Under the pieces are notes generated by a model. The model was not told where the DNA came from, searched no databases, and saw only the letters and a program-made list of their open reading frames with translations. A program made the position numbers and the translations under genes. Shown piece after piece: positions 1-64,000 of a DNA stretch of 64,000 nt (the first letter of the stretch is position 1; each line of letters starts with the position of its first letter). This DNA comes from Enterobacter ludwigii (lineage in GTDB: Bacteria > Pseudomonadota > Gammaproteobacteria > Enterobacterales > Enterobacteriaceae). The DNA lies in assembly GCA_023023105.1 (NCBI GenBank), contig CP083824.1, positions 1,302,001 through 1,366,000 of the forward strand, read 5' to 3'.

Positions 1-1
1 A

Positions 2-1663
2 CTGGAAAAAATGTGGAAAGAGATCCTCAAAAACCACGCTCACGATAGCATCGGCTGCTGCTGCAGCGACAAGGTGCATCGAGAGATTGTCTCCCGGTTC
101 GAACTGGCCGAAGACATGGCCGATAACCTGTCGCGTTTCTATATGCGCAAGATTGTCGACAACATGCCGCAAAGTGATACCGATAAGCTGGTCATGTTCA
201 ACCTGATGCCCTGGCCGCGTGAAGAGGTGATGAACACTATGATACGTCTGCGCGCCAGCCAGTTCCGTCTGCTTGATGAGAAAGGCAATGAGATCCCTTA
301 TTTCATCCGCAGCGCGTGCGAGCTCGACCCGGGTCTTATTGACCGGCAGATTGTCCATTATGGCAATTACGAACCGTTTATGGAGTTTGATATTCAGCTT
401 AGCCAGATACTGCCGTCGATGGGCTACCGTACGCTGTTTATCGAACCTAACGTGGCGGGGAAGGTGCTCTCTCCGATGGAAAACACCGAATCCCTGCTTG
501 AAAACGCCTTCTGGCAGATTGACTTAAATGACGACGGTACGCTGCGCCTGCGCGACAAAGAAACCGGGCTTATTTATGACCGCGTACTGGAAATCGAAGA
601 GAGCTCTGATGATGGCGATGAATACGACTACTCGCCTTCTCGGGAAGAGTGGAGACTCACTTCAGCACAGGGCGAGCACGAAGTTGAGGTGGTGCATGAG
701 GGTTGGCGGAGCAGGGCGATAATCCATCATCGGCTCGCCGTTCCGGCAAATCTGGCCGAGCGTTCGGCGCGTCAGCGAAAGGGGTCTCTTGACGTAGCGT
801 TTGAAGTCACTCTCACGCACAACAGCAGGCGCATTGATGTTGACGTGCGTCTGGATAATCAGGCAGATGATCACCGTGTACGGGTGCTCATCCCTACGCC
901 ATTTACCACGCAAGAGGTGCTGTCTGATACGCAGTTTGGTTCGATCACCCGCCCGGTACAGGACCCGGCGATGGAAAACTGGCAGGAAGAGGGCTGGAAA
1001 GAAGCGCCGGTGCCCGTCTGGAATCTACTGAACTACGCCGTTCTTCGGGAAAGGCGAAACGGACTTGCGCTGTTCACTGAGGGTCTGCGCGAATTTGAGG
1101 TAGTGGGTGAGAACAAAAAAGCCTTTGCCTTGACCCTACTGCGCGGCGTGGGATTACTCGGCAAGGAGGATCTGTTGTTGCGGCCAGGCAGGCCGTCGGG
1201 TATCAAACTGCCCGTTCCTGACTCTCAGGTGCGCGGCCGGTTAACCTGTCGTTTTAGCCTGTTCAGTTTCAGTGGAACGCCGGAAAACGCGGGTGTCGCG
1301 CAGCAGGCCAAATCGTGGTTAACGCCCGTGCAGTGCTACAACAAAATTCCCTGGGATGCGATGAAACTGAATTGTTCGTCGTTTACCACGCCGGAAAGTT
1401 ACAGTCTGTTAGCTCTTTCGCCCACGGGATGCGTGCTCAGTGCCCTCAAGAAGGCGGAAGATCGGGACGAGCTTATTCTTCGCCTGTTCAACCCCTCGGC
1501 GTTCAGCGCATGTGACACGACGTTATCCGTGAACCCGACGGTGAAACGGTGCTGCGAGACGGATATGAATGAACGGATAACGGGCAGGGAAGAGGAGCAG
1601 GGCATTGTAGGGGCGTTTAGACCCGGAGAGTCGCGCACTTTTAGCTTCCTTATCGACCGATAG
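2..1663 (+). CDS. mngB: Mannosylglycerate hydrolase (alpha-mannosidase, GH38), 5'-truncated by window edge
   Basis: Open reading frame runs in from the left edge with 553 codons visible; family members are about 877 aa, so roughly the N-terminal third, with the catalytic nucleophile region, lies outside. MngB hydrolyses 2-O-(6-phospho-mannosyl)-D-glycerate to mannose 6-phosphate and glycerate after uptake by the MngA PTS permease. What is visible is the GH38 middle helical segment (NHAHDSIG motif near the left edge) and the C-terminal beta domains. The position directly before cydA matches the mngR-mngA-mngB-cydA order of E. coli. The ATG at 11 is an internal methionine, not the start. No frameshift is seen in the visible part. 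Confidence 0.9.
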
Positions 1664-1675
1664 CGGTGATGCCTG

Positions 1676-1704
1676 AAAAGGCCACAGGTAATGTGGCCTT
1701 TTAC
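1676..1704 (+). terminator. Rho-independent terminator after mngB
   Basis: Inverted repeat AAAAGGCCAC / GTGGCCTTTT with a 7-nt loop, ending in a short T run, 12 bases after the mngB stop codon. It separates the mng operon from the cyd control region. Confidence 0.85.
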
Positions 1705-2334
1705 ACTAAATAGTTACGGTGCGGTGTTAACTTATGGGGTAATAAAAGTGAATTAAATGTAATTTTGCGGTATTGCAGAAGAAAAATGGAAAAATAATTA
1801 GGGAAGACTATCCTTTAGTGTTTGCCTCTTTGTGAAATGGCATTGTTCCGCTGCGTTAATTAAAATCACTTCTGTTCATATTTTTCCCGTCTTCGATAAC
1901 CAATTACACTTTTGAATGCACATGTCATTAACAAGAATTTCACCATTCTTACCATGATTAAACATGGTTAACATTGAGGTTTGTTTTTGATTTAAATCAA
2001 AGTTTAATCCTTGGAAAAAGACGATGAAAAGCGCTAAATTGTCCCCGATCAAAATGGCCGAAAAGTGGTAATTTTGCTATAAATTGATCACCGTCGAAAA
2101 ACGTAAATGTGATTCAATAAAAACCTGTTTATTGTAAGGGTTTTGCAGCGTATTATATTTGCGGGATCAATTTGAGTTTTTTATTAACGTATTTGTAACC
2201 TGACGTCATCGTTTTTATCCTTCCTCAGGGTAATAACGACGACAGGGATGCGAATAATTTGTATTGGGGCATGCGTGTGGATCTCTCTCTGACGGGGTTC
2301 ACTCTCGGAGTCTTCATGCGATGAGCAAGGAGTC
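1705..2334 (+). promoter_or_regulatory. Long AT-rich cydAB control region (FNR/ArcA type)
   Basis: About 630 bases without a convincing gene. It is AT-rich and holds a perfect FNR-type palindrome (listed separately) and several GTTAA-type elements (near 1726, 1856 and 1968) of the kind found in ArcA sites. E. coli cydAB has an equally long upstream region with multiple promoters, activated by ArcA at low oxygen and repressed by FNR under full anaerobiosis. The individual ArcA sites are inference; the overall role follows from position. Confidence 0.7.
1987..2000 (+). promoter_or_regulatory. FNR box upstream of cydA
   Basis: TTGATTTAAATCAA is a perfect match to the FNR consensus TTGAT-N4-ATCAA. 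Its centre is about 344 bases before the cydA ATG, close to where the E. coli cydA P1 promoter carries its upstream FNR repression site (about -53 from the start of transcription). FNR is the oxygen-labile Fe-S regulator that shuts cydAB down in full anaerobiosis. Confidence 0.8.
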
Positions 2335-2337
2335 ATG

Positions 2338-3906
2338 ATGTTAGATATAGTCGAACTGTCGCGCTTACAGTTTGCCTTGACCGCGATGTACCACTTCCTG
2401 TTTGTGCCACTGACGCTTGGTATGGCGTTCCTGCTGGCCATCATGGAAACGGTATACGTTCTCTCCGGCAAACAGATTTATAAAGATATGACCAAGTTCT
2501 GGGGCAAGTTGTTTGGTATCAACTTCGCACTGGGCGTGGCAACCGGTCTGACCATGGAGTTCCAGTTCGGGACTAACTGGTCTTACTATTCCCACTATGT
2601 AGGGGATATCTTCGGTGCGCCGCTGGCCATTGAAGGTTTGATGGCCTTCTTCCTCGAATCCACCTTTGTAGGTCTGTTCTTCTTCGGTTGGGACCGTCTG
2701 GGTAAAGTCCAGCACATGGCAGTGACCTGGCTGGTGGCATTAGGTTCGAACCTGTCCGCGCTGTGGATCCTGGTGGCGAACGGCTGGATGCAAAACCCAA
2801 TCGCGTCTGATTTCAACTTCGAAACTATGCGTATGGAGATGGTCAGCTTTGCCGAGCTGGTCCTGAACCCGGTTGCGCAGGTTAAATTCGTTCACACCGT
2901 GGCATCTGGCTATGTGTGCGGCGCGATGTTTATCCTGGGTATCAGTTCTTACTACATGCTGCGTGGTCGTGACTTTGCATTTGCAAAGCGCTCTTTCGCT
3001 ATCGCTGCAAGTTTCGGTATGGCTGCAATCCTCTCTGTTATCGTCCTGGGTGATGAATCCGGTTACGAAATGGGTGACGTGCAGAAAACCAAACTGGCTG
3101 CTATCGAAGCTGAGTGGGAAACGCAACCGGCCCCTGCTGCCTTTACCCTGTTCGGTATCCCGGATCAGGATGCGCAGCAAAACCACTTCGCCATTCAAAT
3201 TCCTTACGCGCTGGGTATCATCGCCACCCGTTCTGTTGACAAACAGGTGACGGGTCTGAAAGAGCTGATGGTGCAGCATGAAGGCCGTATCCGTAACGGT
3301 ATGAAAGCTTACGCGCTGCTGGAACAGCTGCGTGCTGGCTCGACCGATCAGGCCGTCCGTGACCAGTTCAACGACGTGAAGAAAGATCTGGGTTACGGTT
3401 TGCTGCTGAAGCGCTATACCCCGAACGTGTCTGATGCGACGGAAGCACAGATCCAGATGGCAACCAAAGACTCCATTCCGCGTGTTGCACCGCTGTACTT
3501 CGCATTCCGTATCATGGTGGGCTGCGGCATCATCATGCTGCTGATCATCGCGGCGTCCTTCTGGTCTGTTATCCGCAACCGCATCGGCGAGAAGAAATGG
3601 CTGCTGCGTACCGCGCTGTACGGTATTCCACTGCCGTGGATCGCAATTGAGTCCGGTTGGTTCGTTGCAGAATATGGCCGTCAGCCATGGGCGATTGGTG
3701 AGGTGCTGCCAACGGCGGTAGCGAACTCCTCCCTGACAGCAGGCGACCTGATCTTCTCCATGCTGCTGATTTGTGGTCTGTACACCCTGTTCCTGGTGGC
3801 TGAACTGTTCCTGATGTTCAAGTTCGCGCGCCTTGGCCCAAGCAGCCTGAAAACCGGTCGCTATCACTACGAGCAGTCCACTGCGACTACTCAGCCGGCA
3901 CGCTAA
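2338..3906 (+). CDS. cydA: Cytochrome bd-I ubiquinol oxidase subunit I
   Basis: 522 aa, the usual length. CydA carries the quinol site and hemes b558, b595 and d in the high-oxygen-affinity terminal oxidase of the inner membrane. The conserved start [20 protein letters not shown] contains heme ligand His19. The protein is strongly hydrophobic with about nine membrane segments and a large periplasmic Q-loop around residues 240-380 ([18 protein letters not shown] onward). Two ATGs are adjacent (2335 and 2338); the second gives the conserved N-terminus and better spacing from the AAGGAG at 2327. First gene of cydAB-cydX-ybgE. Confidence 0.97.
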
Positions 3907-3921
3907 GACAGGAGTCATCAA

Positions 3922-5061
3922 ATGATCGATTATGAAGTATTGCGTTTTATCTGGTGGCTGTTGATCGGCGTTCTGCTGATCGGTTTCGCTGTCACGGATG
4001 GTTTCGACATGGGGGTGGGGATGCTCACCCGTTTCCTCGGTCGTAATGACACCGAGCGTCGAATCATGATCAACTCCATCGCCCCGCACTGGGACGGTAA
4101 CCAGGTGTGGCTGATCACCGCAGGCGGCGCGCTGTTCGCTGCCTGGCCGATGGTCTACGCGGCTGCGTTCTCCGGTTTCTATGTGGCGATGATTCTGGTG
4201 CTGGCATCTTTATTCTTCCGTCCGGTTGGTTTCGACTACCGTTCCAAGATTGAAGACACCCGCTGGCGCAACATGTGGGACTGGGGCATCTTCATTGGTA
4301 GCTTCGTTCCACCGCTGGTGATCGGCGTGGCGTTCGGTAACCTGTTGCAGGGCGTACCGTTCCACCTGGACGAATACATGCGTCTTTACTACACCGGTAA
4401 CTTCTTCCAGCTGCTGAATCCGTTTGGTCTGCTGGCAGGTGTGGTGAGCGTAGCGATGATCATCACTCAGGGGGCAACCTATCTGCAGATGCGTACTGTC
4501 GGTGAATTGCACCTGCGTTCTCGCGCGACGGCTCAGGTTGCTGCGCTGGTCACGCTGGTCTGCTTCGCACTGGCTGGTGTGTGGGTAGTATACGGTATTG
4601 ATGGTTACGTGGTGACATCTGCCATTAACCATACTGCACCGTCTAACCCGCTGACCAAAGAAGTGGCGCGTCAGGCCGGTGCATGGCTGGTGAACTTCAA
4701 CACGACGCCTGCACTGTGGGCTATCCCGGCTCTGGGCGTGCTGCTGCCGCTGCTGACGGTTCTGACGTCTCGTCTGGAAAAAGGTGCCCTGGCGTTTGTG
4801 TTCTCTTCACTGACCCTGGCGTGCATCATCCTGACTGCAGGTATTGCAATGTTCCCATTCGTCATGCCATCCAGCACCATGCTGAATGCTAGCTTGACCA
4901 TGTGGGATGCGACTTCCAGCCATATGACGCTGAACTTAATGACCTATGTTGCTTGCGTATTCGTGCCGATTGTTCTGGCCTACACCATCTGGTGTTACTG
5001 GAAAATGTTCGGACGTATTACTAAAGAACATATCGAAAGCAACACCCACTCTATGTACTAA
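3922..5061 (+). CDS. cydB: Cytochrome bd-I ubiquinol oxidase subunit II
   Basis: 379 aa, full length. Integral membrane partner of CydA with eight to nine predicted helices; the family start MIDYEVLRFIWWLLIGVLLIG and the acidic TDGFDMGVG segment, which lies in the proton channel region, are intact. It starts 15 bases after the cydA stop behind a GACAGGAG ribosome site. The heterodimer couples quinol oxidation to reduction of O2 to water without proton pumping and works mainly at low oxygen. Confidence 0.97.
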   Translation: MIDYEVLRFIWWLLIGVLLIGFAVTDGFDMGVGMLTRFLGRNDTERRIMINSIAPHWDGNQVWLITAGGALFAAWPMVYAAAFSGFYVAMILVLASLFFRPVGFDYRSKIEDTRWRNMWDWGIFIGSFVPPLVIGVAFGNLLQGVPFHLDEYMRLYYTGNFFQLLNPFGLLAGVVSVAMIITQGATYLQMRTVGELHLRSRATAQVAALVTLVCFALAGVWVVYGIDGYVVTSAINHTAPSNPLTKEVARQAGAWLVNFNTTPALWAIPALGVLLPLLTVLTSRLEKGALAFVFSSLTLACIILTAGIAMFPFVMPSSTMLNASLTMWDATSSHMTLNLMTYVACVFVPIVLAYTIWCYWKMFGRITKEHIESNTHSMY

Positions 5062-5075
5062 GTAAGGAGCTGAAT

Positions 5076-5189
5076 ATGTGGTATTTCGCATGGATTTTAG
5101 GGACGCTTCTTGCCTGTGCTTTTGGTGTCATCACTGCCCTGGCGCTTGAGCACGTTGAAGCGACTAAAGCGGGTGAAGAAAAACACTAA
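5076..5189 (+). CDS. cydX: Cytochrome bd-I accessory subunit CydX
   Basis: 37-aa single-helix membrane protein, MWYFAWILGTLLACAFGVIT then a charged tail ending EEKH. In E. coli CydX is a small subunit bound to CydA that stabilises the heme b595/d site and is needed for full oxidase activity. AAGGAG lies 7 bases before the ATG. The stop codon overlaps the ybgE start by one base (TAATG), indicating coupled translation. Confidence 0.95.
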   Translation: MWYFAWILGTLLACAFGVITALALEHVEATKAGEEKH

Positions 5190-5479
5190 TGAACATTATC
5201 GCAAGGTTATATGCGGTAATGGATAAGCGCCCGTTACGGGCGCTTTCTTTAGTGATGGCATTACTGCTGGCAGGTTGTATTTTCTGGGACCCTTCGCGCT
5301 TTGCAGCGAAAACCAGTGAGCTTGAAATCTGGCACGGTTTCCTCATTATGTGGGCGGTGTGCGCAGGTGTGATTCACGGCGTGGGCTTTCGTCCGAAAGC
5401 TGTTCACTGGCAGGGCATCTTCTGTCCGCTGATTGCCGATCTCGTTCTGCTTGCTGGATTGATTTTCTTCTTCTTCTGA
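5189..5479 (+). CDS. ybgE: Cyd operon protein YbgE
   Basis: 96-aa hydrophobic protein of the YbgE family, with three likely membrane helices (about residues 18-36, 48-66 and 76-96) and a very hydrophobic C-terminus ending in a run of phenylalanines. It is found at the end of cyd operons in many Proteobacteria. Its biochemical role is not established. It is translationally coupled to cydX. Confidence 0.9.
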   Translation: MNIIARLYAVMDKRPLRALSLVMALLLAGCIFWDPSRFAAKTSELEIWHGFLIMWAVCAGVIHGVGFRPKAVHWQGIFCPLIADLVLLAGLIFFFF

Positions 5480-5502
5480 ATAAGAAATGTCCGTTAACGA
5501 TA

Positions 5503-5528
5503 TGGGCTTACCCGAGCCCATAAAAATT
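5503..5528 (+). terminator. Possible terminator after ybgE
   Basis: Hairpin TGGGCT / AGCCCA with a 6-nt loop followed by TAAAAATTT, 24 bases after the ybgE stop. The T tract is imperfect, so termination may be partial and some transcripts may continue into ybgC. Confidence 0.4.
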
Positions 5529-5627
5529 TACTCTCCGTTTACTTTCTCCCATTCCAAACCACCTTTCCCGCGCGTATAGTAGCGAAGTTTAAAAGAGTTA
5601 ACTTTTATTGCATTACCGGGATGTAAA

Positions 5628-6721
<1,094 letters not shown>

Positions 6722-6724
6722 ACC

Positions 6725-7153
6725 ATGGCCAGATCGCGTGGACGAGGTCGTCGCGAGCTCAAGTCCGAAATCAATATCGTTCCATTGCTGGACGTGCTGT
6801 TGGTTCTGCTGCTGATCTTCATGGCGACAGCGCCAATCATTACCCAGAGCGTGGAAGTGGATCTGCCGGATGCGACAGAATCACAGGCGGTGAGCACCAA
6901 TGACGATCCTCCGGTCATCATTGAGGTTTCCGGCGTAGGGCAATACAGCGTGGTGGTAGAAAAAGATCGTATGGATCAGTTACCTCCTGAGCAGGTTATT
7001 GCTGAAGCACAGCGTCGCCTGGAGTCAAATCCGAAAACGGTCTTCTTAATCGGTGGCGCGAAAGACGTACCATACGATGAAATTATTAAAGCGCTGAACT
7101 TGCTACATAGTGCGGGTGTTAAGTCAGTTGGCTTAATGACTCAACCTATTTGA
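6725..7153 (+). CDS. tolR: Tol-Pal system protein TolR
   Basis: 142 aa. ExbD/TolR family: a short cytoplasmic N-terminus, one helix (about 18-38) with the essential membrane aspartate in VPLLDVLLVLLLIF (Asp23), and a periplasmic domain that dimerises and can contact peptidoglycan. The dimer sits in the TolQ pore and turns proton flow into movement. It starts 3 bases after tolQ and is followed by tolA after 28 bases. Confidence 0.97.
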   Translation: MARSRGRGRRELKSEINIVPLLDVLLVLLLIFMATAPIITQSVEVDLPDATESQAVSTNDDPPVIIEVSGVGQYSVVVEKDRMDQLPPEQVIAEAQRRLESNPKTVFLIGGAKDVPYDEIIKALNLLHSAGVKSVGLMTQPI

Positions 7154-7181
7154 TCATCCGCGTAGTTTTTGGGAACCGATA

Positions 7182-8483
7182 GTGTCAAAGGCAACCGAAC
7201 AGAACGACAAGCTTAAGCGAGCGATAATCGTCTCCGCAGTGCTGCACGTTATTCTCTTTGCAGCGCTGATCTGGAGTTCGTTCGACGAGCATATTGATGC
7301 ATCAGCCGGCGGCGGTGGAGGCTCTTCCATTGACGCCGTGATGGTGGATCCCGGTGCGGTAGTACAGAACTATAATCGCCAACAACAGCAGAAGGCGAGT
7401 GCCAAACGGGCTGAAGAGCAGCGTGAAAAACAGGCGCAACAGCAGGCGGAAGAACTGCGTGAAAAGCAGGCCGCAGAGCAGGAGCGTTTGAAGCAGCTTG
7501 AGAAAGAACGTTTGCAGGCGCAGGAAGCGGCGAAAGAGCAGGCACAGCAGCAGAAACAAGCTGAAGAGGCTGCGAAGAAAGCCCAGGAACAGCAAAAGCA
7601 GGCAGAAGAAGCGGCAGCAAAAGCCGCAGCGGACGCCAAAGCGCAGGCTGATGCCCAGGCCAAATTAGCGGCCGAAGCGGCGAAGAAAGCCGCTGCTGAT
7701 GCTCAGAAGAAAGCTGAAGCGGAAGCCGCGAAGAAAGCCGCCGCTGATGCCCAGAAGAAAGCTGAAGCGGAAGCCGCGAAGAAAGCCGCCGCTGATGCTC
7801 AGAAGAAAGCTGAAGCAGAAGCCGCGAAAAAAGCCGCTGCTGATGCTCAGAAGAAAGCTGAAGCCGAAGCCGCTAAGAAAGCTGCTCAGGAAGCAGAGAA
7901 AAAAGCTGCTGCTGACGCCGCGAAGAAAGCCGCTGCCGCAGAGAAAGCCGCTGCAGAGAAAGCGGCAGCCGCTGAAAAGGCTGCAGCTGACAAAAAAGCT
8001 GCAGCTGAGAAGGCTGCTGCCGATAAGAAAGCCGCGGCTGAAAAAGCGGCTGCGAAAAAGGCTGCTGCTGCGGAGAAAGCCGCTGCCGCTGCGGGCGTTG
8101 ACGACCTGCTGGGCGATCTCAGTTCTGGTAAGAATGCGCCGAAAACTGGTGGTGGGGCGAAAGGAAACAACGCAGCACCGACGGGAAGTGGTAACACTAA
8201 GAGTAACGGCGCGTCAGGAGCTGAAATCAACGGTTATGCCTCGCAGATTAAATCCGCTATTGAAAGCCGATTCTATGATGCGTCGTCTTATGCCGGTAAA
8301 ACCTGTACGTTGCGTATAAAACTGGCTCCAGACGGCATGCTGTTAGATATTAAGTCTGAAGGTGGCGACCCGGCTTTATGTACTGCGGCCCTGGCTGCAG
8401 CGCGTCAGGCGAAGATGCCTAAACCGCCGTCTCAGGCAGTCTATGAAGTCTTCAAAAATGCACCGCTGGACTTCAAACCTTAA
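7182..8483 (+). CDS. tolA: Tol-Pal system protein TolA
   Basis: 433 aa, slightly longer than E. coli TolA (421). GTG start. One N-terminal helix (13-32) contacts TolQR; a glycine linker (43-47) follows; a very long Ala/Lys/Glu/Gln helix spans about 65-305 of the periplasm; the C-terminal domain (about 340-433, with the cysteine pair in KTCTLRI and PALCTAA) binds TolB, Pal and CpoB and is the entry receptor for some colicins and filamentous phages. The helix contains four tandem 16-residue units (see repeat). Confidence 0.97.
   Translation: MSKATEQNDKLKRAIIVSAVLHVILFAALIWSSFDEHIDASAGGGGGSSIDAVMVDPGAVVQNYNRQQQQKASAKRAEEQREKQAQQQAEELREKQAAEQERLKQLEKERLQAQEAAKEQAQQQKQAEEAAKKAQEQQKQAEEAAAKAAADAKAQADAQAKLAAEAAKKAAADAQKKAEAEAAKKAAADAQKKAEAEAAKKAAADAQKKAEAEAAKKAAADAQKKAEAEAAKKAAQEAEKKAAADAAKKAAAAEKAAAEKAAAAEKAAADKKAAAEKAAADKKAAAEKAAAKKAAAAEKAAAAAGVDDLLGDLSSGKNAPKTGGGAKGNNAAPTGSGNTKSNGASGAEINGYASQIKSAIESRFYDASSYAGKTCTLRIKLAPDGMLLDIKSEGGDPALCTAALAAARQAKMPKPPSQAVYEVFKNAPLDFKP
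7677..7868 (+). repeat. Four tandem 48-bp repeats in tolA
   Basis: Residues 166-229 of TolA are four copies of a 16-residue unit, AAKKAAADAQKKAEAE, encoded by nearly identical 48-base units; a diverged fifth copy (AAKKAAQEAEKKAAAD) follows. Such in-frame repeats can expand or contract by slippage or recombination and change the length of the periplasm-spanning helix. Confidence 0.9.
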
Positions 8484-8489
8484 GTTACA

Positions 8490-8513
8490 TTTTCCCCGTG
8501 CAAACGGGGAAAA
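8490..8513 (+). terminator. Hairpin between tolA and tolB
   Basis: Perfect 10-bp stem TTTTCCCCGT / ACGGGGAAAA with a GCAA tetraloop, 7 bases after the tolA stop. The U tract is weak, so it may be an attenuating terminator or an mRNA-stabilising or processing hairpin that separates tolQRA from tolB-pal-cpoB. Confidence 0.5.
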
Positions 8514-8617
8514 ATAGACCAGGTTTAGTCACAGGGTTCAGGTAGTTTTGTCTATTTGGGTTTGTTAACATTCTGCTAAATTATCGTGGGTAAGGTTACC
8601 CGGATAAGGGAGATATG

Positions 8618-9910
8618 ATGAAGCAGGCATTACGTGTAGCATTTGGTTTTTTAATGCTGTGGGCAGCAGTACTGCACGCAGAAGTACGTATCGAGATCAC
8701 CCAGGGGGTGGACTCGGCACGCCCAATCGGGGTTGTTCCGTTCCAGTGGGCCGGTCCTGGCGCTGCGCCTGAAGATGCTGGTGGCATCGTGGCGGCTGAC
8801 CTGCGTAACAGTGGTAAATTCAACCCGTTAGACCGTTCTCGTCTGCCTCAGCAGCCGGGCAGTGCGCAGGAAGTACAGCCTGCTGCATGGTCTGCTCTGG
8901 GAATTGATGCCGTGGTTGTGGGTCAGGTTACGCCTAACCCGGACGGCTCTTACAACGTGGCCTGGCAACTGGTTGATACCGGTGGTGCGCCGGGTACCGT
9001 TCTGGCACAGAACTCCTACAAGGTCACTAAGCAGTACCTGCGCTACGCGGCTCACGCTGCCAGTGATGCGGTATTCGAAAAACTGACAGGCATTAAAGGT
9101 GCATTCCGTACCCGTATTGCCTATGTGGTTCAGACCAACGGTGGTCAGTTCCCTTACGAACTGCGTGTATCTGACTACGACGGTTACAACCAGTTCCTGG
9201 TGAAACGTTCTTCCCAGCCTCTGATGTCTCCAGCATGGTCTCCGGACGGTTCTAAGCTGGCGTATGTAACCTTCGAAAGCGGCCGTTCAGCGCTGGTTAT
9301 CCAGACACTGGCAAACGGTGCTGTTCGTCAGGTGGCGTCGTTCCCACGTCACAACGGTGCACCTTCATTCTCTCCGGATGGGTCTAAACTGGCGTTTGCG
9401 CTGTCTAAAACCGGTAGCCTGAACCTGTACGTGATGGACATTGGTTCTGGCCAGATTCGCCAGGTGACTGATGGTCGTAGCAACAATACCGAACCTTCAT
9501 GGTTCCCGGACAGCCAAAATCTGGCATTTACCTCTGACCAGGCAGGCCGTCCGCAAATCTATAAAGTGAATGTCAACGGCGGTGCTCCGCAGCGTATTTC
9601 CTGGGAAGGTACACAGAACCAGAACGCAGACGTGAGCAGCGACGGTAAGTTTATGGTAATGGTGAGCTCCAACGGTGGGCAGCAGCACATTGCCAAACAA
9701 GATCTGGTAGCGGGTGGCGTGCAAGTTCTGTCGTCAACGTTCCTGGATGAAACGCCAAGTCTGGCACCTAACGGCACGATGGTAATCTACAGCTCTTCTC
9801 AGGGGATGGGATCTGTGCTGAATCTGGTTTCTACAGATGGGCGTTTCAAAGCGCGTATTCCGGCAACTGATGGACAGGTAAAATCACCTGCCTGGTCGCC
9901 GTATCTGTAA
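8618..9910 (+). CDS. tolB: Tol-Pal system periplasmic protein TolB
   Basis: 430 aa. Signal peptide of about 21 residues ([21 protein letters not shown]), then an N-terminal domain and a six-bladed beta-propeller built from repeats of the form [28 protein letters not shown] and [14 protein letters not shown]. TolB binds Pal and TolA in the periplasm and controls how Pal gathers at the division site. Two ATGs are adjacent; the second (8618) gives the conserved MKQALR start and better spacing from GGGAG. Confidence 0.97.
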
Positions 9911-9921
9911 ATAATAATTAA

Positions 9922-10467
<546 letters not shown>

Positions 10468-10476
10468 GAGAATTGC

Positions 10477-11274
10477 ATGAGCAGTAACTTCAGACATCAT
10501 CTGTTGAGTCTGTCGTTACTGGTTGGAATAGCGGCCCCCTGGGCCGCTTTTGCTCAGGCACCAATCAGTAGTGTCGGCTCAGGCTCGGTAGAAGACCGGG
10601 TCACTCAACTCGAGCGTATTTCTAACGCTCACAGCCAGCTTTTAACCCAACTCCAGCAACAACTTTCCGATAACCAAAACGATATTGACTCTCTCCGTGG
10701 CCAAATTCAGGAAAGCCAGTATCAGCTTAATCAGGTTGTGGAACGCCAGAAGCAAATCTTGTTGCAGATTGATAGCCTGAGCAGTGGTGGTGGTGCACAA
10801 GCACAGCCGGCAGCAGGCGATCAGAGCGGAGCGGCGACTTCTGCGCCAGCCCCGGCGGCTGATGCTTCTGCTTCAACAGGAGCGCCTGTACAAAGCGGTG
10901 ACGCGAATACAGACTATAACGCGGCCATTGCCCTGGTACAGGATCAATCTCGTCAGGATGACGCGATTGCGGCGTTTCAGAACTTTGTTAAGAAATACCC
11001 TGATTCCACTTATCAGCCAAATGCGAACTACTGGCTTGGTCAGCTGAATTACAACAAGGGTAAAAAGGACGATGCGGCGTTTTATTTTGCCTCTGTGGTG
11101 AAAAATTACCCGAAATCGCCAAAAGCGCCAGATGCGATGTATAAGGTCGGCGTGATCATGCAGGACAAAGGCGACACTGCGAAAGCCAAAGCGGTTTATC
11201 AGCAGGTGGTCTCAAAATTCCCGGGTACCGAAGGTGCTAAGCAGGCGCAAAAACGTCTGAATTCGATGGGATGA
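10477..11274 (+). CDS. cpoB: Cell division coordinator CpoB
   Basis: 265 aa (E. coli 263), formerly YbgF. Signal peptide of about 26 residues ending AAFA, an N-terminal trimerising coiled coil (about 38-100, RVTQLERISNAHSQLLTQLQ), an Ala/Ser/Gln-rich linker, and three C-terminal TPR repeats (about 145-262). CpoB links PBP1B-LpoB septal peptidoglycan synthesis to Tol-driven outer-membrane constriction. It begins 9 bases after pal and ends the tol-pal operon. Confidence 0.96.
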   Translation: MSSNFRHHLLSLSLLVGIAAPWAAFAQAPISSVGSGSVEDRVTQLERISNAHSQLLTQLQQQLSDNQNDIDSLRGQIQESQYQLNQVVERQKQILLQIDSLSSGGGAQAQPAAGDQSGAATSAPAPAADASASTGAPVQSGDANTDYNAAIALVQDQSRQDDAIAAFQNFVKKYPDSTYQPNANYWLGQLNYNKGKKDDAAFYFASVVKNYPKSPKAPDAMYKVGVIMQDKGDTAKAKAVYQQVVSKFPGTEGAKQAQKRLNSMG

Positions 11275-11283
11275 TTATCGCAT

Positions 11284-11309
11284 GACCAGAAATCGCGTTA
11301 TTTCTGGTC
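11284..11309 (+). terminator. Hairpin after cpoB
   Basis: 10-bp stem GACCAGAAAT / ATTTCTGGTC with a 6-nt loop, 9 bases after the cpoB stop. It has no U run, so it may be a 3'-end stabiliser or a Rho-dependent end rather than a classical terminator. Confidence 0.45.
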
Positions 11310-11357
11310 GTGCAGCATGATTACTAAGCAGTTAAGTGATCTTCATCGAAATTTTTG

Positions 11358-11385
11358 TTGCGCTGAATTCTTAAATCAGTAATAT
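11358..11385 (+). promoter_or_regulatory. Predicted tRNA operon promoter
   Basis: A -35-like TTGCGC and -10-like TAATAT are separated by 16 bases and followed by a GC-rich discriminator (GCCGCCG), the arrangement typical of growth-rate and stringently controlled tRNA promoters. It lies about 50 bases before the first tRNA. Inferred from sequence only. Confidence 0.5.
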
Positions 11386-11435
11386 ATGCCGCCGTTGCCA
11401 CGGGATATCAAACAACGTGAAAACAGCGTAAAAGT

Positions 11436-11511
11436 GGGTCGTTAGCTCAGTTGGTAGAGCAGTTGACTTTTAATCAATTGGTCGCAGGTTCGAATCCTGC
11501 ACGACCCACCA
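11436..11511 (+). tRNA. tRNA-Lys (anticodon TTT)
   Basis: 76-nt cloverleaf with encoded CCA end; acceptor arms GGGTCGT / ACGACCC, anticodon loop CTTTTAA giving UUU, TTCGAAT T-loop. First of five tRNAs. It corresponds to lysT of the E. coli lysT-valT-lysW cluster. Confidence 0.97.
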
Positions 11512-11538
11512 CTTAACGCATTACCGGCAGTACAGAGT

Positions 11539-11614
11539 GGGTGATTAGCTCAGTTGGTAGAGCATCTCCTTTACACGGAGGGGGTCGGCGGTTCGAGCCC
11601 GTCATCACCCACCA
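11539..11614 (+). tRNA. tRNA-Val (anticodon TAC)
   Basis: 76-nt cloverleaf with encoded CCA; acceptor GGGTGAT / ATCACCC, anticodon stem-loop CTCCTTTACACGGAG with anticodon UAC. Matches valT of the E. coli cluster. Only one valine gene is present here, versus two (valT, valZ) in K-12. Confidence 0.97.
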
Positions 11615-11617
11615 CTC

Positions 11618-11693
11618 GGGTCGTTAGCTCAGTTGGTAGAGCAGTTGACTTTTAATCAATTGGTCGCAGGTTCGAATCCTGCACGACCCACCA
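11618..11693 (+). tRNA. tRNA-Lys (anticodon TTT)
   Basis: Identical in sequence to the first tRNA-Lys of the cluster. Only 3 bases separate it from the preceding tRNA-Val, so the two must be released by processing of a shared transcript. Confidence 0.97.
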
Positions 11694-11739
11694 CTTTAAA
11701 GTGGCACCGAGTAAAAATCTTCGAAGTCAGCACCCGAAT

Positions 11740-11815
11740 GGGTCGTTAGCTCAGTTGGTAGAGCAGTTGACTTTTAATCAATTGGTCGCAGGTTCGAATC
11801 CTGCACGACCCACCA
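11740..11815 (+). tRNA. tRNA-Lys (anticodon TTT)
   Basis: Third identical copy of tRNA-Lys(UUU), with encoded CCA, 46 bases after the previous one. Confidence 0.97.
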
Positions 11816-11839
11816 CTTCGAAGAAAAAATTCCCGCAAG

Positions 11840-11915
11840 GGGTCGTTAGCTCAGTTGGTAGAGCAGTTGACTTTTAATCAATTGGTCGCAGGTTCGAATC
11901 CTGCACGACCCACCA
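11840..11915 (+). tRNA. tRNA-Lys (anticodon TTT)
   Basis: Fourth identical copy of tRNA-Lys(UUU) and last gene of the tRNA operon, directly followed by a strong terminator. Confidence 0.97.
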
Positions 11916-11919
11916 GTGT

Positions 11920-11946
11920 AAAAAGGCGCCCTAAAGGCGCCTTTTT
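11920..11946 (+). terminator. Terminator of the tRNA operon
   Basis: Perfect 11-bp stem AAAAAGGCGCC / GGCGCCTTTTT with a 5-nt loop and terminal T run, 4 bases after the last CCA. Confidence 0.92.
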
Positions 11947-11987
11947 GCTATCCATTCCGATGACATTTCCTCTCAAATTCGCTATCT

Positions 11988-12005
11988 TGTTTAGTATACA
12001 AAACA
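11988..12005 (+). promoter_or_regulatory. NadR operator upstream of nadA
   Basis: TGTTTAGTATACAAAACA matches the NadR box TGTTTA-N6-TAAACA with one mismatch. It lies about 75 bases before the nadA start. NadR represses NAD synthesis genes such as nadA-pnuC and nadB when NAD is plentiful. Confidence 0.8.
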
Positions 12006-12078
12006 CAATTGCCGTCCGTTTTGCTATGTCATGCAAAAGAAAGGCAATATTGTTAAGCCAGTAAAACGAGAAGCCATA

Positions 12079-13122
12079 ATGAGTGTGATGTTTGATCCTG
12101 AAGCCGCAATCTATCCGTTTCCGCCAAAGCCTGTCCCGCTGAGCCTGGATGAAAAGCAATTCTACCGTGAGAAGATCAAGCGACTTCTCAAAGAGCGAGA
12201 CGCGGTGATGGTGGCGCATTACTACACCGACCCGGAAATTCAGCAGCTGGCGGAAGAGACCGGAGGCTGTATTTCTGACTCACTGGAAATGGCACGCTTC
12301 GGTGCAAAACATCCCGCTTCGACGTTACTGGTTGCTGGCGTACGTTTTATGGGCGAAACGGCGAAGATCCTGAGCCCTGAAAAAACCATTCTGATGCCGA
12401 CGCTTAATGCTGAGTGCTCACTCGATCTTGGCTGCCCGATTGACGAATTCTCGGCCTTCTGTGACGCCCATCCTGACCGGACCGTGGTGGTCTACGCTAA
12501 TACCTCTGCGGCGGTAAAAGCGCGGGCTGACTGGGTGGTCACGTCAAGTATCGCCGTTGAGCTGATTGAACATCTGGACAGTCTGGGCGAAAAAATTATC
12601 TGGGCGCCCGATCGCCATCTCGGAAATTATGTCCAGAAGCAGACGGGGGCAGACGTTCTTTGCTGGCAGGGCGCCTGCATTGTGCACGATGAATTCAAGA
12701 CCCAGGCACTGGCGCGCATGAAGGCGCTTTATCCTGACGCCGCCATTCTTGTTCACCCTGAATCACCGCAGTCTATTGTCGACATGGCGGATGCCGTGGG
12801 CTCAACCAGCCAGCTTATCAACGCGGCCAGGACGCTACCCAATAAACAGCTCATCGTGGCAACCGATCGCGGTATCTTCTATAAGATGCAGCAGGCCGTG
12901 CCGGAGAAAGAGCTTCTGGAAGCGCCTACAGCGGGTGAGGGGGCAACGTGTCGCAGCTGCGCGCATTGCCCGTGGATGGCGATGAATGGCCTGAAGGCGA
13001 TTGCTGAAGGGCTCGAGACAGGCGGTGCTGCACATGAAATCCATGTGGATGCCGCTCTGCGTGAAGGTGCGTTAATTCCGCTTAACCGCATGCTGGATTT
13101 TGCGGCTACACTACGTACTTAA
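12079..13122 (+). CDS. nadA: Quinolinate synthase NadA
   Basis: 347 aa. Condenses iminoaspartate (from NadB) with dihydroxyacetone phosphate to quinolinate in NAD synthesis, using an oxygen-sensitive [4Fe-4S] cluster held by Cys113, Cys200 and Cys297; all three are present, the last in the CRSCAHCPW motif. The start at 12079 gives the conserved MSVMFDP; an upstream in-frame ATG at 12031 would add 16 unconserved residues. First gene of nadA-pnuC, behind a NadR box. Confidence 0.97.
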
Positions 13123-13144
13123 TTCAAAATGCCCTGGGGAAAAG

Positions 13145-13864
13145 ATGGATTTTTTTAGCACGCAGAACATTCTGGTTCATATACCGATTGGTGCAGGTGG
13201 CTATGACCTGTCATGGATTGAGGCCGTAGGCACGCTGGCTGGTTTACTCTGTATCTGGCTGGCGAGCCTTGAGAAGATCAGCAATTACGCGTTTGGGCTG
13301 ATTAACGTTACGCTGTTTGCGATTATCTTCTTCCAGATCCAGCTATACGCCAGCCTGCTTTTGCAGCTGTTCTTCTTCGCTGCCAATATTTACGGCTGGT
13401 ACGCGTGGTCGCGTCAAAACAGCCAGCAGGAGGCCGAGCTGCAAATCCGCTGGCTGCCTCTGCCGAAAGCTATCGCCTGGTTTGTCGCCTGCGTGGTCGC
13501 CATTGGTTTAATGACTGTCTATATCAACCCGGTATTTGCTTTCCTGACCCGCATAGCGGTGTCGGTGATGTCTGGTATGGGGTTGAATGTGGCTATGCCT
13601 TCGCTTCAGCCAGATGCTTTCCCGTTCTGGGATTCCTGCATGATGGTGTTGTCGATTGCCGCGATGATCCTGATGACCCGTAAATACGTTGAGAACTGGC
13701 TGCTGTGGGTCATCATCAATGTCATCAGCGTGGTGATCTTCGCCCTGCAGGGCGTCTATGCGATGTCACTGGAATATCTGCTGCTGACCTTCATTGCGTT
13801 GAACGGTAGCCGGATGTGGATTAACAGCGCGCGTGAGCGAGGCTCTCACGCGCTTTCCAGCTAA
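13145..13864 (+). CDS. pnuC: Nicotinamide riboside transporter PnuC
   Basis: 239 aa, inner membrane protein of the PnuC family with seven expected helices, which resembles SWEET transporters and moves nicotinamide riboside by facilitated diffusion driven by its later phosphorylation by NadR. The start at 13145 gives the conserved [20 protein letters not shown]. It begins 22 bases after nadA, so the two are co-transcribed. Its stop codon overlaps the zitB stop on the other strand by four bases. Confidence 0.95.
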
Positions 13865-14790
13865 TGTTGATGATGTGAATGGCCGGACTGCGCCTCATTC
13901 AGGTGGCAGTCCGGCCCGTTACATGGCTGATACTCCATCTGGATGGTCGCATGACCAATCTCATAGTGATGTTCAAGAAAGTGCTGGATCCGTTCAAGCA
14001 GCGCATCATGGTCATGAGGTGGGATCACCTGAACGTGCAATGTCATAACCGGTTTCTCTCCCACCAGCCAGACGTGCACGTGATGCACATTGCGGACTTC
14101 CGGGACAGAGCGGTGCAGGTTACGTTTCAACTCAGCAATATCTATTGATGTTGGTGCACCTTCAAGCAGTTCATTGACGCTCTCCTTCAGCAGTCGCCAG
14201 GCGCTACGCAGCACCAGACACGACACCAGCACTGAAAGAATCGGGTCGGCAGGCGTCCAGCCGGTATAGAGGATTACCAGCGCGGCCACAATCGCGCCCA
14301 CTGAACCGAGCAAATCACCCAGCACATGCAGGGCCGCCGCACGCACGTTGAGGTTCTTTTCCGTACTTCCTCGGTGCAAAATCCAGAAAGCCAGAATATT
14401 AGCCAACAGCCCTGCCACGGCGATGACCATCATTGTCATCCCCGCAACGGGTTGCGGGTGTCTGAAACGCTGGAAGGCCTCCCAGACGATAAGAACGGTA
14501 ATGACCACCAGTGCAATGGCGTTAACAAACGCGGCGAGGGTGGTCAGCCTCAGCCAGCCGAAGGTATGGCGCGCATTCGGTGGACGACGAGCAAACTGCA
14601 CGGCCAGCAGGGCGAAGAGCAGGGCGGCGGCATCGGTCAGCATATGTCCGGCATCGGCCAGAAGCGCCAGAGAGCCGGAAACCAGGCCGCCAATGACCTC
14701 GATAATCATGAAGGTTGCGGTGACGCCAAAGGCTAGCATCAGTCGTTTAGCGTTTTCGTCCCCGGAAGCGTGCGAATGAGAGTGCGCCAT
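13861..14790 (-). CDS. zitB: Zinc transporter ZitB (cation diffusion facilitator)
   Basis: 309 aa. CDF family Zn(2+)/H+ antiporter of the inner membrane that exports surplus zinc. Histidine-rich ends ([16 protein letters not shown]), six membrane helices in the first 210 residues, and the metal-site motifs [10 protein letters not shown] in helix 2 and HVLGDLLGS in helix 5 are intact; a cytoplasmic C-terminal domain follows with VHHVHVW. Convergent with pnuC. In E. coli ybgS sits between zitB and aroG; it is missing here. Confidence 0.95.
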
Positions 14791-14885
14791 ATCTATTTTC
14801 CTGGTTCATTTTAGGTTAAGTGTAGAGTTTTTAATGTGTTAGACAAACCTATTTTTGGGTCTGTTTCTGCAAATCCGGGAGAGAG

Positions 14886-14903
14886 TGTAAAAGGCGGTTT
14901 ACA
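14886..14903 (+). promoter_or_regulatory. TyrR box upstream of aroG
   Basis: TGTAAAAGGCGGTTTACA is a perfect TyrR box (TGTAAA-N6-TTTACA), 71 bases before the aroG start. TyrR with phenylalanine or tryptophan represses aroG in E. coli through a box at the same place. Confidence 0.88.
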
Positions 14904-14973
14904 CTAAGCGGCGAGCAAGTTAGATTGAAAGGATTGCATTCACTACTAGAGTTATGGCAGAGCTGGAAAGAAA

Positions 14974-16026
14974 ATGAATTATCAGAATGACGATTTACGT
15001 ATCAAAGAGATCAACGAGTTATTACCTCCTGTAGCACTCCTTGAGAAATTCCCCGCCACTGAAAATGCCGCAAACACGGTTTGTCATGCTCGTAAAGCGA
15101 TCCATAAGATCCTGAAAGGTAATGACGATCGTCTTCTGGTGGTGATTGGTCCTTGTTCTATTCACGACCCGGCAGCCGCGAAAGAGTACGCGGCCCGTCT
15201 GCTCACCTTGCGAGAAGAGTTGAAAGACGAGCTGGAAATCGTCATGCGCGTTTACTTTGAAAAACCGCGTACCACCGTGGGATGGAAAGGGCTGATTAAC
15301 GATCCGCACATGGACAACAGCTTCCAGATTAACGACGGTCTGCGCATTGCGCGCAAGCTGCTGCTGGAGATCAACGACAGTGGCCTGCCGGCAGCCGGTG
15401 AGTTTCTGGACATGATCACGCCGCAATACCTGGCAGACCTGATGAGCTGGGGCGCAATTGGCGCACGTACCACGGAATCGCAGGTTCACCGCGAACTGGC
15501 GTCCGGTCTCTCTTGCCCGGTTGGCTTTAAAAACGGGACTGATGGCACTATCAAGGTAGCTATTGACGCCATCAACGCAGCGGGCGCGCCGCACTGCTTC
15601 CTGTCCGTGACCAAATGGGGTCACTCCGCCATCGTTAACACCAGCGGTAACGGTGATTGCCATATCATTCTGCGCGGCGGCAAAGAGCCAAACTACAGTG
15701 CAAAACATGTGGCGGAAGTGAAAGTCGGTCTGGACAAAGCCGGGCTGCCACCGCAGGTGATGATCGACTTCAGCCACGCCAACTCCAGCAAGCAGTTTAA
15801 AAAGCAGATGGAAGTGGGGGCAGATGTCTGCCAGCAGATTGCTGGCGGTGAGAAGGCGGTGATTGGGGTGATGATCGAAAGCCATCTGGTTGAAGGTAAC
15901 CAGAATCTGGAAGGCAGCGAGCCGCTTGTCTATGGCAAGAGCGTGACGGATGCCTGCATCGGCTGGGAAGATACCGACACGATCCTGCGTCAGCTGGCGA
16001 ATGCGGTAAAAGCCCGTCGCGGCTGA
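14974..16026 (+). CDS. aroG: 3-deoxy-7-phosphoheptulonate synthase, Phe-sensitive
   Basis: 350 aa. Class I DAHP synthase: condenses phosphoenolpyruvate and erythrose 4-phosphate in the first step of aromatic amino acid synthesis. The family motifs VIGPCSIHDP (substrate and metal), GARTTESQVHRELASGLSCPVGFKNGT and IDFSHANSSKQ are intact. Start MNYQNDDLRIKEINELLPP matches AroG rather than AroF or AroH, so it should be the phenylalanine-inhibited isoenzyme. TyrR box upstream, strong terminator downstream. Confidence 0.97.
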   Translation: MNYQNDDLRIKEINELLPPVALLEKFPATENAANTVCHARKAIHKILKGNDDRLLVVIGPCSIHDPAAAKEYAARLLTLREELKDELEIVMRVYFEKPRTTVGWKGLINDPHMDNSFQINDGLRIARKLLLEINDSGLPAAGEFLDMITPQYLADLMSWGAIGARTTESQVHRELASGLSCPVGFKNGTDGTIKVAIDAINAAGAPHCFLSVTKWGHSAIVNTSGNGDCHIILRGGKEPNYSAKHVAEVKVGLDKAGLPPQVMIDFSHANSSKQFKKQMEVGADVCQQIAGGEKAVIGVMIESHLVEGNQNLEGSEPLVYGKSVTDACIGWEDTDTILRQLANAVKARRG

Positions 16027-16042
16027 ATAATCAGGCACAAAT

Positions 16043-16073
16043 AAAAAAGCGCGGAAGGTTCCGCGCTTTTTTT
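16043..16073. terminator. Bidirectional terminator between aroG and gpmA
   Basis: AAAAAAGCGCGGAA / TTCCGCGCTTTTTT hairpin with a 2-nt centre, flanked by A and T runs, placed between two convergent genes so that it can serve both strands. Confidence 0.9.
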
Positions 16074-16087
16074 ATATCCGGCGAAAA

Positions 16088-16840
16088 TTACTTCGCTTTA
16101 CCCTGGTTCGCAACGGCCGCTGCTTTCGCCGCGATCTCTTCTGCGTTACCCAGATAGTAGTGTTTGATTGGCTTGAAGTTTTCGTCGAACTCATACACCA
16201 GCGGTACGCCAGTCGGGATGTTCAGTTCGAGGATTTCGTCTTCACCCATGTTATCCAGGTATTTCACCAGCGCACGCAGGGAGTTACCGTGAGCTGCGAT
16301 GATCACGCGCTCGCCGCTTTTCAGGCGTGGCAGAATTGTTTCGTTCCAGTAAGGCACAACGCGATCGATGGTCAGCGCCAGGCTCTCGGTGGTTGGCAGC
16401 TCAGCGTCGGTCAGTTTCGCATAACGCGGGTCGTGACCCGGGTAACGCTCGTCATCTTTGCTCAGCTCTGGTGGGGTGATTGCGAAGCCACGACGCCACT
16501 GTTTAACCTGCTCGTCGCCATATTTCTCAGCGGTTTCCGCTTTGTTCAGGCCCTGCAGCGCACCGTAGTGACGCTCGTTCAGTTTCCAGGATTTCTCAAC
16601 CGGCAGCCAGGCCTGATCCAGTTCGTCCAGCACGTTCCACAGGGTGTGGATGGCACGTTTCAGCACAGAGGTGTAAGCAAAATCAAAGCTGAAGCCTTCT
16701 TCCTTCAGCAGTTTACCTGCTGCTTTTGCTTCGCTTACGCCTTTCTCAGACAGATCAACGTCGTACCAACCGGTAAAGCGGTTTTCGTTGTTCCACTGGC
16801 TTTCGCCGTGACGCACCAGAACCAGCTTAGTAATAGCCAT
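16088..16840 (-). CDS. gpmA: 2,3-bisphosphoglycerate-dependent phosphoglycerate mutase
   Basis: 250 aa. Interconverts 3- and 2-phosphoglycerate in glycolysis and gluconeogenesis through a phosphohistidine. The [10 protein letters not shown] motif with catalytic His11 and the second histidine in [14 protein letters not shown] are present. A strong ribosome site (AGGAGTAAG) precedes the ATG. A Fur-like box lies about 20-40 bases upstream, consistent with iron control of gpmA known in E. coli. Confidence 0.97.
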
Positions 16841-16861
16841 CTCTTACTCCTCAAGCATTTT

Positions 16862-16880
16862 TAGAATGATAACAATTCTC
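16862..16880 (-). promoter_or_regulatory. Fur-like box upstream of gpmA
   Basis: TAGAATGATAACAATTCTC matches the 19-bp Fur consensus at 14 of 19 positions, and an overlapping shifted match (CATTAT) continues to its right, the usual layout of Fur sites. It is within the expected promoter of gpmA, a Fur-regulated gene in E. coli. Confidence 0.6.
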
Positions 16881-17016
16881 ATTATATTGCCGTGGCGGTG
16901 CCACCAGCAACGCTTAACCCTAACCATAGCGAAAATAGTCTCTGAGTGTAAGATGCTTGTGAATCCAGGGTTATGATTTTGTCTGCGATCGGCGCTATTT
17001 TCAGCAAGGCGAGCAG

Positions 17017-17041
17017 AAAAAAGCCCTCCGACAGGAGGGCT
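17017..17041 (-). terminator. Terminator of the galETKM operon
   Basis: Read on the minus strand: stem AGCCCTCC / GGAGGGCT with a 4-nt loop followed by a T run, 6 bases after the galM stop. Confidence 0.9.
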
Positions 17042-17046
17042 GGAAA

Positions 17047-18087
17047 TCAATGCGGGATAAAATGGTATTCCGTCACGCTGACGTACTCTTCTCCCGGGCG
17101 CAGCACACAGTCTGGCTGCGGCCATTCCGGATGATTGGGGCTGTCCGGCAGGAACTCGCTCTCCAGCGCCAGGCCTTGCCAGTCGCTATACTCATCGTGT
17201 TCGCGCGCCGTCGTGCCGCCAAGGTAGTTGCCTGAGTAGAATTGCAGTGCAGGGGCTGTGGTATACACCGTCATCTGCAGCTTCTCATCCGCAGACCAGA
17301 CTTGTGCTGCAGGCTGGCTGATATCACTTTTTGCCTGCAGCAGGAAAGCGTGGTCGTAACCTTTCACCTTGCGCTGATCGTCATCGCTCAGGAAATCCTG
17401 GGCGATAGTCTTCGCGCTGCGGAAGTCAAAGCTGGTTCCGCTCACGTCTTTGAGGCCCTGATAAGGAATTCCCATCTCGTCAACCGGCAAATACGCATCC
17501 GCCAGGATCTGCAGCTTGTGGTTACGCACGTCGCACTGGTTACCGTCCAGATTAAAGTACGCGTGATTGGTCAGGTTGACCGGACACGGCTTGTCGACCG
17601 TCGCACGGTATTCAATGGCGATACGGTTGTCGTCGGTCAGCGTAAAGCGCGCGGAGGCGATAAGGGTCCCCGGGAAGCCCTGATCGCCATCAAGCGAATC
17701 CAGTGAGAACAACACTTCCCCATCGTTTTGACGAACAATCTTCCAGCGGCGTTTGTCAAACCCGTCCGGACCGCCGTGCAGCTGGTTCTCACCCTGGCTT
17801 GGAAGCAGAGAATACTCCACGCCGTCGAGTTCAAAATGGCTCTTCGCGATGCGGTTAGCGTAGCGCCCTACAGACGCGCCCAGATAGGCGGACTGATTGA
17901 CATACTGTTCAGGCGAGGCACAGCCGAGCAGGGTTTCGCGCACGCTGCCGTCCGGCATCGGTACGCGGGCAGAAAGAAGGGTTGCACCCCAGTCCATCAG
18001 CGTAACCACCATCCCCGCGCTGTTGCGCAGGGTTAACAGGCGATACGGCAGACCATCCGGTGCAAGGGTAGGTGTTTCGTTTAGCAC
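17047..18087 (-). CDS. galM: Galactose-1-epimerase (mutarotase)
   Basis: 346 aa. Aldose 1-epimerase fold; converts beta-D-galactose to the alpha anomer that GalK uses. Conserved GRYANRI and the catalytic histidine and glutamate segments ([23 protein letters not shown]) are present. Its start overlaps the galK stop by seven bases. Last gene of galETKM; galM is also in the gal operon in E. coli. Confidence 0.96.
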
Positions 18088-19229
18088 TGTCCGGCTCCTT
18101 GTGATGCTTTACACACGTAGAACGTTTCTTTAATACCTGTTTTCGCTTCGTATTGTTTCTCTACCGCCTGCTGGACGGCAGGAACCAGTTCTTCCGGCAC
18201 CAGGGCAACAATGCAGCCACCGAAGCCACCGCCGGTCATACGCACGCCACCTTTCTCGCCGATGGTGGCTTTGACGATGTCCACCAGGGTGTCAATTTGC
18301 GGAACGGTGATCTCGAAATCATCGCGCATGGAGGCGTGCGATTCCGCCATCAACTCACCCATACGTTTCAGATCGCCTTTCGCCAGCGCGGACGCGGCTT
18401 CGACGGTTCGGGCGTTCTCCGTCAGCACGTGACGAACGCGTTTGGTGACGACCGGATCCAGCTCGTGGGCCACCTTATTGAATTCATTAAGCGTCACGTC
18501 GCGCAGGGCGGGTTGCTGGAAGAAGCGCGCACCGGTTTCGCACTGCTGGCGGCGGGTATTGTACTCGCTCCCCACCAGCGTGCGTTTAAAGTTGCTATTG
18601 ATAATAATGACCGCGGCGCCTTTTGGCAGCGGAACGGCTTTGGTGCCAAGCGAGCGGCAGTCGATCAGCAGCGCGTGCTCTTTTTTGCCCAACGCGGAGA
18701 TCAACTGATCCATAATGCCGCAGTTGCAGCCCACGAACTGGTTTTCTGCTTCCTGACCGTTCAGAGCGATTTGCGCGCCATCCAGCGGCAGATGATAAAG
18801 CTGCTGGAACACGGTTCCCACGGCGACTTCCAGAGAGGCAGAGGAGCTTAAGCCTGCCCCCTGTGGTACGTTGCCACTGATAACGAGATCGGCGCCGCCA
18901 AAGTTCTTGTTACGTTTCTGCAGGTGCTTTACCACGCCGCGCACGTAGTTAGACCATTGCTGGCTGTCGTGCGTCACAATCGGGGCATCGAGGGAAAACT
19001 CGTCCGTCTCATTACCATAATCCGCCGCAATCACGCGGACGTTGCGGTCGTTACGCTTTGCACAGCTGATGACGGTCTGGTAATCGATGGCGCACGGCAG
19101 CACGAAACCGTCGTTATAGTCGGTGTGTTCACCGATCAGGTTAACGCGGCCAGGTGCCTGGATAACGTGGGTGGCAGGGTAGCCAAATTTCTCAGCAAAC
19201 AGGGATTGTGTTTTATCTTTCAGACTCAT
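18081..19229 (-). CDS. galK: Galactokinase
   Basis: 382 aa. GHMP kinase that phosphorylates alpha-D-galactose at C1. The galactokinase signature [19 protein letters not shown] (about 28-46), the ATP loop [14 protein letters not shown] and the C-terminal GGFGGC motif are present. Third gene of the operon; starts 5 bases after galT. Confidence 0.97.
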
Positions 19230-19234
19230 TTTTT

Positions 19235-20281
19235 TTAGACTCCTGATTCGCGATAGTGGACGTCGCTAACGGCACGCAGACGTTCTGCCGCCTGTTCCGC
19301 CGCCAGGTCACGCTGCGTTTCCGCCAGCATTTCATAGCCCACCATAAATTTACGTACCGTCGCAGAACGCAGCAGCGGCGGATAGAAATGGGCATGCAAC
19401 TGCCAGTGTTGATTCTCTTCTCCGTTAAACGGTGCGCCGTGCCAGCCCATGGAGTACGGGAAGGAGCACTGGAACAGATTGTCATAACGGCTGGTCAGCT
19501 TTTTCAGCGCCAGGGCAAGGTCGTCGCGCTGCACGTCGCTAAGATCCGTAATGCGCCGCACGTGAGCTTTTGGCAGCAAGAGCGTTTCGAAGGGCCAGGC
19601 AGCCCAGTAAGGCACCACGGCCAGCCAGTGTTCGGTTTCCACCACGGTGCGGCTGCCATCGGCCAACTCACGTTGGGTGTAGTCCAGCAGCATCGGGGAA
19701 CCGTTTTCCGCGTAATAGGCTTTTTGCAGGCGGTCTTCACGCTCGGCTTCGTTAGGCAGGAAGCTGTTCGCCCAGACCTGGCCGTGCGGATGGGGGTTCG
19801 AGCAGCCCATGGCCGCGCCTTTATTTTCGAACACCTGCACCCACGGATAGCTCTGCCCCAGCTCGGCGGTTTGCGCCTGCCAGGTGCTGACGACCTCTTT
19901 CAGCGCGTCCACGCTCAGTTCTGGCAGCGTTTTGCTGTGATCGGGCGAGAAGCAGATCACGCGGCTGGTTCCGCGAGCGCTTTCACAGCGCATCAGCGGA
20001 TCGTGGCTTTCCGGCGCGTCCGGCGTGTCGGTCATCAGGGCGGCAAAATCGTTGGTAAAGACGAAGGTGCCTTTGTAGTCCGGGTTTTTATCTCCGGTGA
20101 CGCGGGTGTTGCCCGGACACAGGAAGCAGTCCGGGTCATGCTGCGGCAGCGTCTGTTTCGCAGGCGTCTCTTGCGCCCCCTGCCAGGGGCGCTTGGCGCG
20201 ATGCGGAGAAACTAAAATCCATTGCCCGCTTAACGGGTTAAAACGACGATGCGGATGATCGACGGGATTAAATGAAGTCAT
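19235..20281 (-). CDS. galT: Galactose-1-phosphate uridylyltransferase
   Basis: 348 aa. HIT-superfamily nucleotidyl transferase that exchanges UMP between UDP-glucose and galactose 1-phosphate through a uridylyl-histidine. The zinc ligands Cys52 and Cys55 (DCFLCPGN) and active-site NPHPHGQVW are intact. It lies 9 bases after galE. Confidence 0.97.
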
Positions 20282-20290
20282 GACGGATCC

Positions 20291-21307
20291 TTAGTCCGGA
20301 TAACCTTGTGGGTGGCGGGACTGCCAGTGCCAGGTATCCTGTGCCATTTCATCCAGCGTGCGGGTCACACGCCAGTTAAGCTCTTTATCGGCTTTGGTGG
20401 CATCGGCCCAGTAAGCAGGGAGGTCACCCTCACGACGCGGTGCGAAGTGATAATTGACCGGCTTACCGCAGGCTTTGCTGAAGGCGTTAACCACATCCAG
20501 CACGCTGCTGCCAATACCGGCGCCGAGGTTGTAAATATGCACGCCTGGCTTATTTGCCAGTTGCTGCATGGCCGCCACGTGCCCGTCGGCCAGATCCATA
20601 ACGTGGATGTAATCACGCACGCCGGTGCCATCTTCGGTTGGATAGTCGTTACCAAAAATCGCCAGTGAGTCACGACGGCCCACCGCTACCTGCGCGATAT
20701 ACGGCATCAGGTTATTCGGAATGCCCTGTGGATCTTCACCCATATCGCCTGACGGATGGGCGCCGACCGGATTGAAGTAGCGCAGCAACGCGATGCTCCA
20801 TTCCGGCTGCGCTTTTTGCAGATCGGTCAGGATCTGTTCCACCATCAGTTTGCTTTTGCCATACGGACTTTGCGGCGTACCGGTTGGGAAGCTTTCAACG
20901 TAAGGGATTTTTGGCTGGTCACCATAAACGGTGGCGGATGAGCTGAAGATAAAGTTTTTAACGTTTGCCGCGCGCATGGCGGAGATGAGACGCAAGGTTC
21001 CGTTGACGTTGTTGTCGTAATACTCCAGCGGTTTCGCAACGGATTCACCGACCGCTTTCAGACCGGCGAAGTGGATCACCGTTTCAATGGCGTGGTCGTG
21101 AAGGATCTCGGTCATCAGCGCTTCATTGCGGATGTCGCCTTCCACGAACGTTGGCTGTTTCCCGCCAAGACGTTCAATCACAGGCAGCACGCTGCGCTTA
21201 CTATTGCACAGGTTGTCGAGGATGATGACATCATGACCATTTTGCAGCAGTTGCACACAGGTATGACTTCCTATGTAACCGCTACCACCTGTTACCAGAA
21301 CTCGCAT
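20291..21307 (-). CDS. galE: UDP-glucose 4-epimerase
   Basis: 338 aa. Short-chain dehydrogenase fold that interconverts UDP-galactose and UDP-glucose with bound NAD. N-terminal VTGGSGYIGSHTCVQLL nucleotide motif and the catalytic Ser/Tyr-x3-Lys (SSATVYG; SPYGKSK) are present. The start at 21307 gives the conserved MRVLVTGGSG; an upstream in-frame ATG would add 14 residues that lie in the gal leader. First gene of galETKM; its first codons carry the internal gal operator. Confidence 0.97.
   Translation of the reverse strand: MRVLVTGGSGYIGSHTCVQLLQNGHDVIILDNLCNSKRSVLPVIERLGGKQPTFVEGDIRNEALMTEILHDHAIETVIHFAGLKAVGESVAKPLEYYDNNVNGTLRLISAMRAANVKNFIFSSSATVYGDQPKIPYVESFPTGTPQSPYGKSKLMVEQILTDLQKAQPEWSIALLRYFNPVGAHPSGDMGEDPQGIPNNLMPYIAQVAVGRRDSLAIFGNDYPTEDGTGVRDYIHVMDLADGHVAAMQQLANKPGVHIYNLGAGIGSSVLDVVNAFSKACGKPVNYHFAPRREGDLPAYWADATKADKELNWRVTRTLDEMAQDTWHWQSRHPQGYPD
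21273..21288 (-). promoter_or_regulatory. Internal gal operator (O-I) inside galE
   Basis: On the minus strand GTGGTAGCGGTTACAT, the same as the E. coli internal operator, within codons 7-12 of galE. With the upstream operator it lets GalR/GalS form a repression loop. Confidence 0.85.
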
Positions 21308-21340
21308 ATTTCGCTCCATTGGGCTTATGGTATGTAATAA

Positions 21341-21352
21341 CCATAGCATAAC
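21341..21352 (-). promoter_or_regulatory. gal promoters P1/P2 (-10 region)
   Basis: On the minus strand TGTTATGCTATGGTTA holds the overlapping TATGCT (P2) and TATGGT (P1) -10 elements of the E. coli gal double promoter, at the same distance from the CRP site. Confidence 0.75.
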
Positions 21353-21361
21353 AGAGTCGCT

Positions 21362-21383
21362 AAAAGTGTGACATGGGATAAAA
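21362..21383 (-). promoter_or_regulatory. CRP site of the gal promoter
   Basis: AAGTGTGACATGGGATAAAA contains the strong half-site GTGTGA followed by a weak half, nearly identical to the -41.5 CRP site of E. coli gal. It activates P1 and represses P2. Confidence 0.75.
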
Positions 21384-21385
21384 TA

Positions 21386-21401
21386 GTGGAATCGTTTACA
21401 C
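21386..21401 (-). promoter_or_regulatory. External gal operator (O-E)
   Basis: GTGGAATCGTTTACAC matches the GalR/GalS operator and the E. coli O-E sequence. It lies 113 bases from the internal operator, the same spacing class that allows DNA looping. Confidence 0.87.
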
Positions 21402-21480
21402 TGTTTTTAAATACCGATTTTCTGATGTCGTGTGGCATTGTAGATCAAAGGGATAGCGATGTCTTAGTGCAGGTTATCTG

Positions 21481-21504
21481 AAAAACGGAGGGCGGCGCCC
21501 TCCG
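21481..21504 (-). terminator. Terminator of modEF
   Basis: Minus-strand hairpin CGGAGGGC / GCCCTCCG with a 3-nt loop followed by a T run, just after the modF stop. Confidence 0.85.
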
Positions 21505-21508
21505 GAGT

Positions 21509-22981
21509 TTAGTCGATTTTGCTTAGCAGATAATCATAGCGTTCACCGTCCGGCACAAACTCCAGGCGGTGTGTGATGCAGGAGGGGGCATCTTCGGCAT
21601 GGTGTGAAACAAACAGCAGTTGCGTTTCGCCTTCACTAATGAGGACATCCACAAAGCGGCGGATTAACTGTCGGTTCAGCGGGTCCAGTCCCTGCAGGGG
21701 TTCATCGAGGATCAGAAGCGTAGGATGTTTCACCAGGGCGCGAACGATCAGCGCCAGCCGCTGCTGCCCCCACGACAGGCTATGAAACGGCGCGTCAGCG
21801 ACCCGGGTATCCATTCCAAGAATATCCAGCCATTGCTGAGCCAGCTTGTGCTGTTTGTCCGATACCGCCTGATAAATGCCGATGGAATCAAAATACCCGG
21901 AGAGGATCACATTGCGCACCGTTGTGCTGACCCGGTAATCGAGATGCAGGCTGCTGCTGACATACCCGATATGCTTTTTGATATCCCAGATGGTTTCGCC
22001 GCTGCCGCGACGCCGGCCAAACAGCGTGAGATCGTTACTGTAACCCTGCGGGTGATCCCCGGTGATCAGGCTCAGTAGCGTTGATTTACCCGCACCATTA
22101 GGGCCAACAATCTGCCAGTGCTCGCCTGGATTGACCGTCCAGCTGAGATGGTTAAGGATCGGGCGATCGTCATAAGAGACAAGGCCATCACACAGCACGA
22201 TGCGCGGCTGGTGGGGATCAAGCGCATGACGAGCTGAAGGGGCGTCGGGTTCCGGAAGCGTGATTCCATCAAGCTGTTCACTGTGTGCGAGTTGCGCAAT
22301 TAATGCCTGCTTAAGCAGCACTGATTTTTCGCCTGTTTCAGTCAAATTACAGTCGGCCAGCACACCTGCATTCTGGATGAAATCCGGAATTTCATCGAAG
22401 CGGTTAAGCACCAGCACAACGGTATACCCCTGCTGGTTAAGCGAAGCCAGCAGCGTTGCCAGCTGGGCGCGAGACTGCACGTCAAGACCATCGAACGGTT
22501 CGTCAAGGATCAACAACTCTGGTTCGCTCATCAAAGCCTGACAAAGCAGCGTTTTCCGCGTCTCGCCGGTTGAAAGGTATTTAAAGCGCCGGTCCAGCAG
22601 GGCGGTGATGCCGAACTGTTCTGCCAGGTGCTGGCAACGGGCGGGATCGTTCACCTCATCCTGAATAATTTCCGCCGTCGTACGGCCGGTATCTTCTTCG
22701 CCAGGGCTGAGTAAATCGGTGTTGTTACGCTGCCATTCGTCACTGACCAGCTTTTGAAGTTGTTCAAATGACAGACGTGTCAGGCGCGTAAAATGGCGCT
22801 GATATTCACCCTTGAGGAGAGGGAGCTCGCCGGCCAACGCGCGGGCAAGGGCTGATTTACCGCTCCCGTTCGTGCCGACAAATGCCCAGCTTTCACCTGC
22901 GCGAATTGCCAAATCGGCAATTGTCAGTGTTCGGGTATCGCTAAGACGAAACGTGCCTTGCGAAATATGCAATGATGACAT
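21509..22981 (-). CDS. modF: ATP-binding protein ModF (PhrA-type tandem ABC ATPase)
   Basis: 490 aa with two ABC ATPase domains and no membrane segment. Walker A motifs are GTNGSGKSA (about 36-44) and GPNGAGKST (about 290-298); the first half has signature-like LSTGETRKTLL, the second LSWGQQRLAL, and both have LLILDEP Walker B. ModF lies with modE in E. coli and has been linked to molybdenum metabolism and to photorepair (phrA), but its function is not settled. It starts 67 bases after modE. Confidence 0.94.
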   Translation of the reverse strand: MSSLHISQGTFRLSDTRTLTIADLAIRAGESWAFVGTNGSGKSALARALAGELPLLKGEYQRHFTRLTRLSFEQLQKLVSDEWQRNNTDLLSPGEEDTGRTTAEIIQDEVNDPARCQHLAEQFGITALLDRRFKYLSTGETRKTLLCQALMSEPELLILDEPFDGLDVQSRAQLATLLASLNQQGYTVVLVLNRFDEIPDFIQNAGVLADCNLTETGEKSVLLKQALIAQLAHSEQLDGITLPEPDAPSARHALDPHQPRIVLCDGLVSYDDRPILNHLSWTVNPGEHWQIVGPNGAGKSTLLSLITGDHPQGYSNDLTLFGRRRGSGETIWDIKKHIGYVSSSLHLDYRVSTTVRNVILSGYFDSIGIYQAVSDKQHKLAQQWLDILGMDTRVADAPFHSLSWGQQRLALIVRALVKHPTLLILDEPLQGLDPLNRQLIRRFVDVLISEGETQLLFVSHHAEDAPSCITHRLEFVPDGERYDYLLSKID

Positions 22982-23048
22982 GATTTATCCCATTTTTTGC
23001 AGCAACAGATGTCAGGGATACTCACTGTCGGTACGATTGTCAATGTGC

Positions 23049-23837
23049 TCAGCACAATGTGGCGATAATCACCCGGTCTGCGTTGAAATATGCGGTGACT
23101 ACAGCACCTTCCTCTAATCCGTCAGCCTCGTTGAGCGGTACCGTCGCGCAGAGCATTTGTCCGTCCGCCAGGGTCATCAGCACTTCACACTGTTCCTCAC
23201 CGCGTTCAATATGGGTGATTGCACCGTGAAGCTGGTTATCGGCTGCCTTAGCTGTATCGGGATTGCTCGTGATATTGACCCACGGCGCTTTCAGTAACAC
23301 CAGCACCTCTTTACCTTCATCCAGCTCAAGACGTTTTGCACTCTGCGCCGTTATTGCGGCTTTCAGGCGGGTAGTCCCATCGGCAAGCAGGATCTCGATA
23401 TGCTGCTGCACCTGGAGATTATCGCGTGCCGTTACCGTACCAAACCACTGGTTACGGGCGCTGGTTTGTAACGAGAAACGGGATATGGCAGCCAGCAAAC
23501 TGTCCAGCGGGAGATTGTCGTCATCACTCAACACATCAAACGCTTTTTGCTGGATCTGGGCCAGGAGATCGTAAAGTTGAATCAGACGCTGCCCAAAACG
23601 CGTAACCACTGCACCGCCGCCGCCTTTGCCGCCTGTAGCTCTGTCCACCAGCGGTTGCTCGCTCAGGGTGTTCATCTCGTTGATGGCATCCCAGGCACTT
23701 TTGTAACTGATACTGGCGTTTTTTGCCCCCTGGCTAATCGAGCCTGTTTGTTCTATCTGTTTAAGCAGGGTGATACGACGCGGATCGGCGAAAAGCTTTT
23801 GCTGAAGTCGGAGGGTGAGGAGAATTTCGGCCTGCAT
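23049..23837 (-). CDS. modE: Molybdate-responsive transcriptional regulator ModE
   Basis: 262 aa. N-terminal winged helix (about 1-110) with SISQGAKNASISYKSAWDAINEMN, followed by two MOP/TOBE molybdate-binding domains (about 125-262; SARNQWFGTVTA). With molybdate bound it represses modABC and activates molybdoenzyme and moa genes. The start at 23837 gives the conserved MQAEILLTLRLQQKLF; a longer in-frame extension of 28 residues is not conserved. Divergent from acrZ-modABC. Confidence 0.96.
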   Translation of the reverse strand: MQAEILLTLRLQQKLFADPRRITLLKQIEQTGSISQGAKNASISYKSAWDAINEMNTLSEQPLVDRATGGKGGGGAVVTRFGQRLIQLYDLLAQIQQKAFDVLSDDDNLPLDSLLAAISRFSLQTSARNQWFGTVTARDNLQVQQHIEILLADGTTRLKAAITAQSAKRLELDEGKEVLVLLKAPWVNITSNPDTAKAADNQLHGAITHIERGEEQCEVLMTLADGQMLCATVPLNEADGLEEGAVVTAYFNADRVIIATLC

Positions 23838-23964
23838 AACAGTATCCTGGCAAAAAGAGTATTGTGACCCAAATGGTGCAGGGCGCAAAGGGTACCGCAC
23901 AAAAGGGGATGTTTTTCTCACTTGAAAGGGTAGAATAAGCTATTCACAATCTCTGGAGAAAACC

Positions 23965-24114
23965 ATGTTAGAGTTGTTAAAAAGTCTGGTATTCGCCGTG
24001 ATCATGGTACCAGTAGTGATGGCCATCATCCTCGGTGCCATCTACGGCCTGGGTGAAGTGTTCAACGTCTTCTCGAACATTGGTCACCGAGACCAGGCTA
24101 AAAAGCAGCATTGA
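23965..24114 (+). CDS. acrZ: AcrAB-TolC efflux pump accessory small protein AcrZ
   Basis: 49-aa single-helix inner membrane protein, [20 protein letters not shown] and a charged tail ending KKQH. In E. coli AcrZ (YbhT) binds AcrB and alters export of some drugs such as chloramphenicol and tetracycline. GGAG lies 7 bases before the ATG. Its position between modE and modA is conserved. Confidence 0.94.
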
Positions 24115-24122
24115 TTCCCTAC

Positions 24123-24150
24123 AAAACGCCCGGCTAGTCCGGGCGTTTTG
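24123..24150 (+). terminator. Terminator after acrZ
   Basis: Perfect 11-bp stem AAAACGCCCGG / CCGGGCGTTTT with a 5-nt loop, 8 bases after the acrZ stop. Confidence 0.9.
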
Positions 24151-24249
24151 CTCTCAAGATTTTCCCGTTTTCGCCGATAATATTTAACGTATCACACTGG
24201 TTTACCTCTTCAGCGGTACGATTTAACGCTGGGATCTCCCTGACGTTAT

Positions 24250-24273
24250 CGTTATATTAATGTGTATATAACG
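24250..24273 (+). promoter_or_regulatory. ModE operator upstream of modA
   Basis: CGTTATAT-N8-ATATAACG, a perfect 8-bp inverted repeat with the TATAT half-sites expected of ModE-molybdate operators, ending 19 bases before the modA ATG. E. coli modABC is repressed by ModE from the same place. Confidence 0.8.
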
Positions 24274-24292
24274 CTACTCACAGGAGTTAAAA

Positions 24293-25066
24293 ATGGCACG
24301 TACCTGGGTACGCCTTTTCGCAGGGGCAACGCTGACGCTTTCACTTACCGGCCACGCGCTGGCGGACGACGGTAAAATTACGGTCTTTGCGGCGGCGTCG
24401 CTGACCAACGCGCTGCAGGATATCGCGGCGGCATATAAAAAAGAGAAGAACGTTGATGTAGTCTCCTCTTTTGCGTCTTCCTCGACGCTGGCACGTCAGA
24501 TAGAAGCGGGTGCGCCGGCGGATCTGTTCATCTCGGCTGACCAGAAGTGGATGGATTACGCGGTGGAGAAGAAAGCGATTGATGCGGCGACCCGCGAAAC
24601 GCTGCTGGGGAATAGCCTGGTAGTGGTGGCGCCAAAAGCCAGCGCGCAGGCTGACATCACCATCAACAAAGAGACCAACTGGATCAGCCTGCTAAACGGT
24701 GGCCGCCTGGCGGTGGGGGATCCTGAGCACGTACCGGCCGGGATCTACGCCAAAGAAGCACTGCAAAAACTGGGCGCATGGGAGACATTGTCACCGAAAC
24801 TGGCCCCGGCTGAAGATGTCCGCGGTGCGCTGGCGCTGGTAGAACGCAACGAAGCTCCACTGGGTATTGTCTACGGTTCCGATGCCGTTGCCGGCAAAGG
24901 TGTCAAAGTGGTAGGTACCTTCCCGGAAGACTCCCACAAGAAAGTGGAATACCCTGTTGCGATTGTTGATGGACATAAAAATGCGACGGTTTCTGCCTTT
25001 TATGATTATCTGAAAGGACCAGAAGCCTCTGCAATCTTTAAACGTTATGGATTTACAACTCACTGA
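24293..25066 (+). CDS. modA: Molybdate ABC transporter substrate-binding protein
   Basis: 257 aa. Signal peptide of about 24 residues ending GHALA, then a two-lobed periplasmic binding protein for molybdate and tungstate. Oxyanion-contacting segments TVFAAASLTNAL and SSFASSSTLARQIEAGAPADLFIS are conserved. First gene of modABC; its stop overlaps the modB start by one base. Confidence 0.97.
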   Translation: MARTWVRLFAGATLTLSLTGHALADDGKITVFAAASLTNALQDIAAAYKKEKNVDVVSSFASSSTLARQIEAGAPADLFISADQKWMDYAVEKKAIDAATRETLLGNSLVVVAPKASAQADITINKETNWISLLNGGRLAVGDPEHVPAGIYAKEALQKLGAWETLSPKLAPAEDVRGALALVERNEAPLGIVYGSDAVAGKGVKVVGTFPEDSHKKVEYPVAIVDGHKNATVSAFYDYLKGPEASAIFKRYGFTTH

Positions 25067-25755
25067 TGATATTGACCGATCCTGAATGGCAGGCCGTGCT
25101 GCTGAGCCTTAAAGTCTCTTCCCTGGCAGTCGTGCTGAGTTTGCCCTTTGGGATCTTCTTTGCCTGGTTACTGGTCCGCTGTAAGTTTCCAGGCAAAGCC
25201 CTGCTGGACAGTGTGCTTCATCTTCCCCTCGTGTTGCCGCCCGTGGTGGTCGGTTATCTGTTACTGATTTCAATGGGACGTCGCGGTTTTATCGGTGAGA
25301 AACTCTATGACTGGTTTGGGCTGACGTTCGCTTTTAGCTGGCGCGGAGCGGTGCTGGCGGCGGCTGTGATGTCATTCCCTCTGATGGTCAGGGCTATCCG
25401 TCTGGCGCTGGAGGGGGTGGATCTCAAACTGGAACAGGCGGCCCGCACGCTGGGCGCCGGGCGCTGGCGCGTCTTCTTTACCATTACGCTGCCGCTAACA
25501 TTACCCGGTATTATTGTCGGTACGGTGCTGGCCTTTGCCCGCTCGCTGGGCGAGTTTGGCGCGACGATCACGTTTGTGTCGAACATCCCCGGCGAGACGC
25601 GAACCATTCCCTCGGCCATGTATACCCTGATTCAGACGCCAGGTGGAGAAAACGCCGCAGCGCGACTGTGCATCATCTCAATCGTATTAGCGCTGGTATC
25701 ATTGCTGGTGTCGGAATGGCTAGCGCGACTCAGCCGTGAGCGGATGGGGAAATAG
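25066..25755 (+). CDS. modB: Molybdate ABC transporter permease
   Basis: 229 aa, five to six membrane helices, with the EAA loop that docks the ATPase ([27 protein letters not shown], about 124-150). It forms the dimeric channel for molybdate. Overlaps modA by one base and is followed by modC after 2 bases. Confidence 0.97.
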
Positions 25756-25757
25756 TC

Positions 25758-26816
25758 ATGCTGGAGCTTCAATTTACCCAGACGCTGGGAAATCATACCC
25801 TGACGATTAACGAGACGCTGCCAGCCAGCGGCATTACCGCCATCTTTGGCGTGTCTGGCGCGGGGAAAACGTCGTTGATTAATGCGATCAGCGGCCTGAC
25901 CCGCCCTCAATCAGGGCGCATTGTATTAAATAACCGCGTCTTAAATGACGTGGAAAATAAGGTATATCTTTCGCCGGATAAACGCCGTATCGGCTATGTT
26001 TTTCAGGATGCACGATTATTCCCGCACTACAGCGTGCGCGGGAATCTGCGTTACGGCATGGCGAAAAGCATGGCCGGGCAGTTTGATAAGCTGGTGACCC
26101 TTTTAGGGATTGAACAGCTGCTCGACAGGCTGCCATCCTCGCTTTCCGGCGGTGAGAAACAGCGTGTGGCGATTGGCCGCGCGTTACTGACCGCGCCAGA
26201 GTTGCTGTTGCTCGATGAACCGCTGGCCTCGCTGGATATTCCGCGTAAACGTGAACTCCTGCCGTATCTGCAGCGCCTGACGCGCGAAATTAATATTCCG
26301 ATGCTCTACGTCAGCCACTCGCTGGATGAGATCCTGCATCTGGCTGATAAAGTGCTGGTGCTGGAAGAGGGTTGTGTTAAGGCCTTCGGCAACCTTGAAG
26401 AGGTGTGGGGCAGCAGCGTGATGCACCCCTGGTTACCTCGGGAGCAGCAGAGCAGCATTCTCAAAGTCAGCGTGCTGGAACACCATCCGCATTACGCAAT
26501 GACCGCGCTGGCACTGGGCGATCAGCATCTGTGGGTCAACAAAATCGACAAACCGCTGCAGTCTGCGCTACGTATTCGCATTCAGGCGTCGGATGTCTCG
26601 CTGGTGCTGCAACCGCCGTTGCAGACCAGTATCCGAAATATTCTGCGTGCAAAAGTGGCGGAGTGTTTTGATGATAACGGCCAGGTAGAAGTAAAGCTTG
26701 AGGTCGGCAGCAGGACGCTCTGGGCGCGTATCAGCCCGTGGGCCAGAGATGAATTAGGGATCAAACCCGGCCTGTGGCTTTACGCGCAAATTAAGAGCGT
26801 CTCGATCACCGCCTGA
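25758..26816 (+). CDS. modC: Molybdate ABC transporter ATP-binding protein
   Basis: 352 aa. ABC ATPase domain (Walker [10 protein letters not shown] about 33-41, signature [16 protein letters not shown], Walker [13 protein letters not shown]) plus a C-terminal MOP/TOBE domain (about 285-352) that can bind molybdate and inhibit transport. Last gene of modABC. The stop is directly adjacent to the ybhA stop on the other strand, with no spacer. Confidence 0.97.
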
Positions 26817-27635
26817 TTACAGCAGGTGGGTATAAATGTACTGCGCGATGCTGTCAGTGGTGTTATCGCCAATCACCACGTTAGCGCGCGCTTTTACTGC
26901 ATCATCGGCATTGCCCATCGCCACGCCGGTACCGGCGGCTTCCAGCATGCTGATGTCGTTGTAGTTATCGCCGAAGGCGATCACGTCACGCATCGACCAC
27001 CCCTGAGATTCCACATACTGTGTCAGACGCTTGCCTTTGCTGTTACCTTTGCGGGCGATATCAACCTGGTCATGCCAGGACCATTCACACTCCAGGCCCA
27101 GCGTTTCTTCCACGTGTTTTGCGAAGGTATTCAGTTTGGTGGTGTCTTCATCCGTCAGCGCGAATTTCCAGATAGCATCAACATCCTGCGCTGCCTGGCG
27201 CAGGGAGGATACCTGGGTAAAGACCGGACGCTGGGCTTCAGGCAGGGACTGCGCCCAGTTGCTGGTGCGGATCACATGGCCGGTCGGGCGTTCATAGACC
27301 ATCGCGTTATCCACATACATCAGGCCGTGTACGGCGTGTTCATCCAGCAGATCAATTAATTGCAGCGCCTGAGGAACCGGCAGCGGGTCGGATGCCAGAA
27401 CCTTTTTCGCCTGATAATCATACAAATAAGTGCCATTACAACAAATTGCAGGTGTATCTAACGCCAGTGCCTGATAAAAAGGGTGAATGGCAACGTGATG
27501 TCGACCCGTTACGATAAGGAGTTGATATCCCACTTCCTGCGCGCGTTTAAGCGCTTCAAGGGAGGCGGGGAGGAGGGTTTTTTGCGGCGTCAGTAAGGTA
27601 CCGTCTAAATCCAGAGCAATCACACGCGAGGTCAT
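26817..27635 (-). CDS. ybhA: HAD-family sugar/pyridoxal phosphatase YbhA
   Basis: 272 aa. Cof-type HAD hydrolase: motif I DLDGT (catalytic Asp9/Asp11), motif II TGR, lysine of motif III and motif IV GDNYNDISML. The E. coli enzyme dephosphorylates pyridoxal 5'-phosphate and several sugar phosphates, including fructose 1,6-bisphosphate and erythrose 4-phosphate. Single gene, convergent with modABC. Confidence 0.94.
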   Translation of the reverse strand: MTSRVIALDLDGTLLTPQKTLLPASLEALKRAQEVGYQLLIVTGRHHVAIHPFYQALALDTPAICCNGTYLYDYQAKKVLASDPLPVPQALQLIDLLDEHAVHGLMYVDNAMVYERPTGHVIRTSNWAQSLPEAQRPVFTQVSSLRQAAQDVDAIWKFALTDEDTTKLNTFAKHVEETLGLECEWSWHDQVDIARKGNSKGKRLTQYVESQGWSMRDVIAFGDNYNDISMLEAAGTGVAMGNADDAVKARANVVIGDNTTDSIAQYIYTHLL

Positions 27636-27775
27636 TTTTTTTTCCGGGTTAATATTGAATTTACGTATTGATGGGATGGTACACCGAGAGGCGGACGCTT
27701 CAAAATTCCTGTCGACAATTCAGCATTCACCGTCAAAAGTTAACTACTTTCATGCGCAGTGAGGAGTGAATATTC

Positions 27776-28771
27776 ATGAAACAAACCGTTTATACCGCCA
27801 GTCCTGAGAGCCAGCAGATCCATGTCTGGCGTTTAAATACCGAAGGGTCACTCACGCTGGTGCAGGTTGTTGATGTCCCAGGGCAGGTGCAGCCGATGGT
27901 CATCAGTCCGGATAAACGTTTCTTGTACGTGGGTGTGCGCCCGGAGTTTCGCGTGCTGGCCTACCGCATCTCTCCGGACGACGGCGCGCTGACTTACACT
28001 GCCGAAGCGCCATTGCCGGGCAGCCCAACCCATATCTCTACCGATCGTAAAGGCAATTTTGTCTTTAGTGGCTCGTATAACGCAGGCTGTGTCAGCGTAA
28101 CGCGTCTGGAAAACGGTATTCCGGTTGAAACTGTCGATGTGGTGGAAGGGCTGGAAGGTTGCCACTCGGCGAATATCACGCCGGATAACCGTACACTGTG
28201 GGTACCTGCATTGAAGCAAGATCGTATCTGCCTGTTCACCCTGAGCGACGATGGTCACCTGGTGGCGCAGACTCCTGCTGAAGTCACTACCGTTGAAGGC
28301 GCGGGCCCCCGTCATATGGTTTTCCATCCGAACCAGCAGTACGCCTATGTGGTCAATGAACTGAACAGCTCGGTGGACGTCTGGGAACTGAAAGATCCTA
28401 ACGGCCAGATTGAGTGCGTGCAGACGCTGGATATGATGCCGTCTGACTTCTCTGACACCCGTTGGGCTGCGGATATTCACATTACGCCAAATGGCCGCCA
28501 TCTGTACGCCTGTGACCGTACCTCCAGCCTGATTACCGTGTTTAGCGTCTCGGAAGATGGCAGGGTGCTGGCGATTGAAGGCTTCCAGCCAACGGAAACT
28601 CAGCCGCGCGGTTTTAATATCGACCACAGTGGTAAATATCTGATCGCAGCAGGGCAGAAATCCCACCACATTGCGCTGTATGAAATCAAAGGCGAGCAGG
28701 GCCTGCTGGAAGAGAAAGGGCGCTATGCGGTAGGCCAGGGGCCTATGTGGGTGGTGGTTAACGCCCACTAA
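27776..28771 (+). CDS. pgl: 6-phosphogluconolactonase
   Basis: 331 aa. Seven-bladed beta-propeller lactonase of the YbhE type that hydrolyses 6-phosphogluconolactone in the oxidative pentose phosphate pathway. Family stretches [33 protein letters not shown] and TQPRGFNID are intact. AGTGAGGAGTG is the ribosome site. Divergent from ybhA. The K-12 genes ybhD, ybhH, ybhI and ybhJ that follow pgl there are absent here. Confidence 0.96.
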
Positions 28772-28783
28772 GCGGCTTAAAAC

Positions 28784-28811
28784 AAAAAACCTCGCGAATG
28801 CGAGGTTTTTT
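28784..28811. terminator. Bidirectional terminator between pgl and ybhC
   Basis: AAAAAACCTCGC / GCGAGGTTTTTT with a GAAT loop, flanked by A and T runs, between convergent genes. Confidence 0.92.
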
Positions 28812-28822
28812 TATCTCTGTAA

Positions 28823-28850
28823 GCCGGGTAAGGCGAAGCCGCCACCCGGC
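28823..28850. repeat. REP-like palindromic element after pgl
   Basis: GCCGGGT... ...ACCCGGC imperfect palindrome with the GGCGAAGCCGCC core typical of enterobacterial repetitive extragenic palindromes. Related copies lie at 36619-36645, 36663-36691 and 50497-50524. Confidence 0.85.
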
Positions 28851-28858
28851 AAAACATC

Positions 28859-30142
28859 TTACTGCTTCGGCTCAGCAACCACTTTGCTACCCAGACCGCG
28901 GTTGTTGTATTCCCACATGCGGTTGAAGTTAGCGTCGTTCAGGTTGCGCTGCACGTTTCCTTTATCGTCCACCGCACCGGTATTGCCGGAGAACGGACGT
29001 TTGGAGATCGCGGCATCCGCCCACGGCTTCGCCATGTTAAAGCCTTCGTTGATCACGCTGTCGCGGATCACCACCTGACCGTTGGTTGCAGAGTCCACAT
29101 CCAGTGAGCGGCCCAGCTGTGCCACGCCGTCACCGGCAGCATTAAAGCGGCTGTTTACGGCCAGGAAACCGAAGAACAGGTTAGACTGCGTCGCTGGTGC
29201 AAAGACATAGCCTTCCTGCTGAGTACGCGAGTTCACCACGCGGAAGTCGGTGTTATCAAACACCACCGCGCCACGACCGGATACCAGGTCAACATCACCT
29301 TCGACGTAGCTGTTAGTCACCAGCGTACGGGTCAGGCGGTTGTTCTGCAGGGTGTTCTGTACACCGCTGTTGGTCACGAAGAAGGTGTTCTGACGGCCGA
29401 GAATGTTAACGTTGTTGATCTGTACTTTATCACCATCGCTACGCAGCGCGACGGCCTGATGGTTACCTGCATCGACGCTGTCACCCAGGGTGTTCTGAAT
29501 GGTCAGGTTTTGCAGCTGCAAGCCATTATTCTGAGACCAGAATACCGCTGAGCACATCACCCCAATGGTGGCAGAACGCTTGCTCTGGCAGTTATCAAAC
29601 ATGTACCACGCAGGTTTGCCCGGCATATATTTACCGGCTGGGTTCACCAGGCGACGCCAGGCGTTGCTGTCAATTTCTGAATCAATCGCCAGGCCAATTT
29701 TTACATCGATCGCTTTTTCGCCCAGACCGTAAAGGGTAATGCTGCCTGGTGCCGCCGGAACGTAAACGGTGCCTTCATATTCGCCTGGCAGGATCGCGAT
29801 GTACTGACGAGAAGCGCTGTGCTTCGTGATGGCCGCATCAACCGCAGCCTGAATAGAGGTATGCGTTACACCCTGCGTACCTGCCGGCCCAACGACGAAG
29901 TCAGGCTGTTTTGGCAGGTTAATAGAAGACGGTGTCCACGGCGCAGCGTTGGGTTCCATCGCCGAGAAGTAGTGTGCACGGTCGAAGTTCTTCGCTTCAT
30001 CAGCGGACAAAATCGGGCGGGAGGCGGTACCCGGTGCTACCTGCTCAGAAGGCAGCTGATCCGGTGGTGTTGAACTGCATGCGGATAATGTCACGCCAAA
30101 GGCGAGTGCTAACGCCAGACGGGAAATCCTGGAAATGTTCAA
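28859..30142 (-). CDS. ybhC: Pectinesterase-family outer membrane lipoprotein YbhC
   Basis: 427 aa. Lipoprotein signal with lipobox LSAC, acylated Cys22, then a right-handed beta-helix of the carbohydrate esterase 8 (pectinesterase) family from about residue 85. The usual GYQDT active-site motif reads GRQNT here, with Asn for one catalytic Asp, while GDVDLVSG keeps the other Asp; E. coli YbhC shows the same change and is not thought to be a working pectinesterase. Acyl-CoA thioesterase activity has been reported for the E. coli protein. True substrate unknown. Lambda-type attB lies 49 bases upstream. Confidence 0.92.
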   Translation of the reverse strand: MNISRISRLALALAFGVTLSACSSTPPDQLPSEQVAPGTASRPILSADEAKNFDRAHYFSAMEPNAAPWTPSSINLPKQPDFVVGPAGTQGVTHTSIQAAVDAAITKHSASRQYIAILPGEYEGTVYVPAAPGSITLYGLGEKAIDVKIGLAIDSEIDSNAWRRLVNPAGKYMPGKPAWYMFDNCQSKRSATIGVMCSAVFWSQNNGLQLQNLTIQNTLGDSVDAGNHQAVALRSDGDKVQINNVNILGRQNTFFVTNSGVQNTLQNNRLTRTLVTNSYVEGDVDLVSGRGAVVFDNTDFRVVNSRTQQEGYVFAPATQSNLFFGFLAVNSRFNAAGDGVAQLGRSLDVDSATNGQVVIRDSVINEGFNMAKPWADAAISKRPFSGNTGAVDDKGNVQRNLNDANFNRMWEYNNRGLGSKVVAEPKQ

Positions 30143-30191
30143 GGTAAAGCTCCTGGGTATGCAAGTCTTAACGGGATAGACGAAATAGCCT

Positions 30192-30206
30192 GCTTTTTTA
30201 TACTAA
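30192..30206. other. Lambda-type chromosomal attachment site (attB core)
   Basis: GCTTTTTTATACTAA is identical to the 15-bp common core of bacteriophage lambda attP and attB. Flanks CT on the left and GTTGAGCGAAACGGG on the right follow K-12 attB except one base (K-12 has CTTG; the GTTG here matches the attP arm). It sits just upstream of ybhC, where K-12 attB also lies. No phage genes are present, so the site is empty. Confidence 0.85.
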
Positions 30207-30334
30207 GTTGAGCGAAACGGGAAGTTAAAAAGGGTAAAAGTTGCATTTTTTGCCCTCGGGGGGCGGGAAAGTCATCACAAATAAATAACATTTTCCATCA
30301 GGACGGTTGACAGCGGGCAGTGGATGAAAATAAA

Positions 30335-30345
30335 TGTCTATACAA
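30335..30345 (+). promoter_or_regulatory. HutC operator upstream of hutI
   Basis: TGTCTATACAA shares its core with the perfect palindrome before hutU (33352-33365). It fits the TGTATAGACA-type operator of the HutC repressor, whose inducer is urocanate. Its position before the hutI start supports choosing 30367 as that start. Confidence 0.75.
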
Positions 30346-30366
30346 CCCATGACAAGTGGAATACCC

Positions 30367-31590
30367 ATGCAGCAGCTTCATCCCGACGATGTAATATGGC
30401 GAAATGCGCGACTGGCAACGATGGATCCGGAAGGCACCGCTCCGTATGGCCTGAAAGAGCAACACGCTCTGGTGGTGCGCGGCCAAACCATTCAGGCCGT
30501 GATCCCTGAATCTGAAATACCTTCAGGACACCGTCACAGCGTCGATCTTCAGGGACGTCTGGTTACACCAGGCCTGATTGACTGCCATACCCACCTGGTG
30601 TTTGACGGCGATCGCGCGGCAGAATGGGAGCAGCGTCTGAACGGTGTCTCTTATCAAACAATCAGCGCCCAGGGAGGCGGGATTAACGCTACCGTGACGG
30701 CGACGCGCAGCAGTTCACCGGAAACCCTGCTGAAACTGGCGCAACAGCGGCTGCAGCGTTTGATGAATGAAGGTGTCACCACGGTTGAAATCAAGTCCGG
30801 ATACGGGCTAAACGCCGATGCCGAAGAGAAGATGCTGCAGGTTGCACGCCAACTGAGCCTCAATAATCCGGTTGATATAAGCCCAACGCTGCTGGCGGCT
30901 CATGCGGTTCCGCCGGAATTCCGACAGGATCCGGATGCGTACCTCACGCTGGTCTGTGAGCAGATATTGCCCGTGCTGTGGCAAAAAGAATTGTTTGAAG
31001 CTGTCGACGTATTTTGCGAAAACGTCGGCTTTACCCCGTCGCAAACCGAGCGCCTCTTTAAGGCCGCCGCTGCGCTGGGTATCCCGGTAAAAGGGCATGT
31101 CGAGCAGCTGTCGAATCAGGGCGGTGCGGCGCTGGTCAGCCGATATAAGGGGCTGTCGGCCGATCATATCGAATACCTGGATGATGCAGGCGTTCAGGCG
31201 ATGGCACAAAGCGGGACCGTTGCCGTATTGCTGCCTGGCGCGTTCTATTTTCTTCAGGAGCGCCAGCGTCCGCCGGTTGAACAGCTCAGAAAACAGGGGA
31301 TACCGATGGCGGTCGCGACCGACTATAACCCCGGCACCAGCCCGTTTGCCAGCCTGCACCTGGCGATGAATATGGCCTGCGTCCAGTTTGGTCTGACCCC
31401 TGAAGAAGCCTGGGCTGGCGTCACGCGGAATGCCGCGCAGGCGCTGGGTCGTGGCGCAACCCACGGACAGCTGCGGGCAGGGTTTGTCGCCGATTTTATC
31501 GTCTGGGATGCTCGCCATCCGGTTGAGATGGTCTACGAGCCGGGACGCAATCCGCTGTATCAGCGTGTTTTCCGTGGGGAGGCAGTATGA
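30367..31590 (+). CDS. hutI: Imidazolonepropionase
   Basis: 407 aa. Zinc-dependent amidohydrolase that opens 4-imidazolone-5-propionate to N-formimino-L-glutamate, the third step of histidine breakdown. Metal motif DCHTHLVF (about 69-76) and later histidine and aspartate ligands ([23 protein letters not shown]) are present. An in-frame ATG at 30334 would lie in the HutC operator and add 11 residues; 30367 gives the family length. Its ATGA overlap couples it to hutG. Confidence 0.95.
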
Positions 31591-32525
31591 GGTTATGGCG
31601 GCCGGTAGCCGAAACGGTCTGGCAGGGGCGCGACGACAGCGCCGAGGCCAGCAATGCAACGCGCATTTTCCAGACGATAAAGCAGCAGGGGCAGTTCACG
31701 CCGCTTCCATCCGGCATCGCGCTGATAGGCTTTGAATGTGATGAAGGGGTTAAACGCAATCATGGCAGGCCCGGCGCCGTGCAGGCACCGGATATTCTGC
31801 GGAAAGCGCTGGCGAATATGGCAAGCCATCAGGGGCACGAACGGCTGGCGGATATGGGCTCGTTTTACGTTGAAGGCGACGAGCTGGAAGCGGCCCAGCA
31901 GGCGTTAAGCGATGCCGTCACGGCCTGCCAGCAGTCCGGGATGCGCACGCTGGTCTTTGGCGGCGGTCATGAGACCGCGTGGGCGCACGGTCGGGGCATT
32001 CTGGATGCGTTCCCGAACGAGCGCGTGGTGGTGATCAATCTTGATGCCCATCTTGACCTGCGCAAGGCCGACCGGGCGACGTCCGGCACCCCGTTTCGCC
32101 AGCTGGCGCATTACTGCGATGAGCGCGGGCGGGAGTTTCAGTACGCCTGCTTTGGCGTGAGCCGGGCGGCGAACACGCTGGCGCTGTGGGATGAGGCCGA
32201 ACGCCTGAACGTCACGCTGGTGGATGATCTCCATTTCAGGCGCGATGCGCTACCCGCACTGGAAAAGGTGCTGGCGCAGGCCGATCGTATCTATCTGACG
32301 ATCGATCTGGACGTCCTCCCCGCGAGCGAAATGCCTGCCGTGTCCGCACCGGCCGCGTTAGGCATACCGGTGCTGGATCTTCTGCCGGTTATCGAACAAA
32401 TCTGCCGCAGCGGTAAGCTACAGGCCGCCGATCTGGTAGAGTTTAACCCGCAGTACGATCGGGACGGACAGGGCGCAAAGCTTGCCGCCCGTCTGGCCTG
32501 GCAAATTGCTCACTGGTGGGCATAA
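31587..32525 (+). CDS. hutG: Formimidoylglutamase
   Basis: 312 aa. Ureohydrolase (arginase-like) that splits N-formimino-L-glutamate into glutamate and formamide, the last step of the four-step route. Binuclear manganese motifs [20 protein letters not shown] and [15 protein letters not shown] are intact. Start overlaps the hutI stop by four bases; hutC begins 19 bases downstream. Confidence 0.95.
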
Positions 32526-32544
32526 CACTATTCAAGGAGTCACG

Positions 32545-33279
32545 ATGTTTTCACGCTCACCTCTGCCGCAGTCGAGCCCTCCCGCACCTTTCTACGAAAA
32601 GGTGAAGCAGGCGATAAGCGAAAAAATCGCCACCGGCGTCTGGCGGCCGCACGACCGTATTCCCTCGGAAGCCGAGCTGGTGGCGCAGTTTGGTTTTAGC
32701 CGGATGACCGTCAACCGGGCGCTGCGCGAACTGACCGACGACGGTCTTCTGGTGCGCTTGCAGGGGGTCGGAACGTTTGTGGCGGAACCGAAAGGGCAAT
32801 CTGCCCTGTTTGAAATCCGCAGTATTGCCGATGAGATCACCGCGCGTAACCATCAGCACCGCTGTGAGGTGCTGGTGCTCGAAGAGACCCAGGCCAGCGC
32901 CGAGCAGGCCGTAGAGCTGAATGTCAAAGAGGGGAGCCGGATCTTCCACTCCGTGATGGTGCATTTCGAAAACGACATTCCGGTGCAGATTGAAGATCGC
33001 TGCGTTAACGCCGAACGGATACCGGACTACCTGAACCAGGATTACACCCACACCACGCCGCACGCCTATCTCTCGCTCGTCGCACCGCTGACGGAAGGGG
33101 AGCATATTGTGGAGGCCGTGCGCGCCACGCCGCAGGAGTGTGAACGGCTGCGCATTAAAGAGCACGATCCATGCCTGCTGATCCGTCGTCGTACATGGTC
33201 GTCATCGCAAATTGTGTCGCATGCCCGGCTGCTTTTCCCGGGTAACCGTTACCGGCTGCAGGGCCACTTTATGTCATAA
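32545..33279 (+). CDS. hutC: Histidine utilisation repressor HutC
   Basis: 244 aa. GntR/HutC family: winged helix (about 20-85, EAELVAQFGFSRMTVNRALREL) and C-terminal UTRA ligand domain (about 95-240). It represses the hut operons and is released by urocanate. AAGGAG 8 bases before ATG 32545 decides the start; upstream in-frame codons overlap hutG and are not conserved. Last gene of hutIGC, so the repressor is part of an operon it controls. Confidence 0.95.
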   Translation: MFSRSPLPQSSPPAPFYEKVKQAISEKIATGVWRPHDRIPSEAELVAQFGFSRMTVNRALRELTDDGLLVRLQGVGTFVAEPKGQSALFEIRSIADEITARNHQHRCEVLVLEETQASAEQAVELNVKEGSRIFHSVMVHFENDIPVQIEDRCVNAERIPDYLNQDYTHTTPHAYLSLVAPLTEGEHIVEAVRATPQECERLRIKEHDPCLLIRRRTWSSSQIVSHARLLFPGNRYRLQGHFMS

Positions 33280-33289
33280 GTTTTAAAAG

Positions 33290-33305
33290 CGTGATAGCTA
33301 ACGCA
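33290..33305 (+). promoter_or_regulatory. CRP-like site upstream of hutU
   Basis: CGTGA-N6-ACGCA resembles a weak CRP site (TGTGA-N6-TCACA). Its centre is 17.5 bases before the centre of the NAC site, the same spacing reported for the CAP (-81.5) and NAC (-64) sites of Klebsiella hutU. Confidence 0.5.
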
Positions 33306-33307
33306 AT

Positions 33308-33322
33308 ATAACAAAATTGTAT
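33308..33322 (+). promoter_or_regulatory. NAC-binding site upstream of hutU
   Basis: ATAACAAAATTGTAT fits the ATA-N9-TAT site of NAC, the LysR-type nitrogen assimilation control protein, and agrees with the Klebsiella hutU NAC site as I recall it. It would activate hutUH in nitrogen limitation. If NAC acts at -64, transcription would start near 33379. Confidence 0.7.
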
Positions 33323-33351
33323 CTTTTTTGTTAAAACTGACCTTGTGTGTG

Positions 33352-33365
33352 CTTGTCTATACAAG
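33352..33365 (+). promoter_or_regulatory. HutC operator in the hutU promoter
   Basis: CTTGTCTATACAAG has perfect CTTGT / ACAAG arms and lies where a -35/-10 spacer would be for a start near 33379, so bound HutC would block polymerase. Same core as the hutI operator. Confidence 0.82.
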
Positions 33366-33406
33366 TATATCTAAATGCATCATCTGTCCCGTATGAGGAG
33401 CACACA

Positions 33407-35095
33407 ATGTCGTCAGGTAAATACCGCCAGCAGGATGTCCGCGCTCCGCGCGGCACCACCCTTACCGCAAAAAGCTGGCTCACCGAAGCCCCGCTGCGCA
33501 TGTTGATGAACAACCTTGATCCTGAGGTCGCGGAGAACCCCCACGAGCTGGTGGTCTACGGCGGCATAGGCCGTGCCGCGCGCAACTGGGAGTGCTATGA
33601 CGCAATTGTAAAATCTCTGACTCACCTCGAACACGACGAAACCCTGCTGGTGCAGTCCGGCAAACCGGTTGGCGTATTCAAAACGCACAAGAACGCGCCG
33701 CGCGTGCTGATTGCTAACTCTAACCTCGTGCCGCACTGGGCCACCTGGGAACACTTCAACGAACTGGACGCTAAAGGGCTGGCGATGTATGGCCAGATGA
33801 CCGCCGGGAGCTGGATCTACATCGGCAGCCAGGGAATTGTCCAGGGTACCTACGAAACCTTCGTGGAAGCCGGTCGCCAGCACTATAACGGCTCGCTGAA
33901 AGGCCGCTGGGTGCTGACCGCAGGTCTGGGCGGTATGGGCGGCGCGCAGCCGCTGGCCGCCACGCTTGCCGGCGCGTGCTCGCTCAACATTGAGTGCCAG
34001 CAGAGCCGCATTGATTTCCGTCTGCGTACCCGTTACGTCGACGAACAGGCAACCAGCCTGGACGATGCGCTGGCGCGTATCAAAAAATACACGTCTGAAG
34101 GCAAAGCGGTGTCGATTGCCCTGTGCGGCAACGCGGCAGATATTCTTCCTGAACTCGTCGCCCGCGGCGTCCGTCCGGATCTGGTTACCGACCAGACCAG
34201 CGCCCATGATCCTTTGCACGGTTACCTGCCAAAAGGCTGGACGTGGGAAGCCTACCAGCAAAAAGCGGAAACCGACCCGGAAGGTACGGTTCTTGCTGCC
34301 AAACGTTCCATGGCAGAACACGTCTCCGCCATGCTGGCCTTTAGTAAGATGGGCATTCCTACCTTTGATTACGGCAACAACATCCGTCAGATGGCGAAAG
34401 AGATGGGCGTGAATAATGCCTTCGACTTCCCGGGGTTCGTTCCTGCTTATATTCGCCCGCTGTTCTGCCGCGGTATCGGTCCGTTCCGCTGGGTTGCCCT
34501 GTCCGGTGACCCGGAGGATATCTACAAAACCGACGCCAAAGTGAAAGAGATTGTCGCGGATGACGAACACCTGCACCACTGGCTGGATATGGCCCGCGAG
34601 CGCATCAACTTCCAGGGCTTACCGGCGCGCATCTGCTGGGTAGGGCTGGAGTGGCGGCAAAAACTGGGTCTGGCCTTTAACGAAATGGTGCGCAGCGGCG
34701 AAGTCTCCGCGCCGATTGTGATTGGTCGTGACCATCTGGACTCCGGTTCCGTTGCCAGCCCTAACCGTGAAACCGAAGCCATGCGCGACGGTTCGGATGC
34801 AGTCTCCGACTGGCCTTTGCTGAACGCCTTACTGAATACCGCCAGCGGCGCGACCTGGGTATCGCTGCACCACGGTGGCGGCGTGGGGATGGGCTTCTCC
34901 CAGCATTCCGGGATGGTCATTGTCTGTGATGGAACGGATGAAGCTGCTGCGCGTATCGCTCGCGTGCTGCACAACGACCCGGCAACCGGCGTGATGCGTC
35001 ACGCAGACGCTGGTTACGAGATTGCCATTGAATGTGCCAAAGAGCAGGGGCTAAACCTGCCGATGATCGCTGCCACACAAGGAAATCATGAATGA
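33407..35095 (+). CDS. hutU: Urocanate hydratase
   Basis: 562 aa. NAD-dependent hydratase that turns urocanate into 4-imidazolone-5-propionate, step two of histidine breakdown. Glycine-rich NAD motif GLGGMGGAQ (about 173-181), the conserved [14 protein letters not shown] and the cysteine-containing [19 protein letters not shown] (Cys354 in this protein) are intact. Start 33407 is set by GAGGAG and the family start; an upstream in-frame ATG would fall in the operator. Overlaps hutH by four bases. Confidence 0.96.
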
Positions 35096-36612
35096 ACGCC
35101 TTAACACTCACCCCCGGCTCACTGACGCTCAAACAACTGCGTAGCGTCTGGCGTCAACCGGTCACGCTCTCGCTTGATGAAAGTGCCCACGCCGCGATCA
35201 ACGACAGCGTTGCCTGCGTCGAAGCCATTGTTGCCGAAGGGCGCACCGCCTACGGGATTAACACTGGTTTTGGGCTGCTGGCGCAGACACGTATTGCGAC
35301 ACACGATCTGGAGAACTTACAGCGTTCGCTGGTGCTTTCACACGCGGCGGGGGTTGGTCAGCCGCTGGATGATGAGATTGTCCGCCTGCTGATGGTGCTA
35401 AAAATCAACAGCCTGGCGCGCGGTTTCTCGGGCATTCGCCTGAGCGTGATCCAGGCGTTGATGGCGCTGGTGAACGCAGAAGTCTATCCGTGGATCCCGG
35501 CAAAAGGTTCTGTCGGTGCATCCGGCGATCTCGCGCCGCTGGCGCACATGTCGCTGCTGCTGCTCGGTGAAGGGCAGGCGCGCTGGCAGGGTGCGTGGCT
35601 TCCTGCGAAAGAGGCGCTGAAAAAAGCCGGGTTGAACCCGATCACCCTGGCGGCAAAAGAGGGGCTGGCGCTGCTGAACGGTACTCAGGCGTCGACGGCA
35701 TTCGCTTTACGCGGCCTGTTTGAGGCTGAAGATCTGTTCGCCTCAGCAGTGGTGTGCGGTGCCCTGACGACTGAAGCCGTACTGGGCTCGCGTCGCCCGT
35801 TTGACGCGCGTATTCACGAGGTGCGCGGCCAGCGTGGGCAAATTGATGCCGCCGCGATGTACCGTCATGTTCTCACCGAAACCAGTGGTATTGCAGATTC
35901 ACACCACAACTGTGAAAAGGTGCAGGATCCATATTCCCTGCGTTGCCAGCCGCAGGTAATGGGCGCGTGCCTGACGCAACTGCGCCAGGCGGCAGAGGTA
36001 TTGCTGGTGGAAGCCAACGCGGTGTCCGATAACCCACTGGTATTCGCTCAAGAAAATGAAGTGGTGTCCGGGGGCAACTTCCACGCCGAGCCGGTGGCAA
36101 TGGCGGCGGATAACATTGCCCTGGCGATTGCTGAAGTCGGTGCGTTGTCTGAACGTCGCATTGCGTTGATGATGGATAAGCACATGTCTCAGCTGCCACC
36201 GTTCCTGGTACGTAACGGCGGGGTTAACTCGGGCTTTATGATTGCCCAGGTGACGGCGGCGGCGCTGGCGAGCGAGAACAAAGCCCTGTCGCATCCGCAT
36301 AGCGTGGATAGCCTGCCAACATCGGCAAACCAGGAAGATCACGTTTCTATGGCTCCGGCTGCCGGGCGTCGTTTGTGGGAGATGGCATCCAACACCCGTG
36401 GCGTGCTGGCGGTGGAATGGCTGGCGGCGTGTCAGGGAATCGATCTGCGCGAAGGGCTGAAGTCCAGTCCGCTGCTGGAGCAGGCGCGTCATACGCTGCG
36501 CGAGCATGTATCGCATTATGACGACGACCGCTTCTTTGCGCCGGATATTGATAAAGCGATGCAGCTTCTGGAAGAAGGGCGGCTGGTGGGGCTGTTGCCT
36601 TCGGTGCTGTGA
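35092..36612 (+). CDS. hutH: Histidine ammonia-lyase
   Basis: 506 aa. Removes ammonia from histidine to give urocanate, the first step and the source of the HutC inducer. The Ala143-Ser144-Gly145 triad in [15 protein letters not shown] cyclises to the MIO cofactor. YGINTGFG near residue 54 and the QEDHVSMA stretch are intact. Translationally coupled to hutU. No hutT or other histidine permease gene is linked here. Confidence 0.96.
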
Positions 36613-36618
36613 TTTTTT

Positions 36619-36645
36619 GCCCGGTGGCGCTGCGCTTACCGGGCC
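36619..36645. repeat. REP-like element after hutH
   Basis: GCCCGGTGGCGCTGCGCTTA and CCGGGCC arms form an imperfect palindrome, in opposite orientation to the second unit at 36663-36691, making a paired REP (BIME-like) module between convergent genes. Confidence 0.82.
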
Positions 36646-36662
36646 TACGAGTGCGAAATCCA

Positions 36663-36691
36663 GGCCGGGTAAGGCGTAGCCGCCACCCGGC
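36663..36691. repeat. REP-like element before ybhB end
   Basis: GGCCGGGTAAGGCGTAGCCG continued by CCACCCGGC, followed by a T7 run, so the palindrome may also act as a plus-strand terminator for hutUH. It is close in sequence to the elements at 28823-28850 and 50497-50524. Confidence 0.85.
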
Positions 36692-36696
36692 TTTTT

Positions 36697-37173
36697 TTAT
36701 GAATACATCGCCGTAATCGACGCGCTGCCAAGCGTATGGAAATGTACGTTAAACCCCACCATCGCGCCGCTCGCCCCTTCATCCACCTCAATCTTGTCCA
36801 CATCCAGCGCATGCACCGTGAAGATATAGCGGTGGGTTTCCCCTTTTGGCGGCGCTGCGCCACCGTAACCCGCTTTACCAAAATCGGTACGGGTCTGAAT
36901 CGCGCCTTCAGGCAGAGCAACCAGGCCTGAGCCGGAACCCTGTGGCAGTACGCGTGTGTCGGCGGGCAGGTTCGCCACAATCCAGTGCCACCAGCCTGAG
37001 CCTGTCGGTGCATCCGGGTCGTAACAGGTGACCACAAAACTTTTGGTTCCGGCCGGAACCTCGTCCCACGCAAGGTGCGGGGAGATATTATCCCCCTGGT
37101 ACCCCATGCCGTTGAAAACATGACGCTCCGGCAGTTTTTCACCGTCGCGCAGATCTTTACTGATGATTTTCAT
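36697..37173 (-). CDS. ybhB: PEBP / Raf kinase inhibitor-like protein YbhB
   Basis: 158 aa. Phosphatidylethanolamine-binding protein fold; conserved YDPDAPTGSGWWHWIV with the anion-pocket residues and PPKGETHRYIFTVHAL. The physiological role in bacteria is unknown. No signal peptide, so probably cytoplasmic. Lies downstream of bioA on the same strand with a 48-base gap. Confidence 0.93.
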   Translation of the reverse strand: MKIISKDLRDGEKLPERHVFNGMGYQGDNISPHLAWDEVPAGTKSFVVTCYDPDAPTGSGWWHWIVANLPADTRVLPQGSGSGLVALPEGAIQTRTDFGKAGYGGAAPPKGETHRYIFTVHALDVDKIEVDEGASGAMVGFNVHFHTLGSASITAMYS

Positions 37174-37221
37174 ACGATTTACCCTCGTTAATCACTCGTG
37201 CAGAAAGTGTAATGCATAGGG

Positions 37222-38511
37222 TTAAATCGCGAAATGCGCGGGAATGTTAACGGCTTCGACGACCGCGTCGGTGAGCTTCCGCAACTGAACGGGCGTAATG
37301 ATATACGGCGGCATCAGGTAGATAAGCTTACCGAAGGGGCGAACCCAGACGCCACGTTCGACAAAGAAGCGCTGTAGTGCGGCCATATTCACCGGATGGG
37401 TGGTTTCAATCACACCAATCGCGCCCAGCACGCGTACGTCCGCCACAAAATTCGCACCCGAGGCGGCGCTCAGCTCTTCTTTCAACTGCGTCTCTATCGC
37501 CGCAACCTGCGTTTTCCACTCGCCGCTTTCCAGAATGGCAAGGCTTTCGCTCGCCACCGCGCAGGCCAGCGGATTACCCATAAACGTCGGGCCGTGCATA
37601 AAGCAGCCCGCTTCACCGTCGCTTATGGTGTCGGCAACGTGACGGGTGGTGAGTGTGGCGGAAAGCGTCATCGTACCGCCGGTGAGCGCTTTACCCAGAC
37701 ACAGAATATCTGGCGCGATGCCCGCATGTTCACAGGCAAACAGCTTACCCGTACGGCCAAAACCGGTGGCGATCTCATCGGCAATCAGCAGAATGCCCTC
37801 GCGATCGCACATCTTGCGGATACGCCTCAGCCACTCCGGGTGGTACATCCGCATCCCGCCGGCGCCCTGCACAATAGGCTCCAGGATCACCGCGGCGATT
37901 TCATGACGATGCGCCGCCATCAGGCGGGCGAAACCGACCATATCCATCTCGTTCCACTCGCCGTCGAAGCGGCTCTGCGGGGCCGGAGCAAACAGGTTTT
38001 CCGGCAGATACCCCTTCCACAGGCTGTGCATAGAGTTATCCGGATCGCACACCGACATCGCCCCGAAGGTATCGCCGTGATAGCCGTTGCGGAAGGTCAG
38101 GAACCGCTGACGGGATTCCCCACTGGCATGCCAGTACTGCAGCGCCATTTTCATCGCCACTTCCACCGCCACAGAACCGGAGTCCGCCAGGAACACGCAC
38201 TCCAGGGCTTCAGGCGTCATTGCCACCAGGCGACGGCATAAATCCACCGCGGGCTGATGGGTGATCCCGCCAAACATCACGTGCGACATCTGGTCAATCT
38301 GCGCTTTCATCGCCGCATTCAGGCGCGGGTGGTTGTACCCGTGAATGGCCGCCCACCAGGAAGACATCCCGTCAACCAGCGGCTCACCGCTGGCGAGGTG
38401 TAGCTCGCAACCGTGAGCAGAAGCCACCGGATAAACGGGAAGGGGGCGGGTGGTGGAGGTGTAAGGGTGCCAGATATGCTGCTTGTCGAAGGCGAGATCG
38501 TCCTGGGTCAT
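37222..38511 (-). CDS. bioA: Adenosylmethionine--8-amino-7-oxononanoate transaminase
   Basis: 429 aa. Class III PLP aminotransferase that uses S-adenosylmethionine as amino donor to make 7,8-diaminopelargonate for biotin. PLP features [32 protein letters not shown] and the lysine in [10 protein letters not shown] are present. The start at 38511 gives the conserved MTQDDLAFD; an upstream ATG would fall in the BirA operator. Divergent from bioBFCD. Confidence 0.96.
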
Positions 38512-38518
38512 AATCGAC

Positions 38519-38552
38519 TTGTAAACCATTTTGAAAAGTTTTAGGTTTACGA
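38519..38552. promoter_or_regulatory. BirA (biotin repressor) operator
   Basis: TTGTAAACC-N16-GGTTTACGA, matching the E. coli bio operator (TTGTAAACC-N16-GGTTTACAA) with one mismatch. It lies between the divergent bioA and bioB starts and covers both promoters. BirA-biotinyl-AMP bound here turns off both directions. Confidence 0.93.
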
Positions 38553-38597
38553 GTATAAACCGAACCGAAAATTAACAAAACCCTTTGGAGAAGCCCA

Positions 38598-39638
38598 ATG
38601 GCTCACCACGCACGCTGGACGATGTCGCAAGTCACTGAATTATTTAACAAGCCTTTCCTTGAGCTGATGTTTGAAGCCCAGCAGGTACATCGTCAGCACT
38701 TCGACCCCCGCCATGTACAGGTCAGTACGCTGCTGTCGATCAAGACCGGTGCCTGCCCTGAAGATTGCAAATATTGCCCACAGAGCGCGCGTTATAAAAC
38801 CGGTCTGGAATCTGAACGGCTGATGGAAGTCGAGCAGGTGCTCGACTCCGCCCGTAAGGCGAAAAACGCTGGCTCGACCCGCTTCTGCATGGGCGCCGCG
38901 TGGAAAAACCCGCACGATCGCGACATGCCGTATCTGGAGCAGATGGTAAAGGGCGTTAAGGAGATGGGACTCGAAGCCTGTATGACCCTTGGCACGCTGA
39001 ATGAAGAGCAGGCGCAGCGCCTCTCTGCGGCAGGGCTGGATTACTACAACCACAACCTCGACACGTCGCCAGAGTTTTACGGCAATATCATCACCACGCG
39101 AACCTACCAGGAGCGTCTGGACACGCTGGATAAAGTCCGTGATGCCGGTATTAAGGTCTGTTCAGGCGGTATTGTGGGCTTAGGCGAAACGGTGAAAGAC
39201 CGCGCGGGCCTGCTGCTGCAGCTGGCGAACCTGCCGACCCCGCCGGAAAGCGTGCCGATCAACATGCTGGTGAAGGTCAAAGGCACGCCGCTGGCGGATA
39301 ACGAAGACGTGGATGCATTTGACTTTATCCGCACCATTGCGGTGGCGCGTATCATGATGCCGACCTCTTTCGTTCGCCTCTCCGCAGGTCGCGAGCAGAT
39401 GAACGAACAGACCCAGGCGATGTGCTTTATGGCCGGGGCCAACTCCATCTTCTACGGCTGCAAGCTGCTGACCACACCGAACCCGGAAGAGGATAAAGAC
39501 GTTCAGCTGTTCCGTAAGCTGGGGCTTAACCCGCATCAGACCGAGGTGCTGACGGGTGATAACGAGCAACAGCAGCAGCTGGAGCAGCAGATATTCAACG
39601 CCGACACCGACCAGTTCTATAACGCGGCAGCCGTATGA
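38598..39638 (+). CDS. bioB: Biotin synthase
   Basis: 346 aa. Radical SAM enzyme that inserts sulfur into dethiobiotin. The CxxxCxxC motif is Cys53-Cys57-Cys60 (ACPEDCKYC), and the [2Fe-2S] ligands ([25 protein letters not shown] arginine) are present. First gene of bioBFCD; it overlaps bioF by four bases. Confidence 0.97.
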
Positions 39639-40792
39639 CCTGGCAGGCACGTATCCATTCCGCGCTGGAAGAGCGCCGGGCGGCAGAGGCGTTTCGCGTC
39701 CGCAGGGTGGTTGAAAACGGTGCAGGCCGTTTTCTTACCCGTGATAACCGGCAGTTTTGTAATTTCTCCAGCAATGATTATCTCGGGCTGAGCCAGCATC
39801 CGGCCATCGTCCGCGCCTGGCAGCAGGGGGCGGAGCGATTTGGCGTGGGCAGCGGCGGTTCGGGACATGTCAGCGGATACACTACCGCTCATCAGGCGCT
39901 GGAGGAGGAGCTTGCGGACTGGCTGGGTTACCCGCGTGCATTGCTGTTTATCTCGGGTTTTGCCGCGAATCAGGCGGTTATCGCTGCCCTGATGGGAAAA
40001 GATGACCGCATTGTCGCCGACCGTTTAAGCCACGCCTCGCTGCTGGAGGCGGCAAATTTGAGCCCGGCTCAGCTGCGCCGTTTTGCCCATAACGATGCGG
40101 GACAGCTTGCTATGCTGCTGGATAAACCCTGCGACGGGCAACAGCTGGCGATCACGGAAGGGGTATTCAGCATGGACGGTGACAGTGCGCCGCTTGCCGC
40201 GCTGCACGAGGCAGCAAAAAGGCAAAACGCCTGGCTGTTGGTCGACGATGCCCACGGTATTGGTGTGATGGGGGATGAAGGGCGCGGCAGCGCGCACCAG
40301 CAAGGCGTGAAGCCGGAACTGCTGATTGTGACCTTCGGCAAAGGCTTTGGCGTGAGCGGAGCCGCTGTATTGTGCAGTGAGTCCGTTGCTGACTATCTGT
40401 TGCAGTTCGCCCGGCATTTGATCTACAGCACCAGCATGCCACCCGCCCAGGCCGTGGCGTTATCTGCGTCAATGGCGGTGATCCGCAGCCAGGAAGGCAA
40501 AGAACGTCGTGCGCGTCTGGCGGAGCATATTCAGCGTTTTCGTCAGGGGTTGTGCCATCTTCCTTTCCGCAGTACCGATTCGCAAAGCGCCATCCAGCCG
40601 GTGATCGTGGGTGAAAACAGTCTGGCGCTCACGCTGGCAGAGACGCTGCGCGAGAAGGGAATGTGGGTCACTGCCATTCGTCCACCCACCGTGCCACCGG
40701 GCACGGCGCGTTTGCGTCTGACCCTGACGGCGGCGCACGAAGCAGAGGACATTTCGGCACTTCTGGAGGCTCTGTATGTCGCCAGTCAATAA
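39635..40792 (+). CDS. bioF: 8-amino-7-oxononanoate synthase
   Basis: 385 aa. PLP alpha-oxoamine synthase that joins pimeloyl-ACP (or -CoA) and alanine. [16 protein letters not shown], the [10 protein letters not shown] aspartate and the PLP lysine in [11 protein letters not shown] are present. It starts within the end of bioB and overlaps bioC by 17 bases. Confidence 0.96.
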
Positions 40793-41531
40793 ACAGGCCA
40801 TTGCGGCAGCGTTTGGCCGGGCGGCACGCAGCTATTCGCAGCATGATGAACTCCAGCGCCAGAGTGCACGGGGGTTACTGGCTTTACTCGGCGAGAACCG
40901 TTTTGCGCAGGTGCTGGATGCCGGATGTGGTCCCGGCGGGAATAGTCGATACTGGCGCGAGTCGGGAAGCCACGTTACGGCCATTGACCTGTCATCAGAC
41001 ATGCTTGATGAGGCGCGTCATCAGCAGGCTGCGCATCACTATCTGGTGGCGGATATCGAGGCCATTCCGTTGGCTGAGGCACAATTTGATCTGGTCTGGA
41101 GCCATCTGGCAGTGCAATGGTGTAACAGCCTGCCACTGGCGTTAAGCGAGCTTTACCGCGTGGCCCGTCCGGGTGGCAAGGTGGCCTTTACCACGCTGCT
41201 GGAAAGCTCGCTACCGGAGCTGGATCAGGCGTGGCGAGCGGTGGATGAACAGCCGCATGCCAACCGATTTTTATCGCATGATCAGGTCACGCAGGCGCTG
41301 GCAGGCTGGCGCTATCGAAGCACGGTGCAGGTCATCACCCTCAATTTCAGCGATGCCGTCAGTGCCATGCGCTCGCTCAAGGGCATTGGTGCCACGCACC
41401 TGCATGCCGGACGCGAGAAAAAGCCTCTCACTCGTGGGCAGTTGCAACACCTGGAGCTGGCCTGGCCACAGCAGCGGGGGCATTTCCCGCTCTCTTATCA
41501 ACTTTTTCATGGGATTATCGAACGTGAGTGA
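40776..41531 (+). CDS. bioC: Malonyl-ACP O-methyltransferase
   Basis: 251 aa. SAM-dependent methyltransferase (motif [13 protein letters not shown], about 46-57) that methylates malonyl-ACP so that fatty acid synthesis can build pimeloyl-ACP. The demethylating esterase BioH is not in the window, as in E. coli. Ends 8 bases inside bioD. Confidence 0.95.
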
Positions 41532-42225
41532 ACGTTATTTTGTCACCGGAACGGATACGGAAGTGGGCAAAACAGTTGCCAGTTCTGCACTGTTACAGGC
41601 GGCGCGTCAGAGGGGAAAAACAACTGCTGGCTATAAGCCTGTTGCCTCCGGCAGCGAGATGACTGCGGAAGGGTTACGCAACACCGACGCGCTGGCGCTG
41701 CAGCGTAACAGCACCCTTAAACTCGACTATTCAGCGGTGAATCCCTACACCTTCGCCGAGCCGACGTCGCCGCACATTACCAGCGCCGACGAAGGCCGGC
41801 CGATTGATTTCGCCGTGCTGTCTGCCGGATTGCGGACACTGGAAAATCAGGCAAACTGGGTGCTGGTGGAGGGGGCAGGCGGCTGGTTTACGCCGCTCTC
41901 GGATACACAGACGTTTGCTGACTGGGTACGGGCCGAGCAGCTTCCGGTCATTCTTGTTGTCGGCGTCAAGCTGGGCTGCATCAATCACGCTATGTTGACC
42001 GCACAGGCCGTACAGCAGGCTGGACTGCGTCTGGCGGGCTGGATTGCCAACGACGTGGTTGAACCGGGTAAACGGCACCAGGAGTATCTGACGACGCTCA
42101 GGCGTGTCCTTCCCGCGCCGTGCCTCGGGGAAATTCCCTGGCTTGCTGACGGCGCGGAAAATGCCAAAACGGGTCATTATCTCGATCTCAGCGTCTTGCT
42201 TCCCGCGACATCCAGTGAGCGATGA
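41524..42225 (+). CDS. bioD: ATP-dependent dethiobiotin synthetase
   Basis: 233 aa with a GTG start, giving [20 protein letters not shown]; the P-loop is GTDTEVGKT (8-16). Closes the ureido ring of diaminopelargonate using CO2 and [14 protein letters not shown] is the conserved substrate loop. It starts 8 bases before the bioC stop (E. coli bioD also starts with GTG) and its C-terminus is about eight residues longer than in E. coli. The last 38 bases overlap the 3' end of the opposing ABC ATPase gene. Confidence 0.95.
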
Positions 42226-42910
42226 GCTCGTCATCCAGTTCCTTAACGTGGCCCTGCGCCACGTTACGCCCGCGATAGAGCATACAGAAACGGTCCGCAA
42301 CCCGGCGGATAAACGACAGCTGCTGTTCAGCTAATAACACCGTCATACCTAACTCCCGGTTTAAGCGCGCCAGCAGCTGCCCCAGCTTCTGTGCAAAGCC
42401 GTGACCTGCACCATGCATGGGTTCATCCAGAATCAGCATTTGAGGGCGATTCACCAGCGCATTGGCCAGAGCCAACTGATACTGGTCGTCGGGTGAGAGC
42501 GTGTTGGCACGGGTCTGTCGCAGCGCGTAGAGCTCCGGGAAAAGGTCGTAAACATCGCTTTTTGCTTCCGGGTCGGGTTTTCCCGTTGCCCGCATGGCAA
42601 TATGCAGATTCTCCTCGATCGTTAACTGGGAGAAAATCCGCCTGTCCTGCGGGACATAGCCTATTTTCGGGTCTGAACGTTGTTCTGATGGCGGGTTGAG
42701 TAAATCACATGGCGGGGCCCCTGCTTCATGCCAGATAATCGTGCCGCTCTCGACGGGCAATTTGCCGGCGATGCAATTCATGAGCGTGGTTTTTCCCATT
42801 CCCGGCAGGCCAACTACGCCTGTACACATCCCCTGCGGAAAATCTAAATCCACGTTCCATAGCGTATGTTGGCTTCCGTAAAACTGATTCACTGCACGCA
42901 GACTCAACAT
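42188..42910 (-). CDS. Orphan UrtE/LivF-like ABC transporter ATP-binding protein, degenerate motifs
   Basis: 240 aa. Closest in layout to UrtE of urea transporters and to LivF: starts MLSLRAVNQFYGSQHTLWNV, Walker A GLPGMGKTT (about 35-43), Q-loop IGYVPQDRRIFSQLTIEENL, Walker B MLILDEP, H-loop-like region LLAEQQLSFI. The ABC signature, normally LSGGQ, reads LSPDDQ, and the D-loop after the Walker B is altered (MHGAGHG). No permease, binding protein or urease gene is nearby. AAGGAGA precedes the ATG, and an in-frame extension upstream is not protein-like. It may be a repurposed or decaying ATPase; substrate unknown. Absent from this place in K-12. Confidence 0.8.
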   Translation of the reverse strand: MLSLRAVNQFYGSQHTLWNVDLDFPQGMCTGVVGLPGMGKTTLMNCIAGKLPVESGTIIWHEAGAPPCDLLNPPSEQRSDPKIGYVPQDRRIFSQLTIEENLHIAMRATGKPDPEAKSDVYDLFPELYALRQTRANTLSPDDQYQLALANALVNRPQMLILDEPMHGAGHGFAQKLGQLLARLNRELGMTVLLAEQQLSFIRRVADRFCMLYRGRNVAQGHVKELDDELIAHWMSREARR

Positions 42911-43568
42911 CTTTCTCTCCTTAAAAATGTGTGTAGGTGAGGCTCGTTTTTGATTGTGCAAAACTCCTGCCAGAAACCTGAAAGTGATTAAAAAAAGAGC
43001 TTTTTTAGGAGTAAGCCTCAACGTTGCGGGATGACAAATTGACGACTTGCACATCGACGGTGCCGGAGATGTTGAGTTGTGGTGCAAGGCAGGAAATGAC
43101 GGAAATGTGAGCAAGATCCCATCGGTTGGTTATGAATGACGCAACTGTTAATCATCAAAAAATAGCTATAAAAATTTTTTGTTGCTGTCTCATGGGAAAA
43201 TCCGGGAATTTGCTGAGCGGCAGTCTGCACGGGCTGGAAGCAGTTATCCACTATTCCTGTGGATAACCATGTGCATTAGAGTTAGAAAACACGCGATAAG
43301 CGAGAGAAGACGCGGCTTACGCCCAAATTGGCGCGAAACGCGGCTTTAGGAAATATCGCTTATTATTTAATTGGTTAGATAAAAGCAATTCCCGTAATGA
43401 AAGTGTCACCGGTTGCCATAAAACTATCATTACCCGGCTTGACAAATGTTAAAAAAGAAAAAGTTCTGGGGATAACCTGGCCCGGGTGGTGTTTTATGTT
43501 GTCAGAGTCCAAACTTTGACCGCTATTGCGCTAATCATTCAGACGCTACTCTAAATATCCTGACATGC
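42911..43568. promoter_or_regulatory. Long shared upstream region of the ABC gene and uvrB
   Basis: About 750 bases between two divergent starts with no convincing protein gene. It holds nested inverted repeats close to the ABC gene (42939-43019), paired DnaA boxes (43244-43266) and the uvrB promoters with a LexA box. E. coli uvrB also has a long upstream region with several promoters and a DnaA-box-containing one. Confidence 0.6.
43244..43266. promoter_or_regulatory. Paired inverted DnaA boxes
   Basis: TTATCCACT and, 5 bases on, TGTGGATAA, which is the perfect DnaA box TTATCCACA on the other strand. They face each other about 400 bases upstream of uvrB. Confidence 0.65.
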
Positions 43569-43588
43569 TACTGGTTTTTCATCCAGTG
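43569..43588 (+). promoter_or_regulatory. LexA (SOS) box of uvrB
   Basis: TACTGGTTTTTCATCCAGTG fits TACTG-N10-CAGTA with one change in the last base. It lies 75 bases before the uvrB start, in the position of the E. coli SOS-controlled uvrB promoter. Confidence 0.85.
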
Positions 43589-43663
43589 TTTTTTACTGGC
43601 ATTCCTGGCAACAAGGAGTAAAATTACTCACCTGCCGCTTATAACGTCATCAGGTTGTCGCCC

Positions 43664-45679
43664 ATGAGTAAACCGTTCAAATTGAATTCTGCTTTCCGTC
43701 CATCTGGCGATCAGCCTGAGGCGATCCGTCGTCTGGAGGAGGGGCTGGAAGATGGGCTGGCGCACCAGACGCTGCTGGGGGTAACCGGCTCGGGCAAAAC
43801 GTTTACCATTGCCAACGTTATCGCGGACCTCCAGCGTCCCACAATGGTGCTTGCCCCCAACAAAACCCTGGCCGCGCAGCTTTATGGCGAGATGAAAGAG
43901 TTCTTCCCGGACAACGCGGTGGAATATTTTGTCTCCTACTACGATTACTACCAGCCTGAAGCCTATGTGCCGAGTTCTGACACCTTCATTGAGAAAGATG
44001 CCTCGGTAAACGAACACATTGAGCAGATGCGTCTTTCCGCAACGAAGGCGCTGCTTGAGCGTCGTGATGTGGTGGTGGTGGCGTCGGTTTCTGCGATCTA
44101 CGGTCTGGGCGATCCGGATCTGTATCTCAAGATGATGCTGCACCTGACGCAGGGGATGATCATCGATCAGCGTGCGATTTTACGCCGTCTCGCAGAGCTG
44201 CAGTACACCCGCAACGACCAGGCGTTCCAGCGTGGCACCTTCCGCGTACGCGGCGAGGTGATCGACATCTTCCCGGCAGAATCGGACGACATGGCGCTGC
44301 GCGTCGAGCTGTTTGACGAAGAGGTTGAACGCCTGTCGCTATTTGACCCGCTGACCGGCCACATCGAGTCGGTGATCCAGCGCTTCACCATCTACCCGAA
44401 AACGCACTACGTCACGCCACGCGAGCGTATCGTGCAGGCGATGGAGGAGATCAAAGTGGAGCTGGCCGAGCGCCGTAAGGTGCTGCTGGCGAACAATAAG
44501 CTGCTGGAAGAGCAACGTCTGAGCCAGCGAACCCAGTTTGATCTGGAGATGATGAACGAGCTGGGCTACTGCTCCGGCATTGAAAACTACTCGCGCTTCC
44601 TCTCCGGGCGCGGGCCGGGCGAGCCGCCGCCGACGCTGTTTGATTACCTCCCGGCAGACGGTTTGCTGGTGATCGACGAATCCCACGTCACTATCCCACA
44701 GATCGGCGGGATGTATCGCGGTGATCGCGCGCGTAAAGAGACGCTGGTGGAGTATGGTTTCCGACTGCCATCGGCGCTGGATAACCGTCCGATGAAGTTT
44801 GAAGAGTTCGAGGCGCTAGCGCCGCAAACCATTTACGTGTCGGCAACGCCAGGCAACTACGAGCTGGAGAAATCAGGCGACGAGGTGGTTGATCAGGTGG
44901 TGCGTCCAACAGGGCTGCTGGATCCTGTCATTGAAGTCCGGCCGGTGGCGACGCAGGTGGATGACCTGCTTTCTGAGATCCGCGCCCGTTCCGCCATTAA
45001 TGAGCGCGTGCTGGTGACCACGCTCACCAAGCGCATGGCAGAAGACCTGACCGAGTATCTGGAAGAGCACGGCGAGAAGGTGCGTTATCTGCACTCGGAT
45101 ATTGATACGGTTGAGCGTATGGAGATTATCCGCGATCTGCGTCTGGGTGAGTTCGACGTGCTGGTGGGGATCAACCTGTTGCGAGAAGGTCTGGACATGC
45201 CGGAAGTCTCGCTGGTGGCGATTCTGGATGCAGACAAAGAAGGCTTCCTGCGTTCTGAACGCTCCCTGATCCAGACGATTGGCCGCGCCGCGCGTAACGT
45301 TAACGGTAAAGCGATTCTGTACGGCGACAAAATTACTCCGTCGATGGCGAAAGCGATTGGTGAAACGGAGCGCCGCCGCGAGAAGCAGCAGCGCTACAAC
45401 GAAGAGCACGGCATCATCCCTCAGGGGCTGAACAAGAAGGTGGTGGATATCCTGGCGCTGGGTCAGAACATTGCGAAGACCAAAACGAAAGGTCGCGGCA
45501 AGGCGCGTTCAGTGGTGGAAGAGGATACCGTCGTGCTGACGCCAAAAGCGTTGCAGCAGAAAATCCACGAGCTGGAAGGCCAGATGATGCAGCACGCGCA
45601 GAATCTTGAGTTCGAAGAGGCGGCGCAGATCCGCGACCAGTTGCATCAGTTGCGGGATCTGTTTATCGCGGCATCGTGA
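43664..45679 (+). CDS. uvrB: Excinuclease ABC subunit UvrB
   Basis: 671 aa. DNA damage recognition helicase of nucleotide excision repair: loaded by UvrA, it opens the DNA and recruits UvrC. Walker A GVTGSGKT (39-46), the beta-hairpin [10 protein letters not shown] (about 92-101), DESH (Walker B), helicase motifs V and VI (GRAARN), and the C-terminal UVR coiled coil ([16 protein letters not shown]) are present. ATG 43664 gives the conserved MSKPFKLNS; an upstream TTG is unlikely. SOS-regulated. Confidence 0.97.
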
Positions 45680-45694
45680 GTAAAGCGTTGTTTT

Positions 45695-45729
45695 CTCCCT
45701 CTCCCCGTGGGAGAGGGCCGGGGTGAGGG
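45695..45729. repeat. GC-rich interspersed hairpin repeat after uvrB
   Basis: Perfect stem CCCTCTCCC / GGGAGAGGG around a CGT loop, followed by CCGGGGTGAGGG. This sequence type is a common short extragenic repeat in enterobacterial genomes. It lies between the convergent uvrB and ybhK and may also end transcripts. Confidence 0.7.
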
Positions 45730-45751
45730 CATCAGGCCGCACAAAACGAAT

Positions 45752-46660
45752 CTATCCCAGCGCCTGAATCGCTTTCTCCAGCGCCTCACGCAGCAGGTGG
45801 CGGTCATGGCGGTATTTGATGTCTGTGGCCTCCAGCGGCTCCTGCACTACCAGACGATCGCCGATACCGGATACATCAACCTTCGGCCCGACCACCACGC
45901 CGTCAATGATCTTCTTCCCGACGTAATGCTCCATTAAATTCAGTTTGTCCGGCAGTGATAAGCTCGCCGCTGCCGGGCTCAGCTCACGGCCCAGGTTACC
46001 GATGTAAACCATCGGGGCAGGGGTGCGTCGCAGCGCCTGTGCCAGCTCTTTCACCAGCAGAATTGGCATCAGGCTGGTATAAAAACTGCCCGGACCGATC
46101 AGGATAAGATCCGCTTCTCCGATTGCCTCCACCGCTTCTCGCGTGGCGGGTACGCTCGGGTAGGTCATTAACTCTGTTGGCGGCAGGACGAGTTGGTCAA
46201 TATTCACCTCGCCGTAAACTTCATGTCCTTCGGCATCGATTGCCATCAAGTCAACCGGTTGTTCAGACATAGGGATCAGGAATGCATCCACTTTAAGCAG
46301 ATTACGGATTAAATTGATGGCTTCCAGAGGCCGTACGCTCAGGTGATCAAGCGCCTTTAACATTAAGTTTCCGAGGTTATGCCCGGAAAGTTCGCCATTA
46401 CCGCCAAAACGGTACTCAAACATCGCCGAAGCAACGCTCGGTTCAGTAATTAACTGGTTCAGACAGTTGCGCATGTCTCCCCAGGCAATGCCGCCTTCGG
46501 CACGACGGATGCGTCCGGTTGAGCCACCGTTATCGGTGGTGGTTACTATCCCTGTCAACCTTGAGCCGAGTGACGACAAAGAGGACATCACCCGACCCAG
46601 ACCGTGGCCTCCGCCAAGAGCGACTACCCGGTCAAGATCCGCAAAAGTGCGATTGCGCAT
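45752..46660 (-). CDS. ybhK: YvcK/CofD-like protein YbhK (gluconeogenesis factor family)
   Basis: 302 aa. CofD-related Rossmann fold with the N-terminal GGGHGLGRV loop, [12 protein letters not shown] and [14 protein letters not shown]. The Bacillus homologue YvcK (GlmR) binds UDP-GlcNAc and is needed on gluconeogenic carbon sources; the enterobacterial function is not defined. Divergent from the moa operon, with which it shares an upstream region of about 350 bases to moaA. Confidence 0.92.
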
Positions 46661-46897
46661 ACGTATTCCTTATCACGTTTGATCGCGTAACAGTAACCTA
46701 ACTACCCCTAAAAGACGATGCCTCAGCCGATGCAAAATGACGTATATCAATGTGAAAGTGCGGTTTTTAGGTATTCTGTAGTGAAAATGCAGGATTGATT
46801 CGTTATATAGATGATTATATAGCGAAAAGCGATAATGGCGCAGTCAGAATTTCCGCGCTACTATCGCCATAACCACGTTTTCAAAATTGAAAACATA

Positions 46898-47003
46898 CAC
46901 TCTAGCCCTTGTGCCTGTGTCGAAAGATATGGCGCTCTGGCCGTGGCGAATTTGCCACCAGGGTACAGAAAGAAATGACTGTGCCTCCCGTATCTGGAAA
47001 GGT
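46898..47003 (+). ncRNA. Molybdenum cofactor (Moco) riboswitch in the moaA leader
   Basis: The leader from CTCTAGCC to GGAAAGGTGTAC matches the E. coli moaA Moco RNA motif: outer stem GATATGG / CCCGTATC, arm GTGGCGAATTTGCCAC with flanking CTGG / CCAGGG, arm GTACAG / CTGTGC, and the conserved CCTCCCGTATCTGGAAAGG end that holds the ribosome site. In E. coli the RNA lowers moaA translation when Moco is sufficient. The region upstream (46661-46897) is AT-rich promoter DNA. Confidence 0.85.
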
Positions 47004-47007
47004 GTAC

Positions 47008-47997
47008 ATGGCTTCACAACTTACTGATGCTTTCGCGCGTAAGTTTTATTACTTACGTCTGTCGATTACCGACGTGTGCAACTTCCGTTGCACCTACTGT
47101 CTGCCCGATGGCTACAAACCGGGCAGCGTCACCAATAACGGCTTTCTTTCCGTGGATGAAGTGCGGCGCGTGACGCGTGCATTCTCTGAACTCGGCACGG
47201 AAAAAGTGCGTCTGACCGGGGGCGAGCCCTCGCTGCGTCGCGACTTCCCCGACATCATTGCCGCCGTGCGTGAAAACGAACGTATCCGCCAGATTGCAGT
47301 CACCACCAACGGCTACCGCATGGCCCGCGATGTGGCGAACTGGCGTGATGCTGGCCTGACGGCAATTAACGTCAGCGTCGATAGCCTGGACGCCCGTCAG
47401 TTCCACGCCATTACCGGGCAGGATAAATTCCAGCAGGTAATGGACGGTATCGACGCCGCGTTCACGGCCGGCTTTGAAAAAGTCAAAGTCAACACGGTGC
47501 TGATGCGCGATGTAAACCATCATCAGCTGGACACCTTCCTGGCGTGGATCAAATCCCGTCCCATTCAACTGCGCTTTATCGAGCTGATGGAAACCGGCGA
47601 GGGCAGCGAGCTGTTCCGTCGCCATCACATCTCCGGCATGGTGCTGCGCGACGAGCTGCTGAAACGCGGCTGGCTCCATCAGATCCGCCAGCGCAGCGAC
47701 GGCCCGGCGCAGGTCTTCTGTCACCCGGATTACGAAGGGGAGATTGGGCTTATCATGCCCTATGAGAAAGACTTCTGCGCCAGCTGCAACCGTCTTCGCG
47801 TCTCCTCCGTGGGCAAACTCCATCTCTGCCTGTTCGGCGATGGCGGCGTGGACCTTCGCGATCTGCTGGAAGACGATGCGCAGCAGGATGCGCTTGAAGC
47901 ACGCATCTCTGAAGCCCTGACGCATAAAAAACAGACCCACTTCCTGCACCAGGGCAACACCGGTATTACTCAAAACCTGTCCTATATTGGCGGGTAA
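47008..47997 (+). CDS. moaA: GTP 3',8-cyclase MoaA
   Basis: 329 aa. Radical SAM enzyme that, with MoaC, turns GTP into cyclic pyranopterin monophosphate, first step of Moco synthesis. N-terminal cluster Cys24-x3-Cys28-x2-Cys31 (CNFRCTYC) and C-terminal cluster FCASCNRLR ... LHLCLF are present; the C-terminal Gly-Gly is intact (YIGG). The ATG at 47008 starts 4 bases after the riboswitch; an in-frame GTG at 46909 would lie inside the RNA motif and is rejected. Confidence 0.97.
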
Positions 47998-48021
47998 TCA
48001 GGCTTAAGAGGGAATAAGAAG

Positions 48022-48534
48022 ATGAGTCAGGTTAGCGCAGAATTTATCCCGACACGTATTGCCATTCTTACCGTTTCCGACCGCCGTGGCGAAGAGGATG
48101 ATACCTCCGGCCACTGGTTGCGTGATGCAGCCCACGAAGCGGGCCATAAGATTGTTGATAAAGCGATTGTGAAAGAGAACCGCTACGCCATTCGCGCGCA
48201 GGTTTCTCAGTGGATCGCCAGCGATGACGTGCAGGTGGTGTTGGTTACCGGCGGTACGGGTTTCACGGCGGGCGATCAAGCCCCCGAGGCGCTGGTCCCA
48301 CTGTTCGATCGCGAAGTGGAAGGCTTCGGTGAAGTGTTCCGTATGCTCTCGTTTGAAGAGATTGGTACCTCCACGCTGCAGTCGCGCGCGGTAGCGGGTG
48401 TCGCGAACAACACCCTGATTTTCGCCATGCCCGGCTCGACGAAAGCCTGCCGCACCGCGTGGGAAAACATCATCGCCCCGCAGCTGGATGCCCGAACCCG
48501 TCCGTGTAATTTCCATCCTCATTTAAAGAAATAA
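48022..48534 (+). CDS. moaB: Molybdopterin adenylyltransferase-like protein MoaB
   Basis: 170 aa. MoCF-fold protein related to MogA and the MoeA core; motif VTGGTGFTAGDQAPEAL (about 76-92) and AMPGSTKAC. The adenylylation role is filled by MogA in E. coli and MoaB is not essential there. Starts 24 bases after moaA, 3 bases before moaC. Confidence 0.94.
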   Translation: MSQVSAEFIPTRIAILTVSDRRGEEDDTSGHWLRDAAHEAGHKIVDKAIVKENRYAIRAQVSQWIASDDVQVVLVTGGTGFTAGDQAPEALVPLFDREVEGFGEVFRMLSFEEIGTSTLQSRAVAGVANNTLIFAMPGSTKACRTAWENIIAPQLDARTRPCNFHPHLKK

Positions 48535-48537
48535 GCT

Positions 48538-49023
48538 ATGTCACAACTGACCCACATTAACGCCGCTGGCGAAGCGCATATGGTCGACGTCTCCGCCAAA
48601 GCGGAAACGGTGCGCGAGGCGCGCGCGGAAGCGTTCGTCACCATGCTGCCGGAGACCCTGGCGATGATTATCGACGGTAGCCACCATAAGGGCGACGTCT
48701 TTGCCACCGCCCGCATCGCCGGGATTCAGGCCGCCAAACGGACCTGGGATCTTATCCCGCTGTGCCATCCGCTGATGCTGAGCAAGGTGGAAGTGAATCT
48801 GCAGGCGCAGCCAGAGCACAGCCGCGTGCGCATTGAATCACTCTGCCGCTTAACCGGCAAAACGGGCGTGGAGATGGAAGCCCTGACGGCGGCCTCCGTT
48901 GCCGCGCTGACCATCTACGACATGTGCAAAGCGGTGCAAAAAGATATGGTGATTGGCCCGGTTCGCCTGCTGGCGAAAAGCGGCGGCAAATCCGGCGATT
49001 TTAAGGTGGACAGCCATGATTAA
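48538..49023 (+). CDS. moaC: Cyclic pyranopterin monophosphate synthase MoaC
   Basis: 161 aa. Converts the MoaA product 3',8-cyclo-7,8-dihydro-GTP to cyclic pyranopterin monophosphate. [12 protein letters not shown] and [23 protein letters not shown] active-site regions and Lys131-type [11 protein letters not shown] are intact. Its stop lies inside the first codons of moaD (8-base overlap). Confidence 0.96.
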
Positions 49024-49261
49024 GGTGCTCTTTTTTGCCCAGGTGCGCGAGCTGGTGAATACCGACAGCCTGACGCTGGATGCGTCCTTCGAAAACGTTG
49101 CCGCCCTGCGCGCGCATCTTGCCGCACAAAGCGACCGCTGGGCGCTGGCGCTGGACGAAGGCAAGCTGCTGGCCGCCGTGAATCAGACGCTGGTTGAATT
49201 CACCCATCCGCTGAACGCAGGGGATGAAGTGGCGTTCTTCCCACCGGTGACCGGGGGCTAA
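49016..49261 (+). CDS. moaD: Molybdopterin synthase small subunit MoaD
   Basis: 81 aa, ubiquitin-like fold, ending VTGG: the C-terminal glycine is adenylylated by MoeB and thiocarboxylated to give sulfur to the pterin. Start at 49016 ([13 protein letters not shown]) overlaps moaC; a longer in-frame reading would be wholly inside moaC. Confidence 0.96.
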
Positions 49262-49262
49262 A

Positions 49263-49715
49263 ATGGCGGAAACACGAATTCTGGTAGGTCCTGAGCGCTT
49301 CAGCGTGGGTACAGAATATAGCTGGCTGGCGGAGCGTGATGAAGACGGTGCGGTGGTGACCTTCACCGGCAAAGTGCGTAACCACAACCTGGGTGACAGC
49401 GTGAAAGCACTGACCCTGGAGCACTATCCGGGCATGACGGAAAAATCGCTGGCGGCGATTGTGGAAGAAGCACGCGGGCGCTGGCCGCTCGGACGAGTGA
49501 CAGTTATCCACCGTATTGGCGAAATGTGGCCTGGCGAGGAGATTGTCTTCGTCGGGGTGACCAGCGCACACCGCGGCAGCGCGTTTGCGGCAGGGGAGTT
49601 CATTATGGACTACCTCAAAACCAGAGCGCCGTTCTGGAAGCGTGAAGCCACCCCGGAAGGTGACCGCTGGGTTGAATCTCGTGATAGCGACAAACACGCC
49701 GCCAGCCGTTGGTAG
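49263..49715 (+). CDS. moaE: Molybdopterin synthase catalytic subunit MoaE
   Basis: 150 aa. Large subunit that receives the MoaD C-terminus and inserts the dithiolene sulfurs. Active-site KVRNHN, HRIGEMWPGEEIVFVGV and the lysine in APFWKREATPEG are intact. Starts one base after moaD; last gene of moaABCDE. Confidence 0.96.
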   Translation: MAETRILVGPERFSVGTEYSWLAERDEDGAVVTFTGKVRNHNLGDSVKALTLEHYPGMTEKSLAAIVEEARGRWPLGRVTVIHRIGEMWPGEEIVFVGVTSAHRGSAFAAGEFIMDYLKTRAPFWKREATPEGDRWVESRDSDKHAASRW

Positions 49716-49779
49716 TCGGTTTACGTGGATGTGTTAATCTTAACGTGTGTGTCTACTTAAACTTAATCAGGAGTGAATC

Positions 49780-50487
49780 ATGGACCGATTTCCGCGTTCC
49801 GATTCAATAGTACAGCAGACCCGTAGTGGGCTGCAGACGTATATGGCTCAGGTGTATGGCTGGATGACGGTTGGCCTGTTGCTGACCGCGTTTATCGCGT
49901 GGTATGCGGCCAATACGCCGGAGCTGATGATGTTTATCTTCTCCAGCAAAATCACCTTCTTTGGGCTGATTATTGCCCAGCTAGCGTTGGTGTTCGTCCT
50001 TTCAGGCCTGGTGCAAAAGCTCAGCGCCGGCATGGCGACTACGCTGTTTATGCTCTACTCGGCGCTGACCGGGCTGACGCTTTCCAGCATTTTCATCGTT
50101 TACACTTACTCTTCCATCGCCAGTACCTTTGTGGTGACCGGCGGGATGTTTGGGGCGATGAGCCTCTATGGTTACACCACCAAACGCGATTTGAGCGGTT
50201 TTGGCAGTATGCTGTTTATGGGGCTGATTGGGATTGTGCTGGCGTCTCTGGTGAACCTGTGGCTGAAAAGTGAAGCGCTGATGTGGGCGGTGACCTATAT
50301 CGGGGTGGTGATCTTTGTTGGGTTGACGGCTTATGACACCCAGAAGCTGAAAAACATCGGTGAGCAGATCGACGTACGCGACAGTTCGAACCTGCGCAAA
50401 TACGCGATCCTGGGCGCGCTGACGCTGTATCTGGACTTTATCAACCTGTTCCTGATGCTGCTGCGTATCCTCGGCAACCGTCGTTAA
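49780..50487 (+). CDS. ybhL: BAX inhibitor-1 family membrane protein YbhL
   Basis: 235 aa. Seven predicted inner-membrane helices; BI-1/LFG family signature GLTAYDTQKLKNIGEQ at about 185-200 with its acidic residues. Members elsewhere act as pH-sensitive calcium leak channels; the role in enterobacteria is unknown. CAGGAGTG precedes the ATG. The K-12 neighbour ybhM, a paralogue, is missing here. Confidence 0.92.
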   Translation: MDRFPRSDSIVQQTRSGLQTYMAQVYGWMTVGLLLTAFIAWYAANTPELMMFIFSSKITFFGLIIAQLALVFVLSGLVQKLSAGMATTLFMLYSALTGLTLSSIFIVYTYSSIASTFVVTGGMFGAMSLYGYTTKRDLSGFGSMLFMGLIGIVLASLVNLWLKSEALMWAVTYIGVVIFVGLTAYDTQKLKNIGEQIDVRDSSNLRKYAILGALTLYLDFINLFLMLLRILGNRR

Positions 50488-50496
50488 GGTTGTTTT

Positions 50497-50524
50497 GCCG
50501 GGTGGCGGCTGCGCCTTACCCGGT
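50497..50524. repeat. REP-like element after ybhL
   Basis: GCCGGGTGGCGGCTGCGCCT then TACCCGGT: palindrome of the same family as the elements at 28823-28850 and 36663-36691. Confidence 0.83.
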
Positions 50525-50534
50525 ATACGAAACT

Positions 50535-50560
50535 AAAAACGGCAACCTGGTTGCCGTTTT
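50535..50560. terminator. Bidirectional terminator between ybhL and ybhN
   Basis: AAAAACGGCAAC / GTTGCCGTTTT hairpin with a 3-nt loop and A/T flanks, between convergent genes. Confidence 0.88.
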
Positions 50561-50564
50561 GCTT

Positions 50565-51527
50565 TTATTTTGCCAACGCCTTCTCGTTCTTCGCTCTCAG
50601 CTTTTTCGCCCGACTCTCCAGCATCAGATAACAGACCGTTGCCAGCGCCAGCGGCAGGAAGTAATACAGCATGCGGTAGGCCAGCAGCGCAGCGATAATC
50701 GTCCCCTGAGAGACATGTTCCCCGGCCAGCAGCGCGATAAACACCGCCTCCAGCACGCCGATCCCTGCCGGAATATGGACAATCACCCCGGCAATACTGC
50801 TCACCAGCAGAACGCCCAGCACGAAGAAGTAGTTCACATCTTCGCCAGTCAACAGCCAGATAATCGCCCCCATCGCCATCCAGTTGGCGCTGGATACCGC
50901 CATCTGCAACACCGCGAAGCGCCATGAAGGTAATACCAGTTCTTGCCCTTTAATGGTCATATGACGGCGTTTAGCGAAGGCGCAGGCCCACAGATAAAAA
51001 GCGATAATCAGCAGCAACACGATGCCGAGAATACGCAGCGTGGTCTCATCGATATACCAGTGCGCGGGCAACTGCACCACGCCGAGGGTAAAAATCACCC
51101 CACCGAGCAGAATGTACCCCAGCCAGTTGGTGGTAATGCTGAGCGAGAAAATGCGCGTGATGGTTCCGCCCGGTAGTCCCAGCCGCGAGTAGAGGCGATA
51201 GCGCATTCCAATCCCGCCGACCCAGGTGCTTAATGTCAGGTTAAACGCATAGCAGATGAACGACACCAGCATAACCTGGCGTTTAGCCAGTTTGTGGCCG
51301 CAATAGGCGCGCCCCAGCAGGTCATAGCAGCCGTACATCAGATAGCTGATAATAACCAACCCAACAGCACCCAGCAGCACCAGCCGATTGTAGTTGCGGA
51401 TAACTTTCCACACCTCTTCCCAGTCAACTTTCTGCGCGTAAATCACCAGCAACACGGCGACTGCAATAAAGAAGATCCAGGTGAGGATTTTTTTTGCCAG
51501 CCGCCAGCGCGGATGCGATTTTGACAT
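50565..51527 (-). CDS. ybhN: Lysylphosphatidylglycerol synthase TM-domain family protein YbhN
   Basis: 320 aa. About eight membrane helices, UPF0104/LPG_synthase_TM family, without the cytoplasmic lysyl-transferase domain of MprF. Often next to cardiolipin synthase B, suggesting a part in phospholipid handling; not proven. Its start overlaps the clsB stop by one base, so ybhP-clsB-ybhN are co-transcribed. Confidence 0.9.
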   Translation of the reverse strand: MSKSHPRWRLAKKILTWIFFIAVAVLLVIYAQKVDWEEVWKVIRNYNRLVLLGAVGLVIISYLMYGCYDLLGRAYCGHKLAKRQVMLVSFICYAFNLTLSTWVGGIGMRYRLYSRLGLPGGTITRIFSLSITTNWLGYILLGGVIFTLGVVQLPAHWYIDETTLRILGIVLLLIIAFYLWACAFAKRRHMTIKGQELVLPSWRFAVLQMAVSSANWMAMGAIIWLLTGEDVNYFFVLGVLLVSSIAGVIVHIPAGIGVLEAVFIALLAGEHVSQGTIIAALLAYRMLYYFLPLALATVCYLMLESRAKKLRAKNEKALAK

Positions 51528-52765
51528 CAGGTTTTCCCTCCGTCTTGCGCTTCAACGCGATCCTGGGTTTCCATTTCAGGTTGCACAGGCGGCTCCACGA
51601 GCGCCAGTTTTGGTGTATGTGCCGGCAGCCAGCCGACCATCGCCGGGAAATGGCGCAGGAAGTGGAACACCAGCACGCTGATGCCCAGGTTCCACCAGGT
51701 GCGTTTGGGTACCATGGATTCATCCACGCGCACGCAGTCGTTGACGATCAACGCCTGCAGGTTATCCCGAAGGGTCTGGTTAAACTGGCGATCGTAAATG
51801 ATCAGGTTCGCTTCAAGATTGAGCGATAAACTTAGCGGATCAAGGTTACTGGAGCCCACGGTTGCCCAGTGATCGTCCATCAGCGCAACTTTGCCGTGCA
51901 GCGGGCGACGGCGGTATTCGTAAATCTGCACGCCGCCTTTCACCAGATAGTGATACAGCAGCCGCGCGCCGACTTTGACTATCGGCATATCCGGCTCGCC
52001 CTGCACAATCAGCTTCACACGCACACCCCGTCGGGCCGCATTGCGCATGGCATGCAGCAGACGATAGCCCGGGAAAAAGTAGGCGTTGGCGATGATGACC
52101 TCGCGCTTCGCGTTGGCGAGCATCTTCAGATAATGACGCTCAATGTCGTTTCTGTGCTCGGCGTTATCCCGCCAGACGAACAGCGCCTGCGCTTCTCCGG
52201 GATTCCGGTTCTCTTCCGGACGATGGCGGCGTTTCCACCAGCGACGTGCAACCTCTTTACCGGGCAAGTTTTCCAGTTCGAACAACAGGATATCCTGAAC
52301 TACAGGCCCTTCGATGCGGATCGCATAATCCTGTTTCGCTTCCGGGCCGTAATCGGACATATGTTCAGCGGAGTAGTTAATGCCGCCAACAAACGCCACC
52401 GTCTCATCCACCACCACAATTTTGCGGTGCATCCGGCGGAAAAGGTTGGTACGCATGCCGAACAGGCGAGTGCCGGGATCGTAGTAGCGGAAGATCACAC
52501 CCGCTGAAGTGAGTTCATTGACGAAGGCGTCGCTGAGATCCGGTGAACCATAGCCATCGAGGAGGACTTCAATATTGACGCCACGCCGGGCGGCGCGCAG
52601 CAGCACGCTGTGCAATTGTTTACCGACGTCATCTTCGAACCAGATAAAGGTTTCGAGGATCACTTTCTGCTTTGCATGGTCAATCGCTTTGAACACGGCC
52701 GGGTAATACTCGTCCCCATTAACCAGCAGCGTGATCCGGTTGCCATCTTGCCAGGAACATTTCAT
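51527..52765 (-). CDS. clsB: Cardiolipin synthase B
   Basis: 412 aa. Phospholipase D superfamily with two HKD motifs: [18 protein letters not shown] (about 112-129) and [20 protein letters not shown] (about 290-309). The E. coli enzyme (YbhO) makes cardiolipin and can also make phosphatidylglycerol from PE and glycerol. Start overlaps ybhP by four bases. Confidence 0.95.
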
Positions 52766-53523
52766 AAGTGGATCTCCGCACTGAGCGGGGCATGGTCGGA
52801 GAGATGTCGCCAGTTGAGTAGCGCCAGGGCGGTAGGACTGCTGGCGTGAGCATTTTTCACGTAGATCCGGTCAAGACGCAGCAAGGGGAAACGTACCGGA
52901 AAGGTGCGCGCGGGTCTGCCGTTCGCGCGGGTGAAAATTTCCTCCAGCCCGGCATTCACTTTCAACGGATGGTTCGCCCGCTGTCGCCAGTCGTTGAAAT
53001 CACCGGCCACGATCACCGGTTCACCTTCGGGAAGTGCATTAGCCCACTCTGCCAGCATGTTCAGCTGCGCCTGGCGATGGGCTTCGCGCAGACCGAGATG
53101 AACACAGCCGACATGGAGGGGAAGCTCAAGGTCGGGCGGAGTGATACGGCAGTAAAGCAGGCCGCGTTTTTCGCTTTCCCCTACGGAAACATCGCGGTTC
53201 TCGTAATATTCAATCGGGAAACGTGACAGCACCGCGTTGCCGTGATGGCCTTCCGGATAGACCGCGTTGCGTCCGTAAGCGTAATCACTCCACATGGTGT
53301 CGGCCAGAAATTCGTAGTGGGGCGTGTCGGGCCAGTTCTCAACGTGAAGCGGATGCACTTCGTGTGCGCCCATTACCTCCTGCAGGCAAACAATGTCCGC
53401 ATTGACGGTGCGTACCGCGTCGCGCAGCTCCGGTAAAATGAAGCGGCGGTTAAATGCTGTGAAGCCTTTATGAATGTTTATTGTCAGCACGTTAAGCGAG
53501 AAATGCTGCATTTTTGGCGTCAT
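52762..53523 (-). CDS. ybhP: Endonuclease/exonuclease/phosphatase family protein YbhP
   Basis: 253 aa. EEP fold: TINIHKG (Asn), CLQEVMG (Glu), GDFNDWR (Asp/Asn), LDRIYV and C-terminal LSDHAPL (Asp-His) metal and catalytic motifs are complete, so it should be a magnesium-dependent phosphodiesterase. Substrate unknown; pairing with clsB is compatible with a lipid or nucleic acid substrate. First gene of the operon; divergent from ybhQ. Confidence 0.92.
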
Positions 53524-53656
53524 AAGCTCCTTCCTGAGTGTCTATCCCGATGAAAATAAAGTGTAGTCGGCGTCACAAAAAGATGCGGTGTTACGGAATT
53601 TTCCGTAAAGTGCGGTAGTCTGAATAAGCAGAGAAAAATCCTTCAGGAGAGAAGCC

Positions 53657-54067
53657 ATGAAGTGGCAACAACGTGTTCGTGTCGCAACTGGCCTCAGTTG
53701 CTGGCAGATAATGTTGCATTTACTGGTCGTGGCCGTACTGGTGATGGGCTGGATGAGCGGCACGCTGGTGCGTGTTGGCCTGGGACTGTGCGTCCTCTAC
53801 GGCGTCACCGTACTGTCGATGTTGTTCTTACAGCGCCACCATGAAGCACGCTGGCGTGAGGTGGGTGATGTGCTCGAAGAGCTCACCACCACCTGGTACT
53901 TTGGTGCCGCGATGATTGTGCTTTGGTTGTTGTCCCGTGTGCTGCAAAACAACCTGCTGCTGGCCCTGGCCGGTCTGGCAATCCTCGCAGGGCCTGCGGT
54001 GGTCTCGTTACTGACCAAAGAGAAAAAGCTACGCAATGTTGCGTCTAAACATCGCGTACGCCACTGA
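53657..54067 (+). CDS. ybhQ: Inner membrane protein YbhQ
   Basis: 136 aa, four predicted helices (about 17-36, 40-58, 80-97 and 103-120) and a basic C-terminus. Matches E. coli YbhQ, of unknown function. CAGGAGAG is the ribosome site. Its last 39 bases overlap the 3' end of ybhR on the other strand. Confidence 0.9.
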
Positions 54068-55135
54068 GCCCGTTGTGGCCGCTATGACCAGTAGCGGCCA
54101 CAAACTTCCCCACACAATATCCAGACTCGCATCCTTCAGATAAATTTGCTTGGTGATATCCGTAAAGTGTCGAATCGGGTTTATCCACGTTAAATCCTGC
54201 AACCACACCGGCATGTTCTCGACAGGGGAAACATACCCCGAAAGCAAAATCGCTGGCATCATAAAGACGAACACCCCGATGAACGCCTGCTGTTGCGTGG
54301 AGCAGAGCGCTGAAATCAGCAGTCCAAATCCCACCAGTGACAGACCATAAATCACCATCGTGAAGTAAAACAGCGCCAGCGATCCGGCGAAGGGGATCTG
54401 GTACGCCCAAATACCCACGCCCAGTACAATGGTGGCCTGAAAGGTGGCAACAATCAGGGCCGGAACCGCTTTACCGACGAAAATTTGCCAGGTGGCGAGC
54501 GGAGAAACCAGCAGCTGATCCAGTGTCCCTTGTTCGCGCTCGCGGGCGACGGACAGAGAGGTGACGATCATCACCCCAATGGTGGTGATCATGGCGATCA
54601 GCGACGGTACCACAAACCATTTGTAATCCAGATTCGGGTTATACCAGTTACGCACCACCAGCTCGCTGTTATTGGGTTTGGGTTTGCCCTCCATCAGCTC
54701 CTGCTGGTAATTCTTGACCACCTGTTGCAGGTAGTTGGCCGCGATCTGGGCGCTGTTGGAGTTACGTCCGTCGAGGATCAACTGCATGGGGGCGGTCTGG
54801 AAAGTGTCCAGGTTACGGGAAAAATCTGCCGGGAATCTCACCAGCAGCAGCGCTTTTTGCGTGTCGATAGTGGGCTGGATTTCCTGCGGGCTTTTCAGCA
54901 GCAGAATATGGGTAAAGGCTTTTGCGCGTGCAAAACGCTGCGTCAGCTCAACGGCGTGTTTACCGTTGTCTTCGTTGTAGATGGCAATGGTGGCGTTCGT
55001 CACCTCAAGCGTGGCGGCAAACGGAAACAGTAAAACCTGAATAAGTACCGGCAACACCAGAATGGCACGGGTTTGCGGCTCGCGCAGCAGCGATTGCAGC
55101 TCTTTGCGGATCAATGTCCATAAACGGTGAAACAT
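54029..55135 (-). CDS. ybhR: ABC-2 type transporter permease YbhR
   Basis: 368 aa. One N-terminal helix (about 25-45), a periplasmic domain to about 170, and five C-terminal helices: ABC2_membrane_3 layout. Forms a heterodimeric permease with YbhS. In E. coli YbhFSR exports cefoperazone-type drugs and has Na+(Li+)/H+ antiport activity. Starts 9 bases after ybhS. Confidence 0.94.
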
Positions 55136-55144
55136 GTTCGCTCC

Positions 55145-56278
55145 TTAATCCAGCCGCCGTTTGGTTTTTATCCACGTCAGGCCAATAAACATCGTTGCCG
55201 ACGCCATCAGGAACAGCGTGTTGATAATCAGCACCACCGGAATATTTCCCGCGAGGAACAGGCTTTGCAGCGTGCTCACGAAGTAGCGCGCCGGAATAAT
55301 GTAGGTCACGGCGCGGATCACGGCGGGCATGCTGTCGATCTGGAAAATAAACCCGGACAGCATAATCGACGGTAAAAAAGCGGCGTTGAGCGCCACCTGG
55401 GCGGCGTTAAACTGGTTGCGGGTGACGGTGGAGATAAGCAGCCCCATGCCGAGCGTGCTGAGCAGAAACAGGCTGGTGATAAAGAACAGCACGACCAGCG
55501 AGCCGCGGTACGGCACACCGAGAATAAATACCGACACAAGCATACAGAGCAGCATCGCCAGCATGCCGAGGAAGTAGTAGGGGATAAGTTTGCACAGCAG
55601 CAGCTCGACACGCGTCACTTCGGTAGAAAGCAGCGCCTCCATGGTGCCGCGCTCCCACTCGCGGGCGATCACCAGCGAGGTCAGGATCGCGCCAATGACC
55701 GTCATGATAATCGTCACCGCGCCAGGAATAATAAAGTGCTGACTGATGGCGGCGGGGTTAAACCAGTAGCGGGTCTGCACGTCGATCAGAGGGTCGAACG
55801 TTTCCCCCCGGTCTTCAGCGCGCTGCATCTGCCACAGCTGCCAGATCCCCTCCACGTAACCCTGCACAAAGTTCGCGGTGTTTGGCTCGCTGCCGTCGGT
55901 GATCACCTGGATCGGTGCATCGGTATTTGCCCGCGCCATATTGGCGGCAAAATCCACCGGAATGACGATCAGACCGCGAATCTTCCCGGCCTGCATCTTC
56001 TGGATCAGTTCCTGACGATTGTCGCTGATGGTGGCGTCAATGTAGGGTGAGCCGGTCATCGCGTGGGTGAAATCCAGCGCCTCTTTGCTCTGCTGTTCCA
56101 GCAAAATACCGACTCTGAGCTTGCTGGAGTCGAGGTTAATACCGTAGCCAAAGATAAACAGCAATAGCAGGGGGATCACTACCGCAATCAGCCAGCTGCT
56201 GGGGTCACGCACGATCTGGCGTGTCTCTTTGATGCACAGCGCGCGCACCCTGCGCCAGGAAATGGCGTTATTGTGCAT
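55145..56278 (-). CDS. ybhS: ABC-2 type transporter permease YbhS
   Basis: 377 aa, same architecture as YbhR, with [30 protein letters not shown] in the cytoplasmic coupling segment. ATG 56278 gives the E. coli length and is 8 bases from AGGAG; an ATG at 56284 is too close to the ribosome site. Its start lies inside the end of ybhF (11-base overlap). Confidence 0.93.
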
Positions 56279-58007
56279 GGGCATTCTCCTTATCCCAGTC
56301 GTGGATGAGGGTGATAAACGCCTGCTCCATCGTCGGGTCCGGGACTTCATCGTCGGCGGCCTGTGCTTTCAGGTCATCTGGCGTTCCGTGGGCAATCAGC
56401 TTGCCGCGATAGACCAGCCCGATACGGTCGCAGTACTCAGCCTCATCCATAAAGTGGGTTGTCACCATCACGGTAACCCCTTTTTCAACCATGCTGTTGA
56501 TGTGCAGCCAGAACTCGCGACGGGTGAGGGGGTCAACGCCGGACGTAGGCTCATCAAGAAACAGAATATCGGGCTCATGCATCAGCGAGCAGGCCAGCGC
56601 CAGCCGCTGTTTGAAGCCGAGCGGCAGTTCATCCGTTGCGTGAGAGGCAATGCTGGTTAGCCCGAAGGCGTCGCTCATACGGCGGATTTTCTCGTTCTGT
56701 GCCCGCCCGCGCAGGCCGTACACGCCGGAGAAAAAGCGCAGATTCTGTTCGACCGTCAGGTTGCCATAGAGGGAGAACTTCTGCGCCATATAGCCCAGAT
56801 GCTGACGCGCTTTGCCGGAACTGACCTTCAGGTCCATATCCAGTACCAGCGCTTTACCGGCAGTGGGGACCAGCAAACCGCACATCATCTTAAAGGTGGT
56901 GGATTTCCCGGCGCCATTCGGCCCGAGCAGGCCAAAAATCTCACCGCGCTTCACCGCGAAATTCACGTTATCGGTGGCGGCGAAATCACCAAACTTTTTA
57001 GTGAGGGATTTGGCTTCAATCACCGTTTCGCCCGGCGTACCTTCAACCGTGTGCAGGATCGCCCCGAGGGGAGATTCTGACGTTCCCGCGCCGCCCAGCA
57101 GATCGATAAACGCATCTTCGAAGCGCGGTGCGGTCTCTTCCATCTCGATCTCAGGCATACCTTGCGCACGGCGAATGTCGTCGACGGTTGCCTCTTTCTT
57201 GAGGATCACGCGTACCGAACGGCCCTGAATCATCCCGTCACTGACCTGCGGCAATTTCAGCACCCGCTGTAACAGCTTGCGGTTGGATTCCTGCGGGCTG
57301 TGCAACAGAAAACTGCGTCCGGCCATACTTTGTGTCAGTGTCGTCGGCTCGCCCTGATAAAGCAGTTCACCTTCGTTCATCAGCAGCACATCCCGGCACT
57401 GCTCCGCTTCGTCAAGGTAGGAGGTGCTCCAGAGGATCAGCATCCCGTCGCCTGCCAGTTCGTGCACCATCTGCCACAATTCACGGCGAGAGATGGGGTC
57501 AACGCCGACACCCGGTTCATCCAGAAGCAGAACTTTCGGTTCACCGACCAGCGTACAGGCCAGCCCCAGTTTCTGTTTCATGCCGCCGGAGAGCTTACCC
57601 GCCAGCCGGCCAGTGAACGGACCGAGTGAAGTAAACTCCAGCAAACGAGCAAAGGTCTTCTGGCGAATGTCGCCGGTCACGCTGCGCAGGTCGGCATACA
57701 GATTCAGGTTTTCCATTACCGTCAGATCTTCATACAGACCAAACTTCTGCGGCATATAGCCGAGCATGGCATGGAGCGCGCTGTCATCCTTGATCGGGTC
57801 GAGCCCGAGCACGCTGGCGGTTCCGTCATCCGGCTTAAGCAACCCCGCCAGCATTCGCATTAGCGTGGTTTTGCCGGCACCGTCCGGACCGACCAGTCCG
57901 GTGACATAGCCCTTCTGAATGGTGCAATTCAGCGGTGCGACGGCCGGTTTGTCCATTCCCGGGAAGCGTTTGACCAGATTGCTGAGCTCAATAACCGCGT
58001 CATTCAT
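56268..58007 (-). CDS. ybhF: Tandem ABC transporter ATP-binding protein YbhF
   Basis: 579 aa with two fused nucleotide-binding domains. N-half: Walker [10 protein letters not shown], signature [10 protein letters not shown], Walker [13 protein letters not shown]-half: Walker [10 protein letters not shown], signature [12 protein letters not shown] (less canonical), Walker [12 protein letters not shown]. Energises the YbhSR permease. Overlaps ybhG by eight bases. Confidence 0.95.
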
Positions 58008-58995
58008 GTCGTTCCCCGTTGTTTACTTTTACGGTGACAGGCATGCCTTGACGCAGCGCGTCGTCCGCATCAGTCACGATGATACGCAGGCGATAGACCA
58101 GGTCGGTACGCAGGTCCGGCGTTTCAACGGTTTTCGGTGTGAATTCGGCGGTTGGGGAAACGAAGCCCACCTTGCCGTGATACGGCTTGTCCGGTCGACC
58201 ATCGGTATAGAGCAACAGCTCGCGTCCTGGCTGCATCTGGCCGAGATTCGGCTCGTCGATGTACGCGCGCACCCACACAGGGCGGGTCAGGGAGAGCGTT
58301 AAAACGGTGCTGCCCGCGCTGAGTATGCTGCCTGGCTCCACGGCGCGGGTCATCAGCGTACCGTCAGACGGTGCAACCAGAGTGGTATCGTGAAGATCCA
58401 GTTCGGCCTGGGCAAGTTGCGCCTGAGCCTGTTCAAGGCTGGCTTTCGCCTGGGCAATATCCTGCGGGCGATTACCGGTGTGGTACTGGCTTAGTTTGTC
58501 CTGAGCGGATTTCAGCGTGGCCTGGGCCTGATCGCGTGATGAACGGGCGTTTTCCAGATCGTTGGCTGAAATGGTGCGGCTTTTCCACAGCCCCTGCTGG
58601 CGGGCATAGAAATTCTGCGCGTAGTCGTAAGCCGCCTGCGCCTGTTTGACCGCTGCGGCGGCCTGGGCAATCTCTTCATCGCGATAACCCGCCAGCATCA
58701 GGTCATATTGTGCCTGGGCGACAGATACGCCTGCCTTTGCCTGCATCAGCGCGTTCTCGTAAGGGGATTTATCCAGCATACCCAGCGTCTGACCGCGCGT
58801 AATTGTGTCGCCTTCATCAACGTTAAGCGATGCCAGACGCCCCCCCACGCGGAAGCTCATATTCACCGTGCGAATATCAACGTTACCGTACAGCGTCAGG
58901 GCTTTATCCTGATGACTCTGATACCACAGCCAGCCACCGACTCCCGCAGTAAGCAAAACAACAACCACCAGAACGATGGCGACAGGTTTTTTCAT
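58000..58995 (-). CDS. ybhG: HlyD-family periplasmic adaptor YbhG
   Basis: 331 aa. Membrane fusion protein: N-terminal anchor helix (about 5-25), barrel-sandwich halves ([14 protein letters not shown] and [17 protein letters not shown]), a long coiled coil (about 75-195, [14 protein letters not shown]), and a C-terminal beta domain. Links YbhFSR to an outer-membrane channel such as TolC. Starts inside the cecR stop (4-base overlap). Confidence 0.95.
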
Positions 58996-59669
58996 GACTT
59001 CAGGCTCCTTTGCGTTAAACCTTGCAGGATCAGATCGAGATGACAGGTGATGACCTGAATAATCTGCGCGGCTTTATCCTCATCAAATTGTGTCCAGCCG
59101 GTGCGTAAAAGGATAGTCTCCCGCCCCAGACGGAAGGCGAGGATTTCACCCAGCAGGGCATGGGTATGCAAAATTGTCTCGGTATCGTTGGCATCCCGCC
59201 CGGTATAGGCGGCGATCAGCCGGGTCAGGTGAGTATGCATCGGGGCAATCACCCGATCGTGCACGAGCTGGTACGCGGCAGAAGGGGAGAGCTGCTCGCG
59301 GGAGATAAATTTACTCAGGTTGAGCGTATCGTCGTGCGTCAGCAGGCGGATCATATTGTGGCAGGCGTTGAGGATCAGCTGCCGAATGGCGGCGCGATCG
59401 GGCGACGGCTGGCCGAGCAGCGCGGTGGCTTCCTCAACGTGCGGGCGAAATTGCGTGCCGATAAAATCGGCGATCCACTCGGCACAGGCGAGGTATAAAT
59501 CCTCTTTTGAGCCAAAATAGTAGGGTATGGCTGCAATGTTCTGCCCGGCCAGTGCCGCAATATCGCGCGTCGTGGCATGCAGTCCGTACTCGCCAAACTG
59601 CGCCAGCGCCGCGGCAATAAGCTGGCTTTTGGCCTGTTCACCTTTTGATGTCGTCGGGGTCGTATTCAT
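58992..59669 (-). CDS. cecR: TetR-family transcriptional regulator CecR
   Basis: 225 aa. N-terminal TetR helix-turn-helix (about 12-60, [27 protein letters not shown]) and a C-terminal ligand domain. In E. coli CecR (YbiH) controls its own operon cecR-ybhGFSR and the divergent rhlE and affects tolerance to cefoperazone and chloramphenicol. A perfect 20-bp palindrome lies 14 bases before its start. Confidence 0.94.
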
Positions 59670-59683
59670 AGCGGCATTAAAAA

Positions 59684-59703
59684 TTAATCAATCGATTGAT
59701 TAA
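59684..59703. promoter_or_regulatory. CecR operator palindrome
   Basis: TTAATCAATCGATTGATTAA is a perfect 20-bp inverted repeat between the divergent cecR and rhlE, the size and type of a TetR-family operator. Assignment to CecR rests on position. Confidence 0.78.
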
Positions 59704-59874
59704 GACTATGCCTGATTCACGCCCTCGTCGAGGGAACCGAGGGATATTTTATGCGCTACGTCACAAAAGCTGCTACACTCCGCCCCTTCGCGACATTGTG
59801 GTTTTTGTCCTCGCCTATTCGTTATATCTCCCTGAAAACTACACCTGTGATGGTCGGGGCGGTTCGGAGTTTTT

Positions 59875-61254
59875 ATGTCTTTTGATTCCCTTGGCCTGAA
59901 CCCGGAAATTCTGCGCGCGATCGCAGAGCAGGGCTACGTTGAGCCAACCCCAATCCAGCAGCAGGCTATCCCCGCCGTCTTGCAGGGCCGCGATCTGATG
60001 GCCAGCGCCCAGACCGGTACCGGTAAAACCGCGGGCTTTACGCTGCCGCTGTTAGAGCTGCTGGTAAAAAACCAGCCGCACGCCAAAGGCCGTCGTCCGG
60101 TTCGTGCGCTGATCCTCACCCCAACTCGTGAGCTGGCAGCCCAGATTGGCGAGAACGTGCGTGACTACAGCCGCTATCTCAACATTCGCTCGCTGGTCGT
60201 TTTCGGCGGTGTAAGCATTAACCCGCAGATGATGAAGTTGCGCGGCGGTGTGGACGTGCTGGTGGCAACGCCGGGTCGTCTGCTGGATCTGGAACACCAG
60301 AACGCGGTGAAACTGGATAACGTCGAAATTCTGGTGCTGGACGAAGCCGACCGCATGCTCGACATGGGCTTTATTCACGACATTCGCCGCGTGCTGGCTA
60401 AACTGCCACCGCGTCGTCAGAATCTGCTCTTCTCCGCGACCTTCTCCGACGAGATCAAGGCGCTAGCAGAAAAGCTGCTGCATAACCCGCTGGAAGTGGA
60501 AGTGGCGCGTCGCAACACCGCCTCTGAGCAGGTCACCCAGCACGTTCACTTCGTTGACAAAAAGCGTAAGCGGGAACTGCTCTCCCAGATGATCGGCCAG
60601 GGCAACTGGCAGCAGGTGCTGGTCTTTACCCGCACCAAGCACGGCGCGAACCACCTGGCGGAACAGCTGAATAAAGATGGCATCCGCAGTGCCGCCATTC
60701 ACGGTAACAAGAGCCAGGGCGCACGTACCCGCGCGCTGGCGGACTTCAAATCTGGCGACATCCGCGTGCTGGTGGCGACCGACATTGCCGCCCGTGGTCT
60801 CGATATTGAAGAGCTGCCGCACGTGGTGAACTACGAGCTGCCAAACGTGCCGGAAGATTATGTCCACCGTATCGGCCGTACCGGTCGTGCGGCGGCAACC
60901 GGTGAAGCGCTTTCTCTGGTTTGCGTGGATGAGCACAAGCTGCTGCGTGATATCGAACGCCTGCTGAAGAAAGAGATCCCGCGCATTGAAACGCCGGGCT
61001 ATGAAGTTGACCCGTCGATTAAAGCTGAGCCAATTCAGAACGGTCGTCAGGGGGGACGTGGTCAGGGCGGCGGTGGCCGCGGTCAGCAGCCGCGTCGTGC
61101 CGACGGTGGTGCACCGAAATCAGCAGGCAAACCGCCGCGTCGTAGCAACGAAGCCAAACCCGCCGGTGAAAACCCGTGGCGCAGCGGCGAAGGCAAGCCA
61201 GCAGGGGAAGGGCAGCGCCGACGCCGCCCGCGTAAACCTGCTAACCCGCAGTAA
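59875..61254 (+). CDS. rhlE: ATP-dependent RNA helicase RhlE
   Basis: 459 aa. DEAD-box helicase with all motifs in order: Q motif [50 protein letters not shown]. The C-terminus from about 385 is Gly/Arg/Lys/Pro-rich ([17 protein letters not shown]) and binds RNA. In E. coli it affects ribosome assembly and RNA decay. Starts 171 bases from the CecR operator. Confidence 0.96.
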
Positions 61255-61259
61255 TCTGG

Positions 61260-61287
61260 AAGCCCGGTCGTAAAGCCGGGCTTTTCT
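61260..61287 (+). terminator. Terminator after rhlE
   Basis: Stem AAGCCCGG / CCGGGCTT with an 8-nt loop and a T run, 5 bases after the rhlE stop. Confidence 0.88.
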
Positions 61288-61317
61288 TTTTGCGACAGCA
61301 AAGAGAAAGTGCCACAA

Positions 61318-61337
61318 TAGTGGCTGTTTATACAGTA
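61318..61337 (+). promoter_or_regulatory. LexA (SOS) box of dinG
   Basis: TAGTGGCTGTTTATACAGTA aligns with the E. coli dinG SOS box and the TACTG-N10-CAGTA consensus; the left half is imperfect (TAGTG). It is 14 bases before the dinG ATG. Confidence 0.75.
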
Positions 61338-61351
61338 TTTCAGGTTTTCCA

Positions 61352-63529
61352 ATGGCTTTAACCGCTGCGCTCAAGGCGCAAATTGGCGCATGGTATAAGG
61401 CGCTACAGCAGCAGATACCCGACTTTATCCCCCGAGCGCCGCAGCGGCAGATGATTGCTGACGTGGCAAAAACGCTCGCCGGGGACGACGGGCGACATCT
61501 GGCGATTGAAGCCCCAACCGGCGTCGGGAAAACCTTGTCGTATCTCATTCCCGGCATCGCGATTGCGCGGGAAGAGGACAAAACGCTGGTGGTCAGCACC
61601 GCCAACGTGGCGCTGCAGGATCAGATCTTCAGCAAAGATTTACCGCTGCTGCGCAAAATCATCCCCGATCTGCGTTTTACGGCCGCTTTCGGACGCGGGC
61701 GCTACGTCTGCCCGCGTAACCTGGCGGCACTTGCCAGCAGCGAGCCTAATCAGCAAGATTTGCTGGCGTTTCTCGATGACGAACTGACGCCGAACAACAA
61801 GGCCGAGCAGGAGCAGTGTGCAAAGCTAAAAGCCGATCTCGATGGCTACAAATGGGATGGTCTGCGCGATCACACCAGCCAGGCAATTAGCGATGACTTA
61901 TGGCGCAGGCTCAGCACCGATAAAGCGAGTTGTCTGAACCGCAACTGCCACTACTATCGGGAGTGCCCGTTCTTTGTCGCCCGACGTGAGATTCAGGAAG
62001 CGGAAGTGGTGGTCGCCAACCATGCGCTGGTGATGGCGGCGCTCGAGAGCGAAGCGGTGCTGCCGGAGCCCAAAAACCTGCTTCTGGTGCTTGATGAAGG
62101 TCACCATCTGCCGGACGTGGCGCGGGACGCGCTGGAAATGAGTGCCGAAATTACCGCACCGTGGTTCCGCCTGCAGCTGGATCTCTTTTGCAAGCTGGTG
62201 GCGACCTGCATGGAGCAGTTCCGCCCGAAAACCACGCCACCGCTGGCGGTGCCTGAGCGTCTTAGCGAACACTGCGAAGAGGTGTATAGCCTTATTGCCT
62301 CACTCAATAACATCCTCAATCTCTGGCTTCCGGCAACGCAGGAGGCTGAACACCGCTTTGCGATGGGCGAACTCCCGGATGAAGTGATGGAGATTTGTCA
62401 GCAACTGGCGAAGCATCTTGAAAAGCTACGCGGGCTGGCGGAGATGTTTTTAAACGATCTCAGTGAGAAAACCGGTTCACACGATGTGGTGCGATTGCAC
62501 CGCATATTGCTCCAGATGAACCGTGCACTCGGTATGTTTGAAGCGCAAAGCAAGCTGTGGCGGCTGGCCTCGATGGCACAGGCTTCGGGCGCACCGGTCA
62601 CCAAATGGGCCACCCGTGAAGTGCGTGACGGACAAGTGCACCTCTTTTTCCACTGCGTAGGTATTCGCGTGGCCGATCAGCTGGAAAAACTTATCTGGCG
62701 AAGCGTGCCGCATGTGGTGGTCACATCGGCCACACTGCGTTCCCTGAACAGTTTTTCGCGTTTGCAGGAGATGAGCGGCCTGAAAGAGAAAGCGGGCGAT
62801 CGCTTTGTGGCGCTGGACTCACCGTTTAACCACTGTGAGCAGGGCAAGTTGGTGATCCCGCGCATGAAGTATGAGCCGCTTATCGACAACGAAGAGCAGC
62901 ATATTGCCGAGATGGCAGCCTACTTCCGCGAGCAGGTTGAAAGCAAAAAGTACCCCGGGATGCTGGTGTTATTTGCCAGTGGGCGGGCGATGCTGCGTTT
63001 CCTGGAGCACGTTACCGATCTGCGTTTACTGTTACTGGTGCAGGGCGATCAGCCGCGCTATCGGCTGGTGGAGACGCACCGTAAACGCATTGATAACGGT
63101 GAGCGCAGCGTGCTGGTAGGTTTGCAGTCGTTTGCTGAAGGTCTGGATTTGAAAGGGGACTACCTGACGCAGGTGCATATCCATAAAATCGCCTTCCCGC
63201 CGATCGACAGCCCGGTAGTGATCACCGAAGGGGAATGGCTGAAAAGCCTTAACCGCTATCCGTTTGAGGTGCAGAGCTTACCCGCGGCATCGTTTAACCT
63301 GATCCAGCAGGTGGGGCGTCTGATCCGTAGCCATGGTTGTTGGGGTGAGGTGGTGATTTACGACAAACGCTTGCTCACCAAAAATTACGGTCAGCGGCTG
63401 TTGAATGCTTTGCCCGTTTTCCCCATCGAACAACCGGAAGTGCCTGAGGTAATAAAACGCCCGGCCAAATTGCCTGTCGGGCGCAAGAAAAGCCTCCGTG
63501 CTAAGGGGCGCGGTCCTACTGGTAAGTGA
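61352..63529 (+). CDS. dinG: ATP-dependent DNA helicase DinG
   Basis: 725 aa, about nine longer than E. coli. XPD-like superfamily 2 Fe-S helicase, 5'-3', active on R-loops, D-loops and forked DNA. Walker A APTGVGKT (54-61), Fe-S cysteines Cys120, Cys194, Cys199 and Cys205, DEGH (248-251) and motif VI QVGRLIRS are present. SOS-regulated. Its last 14 bases overlap the opposing fimbrial gene. Confidence 0.96.
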   Translation: MALTAALKAQIGAWYKALQQQIPDFIPRAPQRQMIADVAKTLAGDDGRHLAIEAPTGVGKTLSYLIPGIAIAREEDKTLVVSTANVALQDQIFSKDLPLLRKIIPDLRFTAAFGRGRYVCPRNLAALASSEPNQQDLLAFLDDELTPNNKAEQEQCAKLKADLDGYKWDGLRDHTSQAISDDLWRRLSTDKASCLNRNCHYYRECPFFVARREIQEAEVVVANHALVMAALESEAVLPEPKNLLLVLDEGHHLPDVARDALEMSAEITAPWFRLQLDLFCKLVATCMEQFRPKTTPPLAVPERLSEHCEEVYSLIASLNNILNLWLPATQEAEHRFAMGELPDEVMEICQQLAKHLEKLRGLAEMFLNDLSEKTGSHDVVRLHRILLQMNRALGMFEAQSKLWRLASMAQASGAPVTKWATREVRDGQVHLFFHCVGIRVADQLEKLIWRSVPHVVVTSATLRSLNSFSRLQEMSGLKEKAGDRFVALDSPFNHCEQGKLVIPRMKYEPLIDNEEQHIAEMAAYFREQVESKKYPGMLVLFASGRAMLRFLEHVTDLRLLLLVQGDQPRYRLVETHRKRIDNGERSVLVGLQSFAEGLDLKGDYLTQVHIHKIAFPPIDSPVVITEGEWLKSLNRYPFEVQSLPAASFNLIQQVGRLIRSHGCWGEVVIYDKRLLTKNYGQRLLNALPVFPIEQPEVPEVIKRPAKLPVGRKKSLRAKGRGPTGK

Positions 63530-64000
63530 AGGTCACCTGCACGACGCTGTTGAACGTGCCGGCGGTGACGGGCATTGAGGTGGCGTAGTAACGCGCAGCT
63601 AAGGGGAAGTCTGCCGTATGATCGCTTTGATTGATCAGTACGCTAAAGCTGGCCTGAGGAGCGATAAGGATGTGATCCTGACGATCGGCAAGTTCGAGAG
63701 CCAGGCCGCCAGCCGTGCCGTTATTCGCAAATTTTGTCGGATGTGCGCCATCCGCCTGTCCGTGAAACGTGGCGGTGGCAAGGGTTGTGGTGGCAGGGCA
63801 TTTTGAGAGTGTCAGATCTACGTTTTTCCATACCCCCGTGTCGCCGATGTCTTTAAAATCACCTGACGATGCCTGACCGAGATCGACAGTCAAATTCTGG
63901 CTGGCGCTGTCGACGGAACAGGTATTGGCAAAAATATTGCCCTGCATGAGCACCTGTATTTCCTCTGCAAAGGCGTGAGGTGTCAAAGCAAGCAGCAAAA
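63516..64000 (-). CDS. Fimbrial (type 1 pilus-like) subunit, 5'-truncated by window edge
   Basis: At least 160 codons; the start lies to the right of the window because the visible N-terminus is the tail of a signal peptide (LALTPHAFAEE). The mature part has the chaperone-usher subunit marks: one early and one later cysteine (NTCSVD, SKCPAT) for the disulfide, and a C-terminal VVQVTFTYQ beta-zipper ending in the penultimate tyrosine. It is most like a FimA/FimF-type minor or major subunit. Probably the last gene of a fimbrial operon extending rightward, inserted between dinG and the next core gene. Confidence 0.8.
   Translation of the reverse strand, partial: LLLALTPHAFAEEIQVLMQGNIFANTCSVDSASQNLTVDLGQASSGDFKDIGDTGVWKNVDLTLSKCPATTTLATATFHGQADGAHPTKFANNGTAGGLALELADRQDHILIAPQASFSVLINQSDHTADFPLAARYYATSMPVTAGTFNSVVQVTFTYQ

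Follow-up and report, generated by a model that had tools for sequence, protein, structure and literature searches.

A conserved and empty lambda-type attB upstream of ybhC in Enterobacter ludwigii carries the B' base common in its family

Does the lambda-type attachment site of Enterobacter carry a base taken from a phage, or is it simply what such a site looks like outside Escherichia coli K-12? The question arises from a 64,000-nt stretch of Enterobacter ludwigii contig CP083824.1 (positions 1,302,001 to 1,366,000), called here the window; all coordinates below refer to it. A preliminary description of the window had pointed to an empty lambda-type attB with an intact core, in which one base of the right arm was that of the phage attP. 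We consider it most probable, at roughly 85%, that this is an ordinary lambda-type attB without a prophage, that its letters are kept by an element upstream of ybhC which lambda-family integrases (Int) exploit, and that the base in question, a G, is ancestral.

In a scan of the 64-kb window, the 15-bp common core of lambda, GCTTTTTTATACTAA, had a single exact match, at 30192..30206 on the plus strand. By arithmetic with equal base frequencies, about 1e-4 exact matches to a 15-mer are expected by chance. Two further core-like matches had three mismatches each, and the chance expectation for matches with at most three mismatches in the window is 0.82. The attP of lambda (NC_001416, L336) reads ...ttcaGCTTTTTTATACTAAgttgg, the attB of K-12 (L001) reads ...gcctGCTTTTTTATACTAActtgagcgaaacgggaag and the site in the window reads ...gcctGCTTTTTTATACTAAgttgagcgaaacgggaag. 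The flanks of the window site, including the left-arm CCT and the downstream TTGAGCGAAACGGGAAG, equal those of K-12 except at 30207 (plus strand), where the B' arm has the G of lambda attP and K-12 has C. The right arm is AAGTTG in the window and in attP, and AACTTG in K-12 attB. Consequently, the 21-bp attB-equivalent CTGCTTTTTTATACTAAGTTG (30190..30210, plus strand) is identical to K-12 attB at 20 of 21 bases. The 7-bp overlap TTTATAC (30197..30203, plus strand), at which strands would be exchanged, is identical in the window, lambda attP and K-12, and so is the core. Both core-type Int sites are present as an inverted pair, presumably bounded at 30190..30198 for B and 30202..30210 for B'. 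B reads CTGCTTTTT on the plus strand, as in K-12. B' reads CAACTTAGT on the minus strand, which is the C' site of lambda attP, and CAAGTTAGT in K-12. The term core-type site is used here as in the available portion of PMC4880445. No prophage lies between the core and its neighbours.

The site also has the chromosomal position of K-12 attB (att-lambda, between ybhC and ybhB). Its core is 49 bp upstream of ybhC (28859..30142, minus strand), which encodes a putative acyl-CoA thioester hydrolase and was named from matching annotated records, and the place beside ybhC is orthologous in the two genomes. On the other side the two sites differ, which the preliminary description does not mention. The order in K-12 is ybhC, attB, ybhB, bioA, with ybhB directly after attB, whereas in the window the hut operon separates the site from ybhB (36697..37173, minus strand). 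The first gene of this operon is hutI (30334..31590, plus strand; imidazolonepropionase, from an annotated E. hormaechei record), whose true start is possibly further in. Comparison with the K-12 and lambda records thus bore out what had been said of the core, the flanks, the position beside ybhC, the arm letters and the empty, intact state of the site. A chance resemblance in an A+T-rich intergenic stretch might draw on the second exact core copy in one Enterobacter genome (G014); we rejected that copy as an att site, as it resembles the end of a terminator hairpin. Chance is contradicted by the position beside ybhC, by the 20 of 21 matching attB bases and by the conservation in genus and family described below, and we give it practically no weight.

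We surveyed 61 Enterobacter genomes with a 40-base pattern over both arms, allowing either base at B' and at most three mismatches. An intact site was found in 60 of them. All 60 had G, and in 58 the 40-mer was identical. The single genome in which the site had no match is a draft with 79% completeness. The genus label was taken from E. hormaechei CP103578.1, which is 98.4% identical over 3 kb to one of these genomes; the window itself is about 91% identical to its nearest Enterobacter genome. The same record, CP103578.1 (L200), is typed as a 517-kb E. hormaechei 'plasmid', pMB8072_1, and bears the chromosomal mod-pgl-ybhC-hut region with an empty site, through either a chromosomal insertion or an assembly join.

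For the family, the sample was chosen through the DNA upstream of ybhC, so the genomes were not picked by the site itself. YbhC matches were present in 106 of 295 genomes, at 107 places. We kept the 88 places with at least 63% identity and fetched 500 bp from each; the 19 that were dropped comprised 18 with at most 51% identity and one partial match (G127). The block was intact in 78 of the 88 upstream regions, with G in 66 and C in 12. Five regions had the left half followed by foreign DNA, i.e. attL-type junctions, and the other five, G205 among them, lacked the block. Counted by genus, 29 of 36 had only G, five had only C and two had both. G is the common form in the family, and the C of K-12 is the rarer base. 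Judged from this distribution and not from an ancestral reconstruction, G would be the ancestral state and the C of K-12 the derived one. Among the matches listed for the CC-licensed PMC literature, we found no report on the family-wide state of this base.

These counts bear directly on the origin of the G. As it occurs in 60 of 60 Enterobacter sites and 66 of 78 family sites, it is no acquired attP feature, and the earlier wording, in which it was an arm change toward attP, has to be given up. It could nevertheless be supposed that the site is a scar, with part of an attP left behind or swapped in by a former prophage, since B' and the C' arm of attP have AAGTTG in common. This is contradicted by the uniformity of Enterobacter and the 29 genera with only G. 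In addition, the base is outside the exchanged overlap. In one set of IMG/VR loci, 34 of 35 attR junctions keep C, so integration alone leaves the base unchanged; in L122, the sole junction with G, the right flank is Salmonella-like. Among 5426 E. coli genomes, KR2009 alone had the exact G form; this count needs an exact 28-base word, so that G forms with another change nearby would escape. KR2009 (L432 3004-3018) has G at B' in an otherwise K-12-like empty site. It might reflect either a back-mutation or an exchange with an attP-type arm, and the latter would be the kind of event that a scar implies. For the Enterobacter site, we regard a scar as very improbable.

Some variation at B' was seen close to E. 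coli. Of 12 genomes searched in the genus of the Escherichia-like G238, which has K-12-like flanks, three had G, seven had C and two had no match. Four Escherichia-like genomes (L426, L427, L428 and L430) had a doubly changed arm, AACTTT.

The reading of the site as an ordinary attB includes a reason for its constancy. We aligned the window with 30 Enterobacter genomes chosen by the exact 15-bp core, which the core search had found in 59 of 60 Enterobacter genomes. In the 435 bp aligned among these 31 sequences, attB is contained in an invariant block of 41 bp (30184..30224), and the next longest invariant run was 11 bp. The 40-base pattern search revealed a single difference within the block in each of two Enterobacter genomes. 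On the right side, the block reaches past attB. Family-wide, its right part and the TATAC/TTAG stretch were most constant, and the left end of the attB core was variable. Such a pattern could hardly come from selection for phage integration, but it fits a promoter or a regulator site of ybhC, and the block is perhaps one of these. A candidate -10 element for ybhC, TAGTAT (30200..30205, minus strand, read from 30205 to 30200), with no consensus -35, was proposed from position and conservation; its key positions were invariant or nearly so across the family. TATACT on the plus strand fits a -10 about as well. A sigma-70 scan found no consensus -35/-10 pair at the block reading into ybhC, and the only match there, the plus-strand TATACT, points away from ybhC. 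The attB letters are probably maintained by the conserved element upstream of ybhC, and not for phages. In several other genera (L036-L039, L056-L063), a perfect or nearly perfect inverted repeat, e.g. GAAGCCGATT...AATCGGCTTC, abuts the block on the side opposite ybhC.

Lambda-type prophages or their remnants were found at the same locus in relatives outside E. coli. One end of the IMG/VR contig 2847562356_000005 comprises ybhC, attL and int. Its other end comprises attR and host DNA that aligns with the hut side of the window over 182 bp. We call its host Citrobacter-like because C. amalonaticus and G349 have almost the same left arm. Residues 1-356 of its Int align with residues 1-356 of the lambda Int chains 5j0n, 1z1g and 1z1b. 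C. amalonaticus S646 (the same letters as G160) has both junctions around about 4.6 kb, which include the C-terminal part of a lambda-type int. By eye, this remnant (L197 1082-4229) also holds two acyltransferase-system-like genes and a third fragment. In G277, attL, part of int and attR are found about 4.8 kb apart beside hutI, and G144, of the same genus, has an attL-type junction and a weak int remnant; this genus is called Salmonella-like because a listed Salmonella-phage contig carries much the same flanks. In the IMG/VR contig 3300036796_000098, attL and int are at one end, and attR is at the opposite end together with ybhB. Its left arm resembles, by eye, that of genus g97, and ybhC had no match in the 130 bp at its edge. 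G362 has attL with an int fragment. The Escherichia-like G238 and G497 each have a lambda-type int, the lambda P' in attL, and a lambda-like P arm with a G-type B' in attR, the junctions being on different contigs of draft genomes. Only an attR, whose phage arm resembles that of the Salmonella-phage type in L356, was present on the IMG/VR contig 2870449401_000002, and no int was found on that contig. A scan of named genomes for attR gave eight loci. Seven were empty, with ybhC directly beside the core and a diverged left arm, and S646 was the sole occupied one. Within E. coli, 3460 of 5426 genomes matched at least 80% of the 601-bp attB region and 5374 had some match; four of the genomes under 80% were inspected. 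The Citrobacter-like, C. amalonaticus and Salmonella-like sites share the ybhC locus with the window site and have G-type B' in the attR junctions inspected. They differ from it in being occupied or holding remnants, and the sole readable Int among them has Asp at residue 99.

Several further records touched on lambda-type sites and integrases. Phage PPompW_132418 (LC567822; L032 5961-6080) has, by eye, an internal fossil of a lambda-type attR, made up of a stretch resembling a P arm, a degenerate core and some tens of bp from the bio side of E. coli, within a prophage that takes its name from ompW. This fossil has matches in six PPompW records, one of which was inspected. The phage records ON470605 (L034) and MF374379 carry host bio DNA up to the attB region (ON470605 was inspected) and are probably transducing forms. 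Four to five matches to lambda-type int were present in each of G265:C1, G245:C1 and G168:C1. Those in G265 included four with identical scores, and several of those in G245 and G168 had an in-frame TGA.

The preliminary description had suggested that the site could be a working target for lambdoid integrases in this genus, and had named prophages bounded by the core in relatives as the thing to look for. Such prophages exist, some of them in hosts with the G arm, so the objection that none is ever found falls away. However, occupied sites numbered 0 among the 60 Enterobacter genomes that showed the site (61 searched), so the part of the suggestion that concerns the genus itself has no lysogen behind it. 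No IMG/VR contig had the Enterobacter left arm (searched as one exact 22-mer), and thus no attL of this type was seen there; none of the eight named loci in the attR scan belonged to Enterobacter. Integrases at E 1e-60 or better were present in seven of the 61 Enterobacter genomes, all of them 40-42% identical to the Citrobacter-type Int, and none exceeded 42%. An absence of lysogens among species representatives is no proof that the site is non-functional, and the window site is probably usable by lambda-family integrases. These integrases would exploit the conserved ybhC-upstream element in several genera of Enterobacteriaceae. Int and IHF would bring attP to the site, cut at the edges of the 7-bp overlap and insert the phage, so that attL would lie next to ybhC, and attR next to hut or ybhB. 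The window copy may be recombined by Int in this way.

We also read residue 99 of the integrases by alignment to lambda Int. Among 85 core-scan IMG/VR loci with int, those with the E. coli left arm comprised 75 with Asn and five that were too short, and those with other arms comprised four with Asn and one with Asp (L086). A search with the Salmonella-phage Int gave 80 IMG/VR loci, a set that shares contigs with the former: 64 had Asn (57 with the E. coli arm) and 16 had Asp, and 15 of these 16 were without an att site within the stretch examined. Asp99 was found in the Citrobacter-type Int, the 3300036796 Int, the Salmonella phage 29485 type, HK022 and Gally, and Asn99 in the lambda-clade integrases. 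More distant Ints had Asp or Glu at 99, or other residues at about 40% identity. The Asp99 Ints at the lambda core had hosts outside Escherichia or no host assignment, with G-type sites where these were readable. HK022, which uses another chromosomal site, has an Int 67% identical to the Citrobacter-type Int; it has no lambda core beside int, and its Int is unlike that of lambda at 282, 283, 287, 319 and 329.

Residue 99 matters for the last claim of the preliminary description, that the G might strengthen Int binding. The accessible sections of PMC10863862 describe simulations in which Asn99 of lambda Int makes contact with the guanine opposite one cytosine of attB. The contact is lost when this cytosine is replaced by G, and variant sites with the replacement are poor substrates; Asn99 favours C, and its change to Asp favours the G form. 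HK022 Int, with Asp, targets an attB that shares this C-to-G transversion. From the legend numbering in those sections (G8C, C22G; a 29-mer with equal ends is presumed), the base appears to be the B' base at 30207. If it is placed correctly, the direction of the effect argues against a strengthening.

It might then be supposed that the G weakens the use of the site by lambda itself, because Asn99 needs C, and that the Enterobacter site serves only Asp99-type phages. The lost contact in the simulations, with poor substrates until Asn99 becomes Asp (PMC10863862, same sections), agrees with this, and Asn was present in all 132 IMG/VR rows that have the E. coli left arm and allow residue 99 to be read (75 plus 57, partly the same contigs). 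However, the prophages of G238 and G497 have Asn99 and an attR with G, which indicates that Asn99 tolerates G; the Int of G238 is identical to that of the IMG/VR contig L084, and the Int of G497 is 98.9% identical to lambda Int. A G is also present in the phage's own C' arm, to which lambda Int has to bind. Furthermore, in the available part of PMC5605937, on more than 300 secondary lambda sites, preferred bases are named and none is at this position (+7 in our own mapping). A restriction to Asp99-type phages is therefore unlikely in our view.

A more tentative matter, which we rate as a serious possibility somewhat short of an even chance, is that a G-type B' and an Asp99 Int were the ancestral pair. 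The E. coli arm would then have changed to C and the lambda clade to Asn99, which would be able to read both the C of attB and the G of the phage's C'. We entertain this because Asn99 needs a single change, because the Asp99 Ints go with G-type or unassigned hosts, and because the starts of two Asp99 int genes had no match in E. coli. In a tree of 23 Ints, midpoint-rooted for drawing only, Asn99 needed one change (support 89/88, 91% of bootstrap trees), and the nearest neighbours of the Asn99 clade were Asp99 Ints. The first 600 bp of two Asp99 int genes, codon 99 included, had no megablast match in the 5426 E. coli genomes, in a search that may miss relatives below about 85%. The Salmonella-phage-type int with downstream DNA had no match in E. 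coli covering 80% of the query; 163 E. coli records had short pieces at 95-99%. For the Citrobacter-type int with downstream DNA, 15 listed matches in E. coli were 73.6% identical and 63 further records were 80-90% identical. A gain of Asn99 in phages facing the C-type E. coli site fits these data, but it is one event on the tree, which proves nothing alone and gives no statistical correlation, and two Asn99 prophages are at G-type sites. Comparison of the Int and site letters suggests that residue 99, as Asp or Asn, is matched to the B' base.

For the window itself, the meaning of these results is modest: one more conserved, empty attB. For the family, they concern a standard object of molecular biology that is usually described from K-12, and its K-12 form is atypical there. 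In the form common in the family, B' has the same letters as the C' arm of the phage and is part of a strongly conserved stretch upstream of ybhC. This would explain how the site persists without phages and how lambda-type phages of several genera come to share it. Residue 99 of Int, known from the lambda/HK022 specificity switches, gains an evolutionary setting. If the B' base and residue 99 did change together, the textbook pair of K-12 attB and lambda Int would be a derived exception, and the Enterobacter site would be the ancestral target.
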